A stretch of DNA of 64,000 nt from Trichosporon coremiiforme (lineage: Eukaryota > Basidiomycota > Tremellomycetes > Trichosporonales > Trichosporonaceae): NCBI GenBank assembly GCA_039545355.1, contig BCJJ01000021.1, positions 310,001 through 374,000 of the forward strand, written 5' to 3'. A program made the translations under genes and the position numbers. Below are positions 1 through 64,000 of this stretch, in pieces. The notes beneath the pieces were generated by a model, which made no database searches, was not told the DNA's origin, and saw only the letters and a list, made by a program, of their open reading frames with translations. Numbering within the stretch: the first letter of the stretch is position 1; the number at the start of each line of letters is the position of its first letter.

Positions 1-521
1 TAGCATAGCCCCGTGCTGTACGCGGAGAGCCTGGGGTTGGAGAGGAGGGGGAGTGGGAGTCTCTGCTAGCCGCGACGGCTGGCCCGAAGCGCAGCAGCGC
101 GGAGGGCCGGGCGGAGCGGCGTAGCAGAGACTCATGTTGGTGGTAGTACGGCGCGGAGGTCGGAGCCAGCGACCGCCGATGTGGTAGTGTAACGGCGGAC
201 GGCGCGAGCTCACGCAGGCACTACCCGTCGAGTTGTGAAGCGAGGCACTGGGTGCGCCCTGATGACAGGACGCAAGACGCAGAAGCGGAAGCACATGGTA
301 TTTGCATAAGCGATCAAGGTGTAGGTGCAGGTAAAACTGTAGAGGCATGCATCAATAGCCGACGCGCAGGACGAGGGCTGCCGGCCCGAGACCGAGCAAT
401 ATCACGAGGCCGAGGCCGCAGACTGACGGACGAAACGTGATGTTCACTGATAATAGCTACAGTCAGACAAAGCTGCACCAGGGTTGCACAAACGGTGGAT
501 GCGAGATAGTTACATGATAAT
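1..521. other. non-coding stretch at window start
   Basis: Apart from the hairpin at 57-133 nothing is recognised. It lies downstream of the minus-strand tubulin cofactor C gene. The short ORFs here have no family signature. Confidence 0.4.
57..133. other. long symmetrical hairpin (26 bp)
   Basis: Seen directly: 57-68 is the exact reverse complement of 122-133 (12 bp). Inside it 69-73 pairs with 116-120 (5 bp), 81-85 with 104-108 (5 bp) and 89-92 with 97-100 (4 bp), around a 4-nt loop at 93-96. The interruptions are nearly symmetrical (7x7, 3x3, and one bulged G at 121). Either strand could form it. No ORF or known RNA family was recognised, so a structured non-coding RNA, a small-RNA precursor or a mobile-element terminus are all open. 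Confidence 0.6.
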
Positions 522-1621
522 CTATGAGGGTATAGAAGCGAGGGCGGCCTCGACGCTGCCCGTCTCTGCGCTCGTCCTCAGCGCGTCCGTGACGCTCTCC
601 TGCTCACTTGGCGTGAGAGTGCGCCAATTCATACTATCTCCAGTCGGAGAATCGAAGTCTTGGACTTCGTTCCACCGTCCCTGCCCCAGTATTGCATTCC
701 CCCCCCCATTCCCTCCCTCTCCGTCTACTCCTCCTTCTAACGGCGGGCAGGGCATAGTAAAGATAGACCGACATCCCTCAATCACAGGGAAACTCTGAGT
801 ACGAAGTACAAGCAACGCGGAGGAGCTGTCGTGGAGGCGGAACTGCGCGCAGTTCGGGACAGACAGGACGCAAGTGCTCAAGCGATGCGCGAGTACGCCC
901 ACCGGAGAAGAGGGGAGGAGAAGGAGACACTGGGACAGGCGGTCGAGATGGAGGTTTCGCAGGGGACAGCATCGGAGGTCGACGAAACAGCGGTCCAGCC
1001 CCGAGAGCGTCAACGTGATGTCCTTCTCTGACCCTGACAGTGGTGGTGAGATATCCGCCGCGGTCAGAGTTACACTGCTCGTGTCCGAGAGCGTATAACC
1101 CTCGTCCTTCTTGCCCTCTCCTGCCCTCTCCGCCGTCGTGCTCGGCCCCACACCGGCCGTTCCCTCGGCCGAGGCAGTGCTCGCGGGAGTGGAGGGTCGG
1201 GATGCATTCGGCGTCCGCTTGAAAGCGAATCTGGCCTTGGGTTTACTAGCCCGACTCGCGTCCATACGCGCTTCGAGATCGCGGATCTCGCGCTCGTACT
1301 TCTTCTGGTCGTACGGTGGTAATTGTGTGTGCGCTGATATGAAAGCTTGCCGGAGCGTGAGCAGGGACTGGGCGGCTGATGCGGGCGACTGGGAGGTGAT
1401 GGCGGCCACGACGTCTAGTGGTTAGCTAGCCTGAAAAGCAACGCTGGTAGCTTGGAAAGTGACTGGGGAATTGGTTGAGTTGGCAGAGGAAGGCGACGCA
1501 GGCAGTGAGGGGAACGGGGATGTGGAACGGGAACGGGTGAGAGAGGGGACAGAAGGGACGAACCTGCCTTTAGCCGCGCAAACTCGGCTTGGAACTCGGC
1601 ACTGATTGAAGTCGAGGTCAT
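522..1621 (-). CDS. tubulin-binding cofactor C, 316 aa, 2 exons
   Basis: Proposed exons are complement(522..1414) and complement(1564..1621), with a 149-nt intron ending CTAACCACTAG; the phases join cleanly. Residues 1-70 form the helical N-terminal domain of cofactor C. Residues about 150-300 are the beta-helical C-CAP/TBCC domain, with the CAQFRLH segment whose Gln-x-Arg is the arginine finger known from TBCC and RP2, and the WNEVQDFDSP...NWRTL closing motif. A Ser/Thr/Pro-rich linker separates them. Known role of the family: in the cytosol it joins the cofactor D/E-tubulin supercomplex and triggers GTP hydrolysis by beta-tubulin, releasing folded alpha/beta dimers. The ATG at 1621 gives MTSTSISAEFQAEF, which resembles family N-termini. 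The initiating exon is short (58 nt), so most of the protein lies in exon 2. Confidence 0.85.
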
Positions 1622-1936
1622 TCTTGTCACTGCTGAGAGGGAGGGAGCGAGGAAGGCGAAACGACAGGAGATAATCGAAGATGTGGTCAGGCCTCCACCG
1701 AGCTTTGGCAGAGTGTGGAGCCCCACTCGTCGGAAACACGTTCACACCTACTCGTTACTCAACCTTCCTCCTCTCTTCCGTTCATCCATGCACGCTTCTG
1801 AACAGCGTAGTTTCTTCTCACCTGAATTCGTGTCGTGGGCACCCGAGTACGGCTACCTCGATGGTCGACTTCTCACGCGCACTCGCCCCCGCGCCGCCGC
1901 AGTCGCGGTCCTGCGGGCGCACCAGCTCTCGTGACC

Positions 1937-2045
1937 TCTTCGCTAGTATATCGGTTAGTATAATCGCCTCTCAAGCGAGAGCCTGGCCTCTTCCTCCTGG
2001 AAGAAGGGTGCGCGATAGAGCAGGGTTCGACTCCCTGGCGGAGAA
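1937..2045 (+). tRNA. tRNA-Glu(CTC) with 37-nt intron
   Basis: Acceptor arms 1937-1943 and 2038-2044 pair over 7 bp (one G-U), with discriminator A at 2045. The D arm is 1946-1961. The anticodon stem 1963-1967 pairs perfectly with 2012-2016 once a 37-nt intron (1974-2010) is removed at the canonical 37/38 position. The anticodon at 1970-1972 is CTC. The T arm is 2021-2037 with a TTCGACT loop. A T4 run at 2064-2067 can terminate Pol III. The gene sits inside a meaningless plus-strand ORF. Confidence 0.85.
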
Positions 2046-2239
2046 CACGAGGTTCGCCTCCTCTTTTGGACTTGAGAGAGCTTTTGGCCCGGCAGGGAGA
2101 GAGGAAGGCAGGGAAGGTGGTCTGAGCAGAGCAACTTATCCGGGGAGGAGCTGACCTACAGAGACTGGACACTGACATCTAACATGGACTACATTTACAA
2201 CAGGCGTTATCGATGGAACAACAATGGGACGGCGTGGCA

Positions 2240-3808
2240 TCACAGCCTCGGATAGAAGAGAGCCGCCCAGGCAAGGCAAGGCGGCTGAAACCGAGGTTGT
2301 TCGACCCTCCGGGGCTGCTGGCCCTGCGGCGGTGGCCGAAGTCCAGGAGCTTGCTGGTTTGGCGGCGGCGTTTCCAGTCCTCGTGCCGGCTGAGTTTGCG
2401 GCGGCGGCTGGGATCCCAGTGTCGGTTGAGTTGGTGGTTGCTGCTGGAAGCTCTGAGGACGGTGATTCTGTGGCGGCTCGAAACACGTTCCCATTGGCGA
2501 CACGGGCGGCATCGGGGGAAGATACGACCCGTGCTCCGGGTATGGGCTGAACGGAATGCTGCTCGGGCTCATCAGATTCGGGCTCATGCGGCCATCCATG
2601 GGACCATGCTGGGGGACCATGACGTGTCCCTGCTGGTCGACATAGGGCTGCAGCGGCGCCGGAGGGTGATACTGCTGGGCAGGGCACTGGTTGCGAGGCA
2701 GTTGGTGGTCCTGTGCCATGTGAGGATAGTGCTGAGCTGGAGGATAGGGCGAGTACTGGGCTGGAGGATACGGAGAGTGCTGAGCTGGGGGATAGGGCGA
2801 GTACTGGGGGTGCTGGGGGTTGCTGGGGGCGCTAGGACCCCTGCGCCTGGTTATGCAACTGCTGTGTTGGAGCAAAGTTCGTTCATGCGGAAGGTAGCCG
2901 ATGACCGCAGTCGGCGGTGGTTCTGGTGCGCTCGGGGGAGGGCCAAGCGTGCATCCGCCGCTCGCCGTAGGCGGCGGGATTGACATCTTCGCAGGGTCGT
3001 TCTGTGAGGGTTGAGGCAGTCCTGGCGGCAGCATTGACATCCGCGAGTCCGCTGTCGGCGGAGGCATCGACACCCTTGACATTGGGGTCGGGGGTGGCAC
3101 CGAGCTCCGCCGCACGTAACGGCGAGAGGACAGCGGCGGCATTGACGAGCGCGCGCCGAAGCTCGTGGCTGCAGCACAGACAGGTGTCGGGACGTGGCGG
3201 TCACTCGGCGATACGACGGGGTCAAGCGGGGAATAGGCTGACGCGGGACGGACAGGGCGGCGAATCGTCGGACTGAACCTACCACTGACGCCGTAGGACC
3301 GCGGTCCGGGAGAGAAAGCCGAACGGCGGTGCTCGCTCCGTGGCTCGATGTCCTCCTGGGCGAGTGCGATTCTGAAGATGTACTCCTGCACTGACGGGGA
3401 ATTGACCCGCCCTACCGCCTCAGCGGCGGTCATGACGGCCATCGGCATCGGCTTGCCCTGTCTGACCGACTCGGGTTTCCACTTCTTCTTCTCCTTGTCC
3501 GTCTCCTTTCCCTTCCCGTTAGGCTTGCCGAATCCTCCGTCCAGCATGACGTGAGCCCCTTCCGTGTCGTCATCTCCATTCCGAGAAGACCGCCTGAAGC
3601 TGGTGTTGTTCAGCTTGTTGCGCAGCTGCTCCTTGAGGGTGGGTGTCGCGACCGATGGCAGTGATGGGACGGCGGACGGTCGGGCCGAGGCCTGCCTTCG
3701 CGCAGAGGAAGGGACGAACTCATGCCCTGGTTTCCATGTTGGTTCGATGGACGACAACTTGCGGTTGCGCCTGTCCAAAAGCGTACCCAGAGGCGTAGGA
3801 GCCTTCAT
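2240..3808 (-). CDS. proline/glutamine-rich hypothetical protein, 522 aa
   Basis: One open frame of 522 codons, not recognised as any family. The first 110 residues are basic and mixed (MKAPTPLGTLLDRRNRKLSS...), followed by a lysine-rich patch (KGKETDKEKKKWK). The rest is low complexity: repeated SMPPPT-type motifs around residues 215-265, three tandem copies of the octapeptide SPYPPAQ(H/Y) near residues 335-365, and a long Q/P tail. No signal peptide or membrane segment is seen. Such composition suggests an intrinsically disordered scaffold or RNA-associated protein, but that is inference only. The extreme C-terminus (LAWAALFYPRL) is unlike the rest, so an unrecognised 3' intron may exist and the true end may differ. 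Confidence 0.55.
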   Translation of the reverse strand: MKAPTPLGTLLDRRNRKLSSIEPTWKPGHEFVPSSARRQASARPSAVPSLPSVATPTLKEQLRNKLNNTSFRRSSRNGDDDTEGAHVMLDGGFGKPNGKGKETDKEKKKWKPESVRQGKPMPMAVMTAAEAVGRVNSPSVQEYIFRIALAQEDIEPRSEHRRSAFSPGPRSYGVSGRFSPTIRRPVRPASAYSPLDPVVSPSDRHVPTPVCAAATSFGARSSMPPLSSRRYVRRSSVPPPTPMSRVSMPPPTADSRMSMLPPGLPQPSQNDPAKMSIPPPTASGGCTLGPPPSAPEPPPTAVIGYLPHERTLLQHSSCITRRRGPSAPSNPQHPQYSPYPPAQHSPYPPAQYSPYPPAQHYPHMAQDHQLPRNQCPAQQYHPPAPLQPYVDQQGHVMVPQHGPMDGRMSPNLMSPSSIPFSPYPEHGSYLPPMPPVSPMGTCFEPPQNHRPQSFQQQPPTQPTLGSQPPPQTQPARGLETPPPNQQAPGLRPPPQGQQPRRVEQPRFQPPCLAWAALFYPRL

Positions 3809-4267
3809 CTCTGGCCGGTGAGTGATGAGAGCATGGGCTCTAATTAGGGAGATCGTTGCTTATGTAGCGACGCTAAGTACATCAGACATAGCGGCACATG
3901 CAAAGCCCAGGATGCGAGACGCCTCTTTGGGTCCGCCTAACAATCGGCCACTGGTGTCAAATCGAGACAGAAGGCGGACTAGAGGGCTAGAACCAACAGA
4001 GCCATCATTGTCACATCACCTCTCAATAACACCCCACGTCCTCCGCACCCACATGAGCTGGCTCTAAGTGAACGACTTGTCACCGTCACCGTGGGCTAAT
4101 CACGCCTTCGGTCCCAAGTACTGACGAGGTCGGACGAAAATGGCACCACACGACTGCCACTCACCTCCACCACCACCGGCCCACGGTTCTTTACCCATCT
4201 CAACTCACCACCAACAGCTTCAGACAACGCCTCTACAAGCATGCAACTCTTCCAAACGGTCCAAAAA
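3809..4267. other. intergenic, no gene recognised
   Basis: Presumed promoter of the minus-strand proline-rich gene and 3' flank of the first tRNA-Arg. The ORF at 3822-4067 has no family features. Confidence 0.4.
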
Positions 4268-4372
4268 GGTCACGACGGGGATCGAACCCGCAATCTCCTG
4301 ATGTACCGGAACTCCGAGATAACCTCGGAGACTCAGTCGTAGTCAGACGCCTTGCCATTGGGCCACGCGACC
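4267..4372 (-). tRNA. tRNA-Arg(ACG) with 34-nt intron
   Basis: Minus-strand gene starting at 4372. The 7-bp acceptor stem GGTCGCG/CGTGACC has one G-U pair, the anticodon is ACG, and the T loop is TTCGATC. The discriminator is at 4267, followed by a T run that would terminate Pol III. The intron is 34 nt, three times longer than in the three sister genes of this window, and it contains a perfect 7-bp hairpin (CTCCGAG/CTCGGAG). A solo LTR begins 53 bp upstream, at 4426. Confidence 0.9.
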
Positions 4373-4425
4373 GATGGGAGAGAGGCGTGGCGCCGGGAGA
4401 CCCCGCACGCGGAGCGGGGGCGAGC

Positions 4426-4815
4426 TGTAGGAATCTAGACCGCTGAATGCCCAGGCAACGATGTTGCTTGCAGCACGGCTAGATTGAACTGATCTGATGA
4501 GATGTGAGGATGCATAAGGATGGCCAGATGGCCACTTATGTATCTACAGANAGCTAGAGAACAATGAAACNAGCTGCAAACTGTTGGGGAAACTGAGGAT
4601 GTGATATCTACAGAAGGTGTCGCAGACACTGAGAACGTGATATATCTGCAGGAGAAAGGTGTCGCAGACACTGAGAGGACGTGATATATCTACAGNAGAA
4701 GGTGTCATGGACATTGAGAACGTGATATATCTGCAGGTGAAGGTGTCATCAAGGTGGGCAGAGCACCGGAGTGACGGACCGAGTACCCGGGCAGGAAATC
4801 ACGTGATTTCCAACA
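4426..4815 (-). mobile_element. solo LTR A, 390 bp, 53 bp upstream of tRNA-Arg
   Basis: Minus-oriented LTR. It begins TGTTGGAAATCACGTG at 4815 and ends ...GATTCCTACA at 4426, giving the TG...CA ends and short inverted termini of LTR retrotransposons. It is flanked by the 6-bp direct repeat GCGAGC (4420-4425 and 4816-4821), a target-site duplication. It shares a TATA-containing core (4510-4580) with the LTRs at 5235 and 22506. There is no internal coding region, so it is a solo LTR left by recombination. It uniquely carries a tandem array at about 4590-4745, and three ambiguous bases. Confidence 0.8.
4590..4745. repeat. about 4 copies of a ~40-45 bp minisatellite inside LTR A
   Basis: Four degenerate copies of a unit containing GTGATATATCTRCAG followed by AAGGTGTC(G/A)... 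and ending in ACTGAGAA(C). Units are not identical, and one ambiguous base lies within. Neither of the other two LTRs has this array. Confidence 0.65.
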
Positions 4816-5098
4816 GCGAGCCAGTCAGCGTCTCGACAGCAGCAGCTGCAGGCGCAGCAGATGTTGGAGAGGAGTTGATGAATGCGAGGTTGAAACAACG
4901 GTCGGAGAAGGAACCTGACATGCGACGGAGAGCTTCACTCTACCACGACTGAAAACAGGGGCATTGTTTCGGCTGAGGTATAATTGTAAGCGTCCCAAAT
5001 TTTGGCTGTCTCTGGCCCCGTGTTTGATGACCTTGTTAGAGACCTTGCCTCTCGCGTTTCTCCCTCGTGTAGAAAAGACGACCCTGGAAGATGCAAAA

Positions 5099-5181
5099 AG
5101 GTCACGACGGGGATCGAACCCGCAATCTCCTGATGAACTAACAAATCGTAGTCAGACGCCTTGCCATTGGGCCACGCGACC
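5099..5181 (-). tRNA. tRNA-Arg(ACG) with 11-nt intron
   Basis: Same mature sequence as the gene at 4267-4372, with an 11-nt intron (TTTGTTAGTTC) between positions 37 and 38. The 5' end is at 5181, and a 5-T run follows the 3' end. A solo LTR starts at 5235, exactly 53 bp upstream. Confidence 0.9.
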
Positions 5182-5234
5182 GATGGGAATCTGTTTCGGC
5201 AACAGAACTAAGTCAGGATTCCTGGCTGAATCCG

Positions 5235-5468
5235 TGTTAGAATCTAAGTCGCTGGATGCCCGAGTCACGATGTGACTCGCAGCGCGACTAGACAGAACTG
5301 ATCGATTGAGATGGGGTGGCATAAGACGGCCAGGCGGCCATTTATATATCTACAGACAACTAGAGAACAATAGGGCTAGCTGCAGGCTGTCGGAAGACGC
5401 CGGGGGCGCCGAGAATGTGTGCTGCCGAGCACCGGGGTGATAGGCAAGAAAGCACGTGATTTCCAACA
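5235..5468 (-). mobile_element. solo LTR B, 234 bp, 53 bp upstream of tRNA-Arg
   Basis: Minus-oriented. It starts TGTTGGAAATCACGTG at 5468 and ends ATTCTAACA at 5235, with near-perfect short inverted ends. The core at about 5315-5395 (TATATATCTACAGACAACTAGAGAACAA when split into two pieces) matches LTR A and the LTR at 22506. The duplication is imperfect: GAATCCG at 5228-5234 against GGATCCG at 5469-5475. It is shorter than its relatives because internal segments are missing. No internal retrotransposon coding sequence is present. Confidence 0.75.
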
Positions 5469-5768
5469 GGATCCGTCAGCTCTCTCTGTTGCAGCACAGT
5501 TTTGTGCAAAGCAACGGAGCGCAGGCGGGCCGAACAGGAGTATATGTCCCGCCATAGTAGAAGTACGATGCGAGCTGTACAGGGCACACTCGCGGGGCCA
5601 CGACACGCCCCTGGTGACACAAAGGGGACCGTGTTTAAGCTTGGGACTGTGGCACTTGGTCGAAATTCGGTTACAGCCACAACGAGCGAAGTTCCTCTTT
5701 CCAACCACCCTTCCTCTCTTCAGAGCATTTAAAAATGACATCAACATGGACTGTGTACACGTTCAAAA

Positions 5769-5851
5769 AGGTCACGACGGGGATCGAACCCGCAATCTCC
5801 TGATAACTCCGAAAATCGTAGTCAGACGCCTTGCCATTGGGCCACGCGACC
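5769..5851 (-). tRNA. tRNA-Arg(ACG) with 11-nt intron
   Basis: Third copy of the same tRNA in 1.6 kb, all on the minus strand. The intron is TTTTCGGAGTT. The mature sequence is identical to its sisters and a T run follows. Unlike the copies at 4267, 5099 and 22368, no LTR is found at the expected position near 5905. Confidence 0.9.
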
Positions 5852-6224
5852 GAGATGGAGTAGAAATTACAACATTCCCAGTAGTCTTTGGCGCGCGAAC
5901 TTGGGATTCTTCTTAGTTTTGTTGTTCTTCGCAGGCTTGGGGAGGACAGACATAACCTGGATCAAATAGTACTAATCTCTCACTTCACGCGATCTCCTGA
6001 CAACCTACTGATAGATTGAGTACCGATCTGAAGCTAAAAAGGTCTGCGTTTGTTCGTGTCATGACGTTCATATCCATGCAAGGGGTCATAGAGTTACAAG
6101 CAGTGAAATTGTACTACTGAGAATCCCGGGGTGAGAGTTGGATCTACTTCCCCGTCTATGTCTCTTCTAAGTCCGAGCCTCCCGTTGGCTATTATTTTAC
6201 AGTATCCGCGGCGACTCCCCCAGC
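5852..6224. other. intergenic
   Basis: Upstream flank of the third tRNA-Arg and 3' flank of the minus-strand transporter. No gene is seen. Confidence 0.4.
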
Positions 6225-7916
6225 TTAGTGCTTGAAGCGGAAGTCGAGGCGCTTGTTGCCCTTGTCGGTGGTAGTGGAGAGGTAGTGCTCCTTCTCCTCC
6301 TGGGTCATCGAGTCCCACTTCTTGGCACGCGACCTGTTGCGAGTCACGTACCAGAACTTGGCAAAGGCGAAGAGAGCGAGCGAAGCGACAACGAGGCCGA
6401 GCAACACGCGGTTGCCCTTGTGGTAGTATGGTGCGTCATTGGGCTGGTAGACGTTTGAGGCGATGAGGGTCGCAGCCTGCACGAACATGTTGTACACGGA
6501 CGAGGCGACCGTGCGAGTGCGTACCGAACCCGAGTTCATCGAGGTCATGGACACGATGATCGGGTGGCAGTAGGGGTAACCGGTGATAAGAGAAAGAAGA
6601 GCCCATTTGGCCCACTTGTTGGTGCTTTCGGGGATACAGACGAGAGCGATAAAGAGGACAAGGAACCACCACCCCTTGATTGAAGCGGTGAGGAGACGCT
6701 GCTGGCTGCGGTTCTGGAGCCAAGTCATCCAAATAATGTTGAAGATGGTGAGGACCTGGCTCGGAATTGTGAGCAGGTTGGTGTGGAACGTGCTGAAGCC
6801 AAGGTCACGAAGAGAGAGCGTGAAGTACGTCGAAACTGTGCCGGCGGGAATGAACATCACGATACCTAGGATGTAAAGGGGCCAAAGATCGTAGTCGCAG
6901 AAGCTATCCCAGAGGTCACGGAAGCCGAGACCCTCACGGTTGTGCATGCTTGACTTGGTCGGGTCGTCGCGGAGAACCTTATTGACAATAATGATCTCCT
7001 CGCGCTCGGTGAACCAGCCCTTGTGGAAGCGGCGCTTGGTCTGCGTGGGTCCGGCAGGCATGTACCAGAACGCCCAGGCACCGATGCAGAAGGTGATGGC
7101 ACCTTCAATCACAAAGAGCCACTTCCAGCCCTCCCAGTTGGTGACGTGGCGGAGAGAGAGTAGACCCGCGGCGAGGAAGGCACCGACGATGTTGGTGACG
7201 GTGAGCGAGATCCAGAAAACGCCGAGGCGAATGGTGAGCTGGTTGGCGGTGTAGTAGTACGAAAGGTAGAGGATCGTGTCGGCGATGAAGCCGCCCTCGA
7301 TAAGACCGAGGAGCGCGCGGGTCACGAAGAAACCAGTCTTGTTCACCATCAGACACTGCATGATCGACACGAGCGACCACGACATCATCTGGATCGGGAT
7401 CCACACGTCGGAGCCGACCTTCTTCGAGATAAGCTGCGATGGCAGCTCGGCGAACAAGAAGGAGGCGTAGAAGATTGTCTGACCGATGTTGTAATCACCG
7501 CGCGTCATGTGGAGGTCGTCGAGCATGTTGTCCGAGACGGCATTTCCGATGTTGTATCGGTCGAGGTTGAGGGCCGAGAAACAGATGCACGCCACGAGAC
7601 ACACGCGGACGTCAATCTTGCGGTACAGCTTCTTCTCCTCAGCCTCGGTCCAGGTGGCGAGCGGGTCCCATCGGTGCTTGGACTCGTATGTGTCAGGAGG
7701 CTCGTAGAAACGGTTGATAAGGTCGGCGTCCCCAGCAGATGAGGAAGTGAAGGGCACAGACGGGTCGGAGGGCGTGCCAATGTACTTCTCAGGGTCTTCT
7801 GATGTGTCAGACAGCGCCGGCGAGGTGGGTGAAGAGGACTTCGGCGACTGGTCGGCACTCGTGATGGTGATAACTGAGTTTTGCTTGTCGTCCTTGCCAA
7901 GGTGAGGGACAGACAT
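6225..7916 (-). CDS. MFS anion:cation symporter, DAL5/allantoate-permease type, 563 aa
   Basis: Single-exon gene. After a 100-residue polar N-terminus comes the family's KKLYRKIDVRVCLVACICF entry to the first membrane segment. NLDRYNIGNAVSDNM follows (the typical 'LDR.NIGNA' signature of the ACS/DAL5 family), then about 12 predicted membrane segments and a basic tail. Known members of this family carry allantoate, ureidosuccinate, vitamins, nicotinate or sulfonates into the cell across the plasma membrane; the substrate cannot be read from sequence. A TATATAA element at about 7966-7973 lies some 50 bp upstream of the ATG. The gene is divergent from a TauD-type dioxygenase at 9187, so a shared role in organosulfur or nitrogen scavenging is a reasonable inference, not a demonstrated one. 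Confidence 0.85.
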   Translation of the reverse strand: MSVPHLGKDDKQNSVITITSADQSPKSSSPTSPALSDTSEDPEKYIGTPSDPSVPFTSSSAGDADLINRFYEPPDTYESKHRWDPLATWTEAEEKKLYRKIDVRVCLVACICFSALNLDRYNIGNAVSDNMLDDLHMTRGDYNIGQTIFYASFLFAELPSQLISKKVGSDVWIPIQMMSWSLVSIMQCLMVNKTGFFVTRALLGLIEGGFIADTILYLSYYYTANQLTIRLGVFWISLTVTNIVGAFLAAGLLSLRHVTNWEGWKWLFVIEGAITFCIGAWAFWYMPAGPTQTKRRFHKGWFTEREEIIIVNKVLRDDPTKSSMHNREGLGFRDLWDSFCDYDLWPLYILGIVMFIPAGTVSTYFTLSLRDLGFSTFHTNLLTIPSQVLTIFNIIWMTWLQNRSQQRLLTASIKGWWFLVLFIALVCIPESTNKWAKWALLSLITGYPYCHPIIVSMTSMNSGSVRTRTVASSVYNMFVQAATLIASNVYQPNDAPYYHKGNRVLLGLVVASLALFAFAKFWYVTRNRSRAKKWDSMTQEEKEHYLSTTTDKGNKRLDFRFKH

Positions 7917-9186
7917 CTTGAAGAGCTTGTTGAGTGATAGGTGCTATGGCCGTCCACAGCAAAGATTATATAACGGCGCTGAACAACACCGGTCCATGGA
8001 AAAATCGGCTTCGACGGAGTAGCACTAGCCCATTGTGCCGGCCAGTCTGCTGTGAAAAGCGAGATACCGGCCTTCATGACAGGATGGTCACACCTTCATG
8101 TCGTCTTCAGACCATGAAATTAGCGTGGTTCAGAGTGTAAAAGCCACAGTATGACACACGACGGCACAGCTTCTGCTCGCGTGTCGTTATCGGCGAACCT
8201 AAAGCTTCTGTCCAAGCCTTGTGGGCTGCTGACGAGGTCAGCAGAACTCGGCATCCCTGATCCCTGTCTCATCAGCTAAGCGGCATCTGCGCATGGGGAG
8301 AGATCAGCGACTGAGATCGCAGGCAATACTCACCAAAAGTCACCAGGAACGCCGAGTGCTGCCACACGATTCGTCCACCGGCCCGCTGATCAGGGAACGT
8401 GCCTGAATATTGCCGTGCTCTGGACAACGATATGAGGAGCCATCACGCCATTCGTCATTGTCGTTTGCGACATTCTCCACACGTTAACGTCGTTTCAACC
8501 ACAGTTGATGCCATCACGGGCGCCTGTACATCACTGGCACCCACGCACGGTTCGTACGACCTGTCTTTGGTGTAGCCGAACGGTCATTACGCTCTAACAA
8601 CGGATCGTCGCTGCTCGTCCAACTCCCCGTCGCGCGGCTCGGCAGGTGCCTGGCCGCATGCGACGTGTAAAGCTTTTGGGTTGGCTTGAGGATATGCACC
8701 GATATCCAATGCACGGCGGCCGTCCGGTGCGTCGTGATCGGTGGTCACCTTCAGCGGTGTGTAAAGGTCGGCCAAGTCCACCACACCGCTGCTGCGTCGG
8801 GATCGTGGGCTGGAACGTGGGCAAGGTACCCCAGAACAGTTCCTTGGCTATTCATCGAAAGTTGTATTTACACACGCACTTCATGTGAACGGTTCAGACG
8901 ACTTGTCAAGTGACGTGACGTTTCGAGGAATGGGGACTCGGCAGCTTGCATGCCAGCACCACTCCAGGTGCATCACGCAAGCAATGATGATACCGGAGAT
9001 GAGCGACGATGCATATTGATCGCAGGGTTCCGATCCCAGTGCTTGAACCGTCGGCGCCCCACGTCACGACGGTCGAGGGGGGGTATATAGCTGCTTGGCG
9101 ATGTAGCTGTAAGGCTCCAGAACCAACAACCGCAGCAGTCTCCTCACCGCCTCGCCTACCAGACTAGCAACACAAACAGATCCACC
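7917..9186. promoter_or_regulatory. divergent intergenic region between transporter and TauD-type dioxygenase
   Basis: 1,270 bp with no supported gene. It holds TATA-like boxes at both ends (TATATAA near 7966-7973 for the minus gene, TATATA at 9084-9089 about 100 bp before the plus-strand ATG). Co-regulation is plausible from the layout only. Confidence 0.4.
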
Positions 9187-10326
9187 ATGGCTCCCGTCGC
9201 AGTTGAGTCCCAGGTGCTTCCCACCACCATCGAGAGCCTGAAGGGCGGCATCTCTTCTGTCACCATCACCGAGACGCGCAACTCCTCCCCCGAGGCCCCA
9301 GAGTTCGACTTCAAGGCTTTCAGCTCGTTCGACAACACGCCCTCGATCGGCACCGAGTTCCGCGAGTTCGCCAAGGACGGCAAGCCCGTTCTTGACATCC
9401 GCACCGTTCTCGCCGACGGCGCCAAGCTGGCCGCTCTCGGCCGTCTCGTCTCCGAGCGTGGCGTTGTCTTCTTCCGCAACGCGCAGATCACGCCCGAGGA
9501 GCAGCTCACGCTCGTCGACAAGCTGGGAAAATTCGGCGGCAAGCCCGACACATCGCGCCTGCACGTGCACCCGTGCACGCAGGAGGGCCAGGAGGAGCAG
9601 GAGGAGATCACGATCGTCAGCAACAAGTACGTCTTCGGCCGGTCGTTCAAGCGCAACGACAGCGACATCCTCACCCGGCGCCCCGGTGCCAAAGAGTGGC
9701 ACTCGGACATCACCTTCGAGCCCGTTCCGTCCGATTATGCCTCGCTCGTCATCCGCAAGCTCCCTGAGGTCGGCGGCGATACTCTCTGGGCCTCGGCGTA
9801 CGAGGCGTATGACCGCCTCTCGCCCTCGTACCAGCGTTTCCTTGAGGGGCTCTCCGCGCTGCACAAGGGCGACGGCTTCATCCAGCTCGCCAAGCTCGCG
9901 GGCCTCCCACTGCGCGAGGGCCGCGGCGCCCCCGAGAACGTGGGTCAGGACCTCGAGGCCATCCACCCCGTCGTCCGCACCAACCCCGTTACGGGCTGGA
10001 AGGGCCTGTTCGTGAACCAGAACTTCACCAAGCACCTTCTCGATACCGAGTCGGGCAAGCGCCTCCCCGAGGCCGAGAGCGAGGCCATTCTCACCTACCT
10101 CTTCGCGCTCGTCGAGGGCAACCACGACCTCCAGGTCCGCTTCCGCTGGGAGAAGGATTCGCTCGCCATCTGGGACAACAGGAGCACCTTCCACGCCGCC
10201 ACGAGCGACATTGACGGCGGCCTCCGCGAGGGCACGCGCTCCGTCTCGCTTGGTGAGAGGCCGTACTTCGACCCCAACAGCCTCACCCGCCGCCAGGCAC
10301 TCAAGAAGGCTGCTGAGGGCCACTAA
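9187..10326 (+). CDS. TauD/TfdA-family Fe(II)/2-oxoglutarate dioxygenase, 379 aa
   Basis: Intronless, with a good start context (ccaccATGG). The iron-binding facial triad is visible: H172 and D174 in WHSD, and distal H336 in STFHAATSD. R351 in GTRSVSL is placed to bind the 2-oxoglutarate carboxylate. The fold order and length match fungal TauD-like enzymes such as yeast Jlp1 (sulfonate/2-oxoglutarate dioxygenase). The family oxidises taurine, alkylsulfonates, alkyl sulfates, xanthine or herbicides; the exact substrate here is not known. There is no signal peptide, so it is probably cytosolic. Divergent pairing with the MFS transporter at 6225-7916 supports an uptake-plus-catabolism pair. The codon bias is very strong towards C, suggesting high expression when induced. 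Confidence 0.85.
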   Translation: MAPVAVESQVLPTTIESLKGGISSVTITETRNSSPEAPEFDFKAFSSFDNTPSIGTEFREFAKDGKPVLDIRTVLADGAKLAALGRLVSERGVVFFRNAQITPEEQLTLVDKLGKFGGKPDTSRLHVHPCTQEGQEEQEEITIVSNKYVFGRSFKRNDSDILTRRPGAKEWHSDITFEPVPSDYASLVIRKLPEVGGDTLWASAYEAYDRLSPSYQRFLEGLSALHKGDGFIQLAKLAGLPLREGRGAPENVGQDLEAIHPVVRTNPVTGWKGLFVNQNFTKHLLDTESGKRLPEAESEAILTYLFALVEGNHDLQVRFRWEKDSLAIWDNRSTFHAATSDIDGGLREGTRSVSLGERPYFDPNSLTRRQALKKAAEGH

Positions 10327-10771
10327 TCGTAGACAAAACTTGACGGGGTAGCGATCTCGTTGTACATATAGCATGAAGGCATGGACTGGGTATGTTGGCC
10401 TGTGGTGAGCAAAGAAATTGGAACCGAGTGCCTCAGCGCGAAGGCAGAAGCAAGAACGCGATGAAGGCCCGCTCGGGAAACATGCTCGTGCGCATGTTCC
10501 TGCCAGGTTCAGGAGTTCTCGTCGATTATAACGTGGCCACGACGATCGCATGCCTTGTGCCGTGAGTTGGCACCAGCGTGTCATGAGGGCCGTCGGGTAA
10601 GTTGTGGTAAGCCCAACGTACCTGGTCAGTGGCTGTTTCATATGTCCCAGAAGCTCGGAAAGGTAATTAATCGTGACACTAGCATACCCCATACAGGAGA
10701 ACCACTTGAGCGCGCTGAGGGTGCGCGTGATAGGACGTCGATAAGGACTCATTATAACCAGACCCAAGAAC
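10327..10771. other. convergent 3' region
   Basis: Between the stop of the TauD-type gene (plus) and the stop of the CYSTM gene (minus). No gene is seen. Confidence 0.4.
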
Positions 10772-11885
10772 TTAAGCGATGGCGTCGAGACACCCCTCGG
10801 CACAGCAACAACAGAGGACTGGGAATCAGCGGTATCCGTAAAGATGCTGTGATACTTACCACCAGCAAGACAGGCGCAGCACGCGGTGCAGCAGCCACCA
10901 CCACCAGAGTCCTTCTGGGGAGCCTGCTGGACGTAGACAGGCTGCGGCGCGGGCTGAGGGTAGCTGATGTTAGCGAAATGCAATCTTGGCAGCGCAGGGG
11001 GCAGCGCCAAGCTGCCGAGCCAGACCTGGCATCTTATGACGGAAGTATGCGTTACTCCCAAAGGTCTGCATGCGAATGGCATGACGCTAGTCACGACTGC
11101 ACCTGGTCACGGGTGTGATTTGTTTCGGCTATGCTCATGGGAATGACCATAACGGGGGCCCACGTGCTGTACTCACTATCCACCGGGCTGCTGGTAGCTC
11201 TGCTGAGGAGGAGGCGGGTAGTAGCCACCCTGCTGGGGAGGAGGGCCGCCGTGAGGCGCACCGTAACCAGGCTGTCCGTATCCGCCGGGACTGTTGTGAT
11301 TAGCGTCTTGTAATGTTGGGGGGAAGCAAGGCTGGGCTTGGGCTACACAGAACGAGATAGGAAGAGGAAGTAATACGCCGGGGACCAAACGAAGCACTAG
11401 CGCCCCGAATGACCGCGCTATGTATCCCTAAAGAACAGGGAGCACAACCAAGCGCCGTGCAGTCGTCCTTGGGCTTGTTTTTGCAGAGATTCGTGGTCTT
11501 CAAGGGGGGGGGGGGGGGGGGGGGCTGAGATAGAAATTGTGGTGGCAAGCCCTGGCTGCTGCGCAGCAGCCAGATTTGACGTAGCGTTGCTCGTCACCGG
11601 CTGCGGCCCACCTCAAACAAGTTGCCACTATCAGTACTACGAAAGGCAGGCAGGAAGGCACTGCACAGTGTGTGCGTCCTGCCCCTTGTTCCGCAGATCA
11701 TGGGCTAGTGGGCTTGAAAGAAAGTGGTAATGTTGGGAGATCTGGCGCCATCGACGGCATCGTCGTATTGTTCGTCCTTGTGTTGGCCCAAGGGCAGTCG
11801 ATGATGGCATGGCACTCACTTTCCGCCGCCGTAGTACTACTGTAAGCTACGTTCAGACTTAACAACTTACGTCCTGAGCCGACAT
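10772..11885 (-). CDS. small cysteine-rich CYSTM-type membrane-tethered protein, 98 aa, 5 exons
   Basis: Not visible as one ORF. Proposed exons are complement(10772..10818, 10860..10963, 11177..11290, 11820..11836, 11871..11885); all junctions are GT-AG and stay in frame. The protein begins MSAQDYYGGG. Residues 11-75 are a G/Y/P/Q-rich region with GGYGQPGYGAP, QQGGYYPPPPQQ and QPVYVQQAP, and the C-terminus is GGGGCCTACCACLAG + VLCCCCAEGCLDAIA. This is the architecture of the CYSTM module: a disordered Q/Y/P-rich head and a short cysteine-dense C-terminal membrane segment. Family members are stress-related, tail-anchored or palmitoylated proteins. The second exon is only 17 nt and needs the TAG acceptor; the alternative CAG acceptor 3 nt earlier would put in a stop codon. 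Confidence 0.75.
11504..11524. repeat. poly-G run (21 G)
   Basis: Uninterrupted run of 21 G inside the third intron region of the CYSTM gene (between exons 2 and 3). The length is likely unreliable for sequencing reasons, and the run could form a G-quadruplex. Confidence 0.9.
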
Positions 11886-13994
11886 GTTACTCTGTGTTGG
11901 GGATTATTAGAGATGAAGTGGGAGGTGTCAAGATAAGAAACGGCTAGAAAAGGGTTGGCCAAATATCAGGAATGGATGATCAAGGCTGAACCATTTGCTT
12001 GGACTTAACAGGCTCACATTCATCTCGGCAGTGCTCTGCGCAGCAATGGATCGTTGATGGACGCGCTCGCGCGTAGCGGAACCAAATGTACTGGGCCATT
12101 ATGCCGCCATCGACCCACCTCTGGAATTCACCACAACGGCTATTTACAGTCGCGGCGTTGCTCGTTTTGACTGAGCTACCGAAACGCTTCGTCGTTGCCC
12201 AGTCAATGCATGCTTGAACACTGGGCGTCGTTCTGTGCCATGCAGCGAGGCTCTGCAAGCGTCAAGCGGCGTCTTGGCGGTGAGGGTACCAGCACTGACA
12301 CACAAGCCTCAGACTACGGCCGCCGACGCCAGGCGGTGCGAAGGGGCATGTGTCATGCCGACGTTACCGAGTAGGCGGGGGACTCGCCGAGAGCGTGATC
12401 GTTACGAGTGGGCAACGCCAGATGTTTGTGATGTCTGACCTACGTCTCACCGCCCATCCTTGCCATCAGCATGCAGAGTTAGATGCCGAGCCCTTCAGGT
12501 CGGTCCACCTTTGCCACAGACTGGCAGGTCCCCTCATCTGATAACAAAACCTCTGGCTTCTCCCCGCGCTTCTGAAACGGGCCGTTCTTGTCGTTGCGAC
12601 TTGAAACAAAGCACGTTTACCACGAGAGAAGCACGTTGGCGCTTGGAGACAGGCAGCAGCAACTCCGTGTCTGATTCGGCTTAGATTTGAGTCCGTCAGA
12701 CAGCACAGGAGATTCGGCGCTGATGCAGGTCGAGGTTAAGCAGTTAGGGTGAGCGTGAAGGTTGGGGCCTCAATCACTAAGCCCCTGCCCGCAACTGTCC
12801 GCCGAGAGTTCCGCCGAAGCTGGGTTGACGGGCCTGGTACATCTGGCGGGCTGAAGATGGGAAGAGCGGGCTTGCGAGCGGGGCCGAGGTTTGATGTTGA
12901 ACGCATTATTAGCAACGTGCTTTCCCATGTTCCCTGTCCCTGGAATCCAACAGTGCTGCGATCGAGACGGAATGTTGGTATGTATCTGAAACATGTCCGC
13001 ACGTACCAGCGCTACAAATGCGGTGTGGATGCACCCATTAAGATGTCGAAGAAGCATATTCATCGGAAACACTGCAGAACTGTTGCTAGAGGACGTGGCA
13101 AGGTGGTGGCCGCGACGTCTGCCTCAAGGCACCCGCGCGATTCCTGGTTTTCGTCCCAGGCCGAGGCATCGAGGCAGAGCGCACAAATACGTTTCGGGAC
13201 TGATATCAACGTAATCGAGAGCCTAAAGATTGAAAGCGGGACATTCCTCTACTAATCGACTGTTATCCCCACTGCACACTGCGCGCGAAAACCTAGTGAG
13301 CGCCCCACAACACAACACGGACCCGAGGTGAGGGATGAGGGTGCGATTCGAGCATAGCTTTGTGCGGTCGTGGACGAAACTCGACTGAAAGCGAAAGCTT
13401 GAGGACCTGACAGAAGAGATGCATCAAGCAGTGATGCACGGCACTCTCGCCGGAATGTCTGTGTGAGATAATTTGAGGATGAGGGCCAATGTACCACAGG
13501 CGCGGATCCCCAGGGAGAGGCATGCATTCGAAGTGATCAGCCACTCTAGTGCCATACCAGGACGCCAGGAGCGCCAGGAGCAAGAAGGCAGGTGATCAGA
13601 GGCCGGGACGACAGCCCGCCTGACCATGGCAGCTTGACCGCACACAGGCTGCCGCCTCGCTGCGAGTGGCGCGAAGCCCCTGTGCCCTTGGATGGTGCCT
13701 CTGACCCTGGACGTGCGATTCATCTAATCTTGTCACCGCCAGCCAGGATGCACTTCCAGGACACCCACATTCGTACTCTCACCACCCACTAGCTTTTTCC
13801 TCGTATCTGTTTCCTCGTCTTCATCATCTCCTTCCTCCCACCAATCTCCGCCTCCTTCCACCTCGACCACCTGCGCCCTTCTCTTCGCCCGCATTCGGTT
13901 CTTTTCGCCTTCTTCACGGATTCGGCACCCTCATCCACGTTCTCTCAACTTTGACCCCCCTTCCTACACTGATACGCGTCTAACTTCCATCAAA
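11886..13994. other. intergenic, 2.1 kb, no gene recognised
   Basis: Holds the promoter of the minus-strand CYSTM gene and that of the transporter at 13995. The last ~200 bp (13790-13994) are strongly pyrimidine-rich, as is common in fungal promoters of well-expressed genes. The ORFs at 12749-13255 (168 codons) and neighbouring frames show no family features. Confidence 0.4.
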
Positions 13995-15355
13995 ATGCCC
14001 GCCGCCGAAGAGAAGCAGCAGGACAGCGTAAGTGTCATCACTTGGCGCACATAAGACGCGTATTTTGAACTGCACTGTCAATGAGTACACACGCGAACAG
14101 GCGGCTCAGGGGCGCCGTTGCGGCCGGGCCAGCATGGCTGGCATCAGTCTCACACTTACCAGACTTTGGATAGCACCGCTGACTTTCACAGATTGAGCTC
14201 CTCGAGAAGGCTGAGGAGTGAGTTTCAGTTGCTGCGCTTGACTACGCGAAGCACTGGCGAGGCCTCACCGCCCCACTTGGTTTGTTACTGACACTGCAGG
14301 GGCTCGGCTTCGTCCTCGGTTCGTCAGCACCAGCACCAGCAGCAGAAAAAGATCGTCATCCCTGGTGTCATCAGTGAGGGATCTAGGAAAGATCGACCAC
14401 TGACGCGCAGTTATCCCCATTTGGATGGCATGCTCTATCTCTGTCATTCTTTACAACAGTGAGGTAGTTCTGGCATTCCTGGTGACTGACCGTCAGAATA
14501 TGTCTTCACCAACCTCGACTTCCCCTACCCTGTCTTCCTTACCACCTGGCACCTGACCTTCTCTGCCATTGCTACGCGCGTCCTACAGCGCACGACGACC
14601 CTTATCGATGGCGCCAAGGACATTGAGATGACTGTGAGTTGAGGAGGACTTGTAATGGAACTGACCATCAGCGCGACCGCTGGGTTCGCTCGATTCTCCC
14701 CATCGGCGCTCTCTTCTCGGGATCGCTCATCCTGTCGAACTACGCCTATCTTACCCTGTCGGTCCCCTTCATCCAGATGCTCAAGGCGTTCAACCCCGTC
14801 GGCATTCTGCTGATCTCGTTCGCCTTCAAGATCCAGGAGCCCAACGCTCGCCTGCTCGCCATCGTCATGATGATCTCCCTCGGCTGCGCTCTTGCTGCCT
14901 ACGGTGAAGTTCACTTCGAGCTTATCGGCTTCGTATGCCAGTGCGCGGCTATCGCGTTTGAGGCCTCGCGTCTCGTCATGATCCAGATTCTGCTCCACGG
15001 AATGAAGATGGATCCCCTCGTCTCGCTCCACTACTTCGCCCCCGTCTGCGCGATCATCAACGCGTGCGTTATGCCCTTCATTGAAGGCTTCGCCCCCTTC
15101 CGTGACCTCCACAAGGTCGGCCTCCTCGTTCTCCTCTCGAACGCCGGTATCGCCTTCGCCCTCAACGTCGCTGCCGTCTTCCTCATCAGTGTTGGATCCG
15201 GCCTCATTCTCACCCTCGCCGGTGTGCTCAAGGACATTCTCCTTATCTCTGCGTCCGTTATTGCCTTTGGCACGCAGATCACTGCAATCCAGGTCTTCGG
15301 TTACGCCATCTCGCTTGCGGGTCTCGTCACCTTCAAAACCACCGGTGGCAAGTAA
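13995..15355 (+). CDS. triose-phosphate/nucleotide-sugar-type transporter (DMT superfamily), 333 aa, 6 exons
   Basis: Proposed exons 13995..14027, 14192..14217, 14300..14373, 14411..14458, 14497..14633 and 14672..15355 join in phase. After a short hydrophilic head rich in His/Gln, the protein enters IPIWMACSISVILYNKYVF. That is the TPT-family first segment, with Lys-Tyr-Val-Phe and then the FPYPVFLTTWHLTFSAIATR motif. About ten membrane segments follow, including SNYAYLTLSVPFIQMLKAF and LKDILLISASV. These are hallmarks of fungal TPT/SLC35-like carriers of the Golgi or ER. Known substrates in the family are sugar phosphates or nucleotide sugars, not predictable here. The first five exons are small (26-137 nt), while the hydrophobic core lies mostly in exon 6. 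The C-terminal KTTGGK has no clear retrieval motif. Confidence 0.85.
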
Positions 15356-17055
15356 ATGTCCCAATGATCAACAGTGACGTATGAACGCCACACGATAGAT
15401 GGGAGCGGGGACTATAGGTTCGCGGCTCTGTCCGAACCTGTCTGTGCTCAGGAGTGTGGGGAGAGGAGGATGGAGTGGTGGGGAAGGACCACTCGGTGGC
15501 GGCGATCTGTGCAGTGTATTGCTCTGCGCTTGCTCCGCCAGTGCTGGCTTGGCCACCACACCTAGCACACCTGTTTCTTTTAGTTCTAAACCTTAGATAG
15601 ACATCTCTGCCTGCACTATATGCTTCTGACTACTCCATACCCGATACCAACTGTCATGGACAATATGTGTCTCTCCAGAGTGCTGCACTTTCCGATAACG
15701 CGTGATTCTCGGGATAAGAAAAGAAGAGGTGGTGCGAGACGGGTATACCGAGTGAGAGGGCTTGAGTCTCGGAGGCTGCCAGATCTGCGAGCCATGGCGC
15801 CTCCGTGGTCACTCCGGGGAACGGGAAGTCGTAATCAGCGAAAGCTGAGAGGCCCGAGACGGGAGCAAGTCCACGTGCCTGCCTCTATCTCAGCGCGTGG
15901 CGAGGCTCGGCAAGAACAGGGAGCTCGCTCAGTGGGAATGATCGGAGCGCCGATATTTCAAACTTGGAGGCGCCCGGCAGCCGGCGGCAACGGTACGGTT
16001 TGGTCCCGCTTCGAGCTGCTCCGTATGAGGGGAGCCCAGTGGCCAGTGCCCGCCAGTACCAGACCCCCCGCTGGCCAGGTTCGGCTGGGCCCCTGGGTGA
16101 TCCTTGGCTGATCCTGGCCGGGTGCGGGCACTGCGGGGACAAGGAGGCAAGACACTCCGATGTCACGGTGACATAGCCACTAGCTGGAGTGGCCACGGCC
16201 AGACGGCCAGACGCATAAGCGCGAGCTGACCTCGCCGACTGGAGCGAGCCCCCGAACCTCGCGAGCCTCCCCTGCAGCGCGAGCACTGACTCTGGTTTTT
16301 TCCACCACGAAACCATTTCTCATCTCGATAGACTCCATCCGGCTCATCCCGAAGGCTAGTCACCACCATCATCAGTCGACTCCACTCCGCTCCCACATCG
16401 CCCGACTTGCACACACACACACAACACATAGAAAAGAAGTCGTCCCTCCGATCCGATCGGCGCCACACTCCCCACTACCCTCACACCATTCACACTACTA
16501 CGCTCATCACGCACACTGGACGCCCCTCGCCGGCCGCGACTCAGTCCATCGACACCGACGACCACCTCTGCTAGACTAGATCCGCACTAGATTATCTTCG
16601 CTCCAATTGTGTGAGTATCGCCCCGCCGTTCCGGGCCGACGCCGACTGCGCCCTCGTTTCCGCAACTGCTAGCTGTTTAAGTGGCCAGCGGATTCTTCGT
16701 GCATGTGTCACGGCGTACCTCGCGTCCTCGTTGCTGCTTGCTGTACGCTGCGCCACGGAAGGCGCCACTGGTACCACCATACCTGTGCAGGTCATGAGAC
16801 ATGCAGCGCCCGCACGGGTCGTGTGCTTGTTGATCCTCTGTCCGAACAAGAGCTGACCACTTATCTACTCCCTGGCATCTGGCACCCCGATCAAACACAA
16901 TCACCTGCACTCTTCGTTATCACCCTCGATCGCTTCGCATTACCTTTCGACCTCGCTTGCGCTATTTAACGACTTCATCGCCTCCTCACCCCCACTCACT
17001 GTCCCGCCTGTGTGTCTTCTTGCATCGCCGCCCAACCTGTTCAATATCCAGCCCC
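15356..17055. other. intergenic / leader region, 1.7 kb
   Basis: No gene supported. It includes a (CA)7 tract at 16410-16423 and a pyrimidine-rich stretch before 16610. A good donor (GTGAGTATCG at about 16612) suggests the following gene may have a 5'-UTR intron ending before 17056. Confidence 0.35.
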
Positions 17056-18139
17056 ATGTCCGCATCAGTCATGAACGCACCCGTCCCCACGCTCCTCGTC
17101 GAGGACCGCTCGCGTTCACGGAGCACCGCGCCTCTCTCCGGCCCCAGCTCTGGCGGCACCAAGGCGCCCTACCGCTCTCCGCGGCTTGAGCGCTCGCGCT
17201 CACGCCCGCGCTTCACGATCGACGCGCCGACGCGCGCCTTCGCCCTTACGATCGCTGAGGTCGTGCAGCTACGCCAGGCTCGTGCCGAGAGCAATGGCAG
17301 CAACACGCTCGCCAACGTAGAGCTCATCGTTGACGTCCCGGTCTGGTCGAACGGGTGCTTCTCTGGTGAGTAGTAATGCACGGGATGGCATTGGTTGCCC
17401 CCGCACGGCGGCTTCATGCTCGTGCATTGCGCACAGCACAGTCGATGCACACGACCGCTCGCATCTCGGCAAAGACGCAGAAGCTCGTCCGCCGAGTGCT
17501 TGTGCGGCGTGCGTCACCTGAGCATGGACCGGGTATGACTCATCCGTGTACCGTGTGTCGTGTGCGGATTCAGAACGTCTGGATCCGGTGGGCCTCGGCC
17601 GGCAACCCCAATGCAGTGTCACTCGGCGTCCTCCGCTCGTGCCCAGACCAACAGGCGCTGACATTCCAGATCTCTCGACTCTGCACTCGCTGCGCGACGT
17701 GACGCTCTCGCACGTGCACGGCCTGATCGCGCACCTCTCCGACGCCCACCTCATCACGGCCAAGTACCGCCTGCTGGCTTCGCGTCCCCAGCAGCTCGGC
17801 TGGGGCTGTATCCGTCTTGCTCCCTCGCCGCTCGACCGCGCTCAGCGGCGGCACACTGCGCGCCCTCCCCTCCCGTCCTCGCCTCGCGCGACGGTACACA
17901 ACTTCGACTCGCGGGCCAACATCCAGCACTCGGTCTCGTTCGACGAGGCAGTGTACGACCGCCCGACCGAGGTCGAGGTCGAGCTCGTGCCCGGATACAC
18001 GGAGGGGAGCGACAGCGACGAGGACGACGACCAGGAGCCCGACAGCCTCGTTGCCGCCGAGGCGCGCGAGAAGAACTACAAGGAGGGATCCGTGTTCACC
18101 ATGACGATCAACGGGCTGCACTCGCTTGTTATGATCTAG
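17056..18139 (+). CDS. hypothetical protein, 264 aa, 2 exons
   Basis: Proposed exons are 17056..17365 and 17655..18139, joined as ...GCFSG|ADIPDLSTL... Residues 1-60 are Ser/Arg-rich (RSRSRSTAPLS, ERSRSRPRF). A compact region follows (about 60-165) ending LLASRPQQLGWGCIRL, then a Ser/Pro linker and an acidic C-terminus (EGSDSDEDDDQEPDSLVAAEA). No family was recognised. The start at 17056 was preferred over an in-frame ATG at 16957 because the intervening residues look like translated leader. No signal peptide or membrane segment is seen. The RS-type head and acidic tail fit a nuclear or scaffolding protein, but this is a guess. Confidence 0.6.
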
Positions 18140-18958
18140 CCGCCAGGCAAGGACAGGTGTTCAGAAGCAGCCCAACACACAAGTGTAAAGTATTGTAGAG
18201 TAGACTTGTACCGGCGTCCCCGCGCACTGCAGCCAGCAGTACACGAGACGTATGGACGGTTGTATATGCATCATTCATACCCCCAACTATCTCTGGTATA
18301 ACTAACTATACACCGCGCAGGTACGCTGGATGCTGTGCTGATTGGATGTTGGTGCTGAAACAGGCTAGACTTCCGTTTCCAGCGAGATTCCAAAGCCAGG
18401 GAGGTCCCCCAGCGTACGCCAGCGTGGCGGGGGAAGGAAGCAAGGCATGGAATGGAACCGAAGGGTGCGGAGGGAAGTATAAATAAACCTTGTGGGACGG
18501 GTCTGCCGGCTGCTGGGCGGGGCGCACGGGCAGTCGGGCTGCACTCCCACGCAGATACAGTCTATCCCTTTATCGTTCATGGGCGCACCCCGCGTGTGTC
18601 ATGTAGCGTGAGCTTTGTCGCGCTGGGCGTGCATTTCTGGGTCGTGGGGGCGTCGTGTACGAGGGCGTGATGGTAGGATAGGCGCCTGCGAGACTCCGGC
18701 GCAGCCCCAAGCATGCGTTAATCCGGACGCCAAGCGGAACGAAGGATACGAGGGGGTTACGCGACGCGTCCATCGTCCGGCGCAAGAACCAAGAACCAGA
18801 ACATGGCTTCGGAACCAAGGCTGTTGGAAGTGTCCGTTTGATGCACAGCAGTCCCAACTCTAGATCTGCTCTAGACGCAGACAATGCGTCAATCAATCCA
18901 TCGTATCCATCCACTCACTCACTTCTCGCGGCATCTAGCAGACATCTAGCAGCGAACG
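18140..18958. other. intergenic
   Basis: Terminator of the gene ending at 18139 and promoter of the next. Nothing else is recognised. Confidence 0.4.
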
Positions 18959-20212
18959 ATGGCAGCAGTCGCCCCGCCGGCGCAACAGCCGGCAGCCCAG
19001 ACGTCCGCCGTCCAGCTCCCCGCAGCCCAGAATCCGCAGGTCCCCAACGCCGCCAACCCTCAGACGACCTCCGCCGCCGCCGTGAAGACGGCCACACCGG
19101 CCAAGGCATCGTCGTCTTCGTCGGTGTCCGCTGCGAAGACGGACGCAAAGGATAAGAACAAAGATCTGAAGATCTCGGCAACGTCGGCGGATGCAAAGGC
19201 GCAGACTAGCAGCGCTAGCTCGACGTTGAGCGCTACAGAGGTAGCGACGACGGTACTTGATGTCGCTGGACAGCCGACGGTGCAGAAGCAGGCGCAGTGT
19301 GAGTCTTCATGTCCTGCCAGACCTGATATCTGAGAAGAGATGTTGGGTTAGAAAGAAGCATCTACCGGGCCGGCAATGGACCACGAGCCTCCGAGAAGCG
19401 ACATACGGCCCGGTTTCGATTAACTCTCGGCTGGGTTCTTCCGACTCAGTATGAGACTGTCCGTAATGTGTGATTGTGTCGCATATGCTGGGATTGGTCT
19501 GCAACGGTGGTAGCACGGGAAATACGAAAACAGAAATGCGAGGGGCGCGTTAAGCTGACACTCCCAGATATCACAATCTTTCCGCCCGATTTCCCTGTCG
19601 AGAAGTGGGAACCCAAGTCAGCCAAGTCGGTCGGCAAGGGGTACCTCTTTTTCGAGAACCAGCTAGGAGACAACAGTGAGTGGTTTGCAGGCTCATCGAA
19701 CCTTCCTTTAGCTGCCTTGCTCCTCTAAGGCCGCCTCCTCTCCAGCTCGGAGCAGCACGACGATGAGCTGATACGCAGTGCTGCTCTTCGCGGTCGTTCT
19801 CGCTGTGATGGCCGTCTTCATGGCACTCCTGCTCCTGATCACAGGCTGGCAGTCACGCAAGGAAGATTCCTACTTGCCAGTAGAGGCGAAGTGGACGGAC
19901 GGCCCAGTCAGGCTGAAGAACCCCATGCCCCGGGAGCTGCGCCTGCAGCCGGGGCGCAGTCCACCGCGCGGCACCCCAGTGGACAGGCCGATGCCTGGAC
20001 GACCAGGCCCGAGTGGACCGGCACGCCGACCGCCTCCCCCGCCGATGTATGCCGTCGACCGCGACCCGGCCGGATATCCACCGCAGCAGTGGGGTGGGGT
20101 CGGATACTCACAGCCTGTTGTCCGCGCACAGCCCCAGGGATACGGGCAGAGGGGATTCCCGCAGCAGCCACAACTGAGAAGGCTGCCGAGTCAGAACCAG
20201 CATGGCTGGTGA
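18959..20212 (+). CDS. single-pass membrane protein of unknown function, 293 aa, 3 exons
   Basis: Proposed exons are 18959..19298, 19568..19675 and 19779..20212. Residues 1-113 are Ala/Gln/Thr/Ser-rich with no classical signal peptide. Residues 114-150 form a short conserved-looking block (ITIFPPDFPVEKWEPKS, then GKGYLFFENQLGDN). Residues about 150-170 are one strong membrane segment (LLFAVVLAVMAVFMALLLLI). The tail is Pro/Gly/Gln/Arg-rich. The order suggests an O-glycosylatable head outside and a disordered cytosolic tail, similar in outline to fungal surface or ER-Golgi proteins. The family is unknown. An exon may be missing in the 269-nt first intron, since the join between head and block rests on phase alone. 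Confidence 0.6.
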
Positions 20213-20771
20213 GGCGAACGTTGGCGAGCCAATTTGTCAGAGCTCGTCGTGGCGCAGGAGCCACGAGTAGATTGGGGAAGGAGAACTTCGTGTATTTCCT
20301 GTCTCGCCATTTTGCTACACTATAATTCGCAGGCGCCGGACGCCTGGATTAGTCTTGCCTGTATCTGTGAGAGATGTATGTCATGCCTACTCATGCCTGA
20401 CTCGTTTTGCTGCGAGTGCTGCGAGACGTAGGGTGAAGGAGGCGAGAAGAGGGTCGCGGTCCGAGACCTCCGGACTGTTATCAAGGGACAAACACAGGAC
20501 GCGGAGCCCCAAGAGTCCAGCCACGTCCGCTCAAGCTGTTGACATGAAACGCGTCTGATTTCGCGTCATCGTCGCTGTCTTCCTCGTGTCTTACATTCCT
20601 TGGCGGCATTCAACTGACGCGATCTACTTCGAAAGCAACAAGCATCCAACCTTGGCGTCAAGAGAACATACCCGCGAATAGATCTACTGCTACCCCACGA
20701 ACGCGACCCTGGGTGGTCTTCCCCTGAGCCAGTGCAACATTCCACTCTCGACATCCGACCGCAATCCCAGC
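20213..20771. other. intergenic
   Basis: No gene is seen between two tandem plus-strand genes. Confidence 0.4.
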
Positions 20772-22250
20772 ATGAGCGTCAAAGTTCCCAGAATCCTGCT
20801 TCAGTCTCCCTTCTGGCGCGCGAAGCGCGTCGAATCACTCTCAGCGTTAGCGAACGGGCAGCCGATCAAGCCCACCATGCTCGACGTCATTCTCGAGGAG
20901 GCCAAGTGGCTCACAGCCAAGACGAAGGGATATGCCAAGCAAGCGCTGTATGAGCGCGAGGACGCGGCGAAGCATCGCCGAGAACTGGCTTCAGCTGCTG
21001 AGAGACTACATGCCCAGATCGAGGGCGTCGTAGCGGCTCACCGCAAGTCGCAGGAGAAGAGGGACAAGACGCGCAAGGCGATCGAGGAGACGGAGAGACG
21101 AGCGGAAGAAGCGGAGAGGAGGAGGCTCGCGGCGGAGCGCGACGCTCGGACGCGAGGCCAGGAGGCATACATGCAGATGCTCATGAGGACCGAGGAACAT
21201 GCGCAGAGGCTAGAGGAGAAGAGAACGAAGCGCGAGCGTCGCGAGCGGCATGCGAGAGAACAGGCCAAGAATAAGCGCGATCAACAACAGTGGAAGGACA
21301 CGGTCTCGTCCATGGCGAAGGAAACTCGAATCACGACGACAAAGACGGCTACGACGATAGCGCGAGCTACAACGACCGCTGGCTCAACAACGAGGGCAAG
21401 CAAAGCCGTCTTAATGCCAGCCAGGACGACACTAGCCACCGGGAAGGCGACCCCGTCATCGGTCTCAGCGACAGCGGTCTCCTGTGCCCCGAAATCGTTA
21501 TCGGAACTGCCGTGGATAATGGAGCCGGCATCCTCTAGAGCTGGACCTTTGACAGCGGGCTCGCGCCTATCCGATCGATCCCATCCTTACAAGCCCATCG
21601 TGGACCCCAACCCGCCGCCGAGGGGCGAGTCAGCCGCCAGCGCGTCAACTACGATACCGTCCGGCCCCTCAGCCTCGACATCGATCAGGACCGCCGCAGA
21701 CTTCGAGGACGCAATCGGACAGGCCGAGGAGAGGTTGGTAGATCATTTCGAAGCCCTGCAGGAGAGCGCCGCAGCATTCGCGGTCGGGCACGACGACATG
21801 CGGCGTGCGATCGTGCGCGTCGAGGACAAACGCAGGGCCAAGCGCGCAGAACGGGACCGGAAGGCGGGAGAACTGGGCTCGAGCGTGGGCAAGCTCGAGG
21901 GACGCGTGGGCAGCCTCGAATTCAAGGTCTACTACTGCGCCGACGAGTGGGAGTGGAACCACAAGCACTCCTTTTTGCGCCTGAGGCGGGAAAAGATCGA
22001 GGGCCGCACCGAGCTGAACGGCCGCGATGTCGAGATATTCGAGTTGCAGGCGGGATCCAAGATCGCGGGCCTAGAGCGGAAGAGTGACGCGCAGGCCGAT
22101 CACGCCAAGGCATACAGCAGCGTTATCGCGCAGTACGCCCAGCGCGCCGATGCGCTCGAGGCAGGATTGAAGGACATCATGGCGTCGCTGAAGAAGAGAA
22201 GCATGACGCTGCCACAGGGGGCGAGTGTCAAGCGGCAACGGACCGCGTGA
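20772..22250 (+). CDS. coiled-coil hypothetical protein, 492 aa
   Basis: Single open frame. Residues about 45-185 are a long highly charged helix (KHRRELASAAERLHAQIEG, EETERRAEEAERRRLAAERD, RLEEKRTKRERRERHAREQ), a clear coiled coil. Residues 190-300 are Ser/Thr/Pro-rich and disordered. Residues 310-475 are a second helical coiled-coil section containing a distinctive YYCADEWEWNHKHSFLRLR insert. The C-terminus is basic (LKKRSMTLPQGASVKRQRTA), possibly a nuclear-localisation signal. No family was recognised. It could be a cytoskeletal, nuclear-envelope or basal-type structural protein; this is inference from shape only. It runs head to tail with the tRNA-Arg at 22368, which is on the other strand. 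Confidence 0.6.
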   Translation: MSVKVPRILLQSPFWRAKRVESLSALANGQPIKPTMLDVILEEAKWLTAKTKGYAKQALYEREDAAKHRRELASAAERLHAQIEGVVAAHRKSQEKRDKTRKAIEETERRAEEAERRRLAAERDARTRGQEAYMQMLMRTEEHAQRLEEKRTKRERRERHAREQAKNKRDQQQWKDTVSSMAKETRITTTKTATTIARATTTAGSTTRASKAVLMPARTTLATGKATPSSVSATAVSCAPKSLSELPWIMEPASSRAGPLTAGSRLSDRSHPYKPIVDPNPPPRGESAASASTTIPSGPSASTSIRTAADFEDAIGQAEERLVDHFEALQESAAAFAVGHDDMRRAIVRVEDKRRAKRAERDRKAGELGSSVGKLEGRVGSLEFKVYYCADEWEWNHKHSFLRLRREKIEGRTELNGRDVEIFELQAGSKIAGLERKSDAQADHAKAYSSVIAQYAQRADALEAGLKDIMASLKKRSMTLPQGASVKRQRTA

Positions 22251-22367
22251 CCTCGGCTCTTCAGTGTTGCCATAGATCTGCCCTGGGACACGCTGTACGC
22301 CTCATCATAGACAGGACGTATCCTTCCCCCTCAGCTTGTTCAGAAACAATGCAAAAGCAAGGCAAAA

Positions 22368-22450
22368 AGGTCACGACGGGGATCGAACCCGCAATCTCCT
22401 GATAAACTAGCAAATCGTAGTCAGACGCCTTGCCATTGGGCCACGCGACC
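22368..22450 (-). tRNA. tRNA-Arg(ACG) with 11-nt intron
   Basis: Fourth copy of the tRNA found at 4267, 5099 and 5769. Anticodon ACG, intron TTTGCTAGTTT, 5' end at 22450, T run after the 3' end. A solo LTR begins at 22506, 55 bp upstream, in the orientation opposite to the LTRs next to the other copies. Confidence 0.9.
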
Positions 22451-22505
22451 GGGATGTTAAGGACACGGCAAAGCAAGTGTCGACGGGCGCCGCACAACAC
22501 GTGAC

Positions 22506-22850
22506 TGTTGGAAATCACATGATTTCTTTCCCACGTGTCTCGCGGCACTCGGCCCGTACTCCGGTGTTCGACATCCTGTCAGCACCCCCGTTCTCAATGT
22601 TTCTATTGTTCTAGCTGAGAACATGCTCAACATGCTTCTTACACGCATTCTCGGCGCCGGCCTCGGCGCCCGACACCGTACGACATCCTCCGATAGCCTG
22701 CAGCTAGTCTCTTTGTTCTCTAGCTGCTTGTAGATATATAAGTGGCCATCTGGCCATCCTATGCAACCACATTCTCTGTTGATCAGTTCAAGTCTAGCCA
22801 CCCTACGAGCAGCATCGTTGCTTGGGCCCCGGGCAGTCTAGATTTCTACA
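22506..22850 (+). mobile_element. solo LTR C, 345 bp, 55 bp upstream of tRNA-Arg
   Basis: Plus-oriented. It starts TGTTGGAAATCACATG and ends GATTTCTACA, so the ends are TG...CA with a 10-11 bp imperfect inverted terminus. It is flanked by the perfect 6-bp target duplication CGTGAC (22500-22505 and 22851-22856). A TATA box (GATATATAAG, about 22732-22742) precedes GTGGCCATCTGGCCATCC, the core shared with LTRs A and B, so this is where the element's transcript probably starts. No internal coding region remains. The 3' part (22615-22850) reappears after the assembly gap at 24074. Confidence 0.85.
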
Positions 22851-23624
22851 CGTGACCGTCACCCTACGACTGATGATGCTCGGCTGTGTCGAGATCGCGG
22901 AGCTGAGGAGAAACACGAGTTGATTGTACCATAAGCGCCGGGATAGGTGACCCAGAAAAAGGACGGGAGCTCAAACTGTGAAGGGGAACAGATGGGAGGG
23001 CAACTAAGGTGAAGGTGACACGAGGGGTAACTTGATCGTGATGATGAACCGTTGACGGAAGCATGAGGGGCCCGAGAGTGACGCTTGCCCGTTGCAGGTG
23101 GCGATGCCGCGCACATACAGAAATCCGTAAGGCAAAGCAGACGGAGCTCTCTGCGGTCAAGGCTTACTCTTTCATGGGGGACATATGGCTGGTAGAATCT
23201 GGCGCTCCGGGGAAATGCTATGAGACTACTGCCATAACTGCCAGTTAACGGTCACAGACTCTCAACGAGGTCTCCGCGGTTTGCTGTACGATAACCAGCC
23301 ATGCGCAATGTCGAGTTGCGCGGACCTACCTCGACATCTTCTCATTTGGAGGTGTCCTTGTCGAACAGAACGCGAAGTAGTCGGCCGCCAAGTACCCTCC
23401 AGCTCACTCCCAACCAAGGATTCTAGAGCTCTTCGTCTCAGTCTGCGTAATATCCTGCAGATTGGTAGTTCAAGCACTGAAGGCACAGGGCGTAGTGCCC
23501 TCAGTGGACCAGAATTGCAACTTGAAAGCGCGTGAGACCCTTAAACATACATGCACAGCTACGGTCTCGTCTCCAGCTGCTAGGGACGATCGCTTCTCGA
23601 GTTCTTGCTACAGAAACGCGCAGT
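22851..23624. other. 3' flank of uL2, non-coding
   Basis: No gene is seen. The same sequence recurs at 24310-25083 as part of the duplicated contig end. Confidence 0.4.
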
Positions 23625-23973
23625 TTACTCGACAACGACCTTACCGGTCTTCCTACCGGTACGACGGGCAGCAATAAGACCAACCTTCTGACCGGCGGAG
23701 GCGTCGCGGGCGAGGGTAGAGGCCTTACCAATGTGCTGGTGGTTACCACCACCGTGGGGGTGGTCGACGGGGTTCATAGCAACACCACGAGTACGGGGCC
23801 ACGAGTTGCGCTTGGCGCGCATGGCGTGGTACTTGCGGCCGGCCTTGAGGAAGGGCTTGTCGACACGGCCACCACCAGCGGCGACACCGATGGTAGCACG
23901 GGCAGAAGACGAGATGGTCTTCTTGGAGCCGGAGGGGAGACGGATGCGGGTCTTGCCGTCCTCGTTGTGGCCG
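23625..23973 (-). pseudogene. truncated copy of ribosomal protein uL2 3' exon (probable assembly artefact)
   Basis: Encodes the last ~115 residues of uL2, from [15 protein letters not shown] to GKVVVE, identical to the end of the gene at 25084-26299, and stops dead at the 100-N gap. The ribosomal protein's peptidyl-transferase-proximal loop ([18 protein letters not shown]) is intact. It is best read as the overlapping end of the same locus, not a second gene or a true pseudogene. Confidence 0.8.
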
Positions 23974-24073
23974 NNNNNNNNNNNNNNNNNNNNNNNNNNN
24001 NNNNNNNNNNNNNNNNNNNNNNNNNNNNNNNNNNNNNNNNNNNNNNNNNNNNNNNNNNNNNNNNNNNNNNNNN
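23974..24073. other. assembly gap, exactly 100 N
   Basis: A round-number gap of unknown true size, flanked by the same 1,359-bp sequence on both sides. Confidence 0.99.
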
Positions 24074-25432
24074 CTGAGAACATGCTCAACATGCTTCTTA
24101 CACGCATTCTCGGCGCCGGCCTCGGCGCCCGACACCGTACGACATCCTCCGATAGCCTGCAGCTAGTCTCTTTGTTCTCTAGCTGCTTGTAGATATATAA
24201 GTGGCCATCTGGCCATCCTATGCAACCACATTCTCTGTTGATCAGTTCAAGTCTAGCCACCCTACGAGCAGCATCGTTGCTTGGGCCCCGGGCAGTCTAG
24301 ATTTCTACACGTGACCGTCACCCTACGACTGATGATGCTCGGCTGTGTCGAGATCGCGGAGCTGAGGAGAAACACGAGTTGATTGTACCATAAGCGCCGG
24401 GATAGGTGACCCAGAAAAAGGACGGGAGCTCAAACTGTGAAGGGGAACAGATGGGAGGGCAACTAAGGTGAAGGTGACACGAGGGGTAACTTGATCGTGA
24501 TGATGAACCGTTGACGGAAGCATGAGGGGCCCGAGAGTGACGCTTGCCCGTTGCAGGTGGCGATGCCGCGCACATACAGAAATCCGTAAGGCAAAGCAGA
24601 CGGAGCTCTCTGCGGTCAAGGCTTACTCTTTCATGGGGGACATATGGCTGGTAGAATCTGGCGCTCCGGGGAAATGCTATGAGACTACTGCCATAACTGC
24701 CAGTTAACGGTCACAGACTCTCAACGAGGTCTCCGCGGTTTGCTGTACGATAACCAGCCATGCGCAATGTCGAGTTGCGCGGACCTACCTCGACATCTTC
24801 TCATTTGGAGGTGTCCTTGTCGAACAGAACGCGAAGTAGTCGGCCGCCAAGTACCCTCCAGCTCACTCCCAACCAAGGATTCTAGAGCTCTTCGTCTCAG
24901 TCTGCGTAATATCCTGCAGATTGGTAGTTCAAGCACTGAAGGCACAGGGCGTAGTGCCCTCAGTGGACCAGAATTGCAACTTGAAAGCGCGTGAGACCCT
25001 TAAACATACATGCACAGCTACGGTCTCGTCTCCAGCTGCTAGGGACGATCGCTTCTCGAGTTCTTGCTACAGAAACGCGCAGTTTACTCGACAACGACCT
25101 TACCGGTCTTCCTACCGGTACGACGGGCAGCAATAAGACCNACCTTCTGACCNGCGGAGGCGTCGCGGGCGAGGGTAGAGGCCTTACCAATGTGCTGGTG
25201 GTTACCACCACCGTGGGGGTGGTCGACGGGGTTCATAGCAACACCACGAGTACGGGGCCACGAGTTGCGCTTGGCGCGCATGGCGTGGTACTTGCGNCCG
25301 GCCTTGAGGAAGGGCTTGTCGACACGNCCACCNCCAGCGGCGACACCGATGGTAGCACGGGCAGAAGACGAGATGGTCTTCTTGGAGCCGGAGGGGAGAC
25401 GGATGCGGGTCTTGCCGTCCTCGTTGTGGCCG
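24074..25432. repeat. 1,359-bp segment repeated on both sides of the scaffold gap (copy 2)
   Basis: Copy 2 of 22615-23973. It carries five ambiguous bases (for example at 25141, 25153 and 25296) where copy 1 has definite ones, as expected for thin coverage at a contig end. Confidence 0.9.
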
Positions 25433-26299
25433 ATGATGGTGGCGTAGTTGCCGGAGGTACGGGCGAGCGCTCCACGGTCACCAACCTTCTCCTCGACGTT
25501 GAAGATGATGGTACCCTCAGGGCACTGGCCAACGGGGAGGACGTTGCCGATGGAAAGGGCGGCCTTCTTACCGGCGTAGATGAACGAGCCGGTCGAGATG
25601 CCCTCGGCAGCGATGAAGGTCTCCTTGCGGAGCTTGTAGCGGTAGGGGTCGCGGAAGACGACGGTGGCGAGGGGAGCACCACTGCAAAGTCAGCAAAATT
25701 GTTCTTCGATGTCTCCGGAATGAAAGGTTTTCGCTGCACTGAAGTCTCGCATTTGGCGCACGATTGGGAACGAAACGGACAGACACAGAGTTCGAGAGCA
25801 GAATGCGCGATGCCAGGGATGAGGGGACTGTCGATTGCGATTCAGTCTCGCTAGCCTTTCACAAGCCCACCCCTCCCCACTCAAGGCTGCCCGCATCGTC
25901 CACCCGTAGCTCCCCGTTCCCATCAAACGTCTCGCTTCCTCCCGTATGTCTCCTCGCACAGACTTCTCGTTGCCGATTCGCGCGTGTCTTCCTCCCCGGT
26001 GATGTGCAGTCCCGTTCTCAACTCCAGCCCCACCAGGTCCCAGCTTCCAGCAGAAAACCTTTCGATCCCTTTCCTTCGGTCCAACTCACCGGCCGGCGTC
26101 GTGGATGATCTCGCGAACGACACCACGGACGTAACCGTTCTTCTCAGCAAAGTCGAGGTTGCGGAGACGAGCGGGGTTCTTGTTGTGGTGGGTGTGGGAC
26201 TTGAAGATACCACCCGACTTCCTCTGGGCACGGATAACACGCTAATCGGGGTCAGTAACTGCGCTTTGACGACGTCGGATCTCGGATACGTACACCCAT
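25084..26299 (-). CDS. RPL2: 60S ribosomal protein uL2 (yeast RPL2, mammalian RPL8), 251 aa, 3 exons
   Basis: Proposed exons are complement(25084..25681, 26090..26241, 26294..26299). The first coding exon is 6 nt (Met-Gly), followed by [20 protein letters not shown]. Exon 2 ends IIHDAGR across the intron, and exon 3 holds [43 protein letters not shown] and the universally conserved [18 protein letters not shown] loop with the modified-His context near the peptidyl-transferase centre. The length fits the family (about 254). uL2 binds 25S rRNA in the large subunit and is essential for subunit joining and peptide-bond formation. Five ambiguous bases in exon 3 can be resolved from the partial copy at 23625-23973. 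It is divergent from the ProRS gene across 1.5 kb. Confidence 0.93.
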
Positions 26300-27847
26300 T
26301 TTCTGCGGAGCTCGTTAGCACGTCTGTTATGCGAAGGATGTCCACTGTTACTCACGACTTTTTTGGTACTTGACGGTTGAGTGAAGAGCCAACAATCACG
26401 ACCTCACTATGCAGAGCCAGGACGATCCTCCCGCGCGAGACCTCGAACGGGAGCAATTTTCCCAACGGTACCTAATTTCGCCCATCACCACCAATTTTGG
26501 TCACTGGCTCGAGCTCGTCACAGCAGCCAATCAGAGACGTTTGCATGGACACTGACCACGTTTCCTTAAGTCCGAAAGTTTCGATGCGCCTGCTTGCACT
26601 CACTGAAAGTGACTTTCCACCGAGCATCTGCACCTGTCCAACTGCACTCATCTCCACGACGTTGCTCGCTATGCCCAGTCCTTATCACCGTTCATCGTGC
26701 CTCATAACTTCACATGCTGCTGCCAATGTGATGCTGCCTGGCTTCGTGTCCGCACAGAACCCAGTCCAGTCTGCTCGACTTGACTCCGGCCGACTGACCT
26801 GCCTGCTGACCCCGACGATCCGATGGATGTTTGGCATCCACTGCCTACGCATCCTGTCTCGATCAATTCTACGTGCATTCGGATGCTGTCTTGTCGTCTC
26901 TCAATCTTACGTCTGCGTCAAACCTCGTGGCGTCCGTGTTCCCGTCGCGCTACCATGGGCCGACGCTTCAGCTAATGCAGAGTGGACGTATTTCAATAGG
27001 CTTGCTGGCGTGGTGCTGCAATCGCAGCTATCAGTGAAGAACGGCAGGATACAACAGCTGTAGATCCGGCAAACAGATGGAATCTGACATACGAGTCTTA
27101 ACTCGAGCTACAATTGCGCACCCGTCTCCCGCACTCAAGGATGCGACGCGAAACCCAGCGCTCGTCATCGCCTTTACATCGCCCTTCGGTTGCAGTATCA
27201 AAGAGTTGCCCCCCCAGCATGCCGTGGTCAGTCTCAGATGCAGGAAACCGTCGGTGTTATACACGGCCCCGCAAATGCATGCCCATCTCAGCGATGCCGA
27301 TGCACTCCGCACGCTGTCGATATGATACGGTGAGATTGCGAGCCACTAGAATTATTAGTAGGACTGCGGATTCCCGGAGTTGCCGAACTTTGCCGGCCAA
27401 GCACCAGTGCCTTTAGTGCCTAAATCCGTCTTATGAGTGATCGTTTTAGCGGACGGCCAGATCCTGGCAGGGTGGAGGCACTGGCAGCAGGTACCTCTGA
27501 TTCCTGACCGGAGGTGAAGGAAATGACTACAGTGTGCTGCTAAGAGGATCATTCATCGAGCGAGCTGAACCATGGGATGTGATCGCAGCGTTTCGGCCCT
27601 GGCACCTGCAGTCGCAGAACGATGGTCAGTCCATCGCTTCATAGGAACTTGTCCCGAATCTGGGGCCACGGATTGCTTAGTGGACAATGAAACGCGGCGC
27701 GCAGGGTGTACGCGCCAGGCACGGAGAATTACGTGTACCGGAATTATTTCGCTACACGCATGGACTGTTCGACTAGGAAAGGTAAGTCCGGCCAGGTCGA
27801 CTCGCGCGGCATCGACAACAGCATCCAAGCCATTCTCCCCGCTATAT
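26300..27847. promoter_or_regulatory. divergent region between uL2 and prolyl-tRNA synthetase
   Basis: 1.5 kb. ORFs such as 26497-27063 have no family features. Both flanking genes serve translation, and co-regulation is possible but not shown. Confidence 0.35.
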
Positions 27848-30216
27848 ATGCTCTCACGCCCGTTCGCGGCATTCATCAAAGCAGCTCGAACTCCTACTTT
27901 ACAGGCTCCGACCGCCTCGCTACTCGCACGCCGCACTTACTCAACCCCCAAGAAGCTCCGCGTCTCGTATCCAGCTATGGCGGCCGTTTCCGACCAGGAG
28001 ATCATCTCGAGGCTGGGCAAGCTTAACATCGCCGCCCCCGAGGTCCTCAAGCACGCCCCTGTCCAGGGCGGTGCCGAGTGGCGCACCGAGCTTGACAAGA
28101 TCGGCCAGAAGGGTGTTCAGCTCACCAAGACTGTACGTCTCTTGCTTCGGCTCTTAGTGATGGAGATCGGCTAGCTGACAATTGCGTGCAGCTCCTTTTC
28201 AAGCCCAAGACCGCGAAGTCTGCCGAGCCCACCCCCGTTCTTGTCGTCGCCAAGGACGACACCGAGACCTCGTCTGGTCCTCTCGGTGCCCTCCTTAAGC
28301 TCAAGGACCTCCGTCTCGCCGCTGCCGACCTTATCAAGCAGGTCATTCCTTCCGCCGAGTCCAAGGACGACGTTTCCGCCCTTCCCCTCCCCTCCCCCGT
28401 CCCCTCCACTCTCTTCATTGTCCTTGACAAAGCCGTTGCCTCGTCGTCGGACCTCTTCGCTCTCCACCTCACCACCTCTGCCTCGACCGTTTTCCTGAAG
28501 GGAACCGACGTTAAGGCCTACCTCGAGTCCATTGCTCCCTCGCCTGAGGCGGTCCGTGTCGTTGACTTTGCTGAGCTCAAGGCCAACGCCCCTGCTCCCC
28601 AAGCTAAGGCTGCCCCTAAGGCTGCTGCCAAGGAGCAGCCCAAGAAGGCCGCCAAGGATGACGACCTCTACGAGATGGCCATCCAGCACAAGAAGGAGGA
28701 GGACTTCCCCGGATGGTACACCGACGTTGTCGTCAAGGGTCAGTTGATCGACTACTACGACATCTCGGGATGCTACATTCTCCGCCCCGCCTCGTACACC
28801 ATCTGGCAGACTATCCAGGAGTTCTTCGACGGCCGCATCAAGAAGCTCGGTGTCCAGGACTGCTACTTCCCTATGTTCGTCTCGCAGGCCCGTCTTGAGC
28901 GCGAGAAGGATCACATCGAGGGCTTCGCCCCTGAGGTCGCTTGGGTCACCAAAGCTGGAAAGTCGGACCTCGAGGAGCACATTGCTATCCGTCCCACCTC
29001 GGAGACCGTCATGTACCCCTACTACGCCAAGTGGATCAAGTCGCACCGTGACCTTCCCCTCAAGCTGAACCAGTGGAACTCGGTTGTCCGTTGGGAGTTC
29101 AAGAACCCCCAGCCGTTCCTGCGTACGCGTGAGTTCCTGTGGCAGGAGGGCCACACCGCCTTCCTCACCAAGGCCGAGGCCGACAAGGAGGTCACCGACA
29201 TTCTTGACCTCTACCGTCAGGTTTACGAGGACTACCTCGCCGTCCCCGTCATCCCCGGTGTCAAGTCGGAGAACGAGAAGTTCGCCGGTGCCGACTACAC
29301 CACCACCGTCGAGGGCTTCATCCCCACCACCGGCCGTGGTATCCAGGGTGGAACGTCGCACCACCTCGGCCAGAACTTCTCGAAGATGTTCGAGATCAAC
29401 GTCGAGGACCCCAAGGCTACCCAGGCTGACCGTGAGGCCGGGAAGGACACCAAGGTCAACGTCTACCAGAACTCGTGGGGTCTCTCGACCCGTACCATCG
29501 GTGTCATGGTCATGACCCACGGTGACGATCAGGGTCTCGTCTTCCCTCCCAAGGTCGCTCTCACTCAGGTTGTCGTCGTCCCCGTCGGTCTCTCGAAGGG
29601 TGAGGGCAAGAACCAGCCCATCTACGACGCGTGCCAGAAGCTCGCCGACGAGCTCTCTGCCGCCGGTATCCGCGCCACCGCTGACCTCCGTGAGGGCTAC
29701 ACCCCTGGCTGGAAGTTCAACGACTGGGAGATGCGCGGTGTTCCCCTCCGTCTCGAGCTCGGCCCCCGTGACATTGCTGCCGGAACCACGCTCGCCGTCC
29801 GCCGTTACGACAACTTCAAGGAGTCGTACCCTCTCGAGGGCATCGCCAAGACAGTCGAGGGTAAGCTCGAGGACATCCAGAAGGCGCTCTTCCAGCGTGC
29901 GCTCGACAAGTTCAACTCGTGCGTCCGCCCCGTCACCGAGTGGAAGGACATCGTCCCCACCCTCGACGCCAAGTGCGCCGTCGTCATCCCCTGGTGCGAG
30001 GACCCCCAGTGTGAGGACGACATCAAGGACCGCTCCAAGGAGGAGGCCATGAAGGGCCAGGACGAGGACTCCAAGGCCCCCTCGGCCGGTGCCAAGTCGC
30101 TCTGTATCCCCTTCGACCAGGACCGCTTCGGCAAATTCCCCGACGGAGAGAACCAAAAGTGTGTCCAGTGCGACAAGAAGGCCAAGCGCTGGGCCCTCTT
30201 CGGCCGCTCCTACTAA
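27848..30216 (+). CDS. prolyl-tRNA synthetase, 769 aa, 2 exons, dual start codons
   Basis: Exons are 27848..28132 and 28192..30216. Class II synthetase charging tRNA-Pro with proline. Residues about 45-200 resemble the N-terminal editing-type (YbaK/ProX-like) region, joined by a Lys/Ala linker to the eukaryotic-type catalytic core. That core shows RPTSETVMYPYY, motif 2 NSVVRWEFKNPQPFLRTREF, WQEGHTAF and GGTSHHLGQNFSKMF. It continues with the anticodon-binding domain (VVVVPVGLSKGE...) and the C-terminal zinc-type domain (CAVVIPWCEDPQC, KCVQCDKKAKRW), ending in the typical Tyr (GRSY). The ATG at 27848 adds 43 residues rich in Arg/Ala/Thr without acids (MLSRPFAAFIKAAR...LLARRTYST), a mitochondrial targeting peptide, in a weak context. 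The ATG at 27977 (gctATGGCG) is strong and would give the cytosolic form by leaky scanning. Confidence 0.93.
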
Positions 30217-30484
30217 GCGGCCTCTGCCCATGCTGTTATCATTTGTATTTTCTGGGTCATGCATTCAGTGTGTGGGTGAGATTCATTCTGGTTGCAATGG
30301 GCTGGTGAGACACAGGACCACTAGACCCAGCGCTGCCTGTGGGCCGATGAAAGACTTGCCGGTGTTGGCCGAAGTGCCAATGGCCGCACTCGTCGTCAGT
30401 CGGCCAGCTTGCTCATATGCCCAGTCAGGTTACGAACATAAGCGGATATACATAGAGAGAACGAGGGCATCTGTCTGTCTGTTT

Positions 30485-31513
30485 CTAGAGTTGCTGGATG
30501 CGCGCCGACACACGCTCCTTGAAGGTCGAGTAGGCGTTGAGGAGCGTCTGCTCGTTGATGACGATATCCGTCGTGTCGGGCCGGGGGCGCGTGACACGGC
30601 CAGCGATGGCAGCGGCATCCGTCTCAAGGATGATTCTGCACGTCAGCCTCGGCCTGTTCTGGGAGAAAGCTGTCTACGATGTCCGTCTCGCCATCGTCTC
30701 CATGCCTTCGTGATGATAGCTCAAAGATATCCCGGCGGGAGGGACACGTGGAAATGGGTGTTGGGCATCTGCTATTCTCTGGTTTCGACTGGCTACGGGG
30801 GCGAGGCAACATCCTGCAGCGCACCATAGCGGGGCGAGGAAACGGCGAGACAGGAAGACTCACCCATCATCGATCGTCTCATCAGCAGCAAGGAGGACGA
30901 GGTCGAGGCTCTCGAGAACGTTCCTCTTCTCGATCTGTCCGCGGAGGAGGAGGGAGACGGCGTCGTGGAACGCAGTCAGCGTTTGCTGGAGCATGAGCTC
31001 GTTGCTCGTCGCAAGCGGGCCGACGATGTGGAACTGGAGGTCGGTCGACGTGCGCGACAGGATGACGTGCGGGGGCAGCGGGTGGATATCGCCTGTGGGG
31101 TCAGCTGTCGGATCTCGTGGTTACAGCTATTTTAGCGCATCATCACGAGCTCAGTCGCTCGCTGGCCCTCTCCTGTTGCTTTCCCCGCCGCTTGCATCTG
31201 GGGAAGTAGACGAGGGAGACAGCGACAACACGACGTAGCACAGACATGAACTCATGACTCACCAGCTCCTCGCCGCGTCTTCTCCCAGATGCTCTTCTCG
31301 AACGCCCGCTGCTCCTTCAGCGTCTGCAGTCCCTGCATCCCCGGGCCGCCCGCGCCAATGTTCAGGTCCTGCGCCGCGAGTCCGTGGGGGGGCTTGTAGT
31401 ACTTGGCCATCACGCGGTTGCCCTCCGAGTCGAGGACGAGCAGCGCCGTGACGTTGTAGAGCGATAGGTTGGCCTGGGCGTTAGCTTTCGATAGATCGTG
31501 GTCAGCTCACCAT
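30485..31513 (-). CDS. coatomer subunit zeta (COPI), 197 aa, 4 exons
   Basis: Proposed exons are complement(30485..30635, 30864..31092, 31263..31473, 31511..31513). The first exon contains only the ATG, and a 37-nt intron follows. The protein starts MANLSLYNVTALLVLDSEG and continues NRVMAKYYKPPH and KEQRAFEKSIWEKTRR. These are the longin-like fold and KEQ.AFEK signature of zeta-COP. The next exons give LQFHIVGPLATSNELML, LDLVLLAADETIDDG and IILETD. Zeta-COP pairs with gamma-COP in the F-subcomplex of COPI, the coat of Golgi-to-ER retrograde vesicles. A 26-residue loop (GLAAQDLNIGAGGPGMQGLQ) between the YYKPPH and KEQ motifs is longer than in yeast Ret3. All junctions are GT-AG and in phase. 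Confidence 0.88.
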
Positions 31514-31870
31514 CTTGACGGGCCGAACGTGTGCAGACAAAGTTGGGTCGAAGGAGAGAAGCAACACGCAGATACGAGTGACACTGCCAGCCAGCCGAGA
31601 TTGTGTCGAATGTCGAAACGCGACCTGTGATTGTTACGTGGCATCCCCAGGCACGGTGATTAGTATCTCATTACAACGCAATTGTAATTAGCCATTAACA
31701 CAAGTCATGGGATGATTTTACATGCGTCACAGGGAATATGGCAAGAAATGAGAATACTACAATGAACAACGGTTGATTGAATCGAACGGCGGGTTATATC
31801 CTACACCACATAATGCTGCGTATATCGTATCCGAGGGTATATTGTGGGCCATGAGTTTTGTCTCCTCAAA
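31514..31870. other. intergenic
   Basis: Promoter side of coatomer zeta and 3' flank of the next minus-strand gene. AT-richer than its neighbours. No gene is seen. Confidence 0.4.
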
Positions 31871-33619
31871 CTACGCATCCTGGCATACCACGTCGACGTC
31901 AGGAGCCATCGAGACACCTTCCAAGCCCAGAGAATTGTATCTAACACCATTCGGGCACGGGCAGAACCGGTCGTCAACGTGGGAGTCTAAGCCGACAGGC
32001 GATCCCATTCCCGGCCTTGCCTCGAGCTCTTTGATCTTCGCACAGTTCTCCTCCTCCTTCGCCTTCGCAGCCTGAGTCTCATCCAAGATCCGGATGGGAT
32101 CTCCGATGACCACGGAGTGGCCGGGGATCAGGGCCATAGCCACGGAGCCGATGGTCGAAGTGAGGACGCCCGTGAGGCGTCGTGAGAGCCAGTTGAAGCG
32201 CTTCGCGAATGGCACGAACGTGTCGATCACGTCGCGCACATCAACGACATCTCGGACATGCGTCGCTTTGCCGACCTCGTTGAACTCAACGATGGTCGAG
32301 ACGGGCAGGTCCCAATGGAGCAGGAAGTCGAACTCCTGCAGGACTGACGCAACGATCGAGTGTAAGTACGACCGCGAAGCAGAAGTCGAGTTGAGGGAGT
32401 CGGTCGAGACGTTAGGCGACAGACTGTTCATCCTCGGCTTGATGATCGACGGGAAGAGCGTCAGAGAGATCACGCTGCAGGTTAGCTTTCTGCGCAATAG
32501 CTCTGAAGACGTTGGACTCACTGATCAATGAGAGCGACATGGTAACCCTCTGTTCCAAGTCAGCGACAGCATGGCTACGACTCCGCTTATTAGACTCACC
32601 ATAGCATTCCATACAGCCAATGTCACGGCACTCGGCCGAGACGTCCCAGAGCTTCCACCACCCGTTAGGGTCGGCGTTGCGCCTCCTGATGAGCTGCGGC
32701 CCAGAAGACTGAAGCCACTCATCAACCTGTCCTGATGGGGAGACCTGAATGTCGTGGGCCGGGTCTGCGGCTAAGTCGTCCGAGTCGGAGCCTAAGAGGG
32801 CCCGACGGGCATAGCTGGTAACGCTGCGAGCGTGATGGAGGATCGACGACGGCGTGAAGGACGGCACGTAAACAGTCGCGAGAAGCTGCAGGAGGGCGAA
32901 ATGGGTCAGCACGGACTGCCTCGAGGACAGTCGGACGAGGGGGTGGTCGTAGACTGATTGGGATCAGCACAAACCCTCGAAGCTACAAACAGCGCCATGC
33001 TGTTTTACTTACCACAGTCGCCCTCAAACCACTGTTCGATGACTCGCTTGACCTCTTTTCCGTGCTCGGACCAGGCAGCGTTGTCTTCTCCCTCTTCGAA
33101 TTCACTTCCACGGTACAGGACACGGTGGATATCGATAAGGGCGTCCAATGGCTGGCCGGGGATGCGCCACATATCAGAGTCCCAGCTTACCGGGCCCCCG
33201 GAGGCCTCAGACTGCTCGTACGCGGTTCTGTCGAAGTTTTCAGGTCGTGCGCAGGGAGGTGGAGGCGGGCATTGATCTCTAGGAACGCTGAGGAGCTGTG
33301 CTGAAGGCGCCAGAGGATCTGTTGTGGGGTTCTCCGAGTATGTGCGATAGTGGTGCAGCGCGTGACGCAGTGCAGCGAGAGAAGTGCGGGATCCGGAGCC
33401 GTAGAAAGAACCCCGGTGGTAGGGTGTGCTTGCTCCAGAGTACATGGAGTTGCTAATCGATGGCTGCCGGGAATGCAGCGACTCTCCGCCAGCTAGCGGT
33501 GTCGAAGCCTGGGCAGGCGAATAAGCTGGTCGATCATGTATGTAGAACCGAGGTTGATTCCGAGAAAGCGTCGGATGCGGAAGGTCGTACTCTGACGACG
33601 CGAAGGTGAAATAGGACAT
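31871..33619 (-). CDS. hypothetical protein, 530 aa, 4 exons
   Basis: Proposed exons are complement(31871..32474, 32522..32549, 32600..32953, 33013..33619). One is only 28 nt, and all join in phase with GT-AG. Residues 1-120 are Ser/Pro/Tyr-rich. Residues about 120-330 form a globular-looking region (SWDSDMWRIPGQPLDALIDI, EVKRVIEQWFEGDCGVYD, PNGWWKLWDVSAECRDIGC) with several Trp and Cys. Residues 350-470 contain a hydrophobic helix-rich part (SYLHSIVASVLQEFDFLLHW, VLTSTIGSVAMALIPGHSV), possibly one membrane or buried segment, then a charged coil and a short Cys-containing tail. No family is recognised. The gene model is supported by frame continuity rather than homology. Confidence 0.55.
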
Positions 33620-35382
33620 GGTGAAGGGCTATCACGGTGATTCAAAGAAGTCGTGTGCAGGTGCGGTGGTGGCGGCAGTGGTCCAAGTGAGACGTGGGCT
33701 AGGTAGTCTCTGCGCTGGGAGTCACGAGAGCCGACGTCAGGTGTGTTTGTGAAGGAGAAAGAGAGTGTCGATGGGTAGGTCGAGAAGTCGTAGCTTGAAA
33801 TCGAGAAGAGAAGAATGCAAGTGGGAAGTGGCAACCGGACAGTGAGCGGCGAGTTTATCGATGTCAGAGAAGGATGAGAGGGGATTAAAGTAGAGGAAGG
33901 AGAGTGACAGAGTGTGATGAGATTGGATGGAGCCCAGTCGTCGATCGATGGGGCCTCATACCCCTCACGCAACTACGCTTTCAAGGGACAGCCCAGCCAA
34001 CGCCAGGCAGAGGTAGCAGCCAGAGCTTAGAGCTTAGGGCTCGGATGCAACTACGGCCAGTGGCAAATACAGCGTTTGGTGGCGCGCTAATTTTCAAGTG
34101 TGCCTGACTCATTAGGAAATCACATATTGAACTGGGCTTGCGGCCGTTTAGCCAATTGCAGTAGTGATATACGTCGATTCGCGAATCGCCTGGCTGGGCT
34201 CATATGCCTCGGCCGCCCCCGCAGGCATAAACGACAGGGACCCTAGCCTAGGCGTTAGCCACGTTGTGCTAAGCACACCCACCTCTGCAGACGACGTCAT
34301 CCGACCCTTCTCGTGGTAGCTAGATAGCTTGTTGACTGAGTTCCTGTCAACGCGTCGATCTTCGCCCATGCATTAGCTGGATCTCCACTTCCCCGGGCAT
34401 GCCCGCGCCGCGTTAGTCTCATTCTCTCCACGCTTCTAATGCCCCCTGTAGACCTGCCGGGGCCCGGCTTCGGGATGCTGCTGCGACGCCAGCATGTACA
34501 TCCACCCTCGCAGGCGTCGTCGTGTGCGCCGTACGTCGTCAATTCGAGAGGGAGGCGCATACGTCTAAGGCGTTGAGGCGCGGGGGCGGCCAAGTCTGAC
34601 CTTCCCCGGCCCATTAGCATGCAGGATATGAGGGTCGGGCAAGAGTTGGGCGTCGGTTATGCATGCGGAATTCAAGTGTGCATTGCGGGGTTTGGTGAGT
34701 GCACAGGTGCGCTAATGCACGAGCGCGTCGGGCTCCAGACAGTGATTGTTAGCCAACTATTAGCGCACCATCTTGGCCGTCTTGTTTCCATCCCTGTGGT
34801 TTACCCTACGCGCTGTGCGCGCTACGGCACTGCGGTACTGCGGCGCTGCAAACAACAGGTCGCAGTTGTTCCTCGAGTTGCTTGGCACCTCGAGCTAATC
34901 TTAAGCTCAGCATTCGATTACCTCGCCAACTGCAAGAAGCCGTCCTCGTCTGCGCACTTCGGCACACCCAGACTAGAATCCGGGGAGCCGAAACGCATAG
35001 ACACTATCGAGCAGCCTTGCGTGTGTCTCTATCGCGACAGCACCGTGACTTGGCAGGCAAATACCATCTTGCCAGTGATGCGTGGGTTCTTCGGCTCTTT
35101 CAAACATTCCAGGTTCAACAGGACTCAGCACCCTCAGCGCTGGGCTGCCTTCGACAGCGAACCTGACTGGAATGCGTTGTCAGTATGATCGAGAAATCCG
35201 CGTATGAGCACCAGTTGCTTGACCGATGGAGCTATGTTGGCCCCCTGTTCGAAGATCTTACCTCCCGCAAACAAGGCTCACAGCTTCCACGGCCACCGCT
35301 TCCTCTGTCGCTCTGTCTGTCCCCCATGGCGTTCTAGTAGCAATGGCACATACATACAACAAGTGCGCCTCGGCGCTAACCT
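33620..35382. other. intergenic, 1.8 kb
   Basis: No gene supported. It holds the promoter of the gene ending at 31871 and the terminator of the RING protein. The ORF at 34619-35188 lacks any domain or sensible composition. Confidence 0.4.
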
Positions 35383-36897
35383 TTACACGTATACCTGAAC
35401 GGCTCCCAGTCCTTCCTTGTGCCCCCACTGGTCATCGACCAAAACACTCACATGCTCCCGCCTGCATCCCTTCACTGGGCAATGGAATATGTGTTCACGG
35501 CTCTTATTGCCACTGCGAGTCTTGCGCCTCTTGGCTGGAGGTGCAGCTTCCTCCGATGGCCCAGCTGCGAGTGCCGCCATGCACTTGCCATCAAGCAAAT
35601 GTCCACAACGAAGAGCGAAGATCCGGTCGTTGTCGTCACGAGCCGCTGATCCCAGTCGGAGGGGTTCAGGACAGGCAGAACAAGACAGGTAAGGCTTGAT
35701 ATGTTGCTTCACGACGTCACCAGTGTCGTCCAACACGATACCTCGCTGCTTCTCGCCCTCCTCCACCAGTGCTTCAGCGTCCCAAGTGCGAGTGAAATCT
35801 CGCTGGGCCGGCGGAACCTTCTCGGGTGTCACCTTTGCAAGTACCGTTTGGATGTCTTGAACTGGTTGGGCGCGGGGACCACCCCCCATATAGTTGAGCG
35901 GATGCAGGAGGGCATTCATGATGTTCTCAGCCCGGCCGAACAGCCCGCCCAACCCCTGGATGTACGTCTCGTGAGCGGCGGCAGCTCCGAGGTTACCAGC
36001 CCCAGGGGCGAAAGCGCCGCCAAGACGTGCTGCACGTGGTGGCTGGATACGTTCGCGTTGCTCCTCGTCAAGCTCGTCGCCACGTAGCCGATACCGCATG
36101 GTTGGACGACCTGGAGTGAAACGAACCGCACGATCTCCAGCGCGAAAGACTGCTCCGCCGAGACCAATTCGAGGAGCAGGCGGGGGAGGCGAATGAATCT
36201 CGCGATCGAGACGATCCCGCACATTGTCTCTGTCGCCGTTGTTCACGCGAGCGAGGTCCTGCATAGCCTCGCGGCGCTGCTGCAAAACTTGGTCCAATTC
36301 TGGGTGATTAGAAATGCTCAGGTCAAAGAATATACACTCACCCTCGGATGCGCGACGGAACTCAGCATGATCAATACGCGCTCTAGGTGCACCTCGCACT
36401 CGTCGTGAACTTGCGGGGCGAGTAGGGGGCGCAGCTCGCCCTCCAGTGACTTCGAAGTCGTCATCGCTGTCGTCACTCAGCTCAATGACCTCGTTGTCAC
36501 GGGGACGCGGATCATATCGTTGTCGACTCGGTCCAGCCCCGTTGGGTATGCTGAGAGTTGACCTGAAGAAGGAACGAGGTTGGGCAGAGGGACTGTCCAT
36601 TCCGGGAGTCGATCCCTGAGACGAATAGCTTGATGAGTTGGCAGTCGCTGTAGCTTGCGCCGCGGCAGCAACTGAAGAGGAACTGGACGCCTGGACCGGG
36701 TCAAGCAGGCTGCGAGGCCGTGAATGCAAGGGGACAGGGCGTCGGTGGAAGTGAGACGGGGAAGACGGCGCACTTGAGTTTCTCGACTGCGTGTTGTCTA
36801 GAGCAGCGCCCCGAGAAGTAGCCGAACGCGCCAGAGGCTCCTCTTCCGAGTCGGATGCGTCGGAAGCTTGGTTCGAAAGATCGATAACAGCGGGCAT
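35383..36897 (-). CDS. RING-like protein with SUMO-interacting motifs (STUbL-like), about 490-504 aa
   Basis: Two hydrophobic-acidic SUMO-interacting motifs are visible: VIDLSNQASDASDSEEE at the N-terminus and VIELSDDSDDDFEVTG near residue 137. The C-terminal 110 residues carry a zinc-ligand pattern: CSAC, then CGHLLDGKC, then HCPVKGC. This is a RING layout in which the usual CGHxxCxxC has Asp in place of the third-loop Cys. The combination of SIMs plus C-terminal RING is that of SUMO-targeted ubiquitin ligases (Slx8/Rfp type), which act in the nucleus in DNA repair; the assignment here is an inference. A 42-nt stretch (36300-36341) has perfect donor, CTAAT branch point and acceptor and is a multiple of three, so it is probably an intron that leaves the frame open. 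Removing it gives 490 residues. Confidence 0.65.
   Translation of the reverse strand: MPAVIDLSNQASDASDSEEEPLARSATSRGAALDNTQSRNSSAPSSPSHFHRRPVPLHSRPRSLLDPVQASSSSSVAAAAQATATANSSSYSSQGSTPGMDSPSAQPRSFFRSTLSIPNGAGPSRQRYDPRPRDNEVIELSDDSDDDFEVTGGRAAPPTRPASSRRVRGAPRARIDHAEFRRASEGECIFFDLSISNHPELDQVLQQRREAMQDLARVNNGDRDNVRDRLDREIHSPPPPAPRIGLGGAVFRAGDRAVRFTPGRPTMRYRLRGDELDEEQRERIQPPRAARLGGAFAPGAGNLGAAAAHETYIQGLGGLFGRAENIMNALLHPLNYMGGGPRAQPVQDIQTVLAKVTPEKVPPAQRDFTRTWDAEALVEEGEKQRGIVLDDTGDVVKQHIKPYLSCSACPEPLRLGSAARDDNDRIFALRCGHLLDGKCMAALAAGPSEEAAPPAKRRKTRSGNKSREHIFHCPVKGCRREHVSVLVDDQWGHKEGLGAVQVYV
36300..36341 (-). other. probable 42-nt in-frame intron in the RING gene
   Basis: Minus strand: exon ends ...GAGG, donor GTGAGTGTAT, CTAAT branch element, acceptor CACCCAG. 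The length is divisible by 3 and no stop is inside, so ORF finders read through it as ECIFFDLSISNHP. Spliced, the join is RRASE|ELDQVLQQ. Confidence 0.65.
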
Positions 36898-37584
36898 GGT
36901 TTGCGGCTCAGATGCACTTAAGGATGCTGGGACAGCCAGCGGCGAGGGATAGGTGTCGGAGGGAAGACGAGTCGGTGCTGATCAATGCACTGGTGCGGGT
37001 ATATCCATCGGATGATATGCCGGGCTGGCAGCAAAGCCAGCAATGCAAATTCGTGGGAGTCAGATGCCGATTGTTTGCGAAAACGTGCAGTATGCGGGGG
37101 CGCTCCGGTCAATGAGTTGAGAAGATGATGAGAAATAGATCGAGCTCGGCTGTTTGTTTTGCAAGGGGGCAGAGCTAAGGCACCTTGTTAAAAGCACACC
37201 CCCGTTATGGTCGGTGTGGGTGAAAGTTTAGTGTGAAGTGTGAAGTTGGGTGGCAAAAATCCGCTGTCGATCGCTGATTTCGGTGAGCCACAAGACGCCT
37301 TGGGTGATCGGACGTGACAGAGCAAGAGATAGCGTGTTACATAAGGATTGCTGGCAACACAAGAGAGAGACTAATCATACAAAATACATTCCAAAGGGTG
37401 AGTAAAAATACGAATGATCCGTTATACAAGACGAGGGCGAAAGTCGTCATCGAGGAGCTCCAGGTGTCCGCTGTCCGTAGACTGCTCGCCGGGGCGTGGT
37501 TGCCGCCTGGGGTCTCCTTGGTGTGCGGGTCGAAGTGGCAGGCGCAACCGCTACGCTCTCTGCTTTGGCAACGGTGTTGGGCGT
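36898..37584. other. intergenic
   Basis: Promoter of the RING gene and 3' flank of DSN1. No gene is recognised. Confidence 0.4.
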
Positions 37585-39145
37585 CTAAGACCTAGTGTCG
37601 GCAGCAGCCAGCGCACGGAGCATGTGAATCGGGTCTCTCTGAGGCTCACGACCGGCGCTACTCGCTGTGCCCTCGATAGCGGAAGCTGGCCCTTCACGTC
37701 CATCATTGCCTGGCGGAGCGTCCCGCTTGCGGAGATCAGAGGCAAGAGAGGCGTAGATGCCGTCCAGGAATCGTCGAGCTTGGACAGCATAGGCGGCTGC
37801 TTGGTGCGTGCTCTGGCGAAGGGTGTCGACTTCGTACTCGACCTCAGTGAAGTCCGCAGCCGTACCGATGTCGTCGTCTCCCATGGCCATGATATCGTCC
37901 GTGATCTGGCAGGCGTCTGCGAACCACCCTGACAGTGCCGGCTCCTTTGGGTTGGCGACCTTCGTCCGCAGACGCCTCACCACACGGTCTTGCTCGGCGT
38001 TGGCATGGGCTGCTATCCGAGACCAATCCCGATCCTCGGCCTTCATCCGCTTGATGATCCCTTCCTCCTTCGCCTTGGTCACTCGATTCTCGACGTTTCT
38101 CTCGTGGGGTCTAATGCCGATCGAGGTTGAAGCGGAGGTGAGGTCGGTGTCGTATATATTCGTATCGATGTCGCCTTTGGCGACGTTGGCGACGAATAGG
38201 TCGATGACATCTCCAACGAGTCGATCGGCTTCCGGATCGCGAGCCTGAACTTTGCCCTTGGAGGAGTGCTCCTCATAGGCTCGCTTCGCACACCATGAGA
38301 CAAGCCATCGCACTTTCACGGGGTCCGGAAGATCCACGGGAATGTGTCTGTGAAATTCGTGCGGTTGCACGCTGGAGTGCGGATATGTCGGTTCGCCGCG
38401 ACCGAACGACGTCGATCCCCGCTGTCCCCTCAAGCCCAGAGACGGCCGTGCTTCCGCGACTCTCTTCCTTGACTCTTGCTTTTTGCGATGGACAGGAGTG
38501 TCGGGAACCGGTAAAGGCTGGACGGAGTCGACGTACTGCCTTCCTTTCACAATGGACAGACGGTCCGAACGCGATGACCCAGCGATGGACTTGCGACCTT
38601 GTCGCGGTCGTCCGGGAGATGGTGGGGGAGCAACACTCGGTCGCGGCCGATTGTAAGGCTTGAATGTGAGATGTGGTACCGCCTTCTTCGGACCCGCTGT
38701 GAAGGCACTCTCCGCTCCCATCGAGATGCTTTCGTCTTCGGAATCCGATGCAGCCGTCAACAATTGTCGAGCGGCTCTTGAAGGGGCGGGAGACGCTATT
38801 CGGGCCATCTTGGCTGCCGTTGACTGTCGTCGTCGCGCGGGTTTCTTCTCAGATGGAGGGGGCGGAATGTCGATGTCGATGGCATCGTCTGTATCGCTGA
38901 TCGGTCTCGGCTTGAACGCTGCGCACGCATTAGCTACGCCTCCCCGGCTGTCTGATCGCGACGTACAGTGTTTCTAAGAGTCAGCAGGGGTGTCCTGAGA
39001 ACTTGTTGTGACATACCTGCTTCCGCGCCTTCTTAGACGCGCCCTCGGTCGCATCGTTGCCTCGCTTGCGGCCGTTCGCCGCGTCGGATCTGGAACTGTG
39101 GGAATGCGGAGTTCGTGACCCCGAGGCTGCCGGTCGCGACGACAT
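37585..39145 (-). CDS. kinetochore protein Dsn1/Mis13, 505 aa, 2 exons
   Basis: Proposed exons are complement(37585..38973) and complement(39017..39145). The N-terminal half is disordered and basic (GRKRGNDATEGASKKARKQ) with repeated S/T-P sites. Residues from about 265 carry the Mis13/Dsn1 block: DLPDPVKVRWLVSWCAKRAY...VGDVIDLFVANVAKGDIDTN, followed by long helices (MKAEDRDWSRIAAHANAEQD, EVEYEVDTLRQSTHQAAAYA). Dsn1 is part of the four-protein Mis12/MIND complex that links inner kinetochore CENP-C/CENP-T to the Ndc80 microtubule-binding complex. Overall length and order fit the fungal family. RRRQS, RKSIAGSS and similar basic-Ser motifs could be Aurora B/Ipl1 sites, as known for Dsn1. It is divergent from GET1 across 373 bp. 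Confidence 0.75.
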
Positions 39146-39518
39146 GGCACTTAGAGGCCGGCTGTGGTCGCCGTTGGACAGGTGGGAGCCGCGACGTCTT
39201 CGGCGGCGATGGTGGATGGATCAACTTTGGTTCGGAGGTGCCCTTGTCCTGTGACGATTGTTTGTTTATGTCTACCGTTGTGTACCTGCGGGCTCGGCGT
39301 CTCACTACCTGCGCCGAATAATCATTAGCGGAACCAAATCACCGCCGCGATCCGGTAATGTTGCATTAATTTCCAGTTGCTTTTCGCATTTTATCCACCA
39401 CGTGTGGGACATCTCCGAGGATGACGTTCTGCGATGCATTCCATCGACGTCTACAGGATAGAGGCGAACCACTTGTTCTTTTGTCGACAACACCTTCCCC
39501 TTCACCTCTCTCGACAAC
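39146..39518. promoter_or_regulatory. divergent promoter DSN1 / GET1
   Basis: 373 bp between the two start codons. There is a pyrimidine-rich tract before the GET1 ATG. No other features are recognised. Confidence 0.4.
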
Positions 39519-40695
39519 ATGGCTAAACCGAATCTTCCGGTTGTCATCTTCCTGCAAGTTCTAGTCACCCAGGTGATCGCCTGGGTCGGCAAGTCCTTCC
39601 TTCAGGACGTTGCCTTCAACGCCTACTCAAAGTTCGTGCTCGGTGCGAACGCGAAGAAGCAGCGAGAGCTCCGCAAGCAGGTTCTTATCGACAAAGCTGA
39701 GCTTCAGAAGACATCTTCTCAGGATGAGTTTGCCAAGTGGGCCCGCCTGAAGCGCAAGGTGGACAAGGGTCTCGAGCAACTGGAGAAGGAGAGTGAGTAT
39801 ATGATCTCTGGACAGCGAAGGATCAGGGGGAAGGAGGACGAAGCTGTGCGGGAAGGTTCCCGAAATTACAAAGCAGACGTTCTCGATTACACTCTTAGAG
39901 AGAAAGTCTTGGATGCTTCAGAGGGTTGAGGACTTCGGCCGCAGTCGGCATGCGATGCCATTAGAGAACCTTGGTCCCAAGGTCGATGGCCGCCACTGGG
40001 TCCACCTCACGGCAGCAGGATGAGCGTGGGTCTCGCGGACCACCTTTGTAACTTCTATCGCAAATTGGGTTTTGGCAGAATCACGTTGTCGGCGTTGCTC
40101 TGGCATGACAAACGTCGAGGGGAGGTGGCCGGCGAACAGGAGGAAGGGCCGTTGAGCCCGAGGGAAGAGAGACGGAGTAGCGAAGAACAAGTTGTTTGAT
40201 TGTCGCGAAGGCACTCCGGACGAACACCATCGACTCTTGCTTACCGCAGACAACACGATCAATGCGTCGAAGGCAGCGTTTGCGACTCGCTTCAGCTCGC
40301 TCATCTGGTTCGTCACGACCGGTCTCCAGCTCTTTGTCGTTTGGTGGTACCGCAAGAGCGCCGTGTTCTGGCTCCCGGAAGGATGGGTTCCTGGATTTAT
40401 TGCATGGCTGCTCCGTTGGCCGAGCGCCCCTAAGGGTGAGTGACGAGGCTAGCCACAATCCTAGGAAAGCTGACCGTCAGGTGCTGTGAGCTCGGCAGCC
40501 TGGGCCACTGTGTGCAAGCGGGTGCTGCAGTCTGCGGAGGAGGTCTTCACCGCGCTTAAGGAGCCCGTCCCGGCTGCTCCTACGCCAGTGCCTGTCGCCG
40601 TGCCCTCGAACGAGAAGCCGCGCCCCTCCTCGCGAGCGCCCACGGGAGCCAAGATCGAAGAGCTCTCCGAGGTCACTGTGGAGGAGCTGGACTAA
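39519..40695 (+). CDS. Get1-like ER receptor subunit for tail-anchored proteins, 224 aa, 3 exons
   Basis: Proposed exons are 39519..39792, 40250..40435 and 40481..40695. An N-terminal hydrophobic segment (PVVIFLQVLVTQVIAWVG) is followed by a charged coiled coil (KKQRELRKQVLIDKAELQK, DEFAKWARLKRKVDKGLEQL) and two further membrane segments (SSLIWFVTTGLQLFVVWWY, WVPGFIAWLLRWP). That is the Get1/WRB (CHD5-like) layout. The cytosolic coiled coil docks Get3, and together with Get2 it inserts tail-anchored proteins into the ER. The key RELRKQ and FAKWARLKRK motifs are family features. The C-terminus is Pro/Ala-rich and ends EVTVEELD. The first intron is unusually long for this window (457 nt). The 5' start was chosen as the first ATG before the membrane segment. 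Confidence 0.8.
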
Positions 40696-41542
40696 AGACG
40701 TTCAGCGATTTGGGCAAGAAGCGTGCGACCATGTAACACGATGGCGAACGGACTAGACAACTTTCCTTAGACTGCATGTATACCAACAAGCCGCCAACTA
40801 GAACAGACCTCTCACGAACCCGACCCCTGACTGAAACTACTGATATAAACATTCTACTTTTCTACTGGCATCCTTCTAAAGATATCCCATCACACGGCTC
40901 CCTAATGTTCTCGGCAACTCCCGACGGCTGGTACCGCGCTGGATTCGGCACCTCGGTGACCTCGTATGCCTCGACCCTCGCAGGTTACATCATCGCCCCG
41001 ACGAAGCCAATGTCGCTAGCATGATCGCGTTGGAATCAGGCCCTGGCGCGCTTCGCGGGCTTCTCGGCCGAACCGGGGGCCTCACGCTTGTTGGAAGCCG
41101 AGACGTCCTCGCCGCTGGAACGGTGTGAGCGAATCAAATCTCGTGGATGGGATGAAGCGAGGAATGTGAGGGACACGCAAGAGGTCTACCGGGGTGAGTG
41201 GACGTGATAAGGAACTCCAGATAACCGCGCCGAGAACGTCAGTGGGCGTCACGCCCCAGCGCAGAGCGCTCTTGCCCGTCATCGGCCGAACTGATCGCGC
41301 AATCTCGATCTACGATAGCAGAAAGGCGCGCCGCTCCACACGTCGGTGGCTGGCCGGGCACGTCACGTCACTGTCCGCAGTGGTACGTGTTTAACCCCTC
41401 GAGAATAAAAGATGCACAGATTCCATCTAAGGTGTGGTCTAATGAATGAATTTTGGATGGGGTGGTGGTGTTGCAGATGCGCGCTCACCGCTCCTACCTC
41501 CTAGAACAGAGCAGAGGCAGCGGCGCAGGCACAGGGAGACGC
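40696..41542. other. intergenic with small ORFs of uncertain status
   Basis: Between GET1 and the 3' end of the peroxiredoxin gene. A plus-strand ORF at 40776-41024 ends in a protein-like stretch (GFGTSVTSYASTLAGYI). A minus-strand frame around 41040-41280 ends KPAKRARA. Neither could be assigned or given a convincing full gene model. Confidence 0.3.
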
Positions 41543-42794
41543 TTACTGCTTGGAGAAGTACTTCTTAGCGTCGGCAGTGTCGATGGTGTCGGCACCCTCC
41601 TCCCAGTTGGCCGGGCAGACCTCACCGTGCTCGTCGGTGAACTGGAAGGCCCTGACGACACGGATGGTCTCCTCGACGGAACGGCCGACGGGGAGGTCGT
41701 GGACGTGCATGGCACGGAGGGTACCCTTGGGGTCGATGAAGAAGGTGCCACGGAGAGTGATACCCTCCTCCTCGAGGAGAACACCGTAGGCCTTCGAGAC
41801 CGAGTGGTTGCGGTCAGAGAGGAGGCCGAGGTTGAGGTTAGGGCCAAGACCACCCTCCTTGCGGGGGGTCTGCGACCAGGCGAGGTGGGTGAACTCGGAG
41901 TCGGTCGAGAAGGCAATGACCTCGGTGTTGATGGCCTTGAACTGCTCGAGGGCGTTGTTGAAGGCGAGGATCTCAGTGGGGCAGACGACTGGGGGTTAGC
42001 TTAAAGCTGTCGGCTTCTGAAGCTGAGAGACACGAATCGGCGTCCTTCGGGCGCCGCTGCACAATCGCAGCATTCGCAACTGCTCCCTAACGCTTTCTAC
42101 CCTCCCAGCATGCTACCAGAGCAAGGCTCCAGCAGTAAGCTTCGCAGAGCAAGCGAAAACAAGAGCGAGTATGGCACTGTTGACGGGAGGCAGACGGACA
42201 TGCCCAAAAGTCCGCTTTTCTACCCATCTCGATACTTACAGGCTGCTTGTTAGCTTTTTGAAACGTTCTGAGAGCTTACTGTAGTCCATCGGGTACGAAA
42301 AGAGAACGACCCACTTGCCCTCGTAGTCGGAGAGCTTGACGTCCTTGAACTCGCCGTTCTGGACGAGGGTGCCCTGGAAGGCGCTGGACGTTAGCGGTGT
42401 TGTTGGGGAGAGGGAAGGGGCGGCGACACGGGGGCGACGAAGAGCAAGTGACGGACAGCGACGCGCGCAAGCGAGCGGAGGTCTCGAGCTGGCCAGCCAG
42501 CAAGAGTCCAGGAGACCGTTGCCTGACAACAGCGCCGGAAAGTCCGCGGACCAGCTCTGCTGGCAACGAGTGCTACGCTTTCGCGCACCCAACGCTACCC
42601 TACACAGTCCGAGGGCCATCATAACAGAGCAGTGGACTCTACGCTGATGTCGCAGAGGCTTATCAGACTTGCGGGCAAAGTCGCAGCTGAGTCACCCAGC
42701 CTGTTGTCGCCTGTGTCACCTGTTCTGTCGCATGCACTGTATGCTGTGTCGAGACCATTGTTGCGTGCACTCACGGAGCGGGCTTCTGGATCAT
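41543..42794 (-). CDS. TSA1: 2-Cys peroxiredoxin (Tsa1/Prx type), 190 aa, 4 exons including a 3-nt microexon
   Basis: Proposed exons are complement(41543..41988, 42240..42242, 42280..42383, 42775..42794). The protein reads [20 protein letters not shown]...[21 protein letters not shown]. The catalytic PxxxTxxC motif is complete (Pro38, Thr42, peroxidatic Cys45) only if the 3-nt exon CCT is used; it supplies two bases of Thr42 and one of Phe43. The resolving Cys167 lies in HGEVCPANW, and the C-terminal YF...SKQ is of the sensitive type. Other conserved blocks: [47 protein letters not shown]. The enzyme reduces H2O2 and organic peroxides in the cytosol using thioredoxin, and some members act as chaperones. 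The length is typical (190-200). Confidence 0.9.
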
Positions 42795-43503
42795 GGCAGA
42801 GGGGGCCGACATTTTGTTTTGATGTAGATTGTGTGTTGTCAAAAAAAGACGGTGGGGGAAGGACGGAAAACAAAAAGCCCTTATGTACGATCGGGGATGC
42901 CATGCATGGTGCAGTCACTGGTACGGGCGCAGTACGGGCAGTCGGCAAGCATCGGAAAAGCCCCCGAAAATGACCACTTGCCGCTGCAGCTCGCGCGCGT
43001 TGCCCAGAATTGCCAGCATGTCAACAATAACGTCACTTGTGCTTCGGATTGGTTGATTGGTTGCCCGGGCTTGCGGACTTGCGCCGTACGCCTGTTGGGC
43101 GAGCGTCCAGCTTAGCTCGGCGAATACAAACGTGCCTTTCCAACATGAAGTGGACATGTGTTCTCTCAGCTGGACGATCTGCATGCGCAGGCAGTCCAGT
43201 CAGCCAAGTAGTGAGACGATGAAAGCCGCAATCAGCCAGATGCTGAGTCAGCACGCGAGTTGCGCCGAGTTGCATGAGATCTCCCGTGGCGATCGGACTC
43301 AGGCTGACCGTCGAGTCCGCAACCTGGTTTGCTTACTAAGCCAGCGAGTCCAAGTCAACCTCATCGGCTTCGACTTTGTTCCATCTTTTCGGACGCCCTC
43401 GGCCGCCTCGCATCACTTGCGACACGTGCTTGACACGTGTTGGGGTACTGAGCGAGCGGCCGTGGCCTGGCTGTTCCCTTTGCAATCAGCAATCCTGTCT
43501 AAC
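42795..43503. promoter_or_regulatory. promoter side of the peroxiredoxin gene
   Basis: No gene is recognised. A short A-run and GC-rich segments are present, and no clear stress element was identified by eye. Confidence 0.35.
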
Positions 43504-43613
43504 CTCTCTATAGCTCAGTTGGTAGAGCGTCGGACTGTAATTGGTTATCCAAATCCTTCCACTCGATAGAGTGAGAAATCCGCAGGTCCTGTGTTCGACT
43601 CACAGTGGAGAGA
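43504..43613 (+). tRNA. tRNA-Tyr(GTA) with 37-nt intron
   Basis: Acceptor CTCTCTA/TGGAGAG pairs over 7 bp with one wobble, discriminator A at 43613. D loop AGTTGGTA, anticodon GTA at 43537-43539, canonical intron 43541-43577 after position 37, T arm with TTCGACT loop, and a TTTT terminator from 43620. Confidence 0.9.
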
Positions 43614-45104
43614 CAAATCTTTTGCCCTCCCCCTCCCCCCCTTCCTCTCCTTTTACCTGTCCGTCCCTTCCAGTCTCCTCCGCTACTTGACTCTTTCCGA
43701 GCACCGATCCCAGTTTGGCAAGTCTGACGCCTCGCCGCTCGGGACCCCCACTCCTCCTGACCCCTGTCATCAGCTGACACCCGCCGCCCGATCAGTCCTA
43801 TCTCAGGAGCGAGTGATCGCCGCCCGTCCGTCTCGGGACGGGCTAATTGAACCACTCAAAGCAGGGGATTCGATATGACGTCAACTGTCCTGCCACTTGT
43901 TCACATGTTCTTCCCCCTTCCTCGCCTAAAATCGACGCACCTCGAAACGGTGCAAACTGCTGCATGCGCATGACGTTGAAACCGGAAGAGAACTGCAGGC
44001 AAATCCAACGTGCCTCCGGGCGCCGCCGGTTCATCTGTTGCGAGCAGCGCAGGCAGAGTGCCCAGCTTGGACGGCGAAGGACACGAGCTCAGCACCCCGC
44101 GCCTCGTCAACCGCACGAGCATCTCACGCTCTGCCAAGCCCGTGCCCTTGCGACCACAGCCCAGTAGACCTGAGGCCACAGAGACCAAGAGGGAGACCGG
44201 CGCTTCGCCCGCCGTTGAATAGTGAATACTGGGGCGCGTATTCAAGTTGTTTCGAACTTCCGAGCGTAAGGTCCGATGCTTAGCAAATATGCAGATCACC
44301 TGCTCATATGGCCAGCGCCACGAGCCGCGGGCACGAAACAGAAGGCTGCGAACTCACCCCGGGTTCTCCCACGGCCCGGTCGCCGGTCGCGTCAGGCTCT
44401 ACCCGCGTTCAGCTGATTCTGCCCGCGAGCGTAGGTACCTCATTCTGGGCTCGGGCACCGCACCGAGGATACGTGTTTGGCCATTGCCTGACGGCGAGAG
44501 GCGAGAAATGAGTGCCATTGTGGGAAATGCGCATGCCGTGCGGAAAGTTGAGACTCTTGCTACAACAGCGATGCACTGGCCAGCGATGGGGCGCACAGCA
44601 CAGGCGTTGCACAAGCTGCACGTCTCATCGCACAGGCGGACGGTCAGCTGACTGATGCCTGGTCCTTGCGCTAGCTCAGTGCAGCGACGCACTGACAGCA
44701 TCCGTGACAGGTGGTAACATCGAATCGACTTGCAGCCCTGTTCCTTCGACTTCTTTCATACTTCTTCTACGGTCTGTTGCAGAGATGCGCGGGGCCTGGT
44801 AGCATGTGTTCCTGGCCCGAGGTTGGTCAGACGTTGTGTTGTGCGTGTGACTACTATATGAAAATGGATTCGAACGATGCGGGCAAATGACCAGTGGATC
44901 TCTTTGCCTCGCCAGTACAGGGTTGTGGTTACAACTTAAAACTCTTTGTGTCGATCTTCGTCCTCGTTTCCTCGTGCTGGCTGGATTCCAGTCGGTTCCG
45001 TTCCGATGTGTGTGTGAAGAGAAAATGGTGACCCAGAGACACTAAACTATAAGAGAAGAAGAGAAGGAGAAACCGGAATGCGGAAGGAAGCCCGCAAGGA
45101 CCTC
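43614..45104. other. intergenic, 1.5 kb
   Basis: A plus frame at about 43993-44222 (SNVPPGAAGSSVASSAGR...SLDGEGHELSTPRLVNR, ending TGASPAVE) has protein-like composition and an AG acceptor just before it. It could be the last exon of a small gene, but no convincing first exon was found. Nothing else is supported. Confidence 0.3.
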
Positions 45105-47401
45105 TCAGAGATCCATGTTGTCGATCCCGAAGGCGGGTTCTTCGTTGTCTCTCCTTCGCTCATCGGCCTCCTCAGAGCTCGACTTGCCGCGGTTGTTGAA
45201 GTGCAGCTCGTCCTCCTCCTCCTCGGCACCACCGCGGACACTCGAGTCGGGCAGCTTGAAGCTGGCTCCTCGCTGTCCGAACATGCCTCCGCCGATCATG
45301 GTCGCGCGAGCGGTCAGCGAGAGGGGCAGGCCGCGGTTCGGGATGGGCGAGGTTCCAGTCGGAGTACCGCTGTGGAAGTGTAATCCGTTCATGTCGGCGC
45401 CGAGGGAGCCGAGCGAGGCGGGGGTCGCAGGTCCACCAGGACCAGACGAGACAGATGATCGGCGTCCAGCAACGTTGATACCCATGGGACGCGACACACC
45501 ATGGCCTTTGAGGCCTAGCGAGTTGGGGTTGGGGGAGGTGCCGAGCAAGTCCGCACCGTCCATCGAGTTCGTCGAGTCCGAGCCCGGGCTGGACTTGCGG
45601 TCCTTGAGCACAGAACTCTCGCGGAGCGAGGAAGGCGTGAGCGGAGGAGGGTTGACGCTGGGCGAGCGAGGCAGTTCTCGGGAGCTCGACTTGGCCGAGC
45701 GCAGGAGGGGTGACGGGCCCGAAGAGGGCGAGAGAATAGCCGGCCATAGCGACTTGTCGTTCGGGAGCGACCTTCCGTGCGCGTTCGAGGGGTCCATGTG
45801 AGCGAGGATCGCGGCAGCCTCGAGCAGCTGTACCTGCTGGTGCTTCGACATCGAGATCTGGGTGGGCTCGCGCCAGTGGGGCGAGTGCTCCCAGCGATGC
45901 TTGATCAGACAAGAAGGATGGCGATACTCCTTGGCGCAGCTCTCGCACTTGAAGACCATACCCTTTCGTCGTCCCTTGATACCTCCAGAGCCAGTGCCCA
46001 GAGCAAGCTTCTCCCACTCGCCCTTGTACTCGTTCTCGTCCTCGATCTCCATGTCAAACTCGGCGCTGCCGCTGCGGTTGCCAGAGCGGTCCTCGTCGTC
46101 TCCGTCAAACTCCATGTCGAGCTCCATGTCGTCCTGGGGGGCCACAGCGGGGGGAGGATTGACATGGATGGGGGCTCCGCCGGCAATGCCCTGGCTTGGG
46201 AGCGAGGCGGCGATACCATTGGCGCGAGCGCTGCCAGTCCTGCCACCAGCGCCAGGGCGGCGGTCAGTCTTCGCAAAGTCAAACAGCTGCGGGGACCCCG
46301 AGACGGCGGCATTGGATAACCTGCGACCGGGAATCGCCGATCCGCTCTGCGAAGAGGAAAGTGTAGGGCGACTGAAATGGGGTCAACACATATTGGTCGC
46401 AGAAGTGCGAGAGATCCGACTCACGTGTCCTTAAGAAGGCCCGAGTCACCGGTGAGACCGAGCTTGCCACGTCCCAGGACGCCCGTCGTGGACGAGCTCA
46501 TACGGCGCGCCTTGGTACTAGGGGTCGAGGCGGTCGTGCCATTGAGGGGCCTGGTAGCGGAAAGGTAGGACGTGGCTGGGACGGAGGAGCCAGGCTCAAC
46601 CCTCTTGGATTGGCTGGAGGCGGCAGCCTCGGCGGACGAGGCTTTGGCAGCAGCGAGGGACAGGAGGTCTGTGATGGTCAGGATCGCGATGTACAATACA
46701 GATGTCAGGAAGCATGGCGCTTTTGAGCACGATCACCGGGTGGCGATCGGGGAAGCGCGCGCGGTGGCGACTTACCAAACGCGTGTGCATGCATTTCTCC
46801 GCCATCCTTCGCGTGCTCGCACGGGGGCAGGAAGCTCGGGTGCAGTAGGTCGGCCTTGGTAGGCGCCGGCGACGATGCCTGGGGAAGATCGACAGGCTGT
46901 TATCGTGTAAGGACAGGATACGGAGTGTCGCACGGCGGGTACAGTCAAGTGGGTTGGGTGTGGGGTGGGCAGCAAAAGTCAAATGAAATTGGGACGGACG
47001 CGTCGACGCATAAGTAATTTGGGTTTCCCGGTCAACAACGGGCGGCGGAAATCGCAATAGAACGATATTTGTGCAATGCATGTCGACGCATCAATGCAGG
47101 GGGAAGAACATGTCAGCACATTGATACGCATCGAGAGAAGGTGGCCTGGTTGCCAGGGTGACTGATGCAACGGCAGTGTAACACAGCCGCCAGACTTTTT
47201 TCGGGGGAGGGGTGAGGGAAATAATGGGGAGGGACAAAGTCGACGGGCGGCAACAATAGGCAATCAGAATACCGGTCCCCCGCCATCACGAATTTCCAAG
47301 GCAACGACCACCGAGAACAGCGAGCGACTCACCTCAAGCGCCGGCGTCGGAGCCGGGGGCGGCGAACGCCATTGACTGAATGCAGTGCTCACGGGAGCCA
47401 T
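45105..47401 (-). CDS. single C2H2 zinc-finger protein, 560 aa, 4 exons
   Basis: Proposed exons are complement(45105..46371, 46425..46668, 46776..46878, 47333..47401), all in phase. The one recognisable domain is FKCESCAKEYRHPSCLIKHR-WEH (Cys281, Cys284, His297, His301), a C2H2 finger preceded by a strongly acidic stretch (DDMELDMEFDGDDEDRS, EFDMEIEDENEYKGEWEKL). Everything else is Ser/Pro-rich, with many SP/TP sites (KSSPGSDSTNS, SRELPRSPSVNPPPL). The 'CxxCxKEYRHxSCLxKHRWEH' finger is a conserved fungal type found in otherwise poorly alignable proteins. A nuclear regulatory role is likely but its targets are unknown. The first exon codes MAPVSTAFSQWRSPPPAP only. Confidence 0.75.
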
Positions 47402-49427
47402 GCTACGTGGACGAGAGTCGGACAGAGACGGGTAAGTCTTCGTGCTGAATAACCGAGTCAGCGCGGGTAGTAGTGATGGGTGAAAGTCGACGTACAGAGG
47501 CGGTCGAGGTGGTGGTGTGGTGGTGGTCGAGTCGATGCAGTCGAGGTCGAGCCGGGGGTGTCGTCGAGGAAGAGTGCAGAAGCAAGGTCGGCTGGGGTAA
47601 GGTGTGATGAGTGGTGAGTAGTGCAGAGGTAACAATTGGTTGCTAAAGAAAGTTGGGCGGATGCCTGGAGGTCTGGGGACATTAGAGCCTAGTGCGGTGT
47701 GCGGTGCGCGGTGTGGGGGTGCCAGGCGGCCGGGTGCGCGCTCAGCCAGTGTCAGTCAGCCAGTCGTGCATCGTGCTGCCAGTCGTCCGGCTGGCAGGAG
47801 CCCGCCCTGGCAGCCACGAGTCAGGCCGGCCAGCAGCCAAGCAGTCCTGATTGTACCGTGCCGTACCTCACCCTTGGCCCATCATCATCGGCAGCTCACT
47901 CTGCGACGCCATTGCTCGCCTGCATACTCTTGAGTCACTCTCCTTGCTCCCGGCACCCGGCCATGGCCACGGCCAGCCTGGCACCTGGGGTACAGGGTCG
48001 TCTGTAGCCTGGACAGAGGATGGGGGACAGCGCCCAACGCCCAACGCCCAACGCCCAGAAGGGCTGCAGGGCTGCAAGGGATCGCAAGGGGGTCCGCCCC
48101 TTAAACCATGGCCCTAATCGCTGACAAAGATGGTTACTATTGGTTCAGTCGACATAACCCGGCGTTGAAAATCCCACACTTCGGAGTCCACCATCGCAGC
48201 ACCATGGCACCAGAGAAGCCCGTGACTCGCTGCTGCTCGTTGCTCGGTTCTTGGCTGTCATGCTGTATCAAGCAACCGCTGCAGCGTATAGCGTATGGCG
48301 TGTGTGCATCGCCGCCGCTGATCTTCTGCGAATCGATAGAACCCAGAACCGCGAACCAGAACAGAAGCGAAGCGAAGACGCATCTGTTCTGCTGCGCACT
48401 ACTCTCGCGTCGCCCTTGTCCTCGCGCTAGCTCAAAAGGAAATCTCTGGAATCTCACGACGACTGTGGCCCGTAATTAAATGTCTGCTCTATGGTGCATC
48501 CGTTGCAACTAATGCAGGCGCTTGATTCCTGCCCGCCCTGCCCGCCGAACCGTTTGGCCAACGGTGTTCAGGTGGCCCCCAACTGAACAGCTGACCGCTT
48601 GACCCGGTGACCCACTGGCACTATAACAAGGCGTGGAATGGCGGATTACCTGATCCAATAGATCGACCGACTGTAGCACACGCGGCGTCCGCTTGGCCGC
48701 GGGCCGTCCGCCCGTCGCTTTGGCCGTTATGGTCCCTTCTTCCGGTCTGTCTTGTACCGCCCGCACTAAAATAAGTTTATCTGCCGTTGTTCGAAAAAAA
48801 AGTTGGGTGTTACATCTCGAGCCGGGTAACCAATTGCAGCCTGTGACCTGTGACAGTGTGCGACAAGACGCACAGGAACGTGCGATGTGCGACCGTGGAC
48901 GGAGCACACAATGGCATCCCAGAGATAGTGCCCCTTTGGACGCATCGCACTGGCCCATGAACTCGAACAGCGCTCCTATCGCGAAAAGATAACAAGGTCT
49001 ATTGTTGTCGAGCAGCGAGCTCCGAGAGCCCTTCGGGCAGGCGCGGATACGTGGCGGCCAGTCATGTCGCCGGCGGTACGCGGCAGGGGCATCGGGGGGA
49101 CCCCACAGATGGCATTCCTTGCGAGGAAGGTTTGGTTCGTGGCCCCCACTCGGTTCAAGAATCGCATGCGAGGTCGATGAATGCCGTCATTCCAATCCCA
49201 ATTCCTGCCCGTCCCTGCCGCCTTGCCTCTTGGATTCCAACAAGCAAGCCTCGCCGCTCCGCATGTCCGCCCGTGCCGCTGGGAACGCTTTCAGGCTCTG
49301 AAACTGAATGCAAGGGGAGGATAAGGAAAGTCAACACCGGACTGGCATGCCAGGCAGAGCTGAAATGAAGCTGACACGGTGCAAGCTGCTTCTGCCAGGG
49401 CCCCTGAAGGAGGCAGCCCCATTCAGT
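47402..49427. other. intergenic, 2 kb
   Basis: No gene supported. It contains the promoter of the zinc-finger gene and a short tandem repeat at 48031-48056. Confidence 0.4.
48031..48056. repeat. 7-bp tandem repeat (CGCCCAA) x 3.7
   Basis: Perfect copies of CGCCCAA in a row; non-coding. Confidence 0.9.
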
Positions 49428-50474
49428 TTAGCAGCGGATGTACTTGCTAACCACCTTGGGCAGCCGGTCCTGCCCCGGTACGTGGCACACCTCAGCAGGT
49501 CTGACGGGCGTCGCCAGGCAGCGTCGGATATTCAGGGCGGCATTCAGGTTGCAGGTCACATCCTCGCTGTTGGTGGAATCACACCACATCAAGCTTCGGA
49601 CGGCGGTCGCCGGGCACCAGCTCTGCCCCTGCTTCAGGACCGATCCGGTCTCGGCATGCACCATGGTCGTCCGGAACGCGTCGACCAGCAAGGTACGGAG
49701 GCGCTGAACGCACGCCTTGTACGCCCGGGACATGGGAACGGATCGATCGCCCTTGCCTCCCGGGGCAAACATAGCTGTAGGCGACCACCACCGGCTTGCC
49801 CTCCTTGGCGGCCGCGTTGGCGACGGCGTTGGCAACGCCGTTCAGGAAGGTGGCAAACACGCGCTTCTTGCCTCCGTACACCCAGCGCGGCTTCAGCCAC
49901 TCGTTCCACAGCTGCTGATACGTGTCGAGCCACACCGCTAGGAAGGCCTGGTGCGCTGCCAGCGCCGAGCGCTTGGAGCTGACCTGCGACAGTTGCTGCA
50001 GCGACTCCTGCAGCGCGTGCTGCCATGCCGCTGAATTCTTCGTGGCTGTCGTGACGCCGGCTTCCGCATAGTAGCGTCCTCTGGTAGCTTCCAGTTGTTG
50101 ACGCGGCTGTCAGACTGCTCCATGGCCATGAAGATGCTGGTCCTGCCTAGCTCGTTCCCAAAGATGCAGTGCTCATCCAAGCTGCCTGCCAAGGGGCTGG
50201 GAGCTGCCGCCATAGCAGACACGTCATCGGCAGCCTTCTTGATGCGCTGGAAGCGCACGCACACGCTGGTGTCGTCGCTGTCCACTGTGTGGGTGAACTC
50301 GTGGCCGTTGCCCTCCCGCTTGCTGATCGCCAGGGTGGCCCCCCAACGCTCCACGGCCATGGCCATGAAGGTCGTCTTGTTGCAGGCCACCACCTTGAGT
50401 ACCCACAGCAGGCCATACAGCACGGAGGCCTCGATCTTGACGAAGCGGCGCCCCTTATGGCCACCGGCATCCAT
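49428..50474 (-). pseudogene. decayed Fanzor (eukaryotic TnpB-like RNA-guided nuclease)
   Basis: Read on the minus strand, three frames must be chained. Frame 1 (50474 to about 50075) gives HTVDSDDTSVCVRFQR and GNELGRTSIFMAMEQSD, the position of the Fanzor/TnpB RuvC-I motif 'DPGR', here ELGR. Frame 2 (to about 49780) gives GRYYAEAGVTTATKNS, WLDTYQQLWNEWLKPRWVY, KKRVFATFLNGVANAV and VVVAYSY, where the family has 'YGdasF'. Frame 3 (to 49428) gives FAPGGKGDRSVP, AFRTTMVHAETGSVL, LMWCDST and CNLNAALNIRRCL, matching the Fanzor zinc-finger region and the RuvC-III 'RD(V/L)NAALNI', here with Asn for Asp. The CxxC zinc ligands after FRTT are also lost (MVHAETG). Two frameshifts plus two catalytic substitutions mean it is inactive. 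Flanking transposon ends were not found. Confidence 0.75.
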
Positions 50475-50953
50475 CTGGCTACCTTGGAGTTTGGCGGATC
50501 ATCGTGGATCGCGCCAGATTGTGTCATATACGAATGCGACTGCTCATAAGGGGATGAATGGACGCAGAAGCGCTGACGACACGTGACGTCACGCATCGCA
50601 CTTCGTTGATCGGTCGGGTGGGATGACGTCAGGGTCTAGTAGGGGTGGGATGACGTCAGGGACTAGCACAGCGCCGTGGAGCTGTTGACGGCGCATGGTT
50701 GGCTCCCCGCAAAGCCGCATCCCATCGAAGGATGATCTGTCCAGCTGGTGTCCATGACCCATCGTGTCTCGTTCACGTGTATATAAGGCGCAAGCATGAC
50801 ATGGGGTCTCCCCATAAGCTACAGACCGGTCAATCTAAATTGCTAGGCCTCACCACTCTTCGTTTCTCATTTTCTCCACCTATTTCACATTTGTTTTGTA
50901 AATCGCCCTCTCATTCTTCCCATTGATTGACGCGCCGGTATTCACTACTCGCC
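50475..50953 (+). promoter_or_regulatory. promoter of alcohol dehydrogenase with three TGACGTCA (CRE-like) sites
   Basis: Perfect palindromic TGACGTCA at 50584-50591, 50624-50631 and 50651-50658. The last two lie in a 27-bp direct repeat (GGTGGGATGACGTCAGGG plus a CTAG motif). A TATATAAGG element is at about 50780-50788, 170 bp before the start codon. TGACGTCA is the classic target of CREB/ATF-type bZIP factors (for example Sko1/Atf1 classes in fungi), so regulation by osmotic or oxidative stress or by carbon source is a fair inference. Confidence 0.6.
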
Positions 50954-52279
50954 ATGGCAATGAACGCTGCTGCCAACGTGGCCCAGAAGGTCATGGGCGA
51001 CGAACCGGTCACGCTGACCAAGGAGAAGGATATTAAGATCCGAGCCGGGCTGACGCAGCGTGCCTGCGTCTGGCGCGGCAAGGAGAAGGTCGAAGTCATT
51101 GACGCACAAGTCCCCGACGTGACCGATCCGCAAGACGCCATTATTCGCATCACCGGGAGCACGCTGTGCGGTTCTGACAGCCACATCTATAAAGGAGAGA
51201 TCCCGCAAATGAAGTCGGGTGATATTCTCGGTCACGAGTGCATCGGCATCATCGACAAGGTCGGCTCCGACGTCCGCAGCGACTTGAAACCCGGCCAGCG
51301 CGTCGTCGTGAGCTTCAGCATCGCGTGCGGGGCCTGCCGCTATTGTAAGGAGGGTCTCACGACGCACTGCAACAACACCAACCCGAGCAGTGTGCAGGGA
51401 GAGCTCTATGGCTCGCACACAGCCGCCATCTTTGGCTATTCCGGCTTCGTAGGCCCCTTCAGTGGCGGCCAGGCCGAGTGGATCCGCGTCCCCTTTGCCA
51501 ACACCAACCTGCTGCCAGTTCCCGACGACGTGCCCGACGAGAAGGCGCTGTACCTGTCGGACATCGTGTGCACCTCCTACCACGCTGTAATCGACACAGG
51601 ATGCCAGGCCGGCGAGACTATTGGCGTCTGGGGCGCTGGCCCGATCGGTTTGATGGCCTGCCAGTGGCTTAAAAACGTGATTAAGGTTGACCGTCTCATC
51701 TGCGTCGACGGCGAGCCCGACCGCCTCGCCCTCGCCGCGAAGCTCGGCGCCGAGACGATCAACTTTAAGGAGCACAAGGATATCGTGGCCTATGTTCGTG
51801 AGCAGGTGCCCAACGGCCTGGACCGCATTATTGACTGCACGGGCGGCCGGTTCGCCATGGGCATGCTGCACAAGATCGAGCGTGCGCTCGGAATGGAAAC
51901 CGACACCCCTGAGATCGTCGAGATTGAGATGAAGTGCTTGCGCAAGATGGGCACGCTGGGCTTGATCCAAGACATGGCCGCCTACTCGAACCATTTCCCC
52001 ATCGGTATCGTCATGATGAAGGCCATCCGCTTGATCGGATGTGGCCAGGCCCCCGTACAGAAGTACTGGACGAAGCTGCTCGAGTACATCCAGAACGGCA
52101 CCATCGACCCAACCCTGATTCTGACGCACCGCATCTCCCTGGAGGACTTGCCCTTAGCGTACGCCGCCTTTACTAACCATAAGATGCACTTCTTGAAGTG
52201 TTTCGTCGAGACCAAATACAGCCAGCCCCGTGCCGCCGGCACGCCCGAGCTCTACAAGGGCAACTGGGACACCGCTTAA
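50954..52279 (+). CDS. zinc-dependent alcohol/formaldehyde dehydrogenase-like enzyme, 441 aa
   Basis: Intronless; start chosen at 50954 (ctcgccATGGCAATG) because the longer frame begins with TTG. Medium-chain dehydrogenase: catalytic-zinc Cys72 in GSTLCGSDSH and His94 in GHECIG. Structural-zinc cysteines are C125, C128, C131 and C139 (CGACRYCKEGLTTHC). The NAD-binding Rossmann turn is GVWGAGPIG (225-233) with the acidic VDGEPDR after beta-2, indicating NAD preference. Its length, the SFSIACGACRYC segment and the insertion between NPSSVQGELYG and FGYSGFVGPF fit the glutathione-independent formaldehyde dehydrogenase-like branch rather than ordinary Adh1. The substrate is unknown. Strong C-ending codon bias. 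It sits beside a Fanzor relic and a decayed gene, so the locus looks accessory. Confidence 0.88.
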   Translation: MAMNAAANVAQKVMGDEPVTLTKEKDIKIRAGLTQRACVWRGKEKVEVIDAQVPDVTDPQDAIIRITGSTLCGSDSHIYKGEIPQMKSGDILGHECIGIIDKVGSDVRSDLKPGQRVVVSFSIACGACRYCKEGLTTHCNNTNPSSVQGELYGSHTAAIFGYSGFVGPFSGGQAEWIRVPFANTNLLPVPDDVPDEKALYLSDIVCTSYHAVIDTGCQAGETIGVWGAGPIGLMACQWLKNVIKVDRLICVDGEPDRLALAAKLGAETINFKEHKDIVAYVREQVPNGLDRIIDCTGGRFAMGMLHKIERALGMETDTPEIVEIEMKCLRKMGTLGLIQDMAAYSNHFPIGIVMMKAIRLIGCGQAPVQKYWTKLLEYIQNGTIDPTLILTHRISLEDLPLAYAAFTNHKMHFLKCFVETKYSQPRAAGTPELYKGNWDTA

Positions 52280-52501
52280 GTAAATCAACTCAGCCCCGCC
52301 CCCTGCTGATCTCCTCAATTGCATTTAAATAAGCAGAGTACATCTGCAGCAACTGAGTAATGAAACACCTTGCACTTCTTCAGCTACCCTAAATGTATAG
52401 TTTGTCGGCCTGCTAGGCTATAAGGTGAATGGTACAATACTAAGCGTCCCCTGCATTGTTCTCGCACACGGGCAACCCAACGCGGACAGCAATCCTTCCT
52501 A

Positions 52502-55122
52502 ATGAACCCTCCAGTTCCCCCGAGGAAGCAGTTCGCATTCATTAATCACGTCGACCACGATGGACGTCAGTGGTCTGACGCTGAGCGATCCAAATATCGG
52601 CACCACCCGATCTCGGGGCGGGCGGAAGAGATCTGATGCCGATGCGGAAACGCAGCTGGCTCAGCTCCGACGCGACATCGTGCGGTATGCCGATCTCCAC
52701 TGACTATGACACGTCATCATGACGCGTCGGCGGACACGTTGGTGGCCGCGCGCCTCGCCGCCGCCACTCAAGCGGCATTGATCAAAGACAAACACATGAC
52801 CTTTCTCGCGGCCCAACACGGCGGCGGCGCCCGTCTGGCGACTGCGGCGGTGGCGTTGGAGCGGGATATCACGCGTCTCCTGTCGTCCATTCAATCGCCC
52901 GGCTGGCACGTGGAGTCACGACCCATCTCGACTGCCCCCGCCGCTGAGCCGGACAGCGTGGAACGATGGGAGGCGAATCGGTCGCGTCGCATGCGTCCGA
53001 CCAAGGTCTCACGGTAACTACGAGTCGTCCTGAATGGATGTCGTCAACAGGAATCAGAAAAAGCGTACAGAGGGGAGACAAGCTGGCTCACATCCGCAGG
53101 ACAGGTCCTCGCGGCGCAGCTCGACGAGACGGGGAAAACGGGCCGCATGGGTTTAGCCGGCGCCGCCTTATGTGAGGCGATCCATGTCACGAGCCGAACG
53201 GACGTCGCGCCGCTTCCATCCCATCCCATCACAACCCGGCGGGAGATCATCGAGGCCCATCAATCGCACACGATCATGCCCGTCCGCTCAGCGAGTGATC
53301 TCACATCGCCTGCCACATCGATACAGGTTGCATACTGTCGTCATCGTCACCGCCATCCAAGGAGGTTATCGTGGTACCGAACGGGTATGCGGATGTCATG
53401 GGACTCGCGGACCGGCGATGCTGTGCTTGTGTGGACTGTGCTTTGTTCAACGTGAACCGGGCATGCAGAGCCTGGACCTCGACAAGTATACCTGCAATCT
53501 TATGATCCGTCTGCTGGACGTGAGCGAAGACGTGCTGAGCATGCGCGCTTCCCATGTCGTGTCGACAGCGCAGCGGCCAACTTCACCGTCATCCCCGTCG
53601 TCCAAATCGATGTCGTCGCTCGCCCGCCGCCTGGAGACGAGTAGTTTCGTCAAAATTGATTTGCTGTTGAGACTGCTCGCATCTCTTTTGACGAATGTGC
53701 CGAGGACCCCATCATCTCAGGTCCGCCTTCGCGCACCATTACCATACTGGATGCCCGCGCCGTCCTGCTCTCGCCGCACGCGGCCCCATCAACCGATCCG
53801 TCGGCCTGGTCGCAGTCGACAGCTTTTTGATGTCACCTGCGTGCTGCGCTGGCTCTTGCTACAGTGGCATACGCGGCCCCGTGAGATGCATCCCGCCATC
53901 CAGTGCTACTTGACCCACCCGGACCACGGCCGCTACCATCTCCGCCCGTCCGGCCTATCCGATCAGGGGGTGTCCAAAACCATAGCCGATATGGTCATGC
54001 GCCATCTGCACCGCCATATGCGATGGGCGACCGTGCAAGATGCTGCGCAGGCCGTCGTGTTGCTGGAAATGTATCGGCTCGCAATCCCATGCATCCCCCT
54101 GGACACGTATGCGCGGTCGGTCGCTGCATTGGGCATGCAGTATACCGAGCACATCAGTGACGTCCATATTCACAACACGCCACAGACGGCACCGACCATG
54201 TCTGCTGCGGAAGCGATGCCTTTGTTGGTGTTCTATGAGGCCGCGTTGGCCCACTTAGCCACCTTTTCGTCCGTCCCGCGATTCGAGTGGTATGGATTTG
54301 TCGACCAAGCCATGACGCTCTGCGACCACGTTGGCCGCATCGATCTCCGCCGCCGCTTCGGCCATCTCTATCTGAGGGCCTTAGCGCAGCTCCCGCGGAG
54401 TCCACGCACCGTCCTGGCTCGCATCGACATCCTTGTCACCCTGCAACTCACCTCATGCACGAGCGACGAAGTGAAGGAAGTCGAAGGAAAGGAAATACCG
54501 GATATGATGCGCCTGGCGACCCACCATCTCGCAGTGCTCTGCCAGCAAGATTTGATTCGAGCTGAGGAACGCGCTCGTGTGCCGCCATACATGCGCGAAG
54601 TGGCGAGTGTTCAAACCCGCCTGTGCCAGCGCATCCTGAATGCCGTCGCTGTCCTTGGTCAACGCCCCGTGTCGGATACCCAAGTTGAAGCTATGGACCG
54701 CCTGGGCCACGTCGCCCGGACGGCCGTCCACTGATTTCACGCTACGTGGCCACTGCTAGCGTCGTTTGAGCAACCGCATACCGATGAGTGCGAGTCGACG
54801 GCCACGATGGAGCGGCTGGTCAGGAGTCTGATCGAAGTCGATCTCGTACTCGCCCTGCATCGATCAATGCGGCGACCCGATGCCGACACGCTCGGCTTCC
54901 TCGATCATGCCCTCCGGCTCTACCGCGCCGCTGGCGAGCTACCAGCCGGCCTGCCCGCCTGTGCGTTGTACGCTTGTGGCCGGCCACACCAGAACCAAAG
55001 AAGAGTTGGACCAGGTACCGGATACTTTTGCGCGTGCGTGGTTTACAGGCCGGGACTATTCAGTTGCTTCAGCCTTTACTCATGCGCAATTTGAGCGCGA
55101 TAGTACGACTCGAGAGCCGTAA
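52502..55122 (+). pseudogene. decayed or mis-assembled large gene, transcription-factor-like N-terminus
   Basis: Protein-like stretches lie in different plus-strand frames in consistent order. 52502 onward gives RKQFAFINHVDHDGRQWSDA, then in the next frame GGRKRSDADAETQLAQLRRD, resembling the start of fungal C6-less transcription-factor-type proteins ('FxFVN...RSH..RxxR'). About 53090-53320 gives GQVLAAQLDETGKTGRMGLA, then 53464-54734 a long clean frame, then 54807 onward ALHRSMRRPDADTLGFLDHA shifting to RTKEELDQVPDTFARAWFTG. No single intron set was found that repairs all shifts, so a pseudogene or base-calling errors are likely. The function is not established. Confidence 0.4.
53464..54734 (+). 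CDS. longest clean frame within the decayed locus, about 423 aa
   Basis: From MQSLDLDKYTCNL to HVARTAVH. It contains RLLDVSEDVLSMRASHVVST, LFDVTCVLRWLLLQWHTRPR, SKTIADMVMRHLHRHMRWAT and QAMTLCDHVGRIDLRRRFGH: mixed helical, no membrane segment, unrecognised family. The upstream extension of this frame (from 53172) has Arg/Ser-rich composition unlike coding sequence. Likely the middle of the larger decayed gene at 52502-55122. Confidence 0.35.
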
Positions 55123-56019
55123 CATCGGGCCGCGGCAGTGTCGGTCTCTGCGCTTGCATACTGGAGTCAGTCACGGCGCTCACTGTGCAGTAGTTAAGCC
55201 GTCGCTATCGTATGCAACCCATTGCCTGGCGACACTCCGTGCTCGGCACCAAACAAGTATAGGCTGAACGAGAAGGGTGAGCCCAGACACTTGACCTGCC
55301 CTCGACCAGGCCGCCCCTGGCTCCCCCGGGGTTGAGCAGAAGGGAACACCGCGCCGATGGTTGCCGCGCCTCTGCGTTGTGTGCCGGTGCGCCAACAGTC
55401 GCCGTGCCTGCCTTAGAGCCAGCGTGTGCCTGACTAGTTACTATTCGAAAATGATGAATGCCGGATAAAGCAATGACTGCAAAGCATGTGATGCTCTCAT
55501 GGTGGGGCTTGCTTAGGTCCCGCAACTCGAGTGCCAGAACTCGACGGACCACGGAACTTAGGAACGAACTCACCAATCAGATAACGAAACGACAATCAAC
55601 CGACCCATCCAATTGAAGCCACGCGGACGTAGAGCGCAGCCAGCATCATGGGGAGGTCCTTGACAACCCCAATCAACGCACATCGCCCCGCCCGCCGCGT
55701 GCCTCCGCATTCGACCTTCCCCCACCCGTTACACATACCCTGCGTGACGAACCTAGACCTGACGAAACAGCGTGCTGCTTGCTTCGAGTCTCGGTCTCTG
55801 CCTCGGTGAGCTTGCATGGGATCCACGGGAAACCACCGGAATTTGCAAATAACGGCGACAGGATGTATGCCGGTGTGGCGAAGTGAAGGCGATATCCGGG
55901 ATCGTCGCGAAGTTCCATCGCTCGCGACCTTCGGCGAACCTTGAGGAGCATGTCGGCGAGCCGCGAGGCGGAGCAGGGGGGCAATGGTGAGCGGTATGCA
56001 TGTGCCTATACAAAAAGAG
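55123..56019. other. intergenic
   Basis: No gene supported. Confidence 0.4.
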
Positions 56020-56128
56020 TCTCTCCACTGTGAGTCGAACACAGGACCTGCGGATTTCTCACCCATTTGGGTGGGAGGATGGTTTAACCAATTACAGTCC
56101 GACGCTCTACCAACTGAGCTATAGAGAG
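56020..56128 (-). tRNA. tRNA-Tyr(GTA) with 36-nt intron
   Basis: Minus-strand gene with the same mature sequence as 43504-43613: acceptor CTCTCTA/TGGAGAG, discriminator A at 56020, anticodon GTA, intron 56056-56091, T5 terminator at 56012-56016. The two introns differ almost entirely in sequence. No LTR is found about 54 bp upstream. Confidence 0.9.
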
Positions 56129-57250
56129 GGAACATTATTCGCTGATGATGAGGCGTACCGCTGGTATAAGAAGCTTCAGCTTCATTGTCACGTGACCTTC
56201 GACTTGTGGCAGTAGCGGCGGTGAACTGAGGTTACTACCAATCTGAACGGCCCGATTCACACTCTTCGAAGGTTTCTGATCGTGATGTTGAGCCATAGTG
56301 ATGACGGTAAACATGTGAAAACATTTGCTGTTAATGAACCCGAGGTGTGAGACCGGAATTGCTAAACATGGTTGTTGGTCGTCGCAAGAAAGCCACAGTA
56401 CGGACGCGATCCGATGCGGTCTTGAGCAGGGACTCGAGAGCATATTTGCAGATGGTTCATTCCAGTGCCGGTGCTGAGTAGTACTTGCGGCTGCATACTG
56501 TTGCTTCGGTTCTGGTCGCAGCACGCAGAGTATGCTCTGCGATGGGCGACAGTGAACATGATTTGCTTACTAACGTTCTTCGCCTTCGCTTAAGATCCGG
56601 CGCTACCGGTGGCGTTCACGGGAGCAGCGGACAGGATGTTCTCCGCTTTTCGAACGGCCGGGGAAGTCCGGCAATGATGAGGAGGGTCCTGCTGCCTCAC
56701 AGTCTGGACTGTCGCATGAGCTGCGATTGTCGTTACGCGCCTTTCTGGCTACCTATGATAACCAAGGACCTACAGCCCCCGGAGAAAGAGTTTGTGCCTC
56801 GGAGGGAAGAGGGATGTGAGGTTGCAGGCGTGAGCGGTGCCGCAGCGTTGAGTCAGGAGTGGGCGAGGAAGACACGCGAAAGCGCATACGCTACCCTGCC
56901 GATCAAGTGGCGGGACAATCGGCAGAAGTGCAGACAGGCGTCCACGCTGGAACAGAGTGTGGCGCCATGGCTGCCGTGTTGGGTCGACAGAGGAGCTCAT
57001 GGCACTCTGGACAACAAAACCACCCGTCATTGTCCAACAGCAGACGCCGCAGGCCCTTCTCACCTTTATGGCTCGTCTCACTACGGGCTGCAGCGCAGGT
57101 ATCCCAACGAGCTGACATGATACTCAATGCATAATTGTACATTTACATGGGTCCTTTCGACCTGAAGTTATGGCTGCGACGGGTGCCTTTTCCTATCTAA
57201 CATCACCAGCGTTCTCTCTCGACAGTCTCAGTACTTTCACTATAACCTTC
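56129..57250. other. intergenic, 1.1 kb
   Basis: Upstream of tRNA-Tyr and 3' of PRP8. The ORF at 56485-57120 has no family features. Confidence 0.4.
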
Positions 57251-60200
57251 TTACTCCAGGGCGTTCTCGACGTCCGCTGCGTCGTCACCGCCCTCCAGCG
57301 ACGCGAAGTTGAGGAACGCCGACGGACGGTGGATGGGCGCCCAGAAGGGCTGGGGCTTGTCCAGAGTCATGGTGTAGGCGATCTTGTCCGACCATGACTG
57401 GGTCAGGCCGACACCGTAGTTCCAGACACCGCCCTCAGGGACGAGGGTGGAGCCGAGGATACGGTCGGACAGCAGAAGCTGGACGCGGTTAGCCATGCTC
57501 GGGTTGAAACCAGAGTTGGCGACGACGTCCTCGTTCTTGCGGCCCCATTCGAAACCGGTGACGGTGAGCTCCCACGCGTTCAGCGACACGGAACCGGGGG
57601 TGAACGCGGCCGTGATACAGATCGAGTTCGGTCCCCAGGACGGGTTCGCCGCCATGATCTTCGCCTGCGTCGTGAGGTCGGCGGGCGAGAGGTGGTTGAG
57701 CTCCTGGCTCTGGGTCTTGATCCAGCCCAGGGGCTCGAGGTCCTTGAGCAGGAACTCGTGCTTGGGGAGGGCCAGGGGCAGGTCGACACCGTTGGCGGTA
57801 CCACGCTGAGGGATCCAGGCAATGGCCTTGATCTCCTTGACCTGCTTGTTGTCCGGCGGCGAGGAGCCAAAGAGGTAGCCGACGACCTGGGTGCGCAGGT
57901 CAGCCGAGACGACAAACGTGCGGAGGACGTTCTTTGGCAGAATGTAAGTGTAGCTGCCAGCCTCGTCCTTGACCTCGTCATTGCCAACGTAAAGGTGGTT
58001 GCAACGGAGGGGCAGGTTGGTGGCCGAGATGGCCCGCACGCGCCAGTCGGACTTGGATGCGAATGTCTGCTGCTCGTACTGCGTCGAGGTGACGGTCTGG
58101 ATAACGTCTCCGTGGATGTTGGTCGTCTGCGTCTGAACCGCAGTGACCTGGGCGCTAGCGTCGGCGCTCTTGTCGATCTCGGCCATCTGCTGGCGTTGGA
58201 TCGAAGGAGCCTGGATCTCCATACCGAGAATGATGTCTCGGATCTCTGAAGCGGTGAGCGACGCAACGTTGACGCTGTTGCGCTTGCCGAAGTCAGTGAG
58301 AATGACGTCCTTCAGGGCGACTTCGACCTTCATCCACTCCTCGTCCGAGAGAGTAGGCCAGATGTGGTACGACTCGGTGACAGTGTTGCGGTCCGGTCGA
58401 AGGATGATCTTGGCCTTCTCGTTGTTGACGTGGAGCGCACGCAGGATGAGGATGAGACGCGAGAACGCCGTGTAGCTCGAAATGCTCTTCAACCAGTCGT
58501 CGTACAGGTTGAAGAGGACGAGCTGGGGCTGCGACGCCTTGAGGATGAGGTCACCGAACTTCTCGAGCTTGAGCGTAGCCTGGAAGGGCAGCTGCAGCTC
58601 GGATCCCTTGATGACGATGTTGGGGAAGTCGAGCAAGTGCACCTCAAGAGGGTCAAGCATACCCTTACGTGTGACGACGATCTGCTTGGGCTGCTCCTCG
58701 ACGGGAAGCGAACGAATAAGCGCAGCGACCTCCTCAGCAGTCTTCCACTTGGCGAGCTGACCAAGACGCTTCTGACCAGCCCACACCGATGTGTGAATGA
58801 TCTTGAGGAAGAGCTGTCCGGTACGAGGGTTGAAGATGAAGATCGCACCGTTGATGGGCTTGGTCGTAAGGTTACCCTCGAAGGTCTTGTGGATCGTGAC
58901 ACGGTACACGTTGGTGTCGTCGACGAACCAAATGACCTGGTTGGAGAACAGCTCGGAGTAGTTCGACGAGTTGAGGTATGGCTCGGTTGGTTCCGAAGAG
59001 TAGAGCTGGAGCGCCTTGCGGATACGTTCACGCAGAACGTACAGCGCGGGGTTCGCCTTCATAATCTTTGTCATTGCCTGCTGCATGAGCGGCTTCAGAC
59101 CAGTGAACCATGTACCGTAACCGGCGTAGATGTTGTACGCGAGGTCGATGGCAATCAGGGTACCTGTAGGCGAGGGATAAATCGACTGCGAGTCGCTCGA
59201 GTAATCGAGGTACTTAGCACGGGCGTAACGCTCAATGTCGTGCGAGTCGAAGTCGCCCCAACGGAGCTGGACATCAATCCAGAACTTGTTGGACGTCGTT
59301 CCGTCGTGGGTGTCGCGGTTATCGTTCAGGAGAGACGGGCGCGTTATCATGAACTTGTGCGAGGCGAAGAGCAGGATGTCCGACGCCGACGAGTTCATCT
59401 TGTACGACTTTCGCGGGTGGATCGTCTCCTTCTGCACCGACTCGATACCGAGTGCCTCCATCTCCTGGTCGAGAACCTGACACAGGTCCATGACGACGGA
59501 CTCGTGAATCTTCTGCCACAAGTGCGCACGGAAGATCTGGATAAGGGAGATCTGGGGTTAGCGGCACACAGCAATCGCTCTTCTCACCTTCAAAGTCGGC
59601 AGCTTTCCGTGCATGAAGCATCCCGTAAGATCCAACTGTACCTGGAAGCCGATGTAGATGTTGGCACGCTGCGTGGATTAGCTGTATTCTCAGGAGAAAG
59701 CATGTAGAAGAGCATAGAGAGAGAGACGTGAAGGAGGGCAAAGATGGTAGACAGGGGTGGAGGTGGAGGTGGAGGTGGAGGACGGAAGCAAATGCTGCAA
59801 CACCTTGGTAGCTCTCCACGAGAGTCCAACTCGCCTAGGATCAGTTCGCAACTCACATTTATAGTAGGACTCCACCAGAGGGTGAAGCGGCGGTTCGGGA
59901 TCTGCGAGAGGCCCGATCTGCGAAAGTTAGCAACTTGCACTCAATACTGGACAAAAACCTTTGGGCGTTGGTGAGCTATGGGGCGTCAGTAGAGTCCAAA
60001 ACACGAAGATTAGAAGTGCCGGCGAGCTGCGGATACAACTCGGCAGTCACCCTCAACTTACCTTCTTGAACTTCATAGACTCCTCGAAGCCCGAGGATTT
60101 CTCCCAGAAAAGCCTGGAAAGGGTCAGCAAGTTTATTGCCAGTTCAGCAGTTGCCCAAACTTACCCTTCCCAACTGTGTGTCGGTAAGAGTGGTGCGTGT

Positions 60201-63200
60201 AGTTAGGTCCATGGTTCGTGTTGTAACGTGAGAAGAGGACATGGGGAAGGCACAAAGGGGCAAAGCCATGATGGATGAGCGGCACGGGAGCAAAGACAAG
60301 ACACGTGCAGTGTGGGATGAAGTGGTCATATTCGAATTTAGTGGTCAGCGCGGGACACAAGATAATGGATGGAAAACGTACCTAGGGAAACCAGTCGCCT
60401 TGAAGAGCGAGTGCTCGAGAACACCCTCTACACCACCGAGCGCAGCGATGACGTCTACACGGTAGCTGTTCAGGTTCCAGAGCTTACCGTCGTGACGATT
60501 GTTCGTCCAGCTGAAGGGGTTCGCACGCAGACGGTGGTACTGCTGGAACGCAGTACGGACACGCCATCCCTTGTCGTAAGCGAGCGTGTGGCGGTCCTTC
60601 TGGAACAGCGTGTTGATACGCGGGATACCACGGTCCCACGAGTCCTCGAGGTCCTCGAGCGTGAGGCGACGGTTGGCGGCAGCCGCCTCGGCACGTTTCT
60701 GCGCATAGTCCGTCCAGACACGGGCCGAGTCGTGGAACTCGGACTCCCAAGGCTGAATGTAGCGGTACAGGTTGGGGATGAGCTGGTCCGTCTCGTGTGT
60801 CATACCAGAGCGGAAGTGCGAGATGCCTCCACCGTCGGTCTGCTTCGACCAACGCAGGTCCGAGGTGGGGATGAGGACGAAGCCCATCGAGAGCATACCG
60901 AGACCACCGAGCTCCTTGGGCGAGTAGAAGACGGCGGGCGGGAAACGCGAAGGCATCTTCGAATTGAGACCGACCTTGACACGGGTCTGGACCTTGTTCT
61001 CGGCCTTGACGAGGGCATCGAGGAGCTCGGGCGTCGTGACGACCGCCTCACGGTAGTAAGTCATGAGACCGATCAGGGCCGTGTTCCACTTGTTGATGAT
61101 CTTGGAGAACGTCGCGGAACCAGAAGACATGAGGATCTGGCGGATACGGTTGTTGAACTCCTGGATGCCCTGGTCCGACACACGCAGGAATGCCTGCGCG
61201 GTGCGCTCCTTGGTGCTCTCCTGGACGAGGTTCCAGCAACCATCGGCGAGCGAGTACTGCTCGCCGTTCTCAGTGCGGCAGCGGGGCAGGATGCGCACCT
61301 CGAAGCCGCTCATGGAGAAGAGGAGCTGTGGGTTGTCCTTCGAGTAGACCGAGCACATGGTATCCTCCCACTCGATCGTCGTGAGGGAGCGCGGGAGCGA
61401 GTTCTTGACGTTCCAGAACACGGCGCGTCCGAGGTTGACGTCGTGCTTGTTGAGACGCATGCGGCAGTCACGTGGCCAGCAGCGAACCGTGTTGTAGCCA
61501 ACGACGTTCTGGTTGTTCGGGTCGGGGTTCGCCGACAGGAACCGCTGGATAAGGTCACGCGACTCTTCGGCCGTGAAGCGGAACAGGATGTGGATGCGGT
61601 CGATGTAACGCGAGTAGAAGCGAATCGGGTGGCGGGTCTCGGTCGCGCGGTCGCGGTACTGCAGGAATCCGTTGGGAGCCTGGGGCGGGCCTGCCATCTC
61701 GGAGGCACGCTGCAGACCCAAGATTAGCAGGTCGAGAACGAGACCGTAGTACTGGACGACAAAACTCGAGAACTGGAGACCACGGATCAAACCGTACGCG
61801 TTGATGTGCGTCATGTCCTTGAAGGTTAGGGTCATGTTGTTCTTCGCTGTGATGTAGTCGGCCAAGTTGTGGTCGAGAATGAGACGAAGGAGACGGTTAA
61901 GAAGCGTCAGGTCGACCTTCTCGTACATCCTCGAGAGGACCGTCTGCATCATAACGACGCACTCGCCCTCGCTCGTGTCCCAGACGTCGGTCAGGTTATT
62001 GATACCCTGGCACCACTTGTACACAAGCAGGGGAGGGGGCTCCGAGTCGGCAGGCTTGATCCACGCTGGGAACAGGTGGCGCTTGTCGGCCTCATACCAC
62101 AGGAACTGGTCAAGGTAGGCATCGGTAATCTTCTCGACGGGCTCGATGTCGTAGCAAGGGATGAGCTTTTCGTACGTGTCAAAGAACTCGATACCGGCCT
62201 CCTTGAACGCGCGCTGCGTCAGCAGAAGACGCTTGATACGCGAAAGACACTCGTGCGGGTTGTCGTACGCCTGCTCCACCAGCGCGAGCTCTTCACGCTG
62301 CGACTGATTCAGACGACCATGCACACTGTACGCCTCCTTCAGCTTCTCGAGCGCAAGCACGAGCAGCTTGGTGTCATGCTTGTACGACAGAGGCGGGAAG
62401 GGGATCGGCGCAAACTTGCGGCTCTCCAGCCAGTGGACGGTGGAGGTATAGATCGCGACGGCCTCCTCCGATGAAATATATGGTCCGTCCTTGAGGTATG
62501 CGTTCTGACGCTCCTGCTCAGCCTTGAGGTAAAGACGCGTGAGACGGCCGAGGTTCTTGCGCACGACAGCCTTGTCGACAGTAGCACCGCGGCGAATACG
62601 CTCGCGGTTGAAGTGCGCCACAGAAGTCCACCAATCCGCCTTGCTCTTGACGTAACGGAGGATGATGTTCTCGATCGCAGCAGGCATTCCTGGCACACGC
62701 CACGGGATGTTCGCCTTCCAACTTGACGTCAGCTCTGATCACAAAAACATTTCACTCACCAGCGCCAAGCCTCCGAAAGGTGCTGCAGAATGGTCTTGGC
62801 CTTGTTCTGCTTGATGCCCTCGGGCATCATGTCGAGAATGTCGTGCATGACGGCGGCACGAAGCTCAAGGTCGAAGTGTGACTCGACCCTCTGTTTCGTC
62901 ACGGTCGAGGCCGGACCCTTGGAGTTTCGGCCCTCGAATTGACGCGCCAACAAATTGCCGAGCCAGCGCTCCAGGAGCGGGATGATGCCGCGCATGAAGA
63001 AGAGCCAGACACGCCATCCGGGCTGCCAGAAACCGACACCGGGACCCTTTCCGACGGGACCGGTGTTGAAGCGGTAGTAGATGAGGTGCTTCAGATCCTT
63101 GGTCATACGGATCTGGCGCATGAGCTTGTACTTGTATCGGTACATGCCGGTCAGCTGACCGACGTGCGCGAACATGTACTGCAGACCATCGGCGAGCTGG

Positions 63201-64000
63201 AATGCGTCGACGTTGCCGAGGCGGAACTGGACGTGGGCGTCGACGATGAGCTTCGTGAGACGGAGAATTTCACGGATCAGGTGGAACGCGTTACCGAATC
63301 GCGACTTCTTGCGCTCCTTCGTCGTCAGAGTCTTGATCGGCTTCAGGTTCAGGTTATAGTCGAGGTGAAGGTAGTTAAGGTTCTTGCGGTGGATGAGCAG
63401 ATTCAGCATGTTGTAACCCTGTCTGCACACCTGAAGACCGGCTTCCACCCAGTCCAGCGTCGTCGACTGGAAGAACTTGGTGTTCTTCAGCGAGCGGAAC
63501 AGGTTGCGCTTCAGACCAGACTTCGGGCCCTTCTTGTGCAGCTCGTTCAGGACGTAGACCTTGAGGAGCTTCTGATAGGAGACACGAACCTTCACCGGCT
63601 GGTCAGGGGGGCAGTGCTCCAGGTAGAAGTTCTTCAGCATCGCCACGTCCTGGGCGCGACGCATGCGTCCACTGCGCTGGTTGTACGGGTACGGGGCCCA
63701 GTAGAGTGCGATTGAGTCGGCCGTGTATTCGTTCTCGAGCTCCTTCTCCGCCAGGAACGGCTCCAGCTCGTCTGGGAGCTCAAACTCGTCATCGTCCTCG
63801 TCGTTGCCGTAGCCGAACACGCGGTCCTCGTGCGGGACGAGCTCCTTATGAGCCTCGGTCACGACACGCTGCGAAATCGGGTTGATCATCGGGTCAAAGT
63901 AGAACGCTGGGAGATCGGGGTCGTCCGTCTTGATGTACACATTCTTGGGCTCGTGGTAGAGGTCGATGTGGACGGATCGCGGAAGCGAGTTGTACAGGTG
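57251..64000 (-). CDS. PRP8: pre-mRNA-splicing factor Prp8 (U5 snRNP), 5' end outside window, at least 8 exons
   Basis: Proposed exons here are complement(57251..59551, 59588..59668, 59857..59917, 59959..59975, 60062..60113, 60165..60173, 60382..62721, 62760..>64000). Protein blocks are nearly universal in Prp8: [92 protein letters not shown], then the RNase H-like domain ([33 protein letters not shown]), and the C-terminal Jab1/MPN domain that contacts Brr2. Prp8 scaffolds the catalytic U2/U6 RNA of the spliceosome. A 9-nt exon supplies Ser-Trp-Glu-Gly and a 17-nt exon Leu-Thr-Asn-Ala-Gln-Arg; without them two highly conserved segments would be missing. Introns are 36-208 nt. The C-terminus ends [11 protein letters not shown]. 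The N-terminal third lies beyond 64000. Confidence 0.93.
59756..59779. repeat. (GGTGGA)4 in a PRP8 intron
   Basis: Four perfect hexamer copies on the plus strand, within the 188-nt intron between exons at 59588-59668 and 59857-59917. Confidence 0.9.

Follow-up and report, generated by a model that had tools for sequence, protein, structure and literature searches.

The peroxiredoxin gene and a candidate 3-nt exon

Within the window, by which we mean the whole 64,000-nt stretch of Trichosporon coremiiforme DNA analysed here, a part of contig C21, positions 42812-41036 on the minus strand hold a gene for a typical 2-Cys peroxiredoxin of the Tsa1 type. Pfam searches detected an AhpC-TSA domain (133.3 bits) and a 1-cysPrx_C domain (46.2 bits) in the protein, both above their cut-offs, and this pair of domains assigns it to the Prx1/Tsa1 type. 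Typical 2-Cys peroxiredoxins carry the peroxidatic Cys in a PxxxTxxC motif and the resolving Cys in VCPA(N/G)W; the latter was found here as VCPANW, and the former, as PMDYTFVC, arises only when the microexon is included. Relatives with a solved structure include Prx4, Prx2 and yeast TSA1 (3sbc), and the top-scoring named proteins among the matches listed came from Cutaneotrichosporon oleaginosum (86% identity), Apiotrichum porosum (83%), Cryptotrichosporon argae (83%) and Vanrija albida (81%). The gene is laid out as follows, with splice borders marked by a slash.

42775..42812, minus strand: exon 1, with the ATG at 42812
42384..42774, minus strand: intron 1, 391 nt, GTGAGT..CTAACGTCCAG (392 nt in the second copy)
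42280..42383, minus strand: exon 2, 3' end TAC A, phase 1
42243..42279, minus strand: intron 2, 37 nt, GTAAGC..CTAAC..CAG, written GTAAGC..CTAACAAGCAG (38 nt in the second copy)
42240..42242, minus strand: candidate microexon 3, CCT; A/CCT/TC gives ACC TTC, Thr48 Phe49 (CTT, giving ACT TTC, in the second copy, L001)
41989..42239, minus strand: intron 3, 251 nt, GTAAGT..CTAAC..CAG, written GTAAGT..CTAACCCCCAG (291 nt in the second copy)
41547..41988, minus strand: exon 4, starting TC GTC TGC CCC and running to the last donor, CA/GTAAGC
41115..41546, minus strand: intron 4, 432 nt (510 nt in the second copy); the short form ends at an in-frame stop within its donor
41036..41114, minus strand: exon 5, which gives the 221-aa form its tail HGEDVSASNKREAPGSAEKPAKRARA (similar basic tails in homologues P0001-P0004)

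An earlier note on this DNA had placed a CCT exon after a 37-nt intron, and its sequence and coordinates were confirmed. Translation likewise reproduced the two products the note had given, YPMDYIVCPTE from direct joining of the flanking exons and YPMDYTFVCPTE with the microexon. The catalytic Thr does come from the microexon, as claimed, since A/CCT/TC reads into Thr48-Phe49-Val50-Cys51 and the homologue motif is TFVC; the proposed numbering, Thr42 and Cys45, was wrong, the ATG at 42812 giving Thr48 and Cys51. With the microexon included the loop reads Y47-T48-F49-V50-C51, whilst direct joining gives Y-I-V-C, a product that keeps the frame but loses one residue in length and lacks the Thr, just as had been predicted. 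CCT falls within the size range taken for microexons (internal exons of ~3-30 nt) and has its own acceptor and donor, CAG/CCT/GTAAGT, following CTAAC.

Among the best 120 of 7,978 homologue matches, 119 carried TFVC at this site and 119 carried DFTFV ahead of CPTE, the exception to the latter being P0017, and no skip-form protein was found among these or among the best 120 of 7,987 matches. P0017, from a JGI contig, is an open frame that apparently starts within an intron and reads RQFVCPTE. It implies an acceptor, CAG/TTC, that would be displaced by one base from the border seen in the window, so the exon border probably differs among some relatives, and the exon of this relative could be 2 nt long or absent.

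Elsewhere in the window, Rfam detected six tRNA genes (4267-4372, 5099-5181, 5769-5851, 22368-22450, 43504-43613 and 56020-56128), three of which were 106-110 nt long and perhaps contain introns. ARAGORN, run in bacterial mode, returned three tRNA genes with ambiguous anticodons.

The second copy and the chance of a spurious motif

A diverged second copy of the peroxiredoxin gene (L001) lies on contig C13 of the same genome (42.0 Mb, 134 contigs), where introns of 38 and 291 nt flank the exon CTT, with phases matching those of the window copy. The change from CCT to CTT turns ACC into ACT and is synonymous, keeping the Thr, and the 196-aa proteins of the two copies differ at two residues. In the DNA-level comparison of the microexon locus, which comprises the window copy and this one second copy, the six splice signals were identical at 28 of 28 positions and the other aligned intron positions at 175 of 259. 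This conservation counts against assembly error and against chance, and the diverged copy is the strongest evidence for a real microexon. Loci present in two copies, about 80-90% identical at the DNA level, are numerous in the genome (C13, C21 and other contigs), which together with the genome size suggests that the genome is hybrid or allodiploid. On contigs C5 and C17, one pair (L013/L021) was 100% identical across 3,031 bases.

To gauge chance, the 291-nt stretch was dinucleotide-shuffled 20,000 times. A bare AG-NNN-GT was present in 16,100 of the shuffles and a Thr-Phe-coding AG-CNT-GT in 3,016, and the bare motif therefore carries little weight. The stricter CAG-CNT-GTRAGT occurred in 10 shuffles and CTAAC-N(2-7)-AG-NNN-GTAAGT in none; in the 42-Mb genome the last pattern was found three times, against three for its reversed control, and two of its three matches are the two copies of the peroxiredoxin gene. 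Only the motif with all its surrounding signals, together with the second copy, makes the case; the short motif does not. It is very improbable that the motif arose by chance or assembly error and that the gene is a pseudogene or truly joins the flanking exons directly: the commonness of the bare motif in shuffles and the parity of the full pattern with its control speak for such a reading, but it is opposed by the lack of the full motif from every shuffle, by the persistence of the 3-nt exon, with a synonymous change, in the diverged copy on contig C13 and by a remaining reading frame that is intact in both copies.

Two other ways of reading the junction were rejected. Use of the AAG four bases past the branch site would give a 6-nt exon, CAGCCT, and the loop Y-T-A-F-V-C. 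The window copy does contain the tandem AAG-CAG, but the AAG is not conserved in the second copy, where the sequence is GAACAG with no AG at the tandem position, and the extra loop residue is absent from the best 120 listed homologues; we consider the probability of this form close to negligible. A stwintron is a nested pair of introns, the inner one splitting a splice signal of the outer, with no coding sequence between them; it was discarded because both introns here are complete and CCT is needed in the mRNA for Thr-Phe.

Other 3-nt exons in the genome

Fifteen candidate pairs were aligned, comprising TSA1, a pair from locus-to-locus comparison (L035/L039) and 13 pairs of look-alike strings chosen by eye from the first places listed of 103 pattern matches. 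Four of the fifteen were verified by reading frame and protein family, namely the peroxiredoxin pair and the following three.

C2:1127003 and C4:920689 (L035/L039): cation-efflux transporter; exon TGT, G/TGT/TC, giving CVDAVFDPFAN; kept in both copies
C18:151945 and C19:126083 (L085/L086): cyclophilin; exon TGT, CG/TGT/C, giving FHRVIPQFMCQGGD; supplies the Val of FHRVIPQFM
C18:658532 and C19:636093 (L092/L093): low-molecular-weight (LMW) protein-tyrosine phosphatase; GG/CAA/, then a 6-nt exon CATTTG; loop VCLGNICRSP

Like that of the peroxiredoxin, the cation-efflux exon is in phase 1 on both sides, whilst the active-site loop of the phosphatase spans exon 1, the 3-nt CAA, the 6-nt CATTTG and the next exon. 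At each of the four verified exons one flanking intron is 36-44 nt long. Pfam scores, taken from one copy of each gene, were higher with the 3-nt exon than without it for AhpC-TSA (133.3 against 123.1 bits), Cation_efflux (30.5 against 22.2), Pro_isomerase (57.8 against 47.5) and LMWPc (30.9 against 19.2), and without the exon both Cation_efflux and LMWPc fell under the family cut-off.

Six further pairs (L061/L077, L068/L080, L087/L088, L073/L089, L082/L091 and L063/L096) were alike but proved on reading of the alignments to be ordinary coding, exon-start or UTR sequence. The other five had identities below 60% (L070/L085, 0.41; L071/L090, 0.56; L094/L095, 0.36; L097/L098, 0.57; L074/L099, 0.30) and were set aside on identity alone, which does not show them to be false. 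Genome-wide, loosened 3-nt patterns gave no excess over reversed controls (49 versus 46, 103 versus 103 and 25 versus 34), which, like the shifted border of P0017, weighs against the microexon reading. With the alignments covering 15 pairs and not the 25-match pattern, the four verified exons are a minimum count.

Patterns for exons of 1-2 and 4-6 nt did exceed their reversed controls (104 versus 58 and 152 versus 83, respectively), but none of eight aligned pairs was verified; seven were read as ordinary exon borders or coding sequence and the eighth, the HSF-like L112/L113, is a candidate. A 1-15 nt pattern was rarer than its control (26 versus 70). One gene pair, L008/L011 (C1:674685 and C3:1902227), has a 7-nt and a 12-nt exon in succession, each of them kept in both copies, the 7-nt exon being verified by frame in each; judged by eye, the gene looks transporter-like. 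L017/L026 is another candidate pair from the 1-15 nt pattern, which also picked up L013/L021, the pair of identical sequence. Proof lies in the pair-by-pair protein checks, and pattern counts alone prove nothing.

Splicing of the exon and comparison with known systems

We consider it highly probable that CCT is a real coding microexon, 3 nt long, in this typical 2-Cys peroxiredoxin gene, and is present in essentially all productive mRNAs. The basis is the exon-intron layout, the reading frame, conservation in the second copy, the restored family motif and the three further gene pairs. In this intron-dense genome we infer that splicing follows intron definition, with sites paired over the intron and the 37-nt intron recognised as one unit. 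An acceptor complex and a U1-bound donor would hardly fit together on a 3-nt exon, so the two introns would be removed sequentially, in either order, since both orders leave all signals intact. Among Arabidopsis constitutive microexons, 50 of 69 are described as having at least one late-spliced flanking intron, and plant constitutive microexons encoding conserved residues are known from the same source (PMC8831610).

Were splicing of the peroxiredoxin transcript to fail, a retained intron would be likelier than a skipped exon, and the likely alternative would therefore be less enzyme rather than enzyme without the Thr. Retention of the long intron (251 or 291 nt) introduces an early stop in both copies, as does retention of the 37-nt intron in the window copy; retention of the 38-nt intron in the second copy shifts the frame over a long stretch, with no early stop. 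Inefficient splicing should mainly lower the amount of enzyme.

The earlier note had further proposed that inclusion of the microexon acts as an on/off switch, with inclusion yielding active enzyme and regulated skipping a dead subunit without the Thr. Skipping would indeed preserve the frame in both copies and cost only the Thr (a net loss of one residue), and yeast Tsa1 is reported to be impaired by loss of the Thr side-chain hydroxyl, hydroperoxide reduction falling by several orders of magnitude in T44V and to a smaller extent in T44A (PMC5024103). By analogy with these mutants, the shortened-loop product without the Thr should be nearly inactive. A microexon of Trichoderma Xlr2 has also been reported as switch-like, but the passage describing it states that reads linking the outer exons were not seen (PMC11121469). 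No positive evidence for a switch emerged here: no feature of regulated skipping was found in the peroxiredoxin sequence, the splice signals are strong and conserved in both copies, the best 120 listed homologues include no skip-form protein, and 3-nt exons occur in three unrelated gene pairs of the same genome, consistent with a general feature of how its genes are built. We regard a regulated switch as very unlikely. There is similarly little probability that a condition-dependent, dead Tsa1 subunit without the Thr joins decamers and tunes peroxide signalling, with the single-codon exons of the LMW phosphatase and cyclophilin in the same splicing-controlled layer.

The last intron is a likelier site of alternative processing than the constitutively spliced microexon that we favour. 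The donor of intron 4 (41546-41115, minus strand), CAG TAA GC, carries an in-frame stop: if the intron is kept, the TAA at 41545-41543 closes a 196-aa protein ending in ..YFSKQ, and if it is spliced, a 221-aa form results with the 26-residue tail, which includes a bipartite basic stretch, KREAPGSAEKPAKRAR. This stretch is kept in both copies and is similar in homologues P0001, P0002 and P0004, whilst the tail of P0003 is basic with different spacing; ..SKQ is also the end of P0005 and P0006 and of the partial open frames P0017 and P0121-P0124. From its general pattern we take the basic stretch to be a putative nuclear localisation signal, and a dual-form, perhaps nuclear, Tsa1 is possible.

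A catalytic residue placed on a single-codon exon in a fungal gene is thus not isolated, as four gene pairs of this genome carry 3-nt exons and two of the four exons (peroxiredoxin and LMW phosphatase) sit in active-site loops. Gene finders and RNA-seq aligners easily miss exons of 3 nt, and proteins of such fungi may therefore be annotated without key residues; as a set, these exons also offer a test of the spliceosome on an exon too small for two complexes. Among the papers listed by searches of an open-licence collection, none was seen to describe a basidiomycete exon of 3 nt. Romfo et al. (2000) reportedly studied a cgs2 microexon in fission yeast, an intron-definition fungus, and could not induce skipping; that exon is from an ascomycete and is reportedly longer and experimentally tested, whereas the peroxiredoxin exon is from a basidiomycete and 3 nt long.

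A '3-bp exon 2' from Ganoderma was rejected as a precedent because the 3 bp are described as part of a longer exon (PMC8379801). The 3-bp microexon of Drosophila homothorax matches ours in size but is described as alternatively spliced out of a longer exon, whereas here the exon is separate and has its own signals (PMC7392893). Short internal exons in intron-rich basidiomycete genes are shared with Phanerochaete P450 genes, with a shortest reported exon of 6 bp (PMC1184071), and with bglA genes, at 5 bp (PMC9142197), though in these other families the exons exceed 3 nt. The Trichoderma Xlr2 microexon is, as here, fungal and encodes essential residues, but it is 20 nt long and condition-dependent, whilst the 3-nt peroxiredoxin exon showed no sign of regulation in its sequence (PMC11121469). 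Plant ultra-short constitutive microexons span 1-15 nt, with those of APC11 and VPS55 at 1 nt; they are verified from RNA, whereas the exon described here is fungal and was read from DNA, yet in both cases, as far as the plant account extends, a tiny conserved coding exon is required for the right protein and is often overlooked by annotation (PMC8831610).
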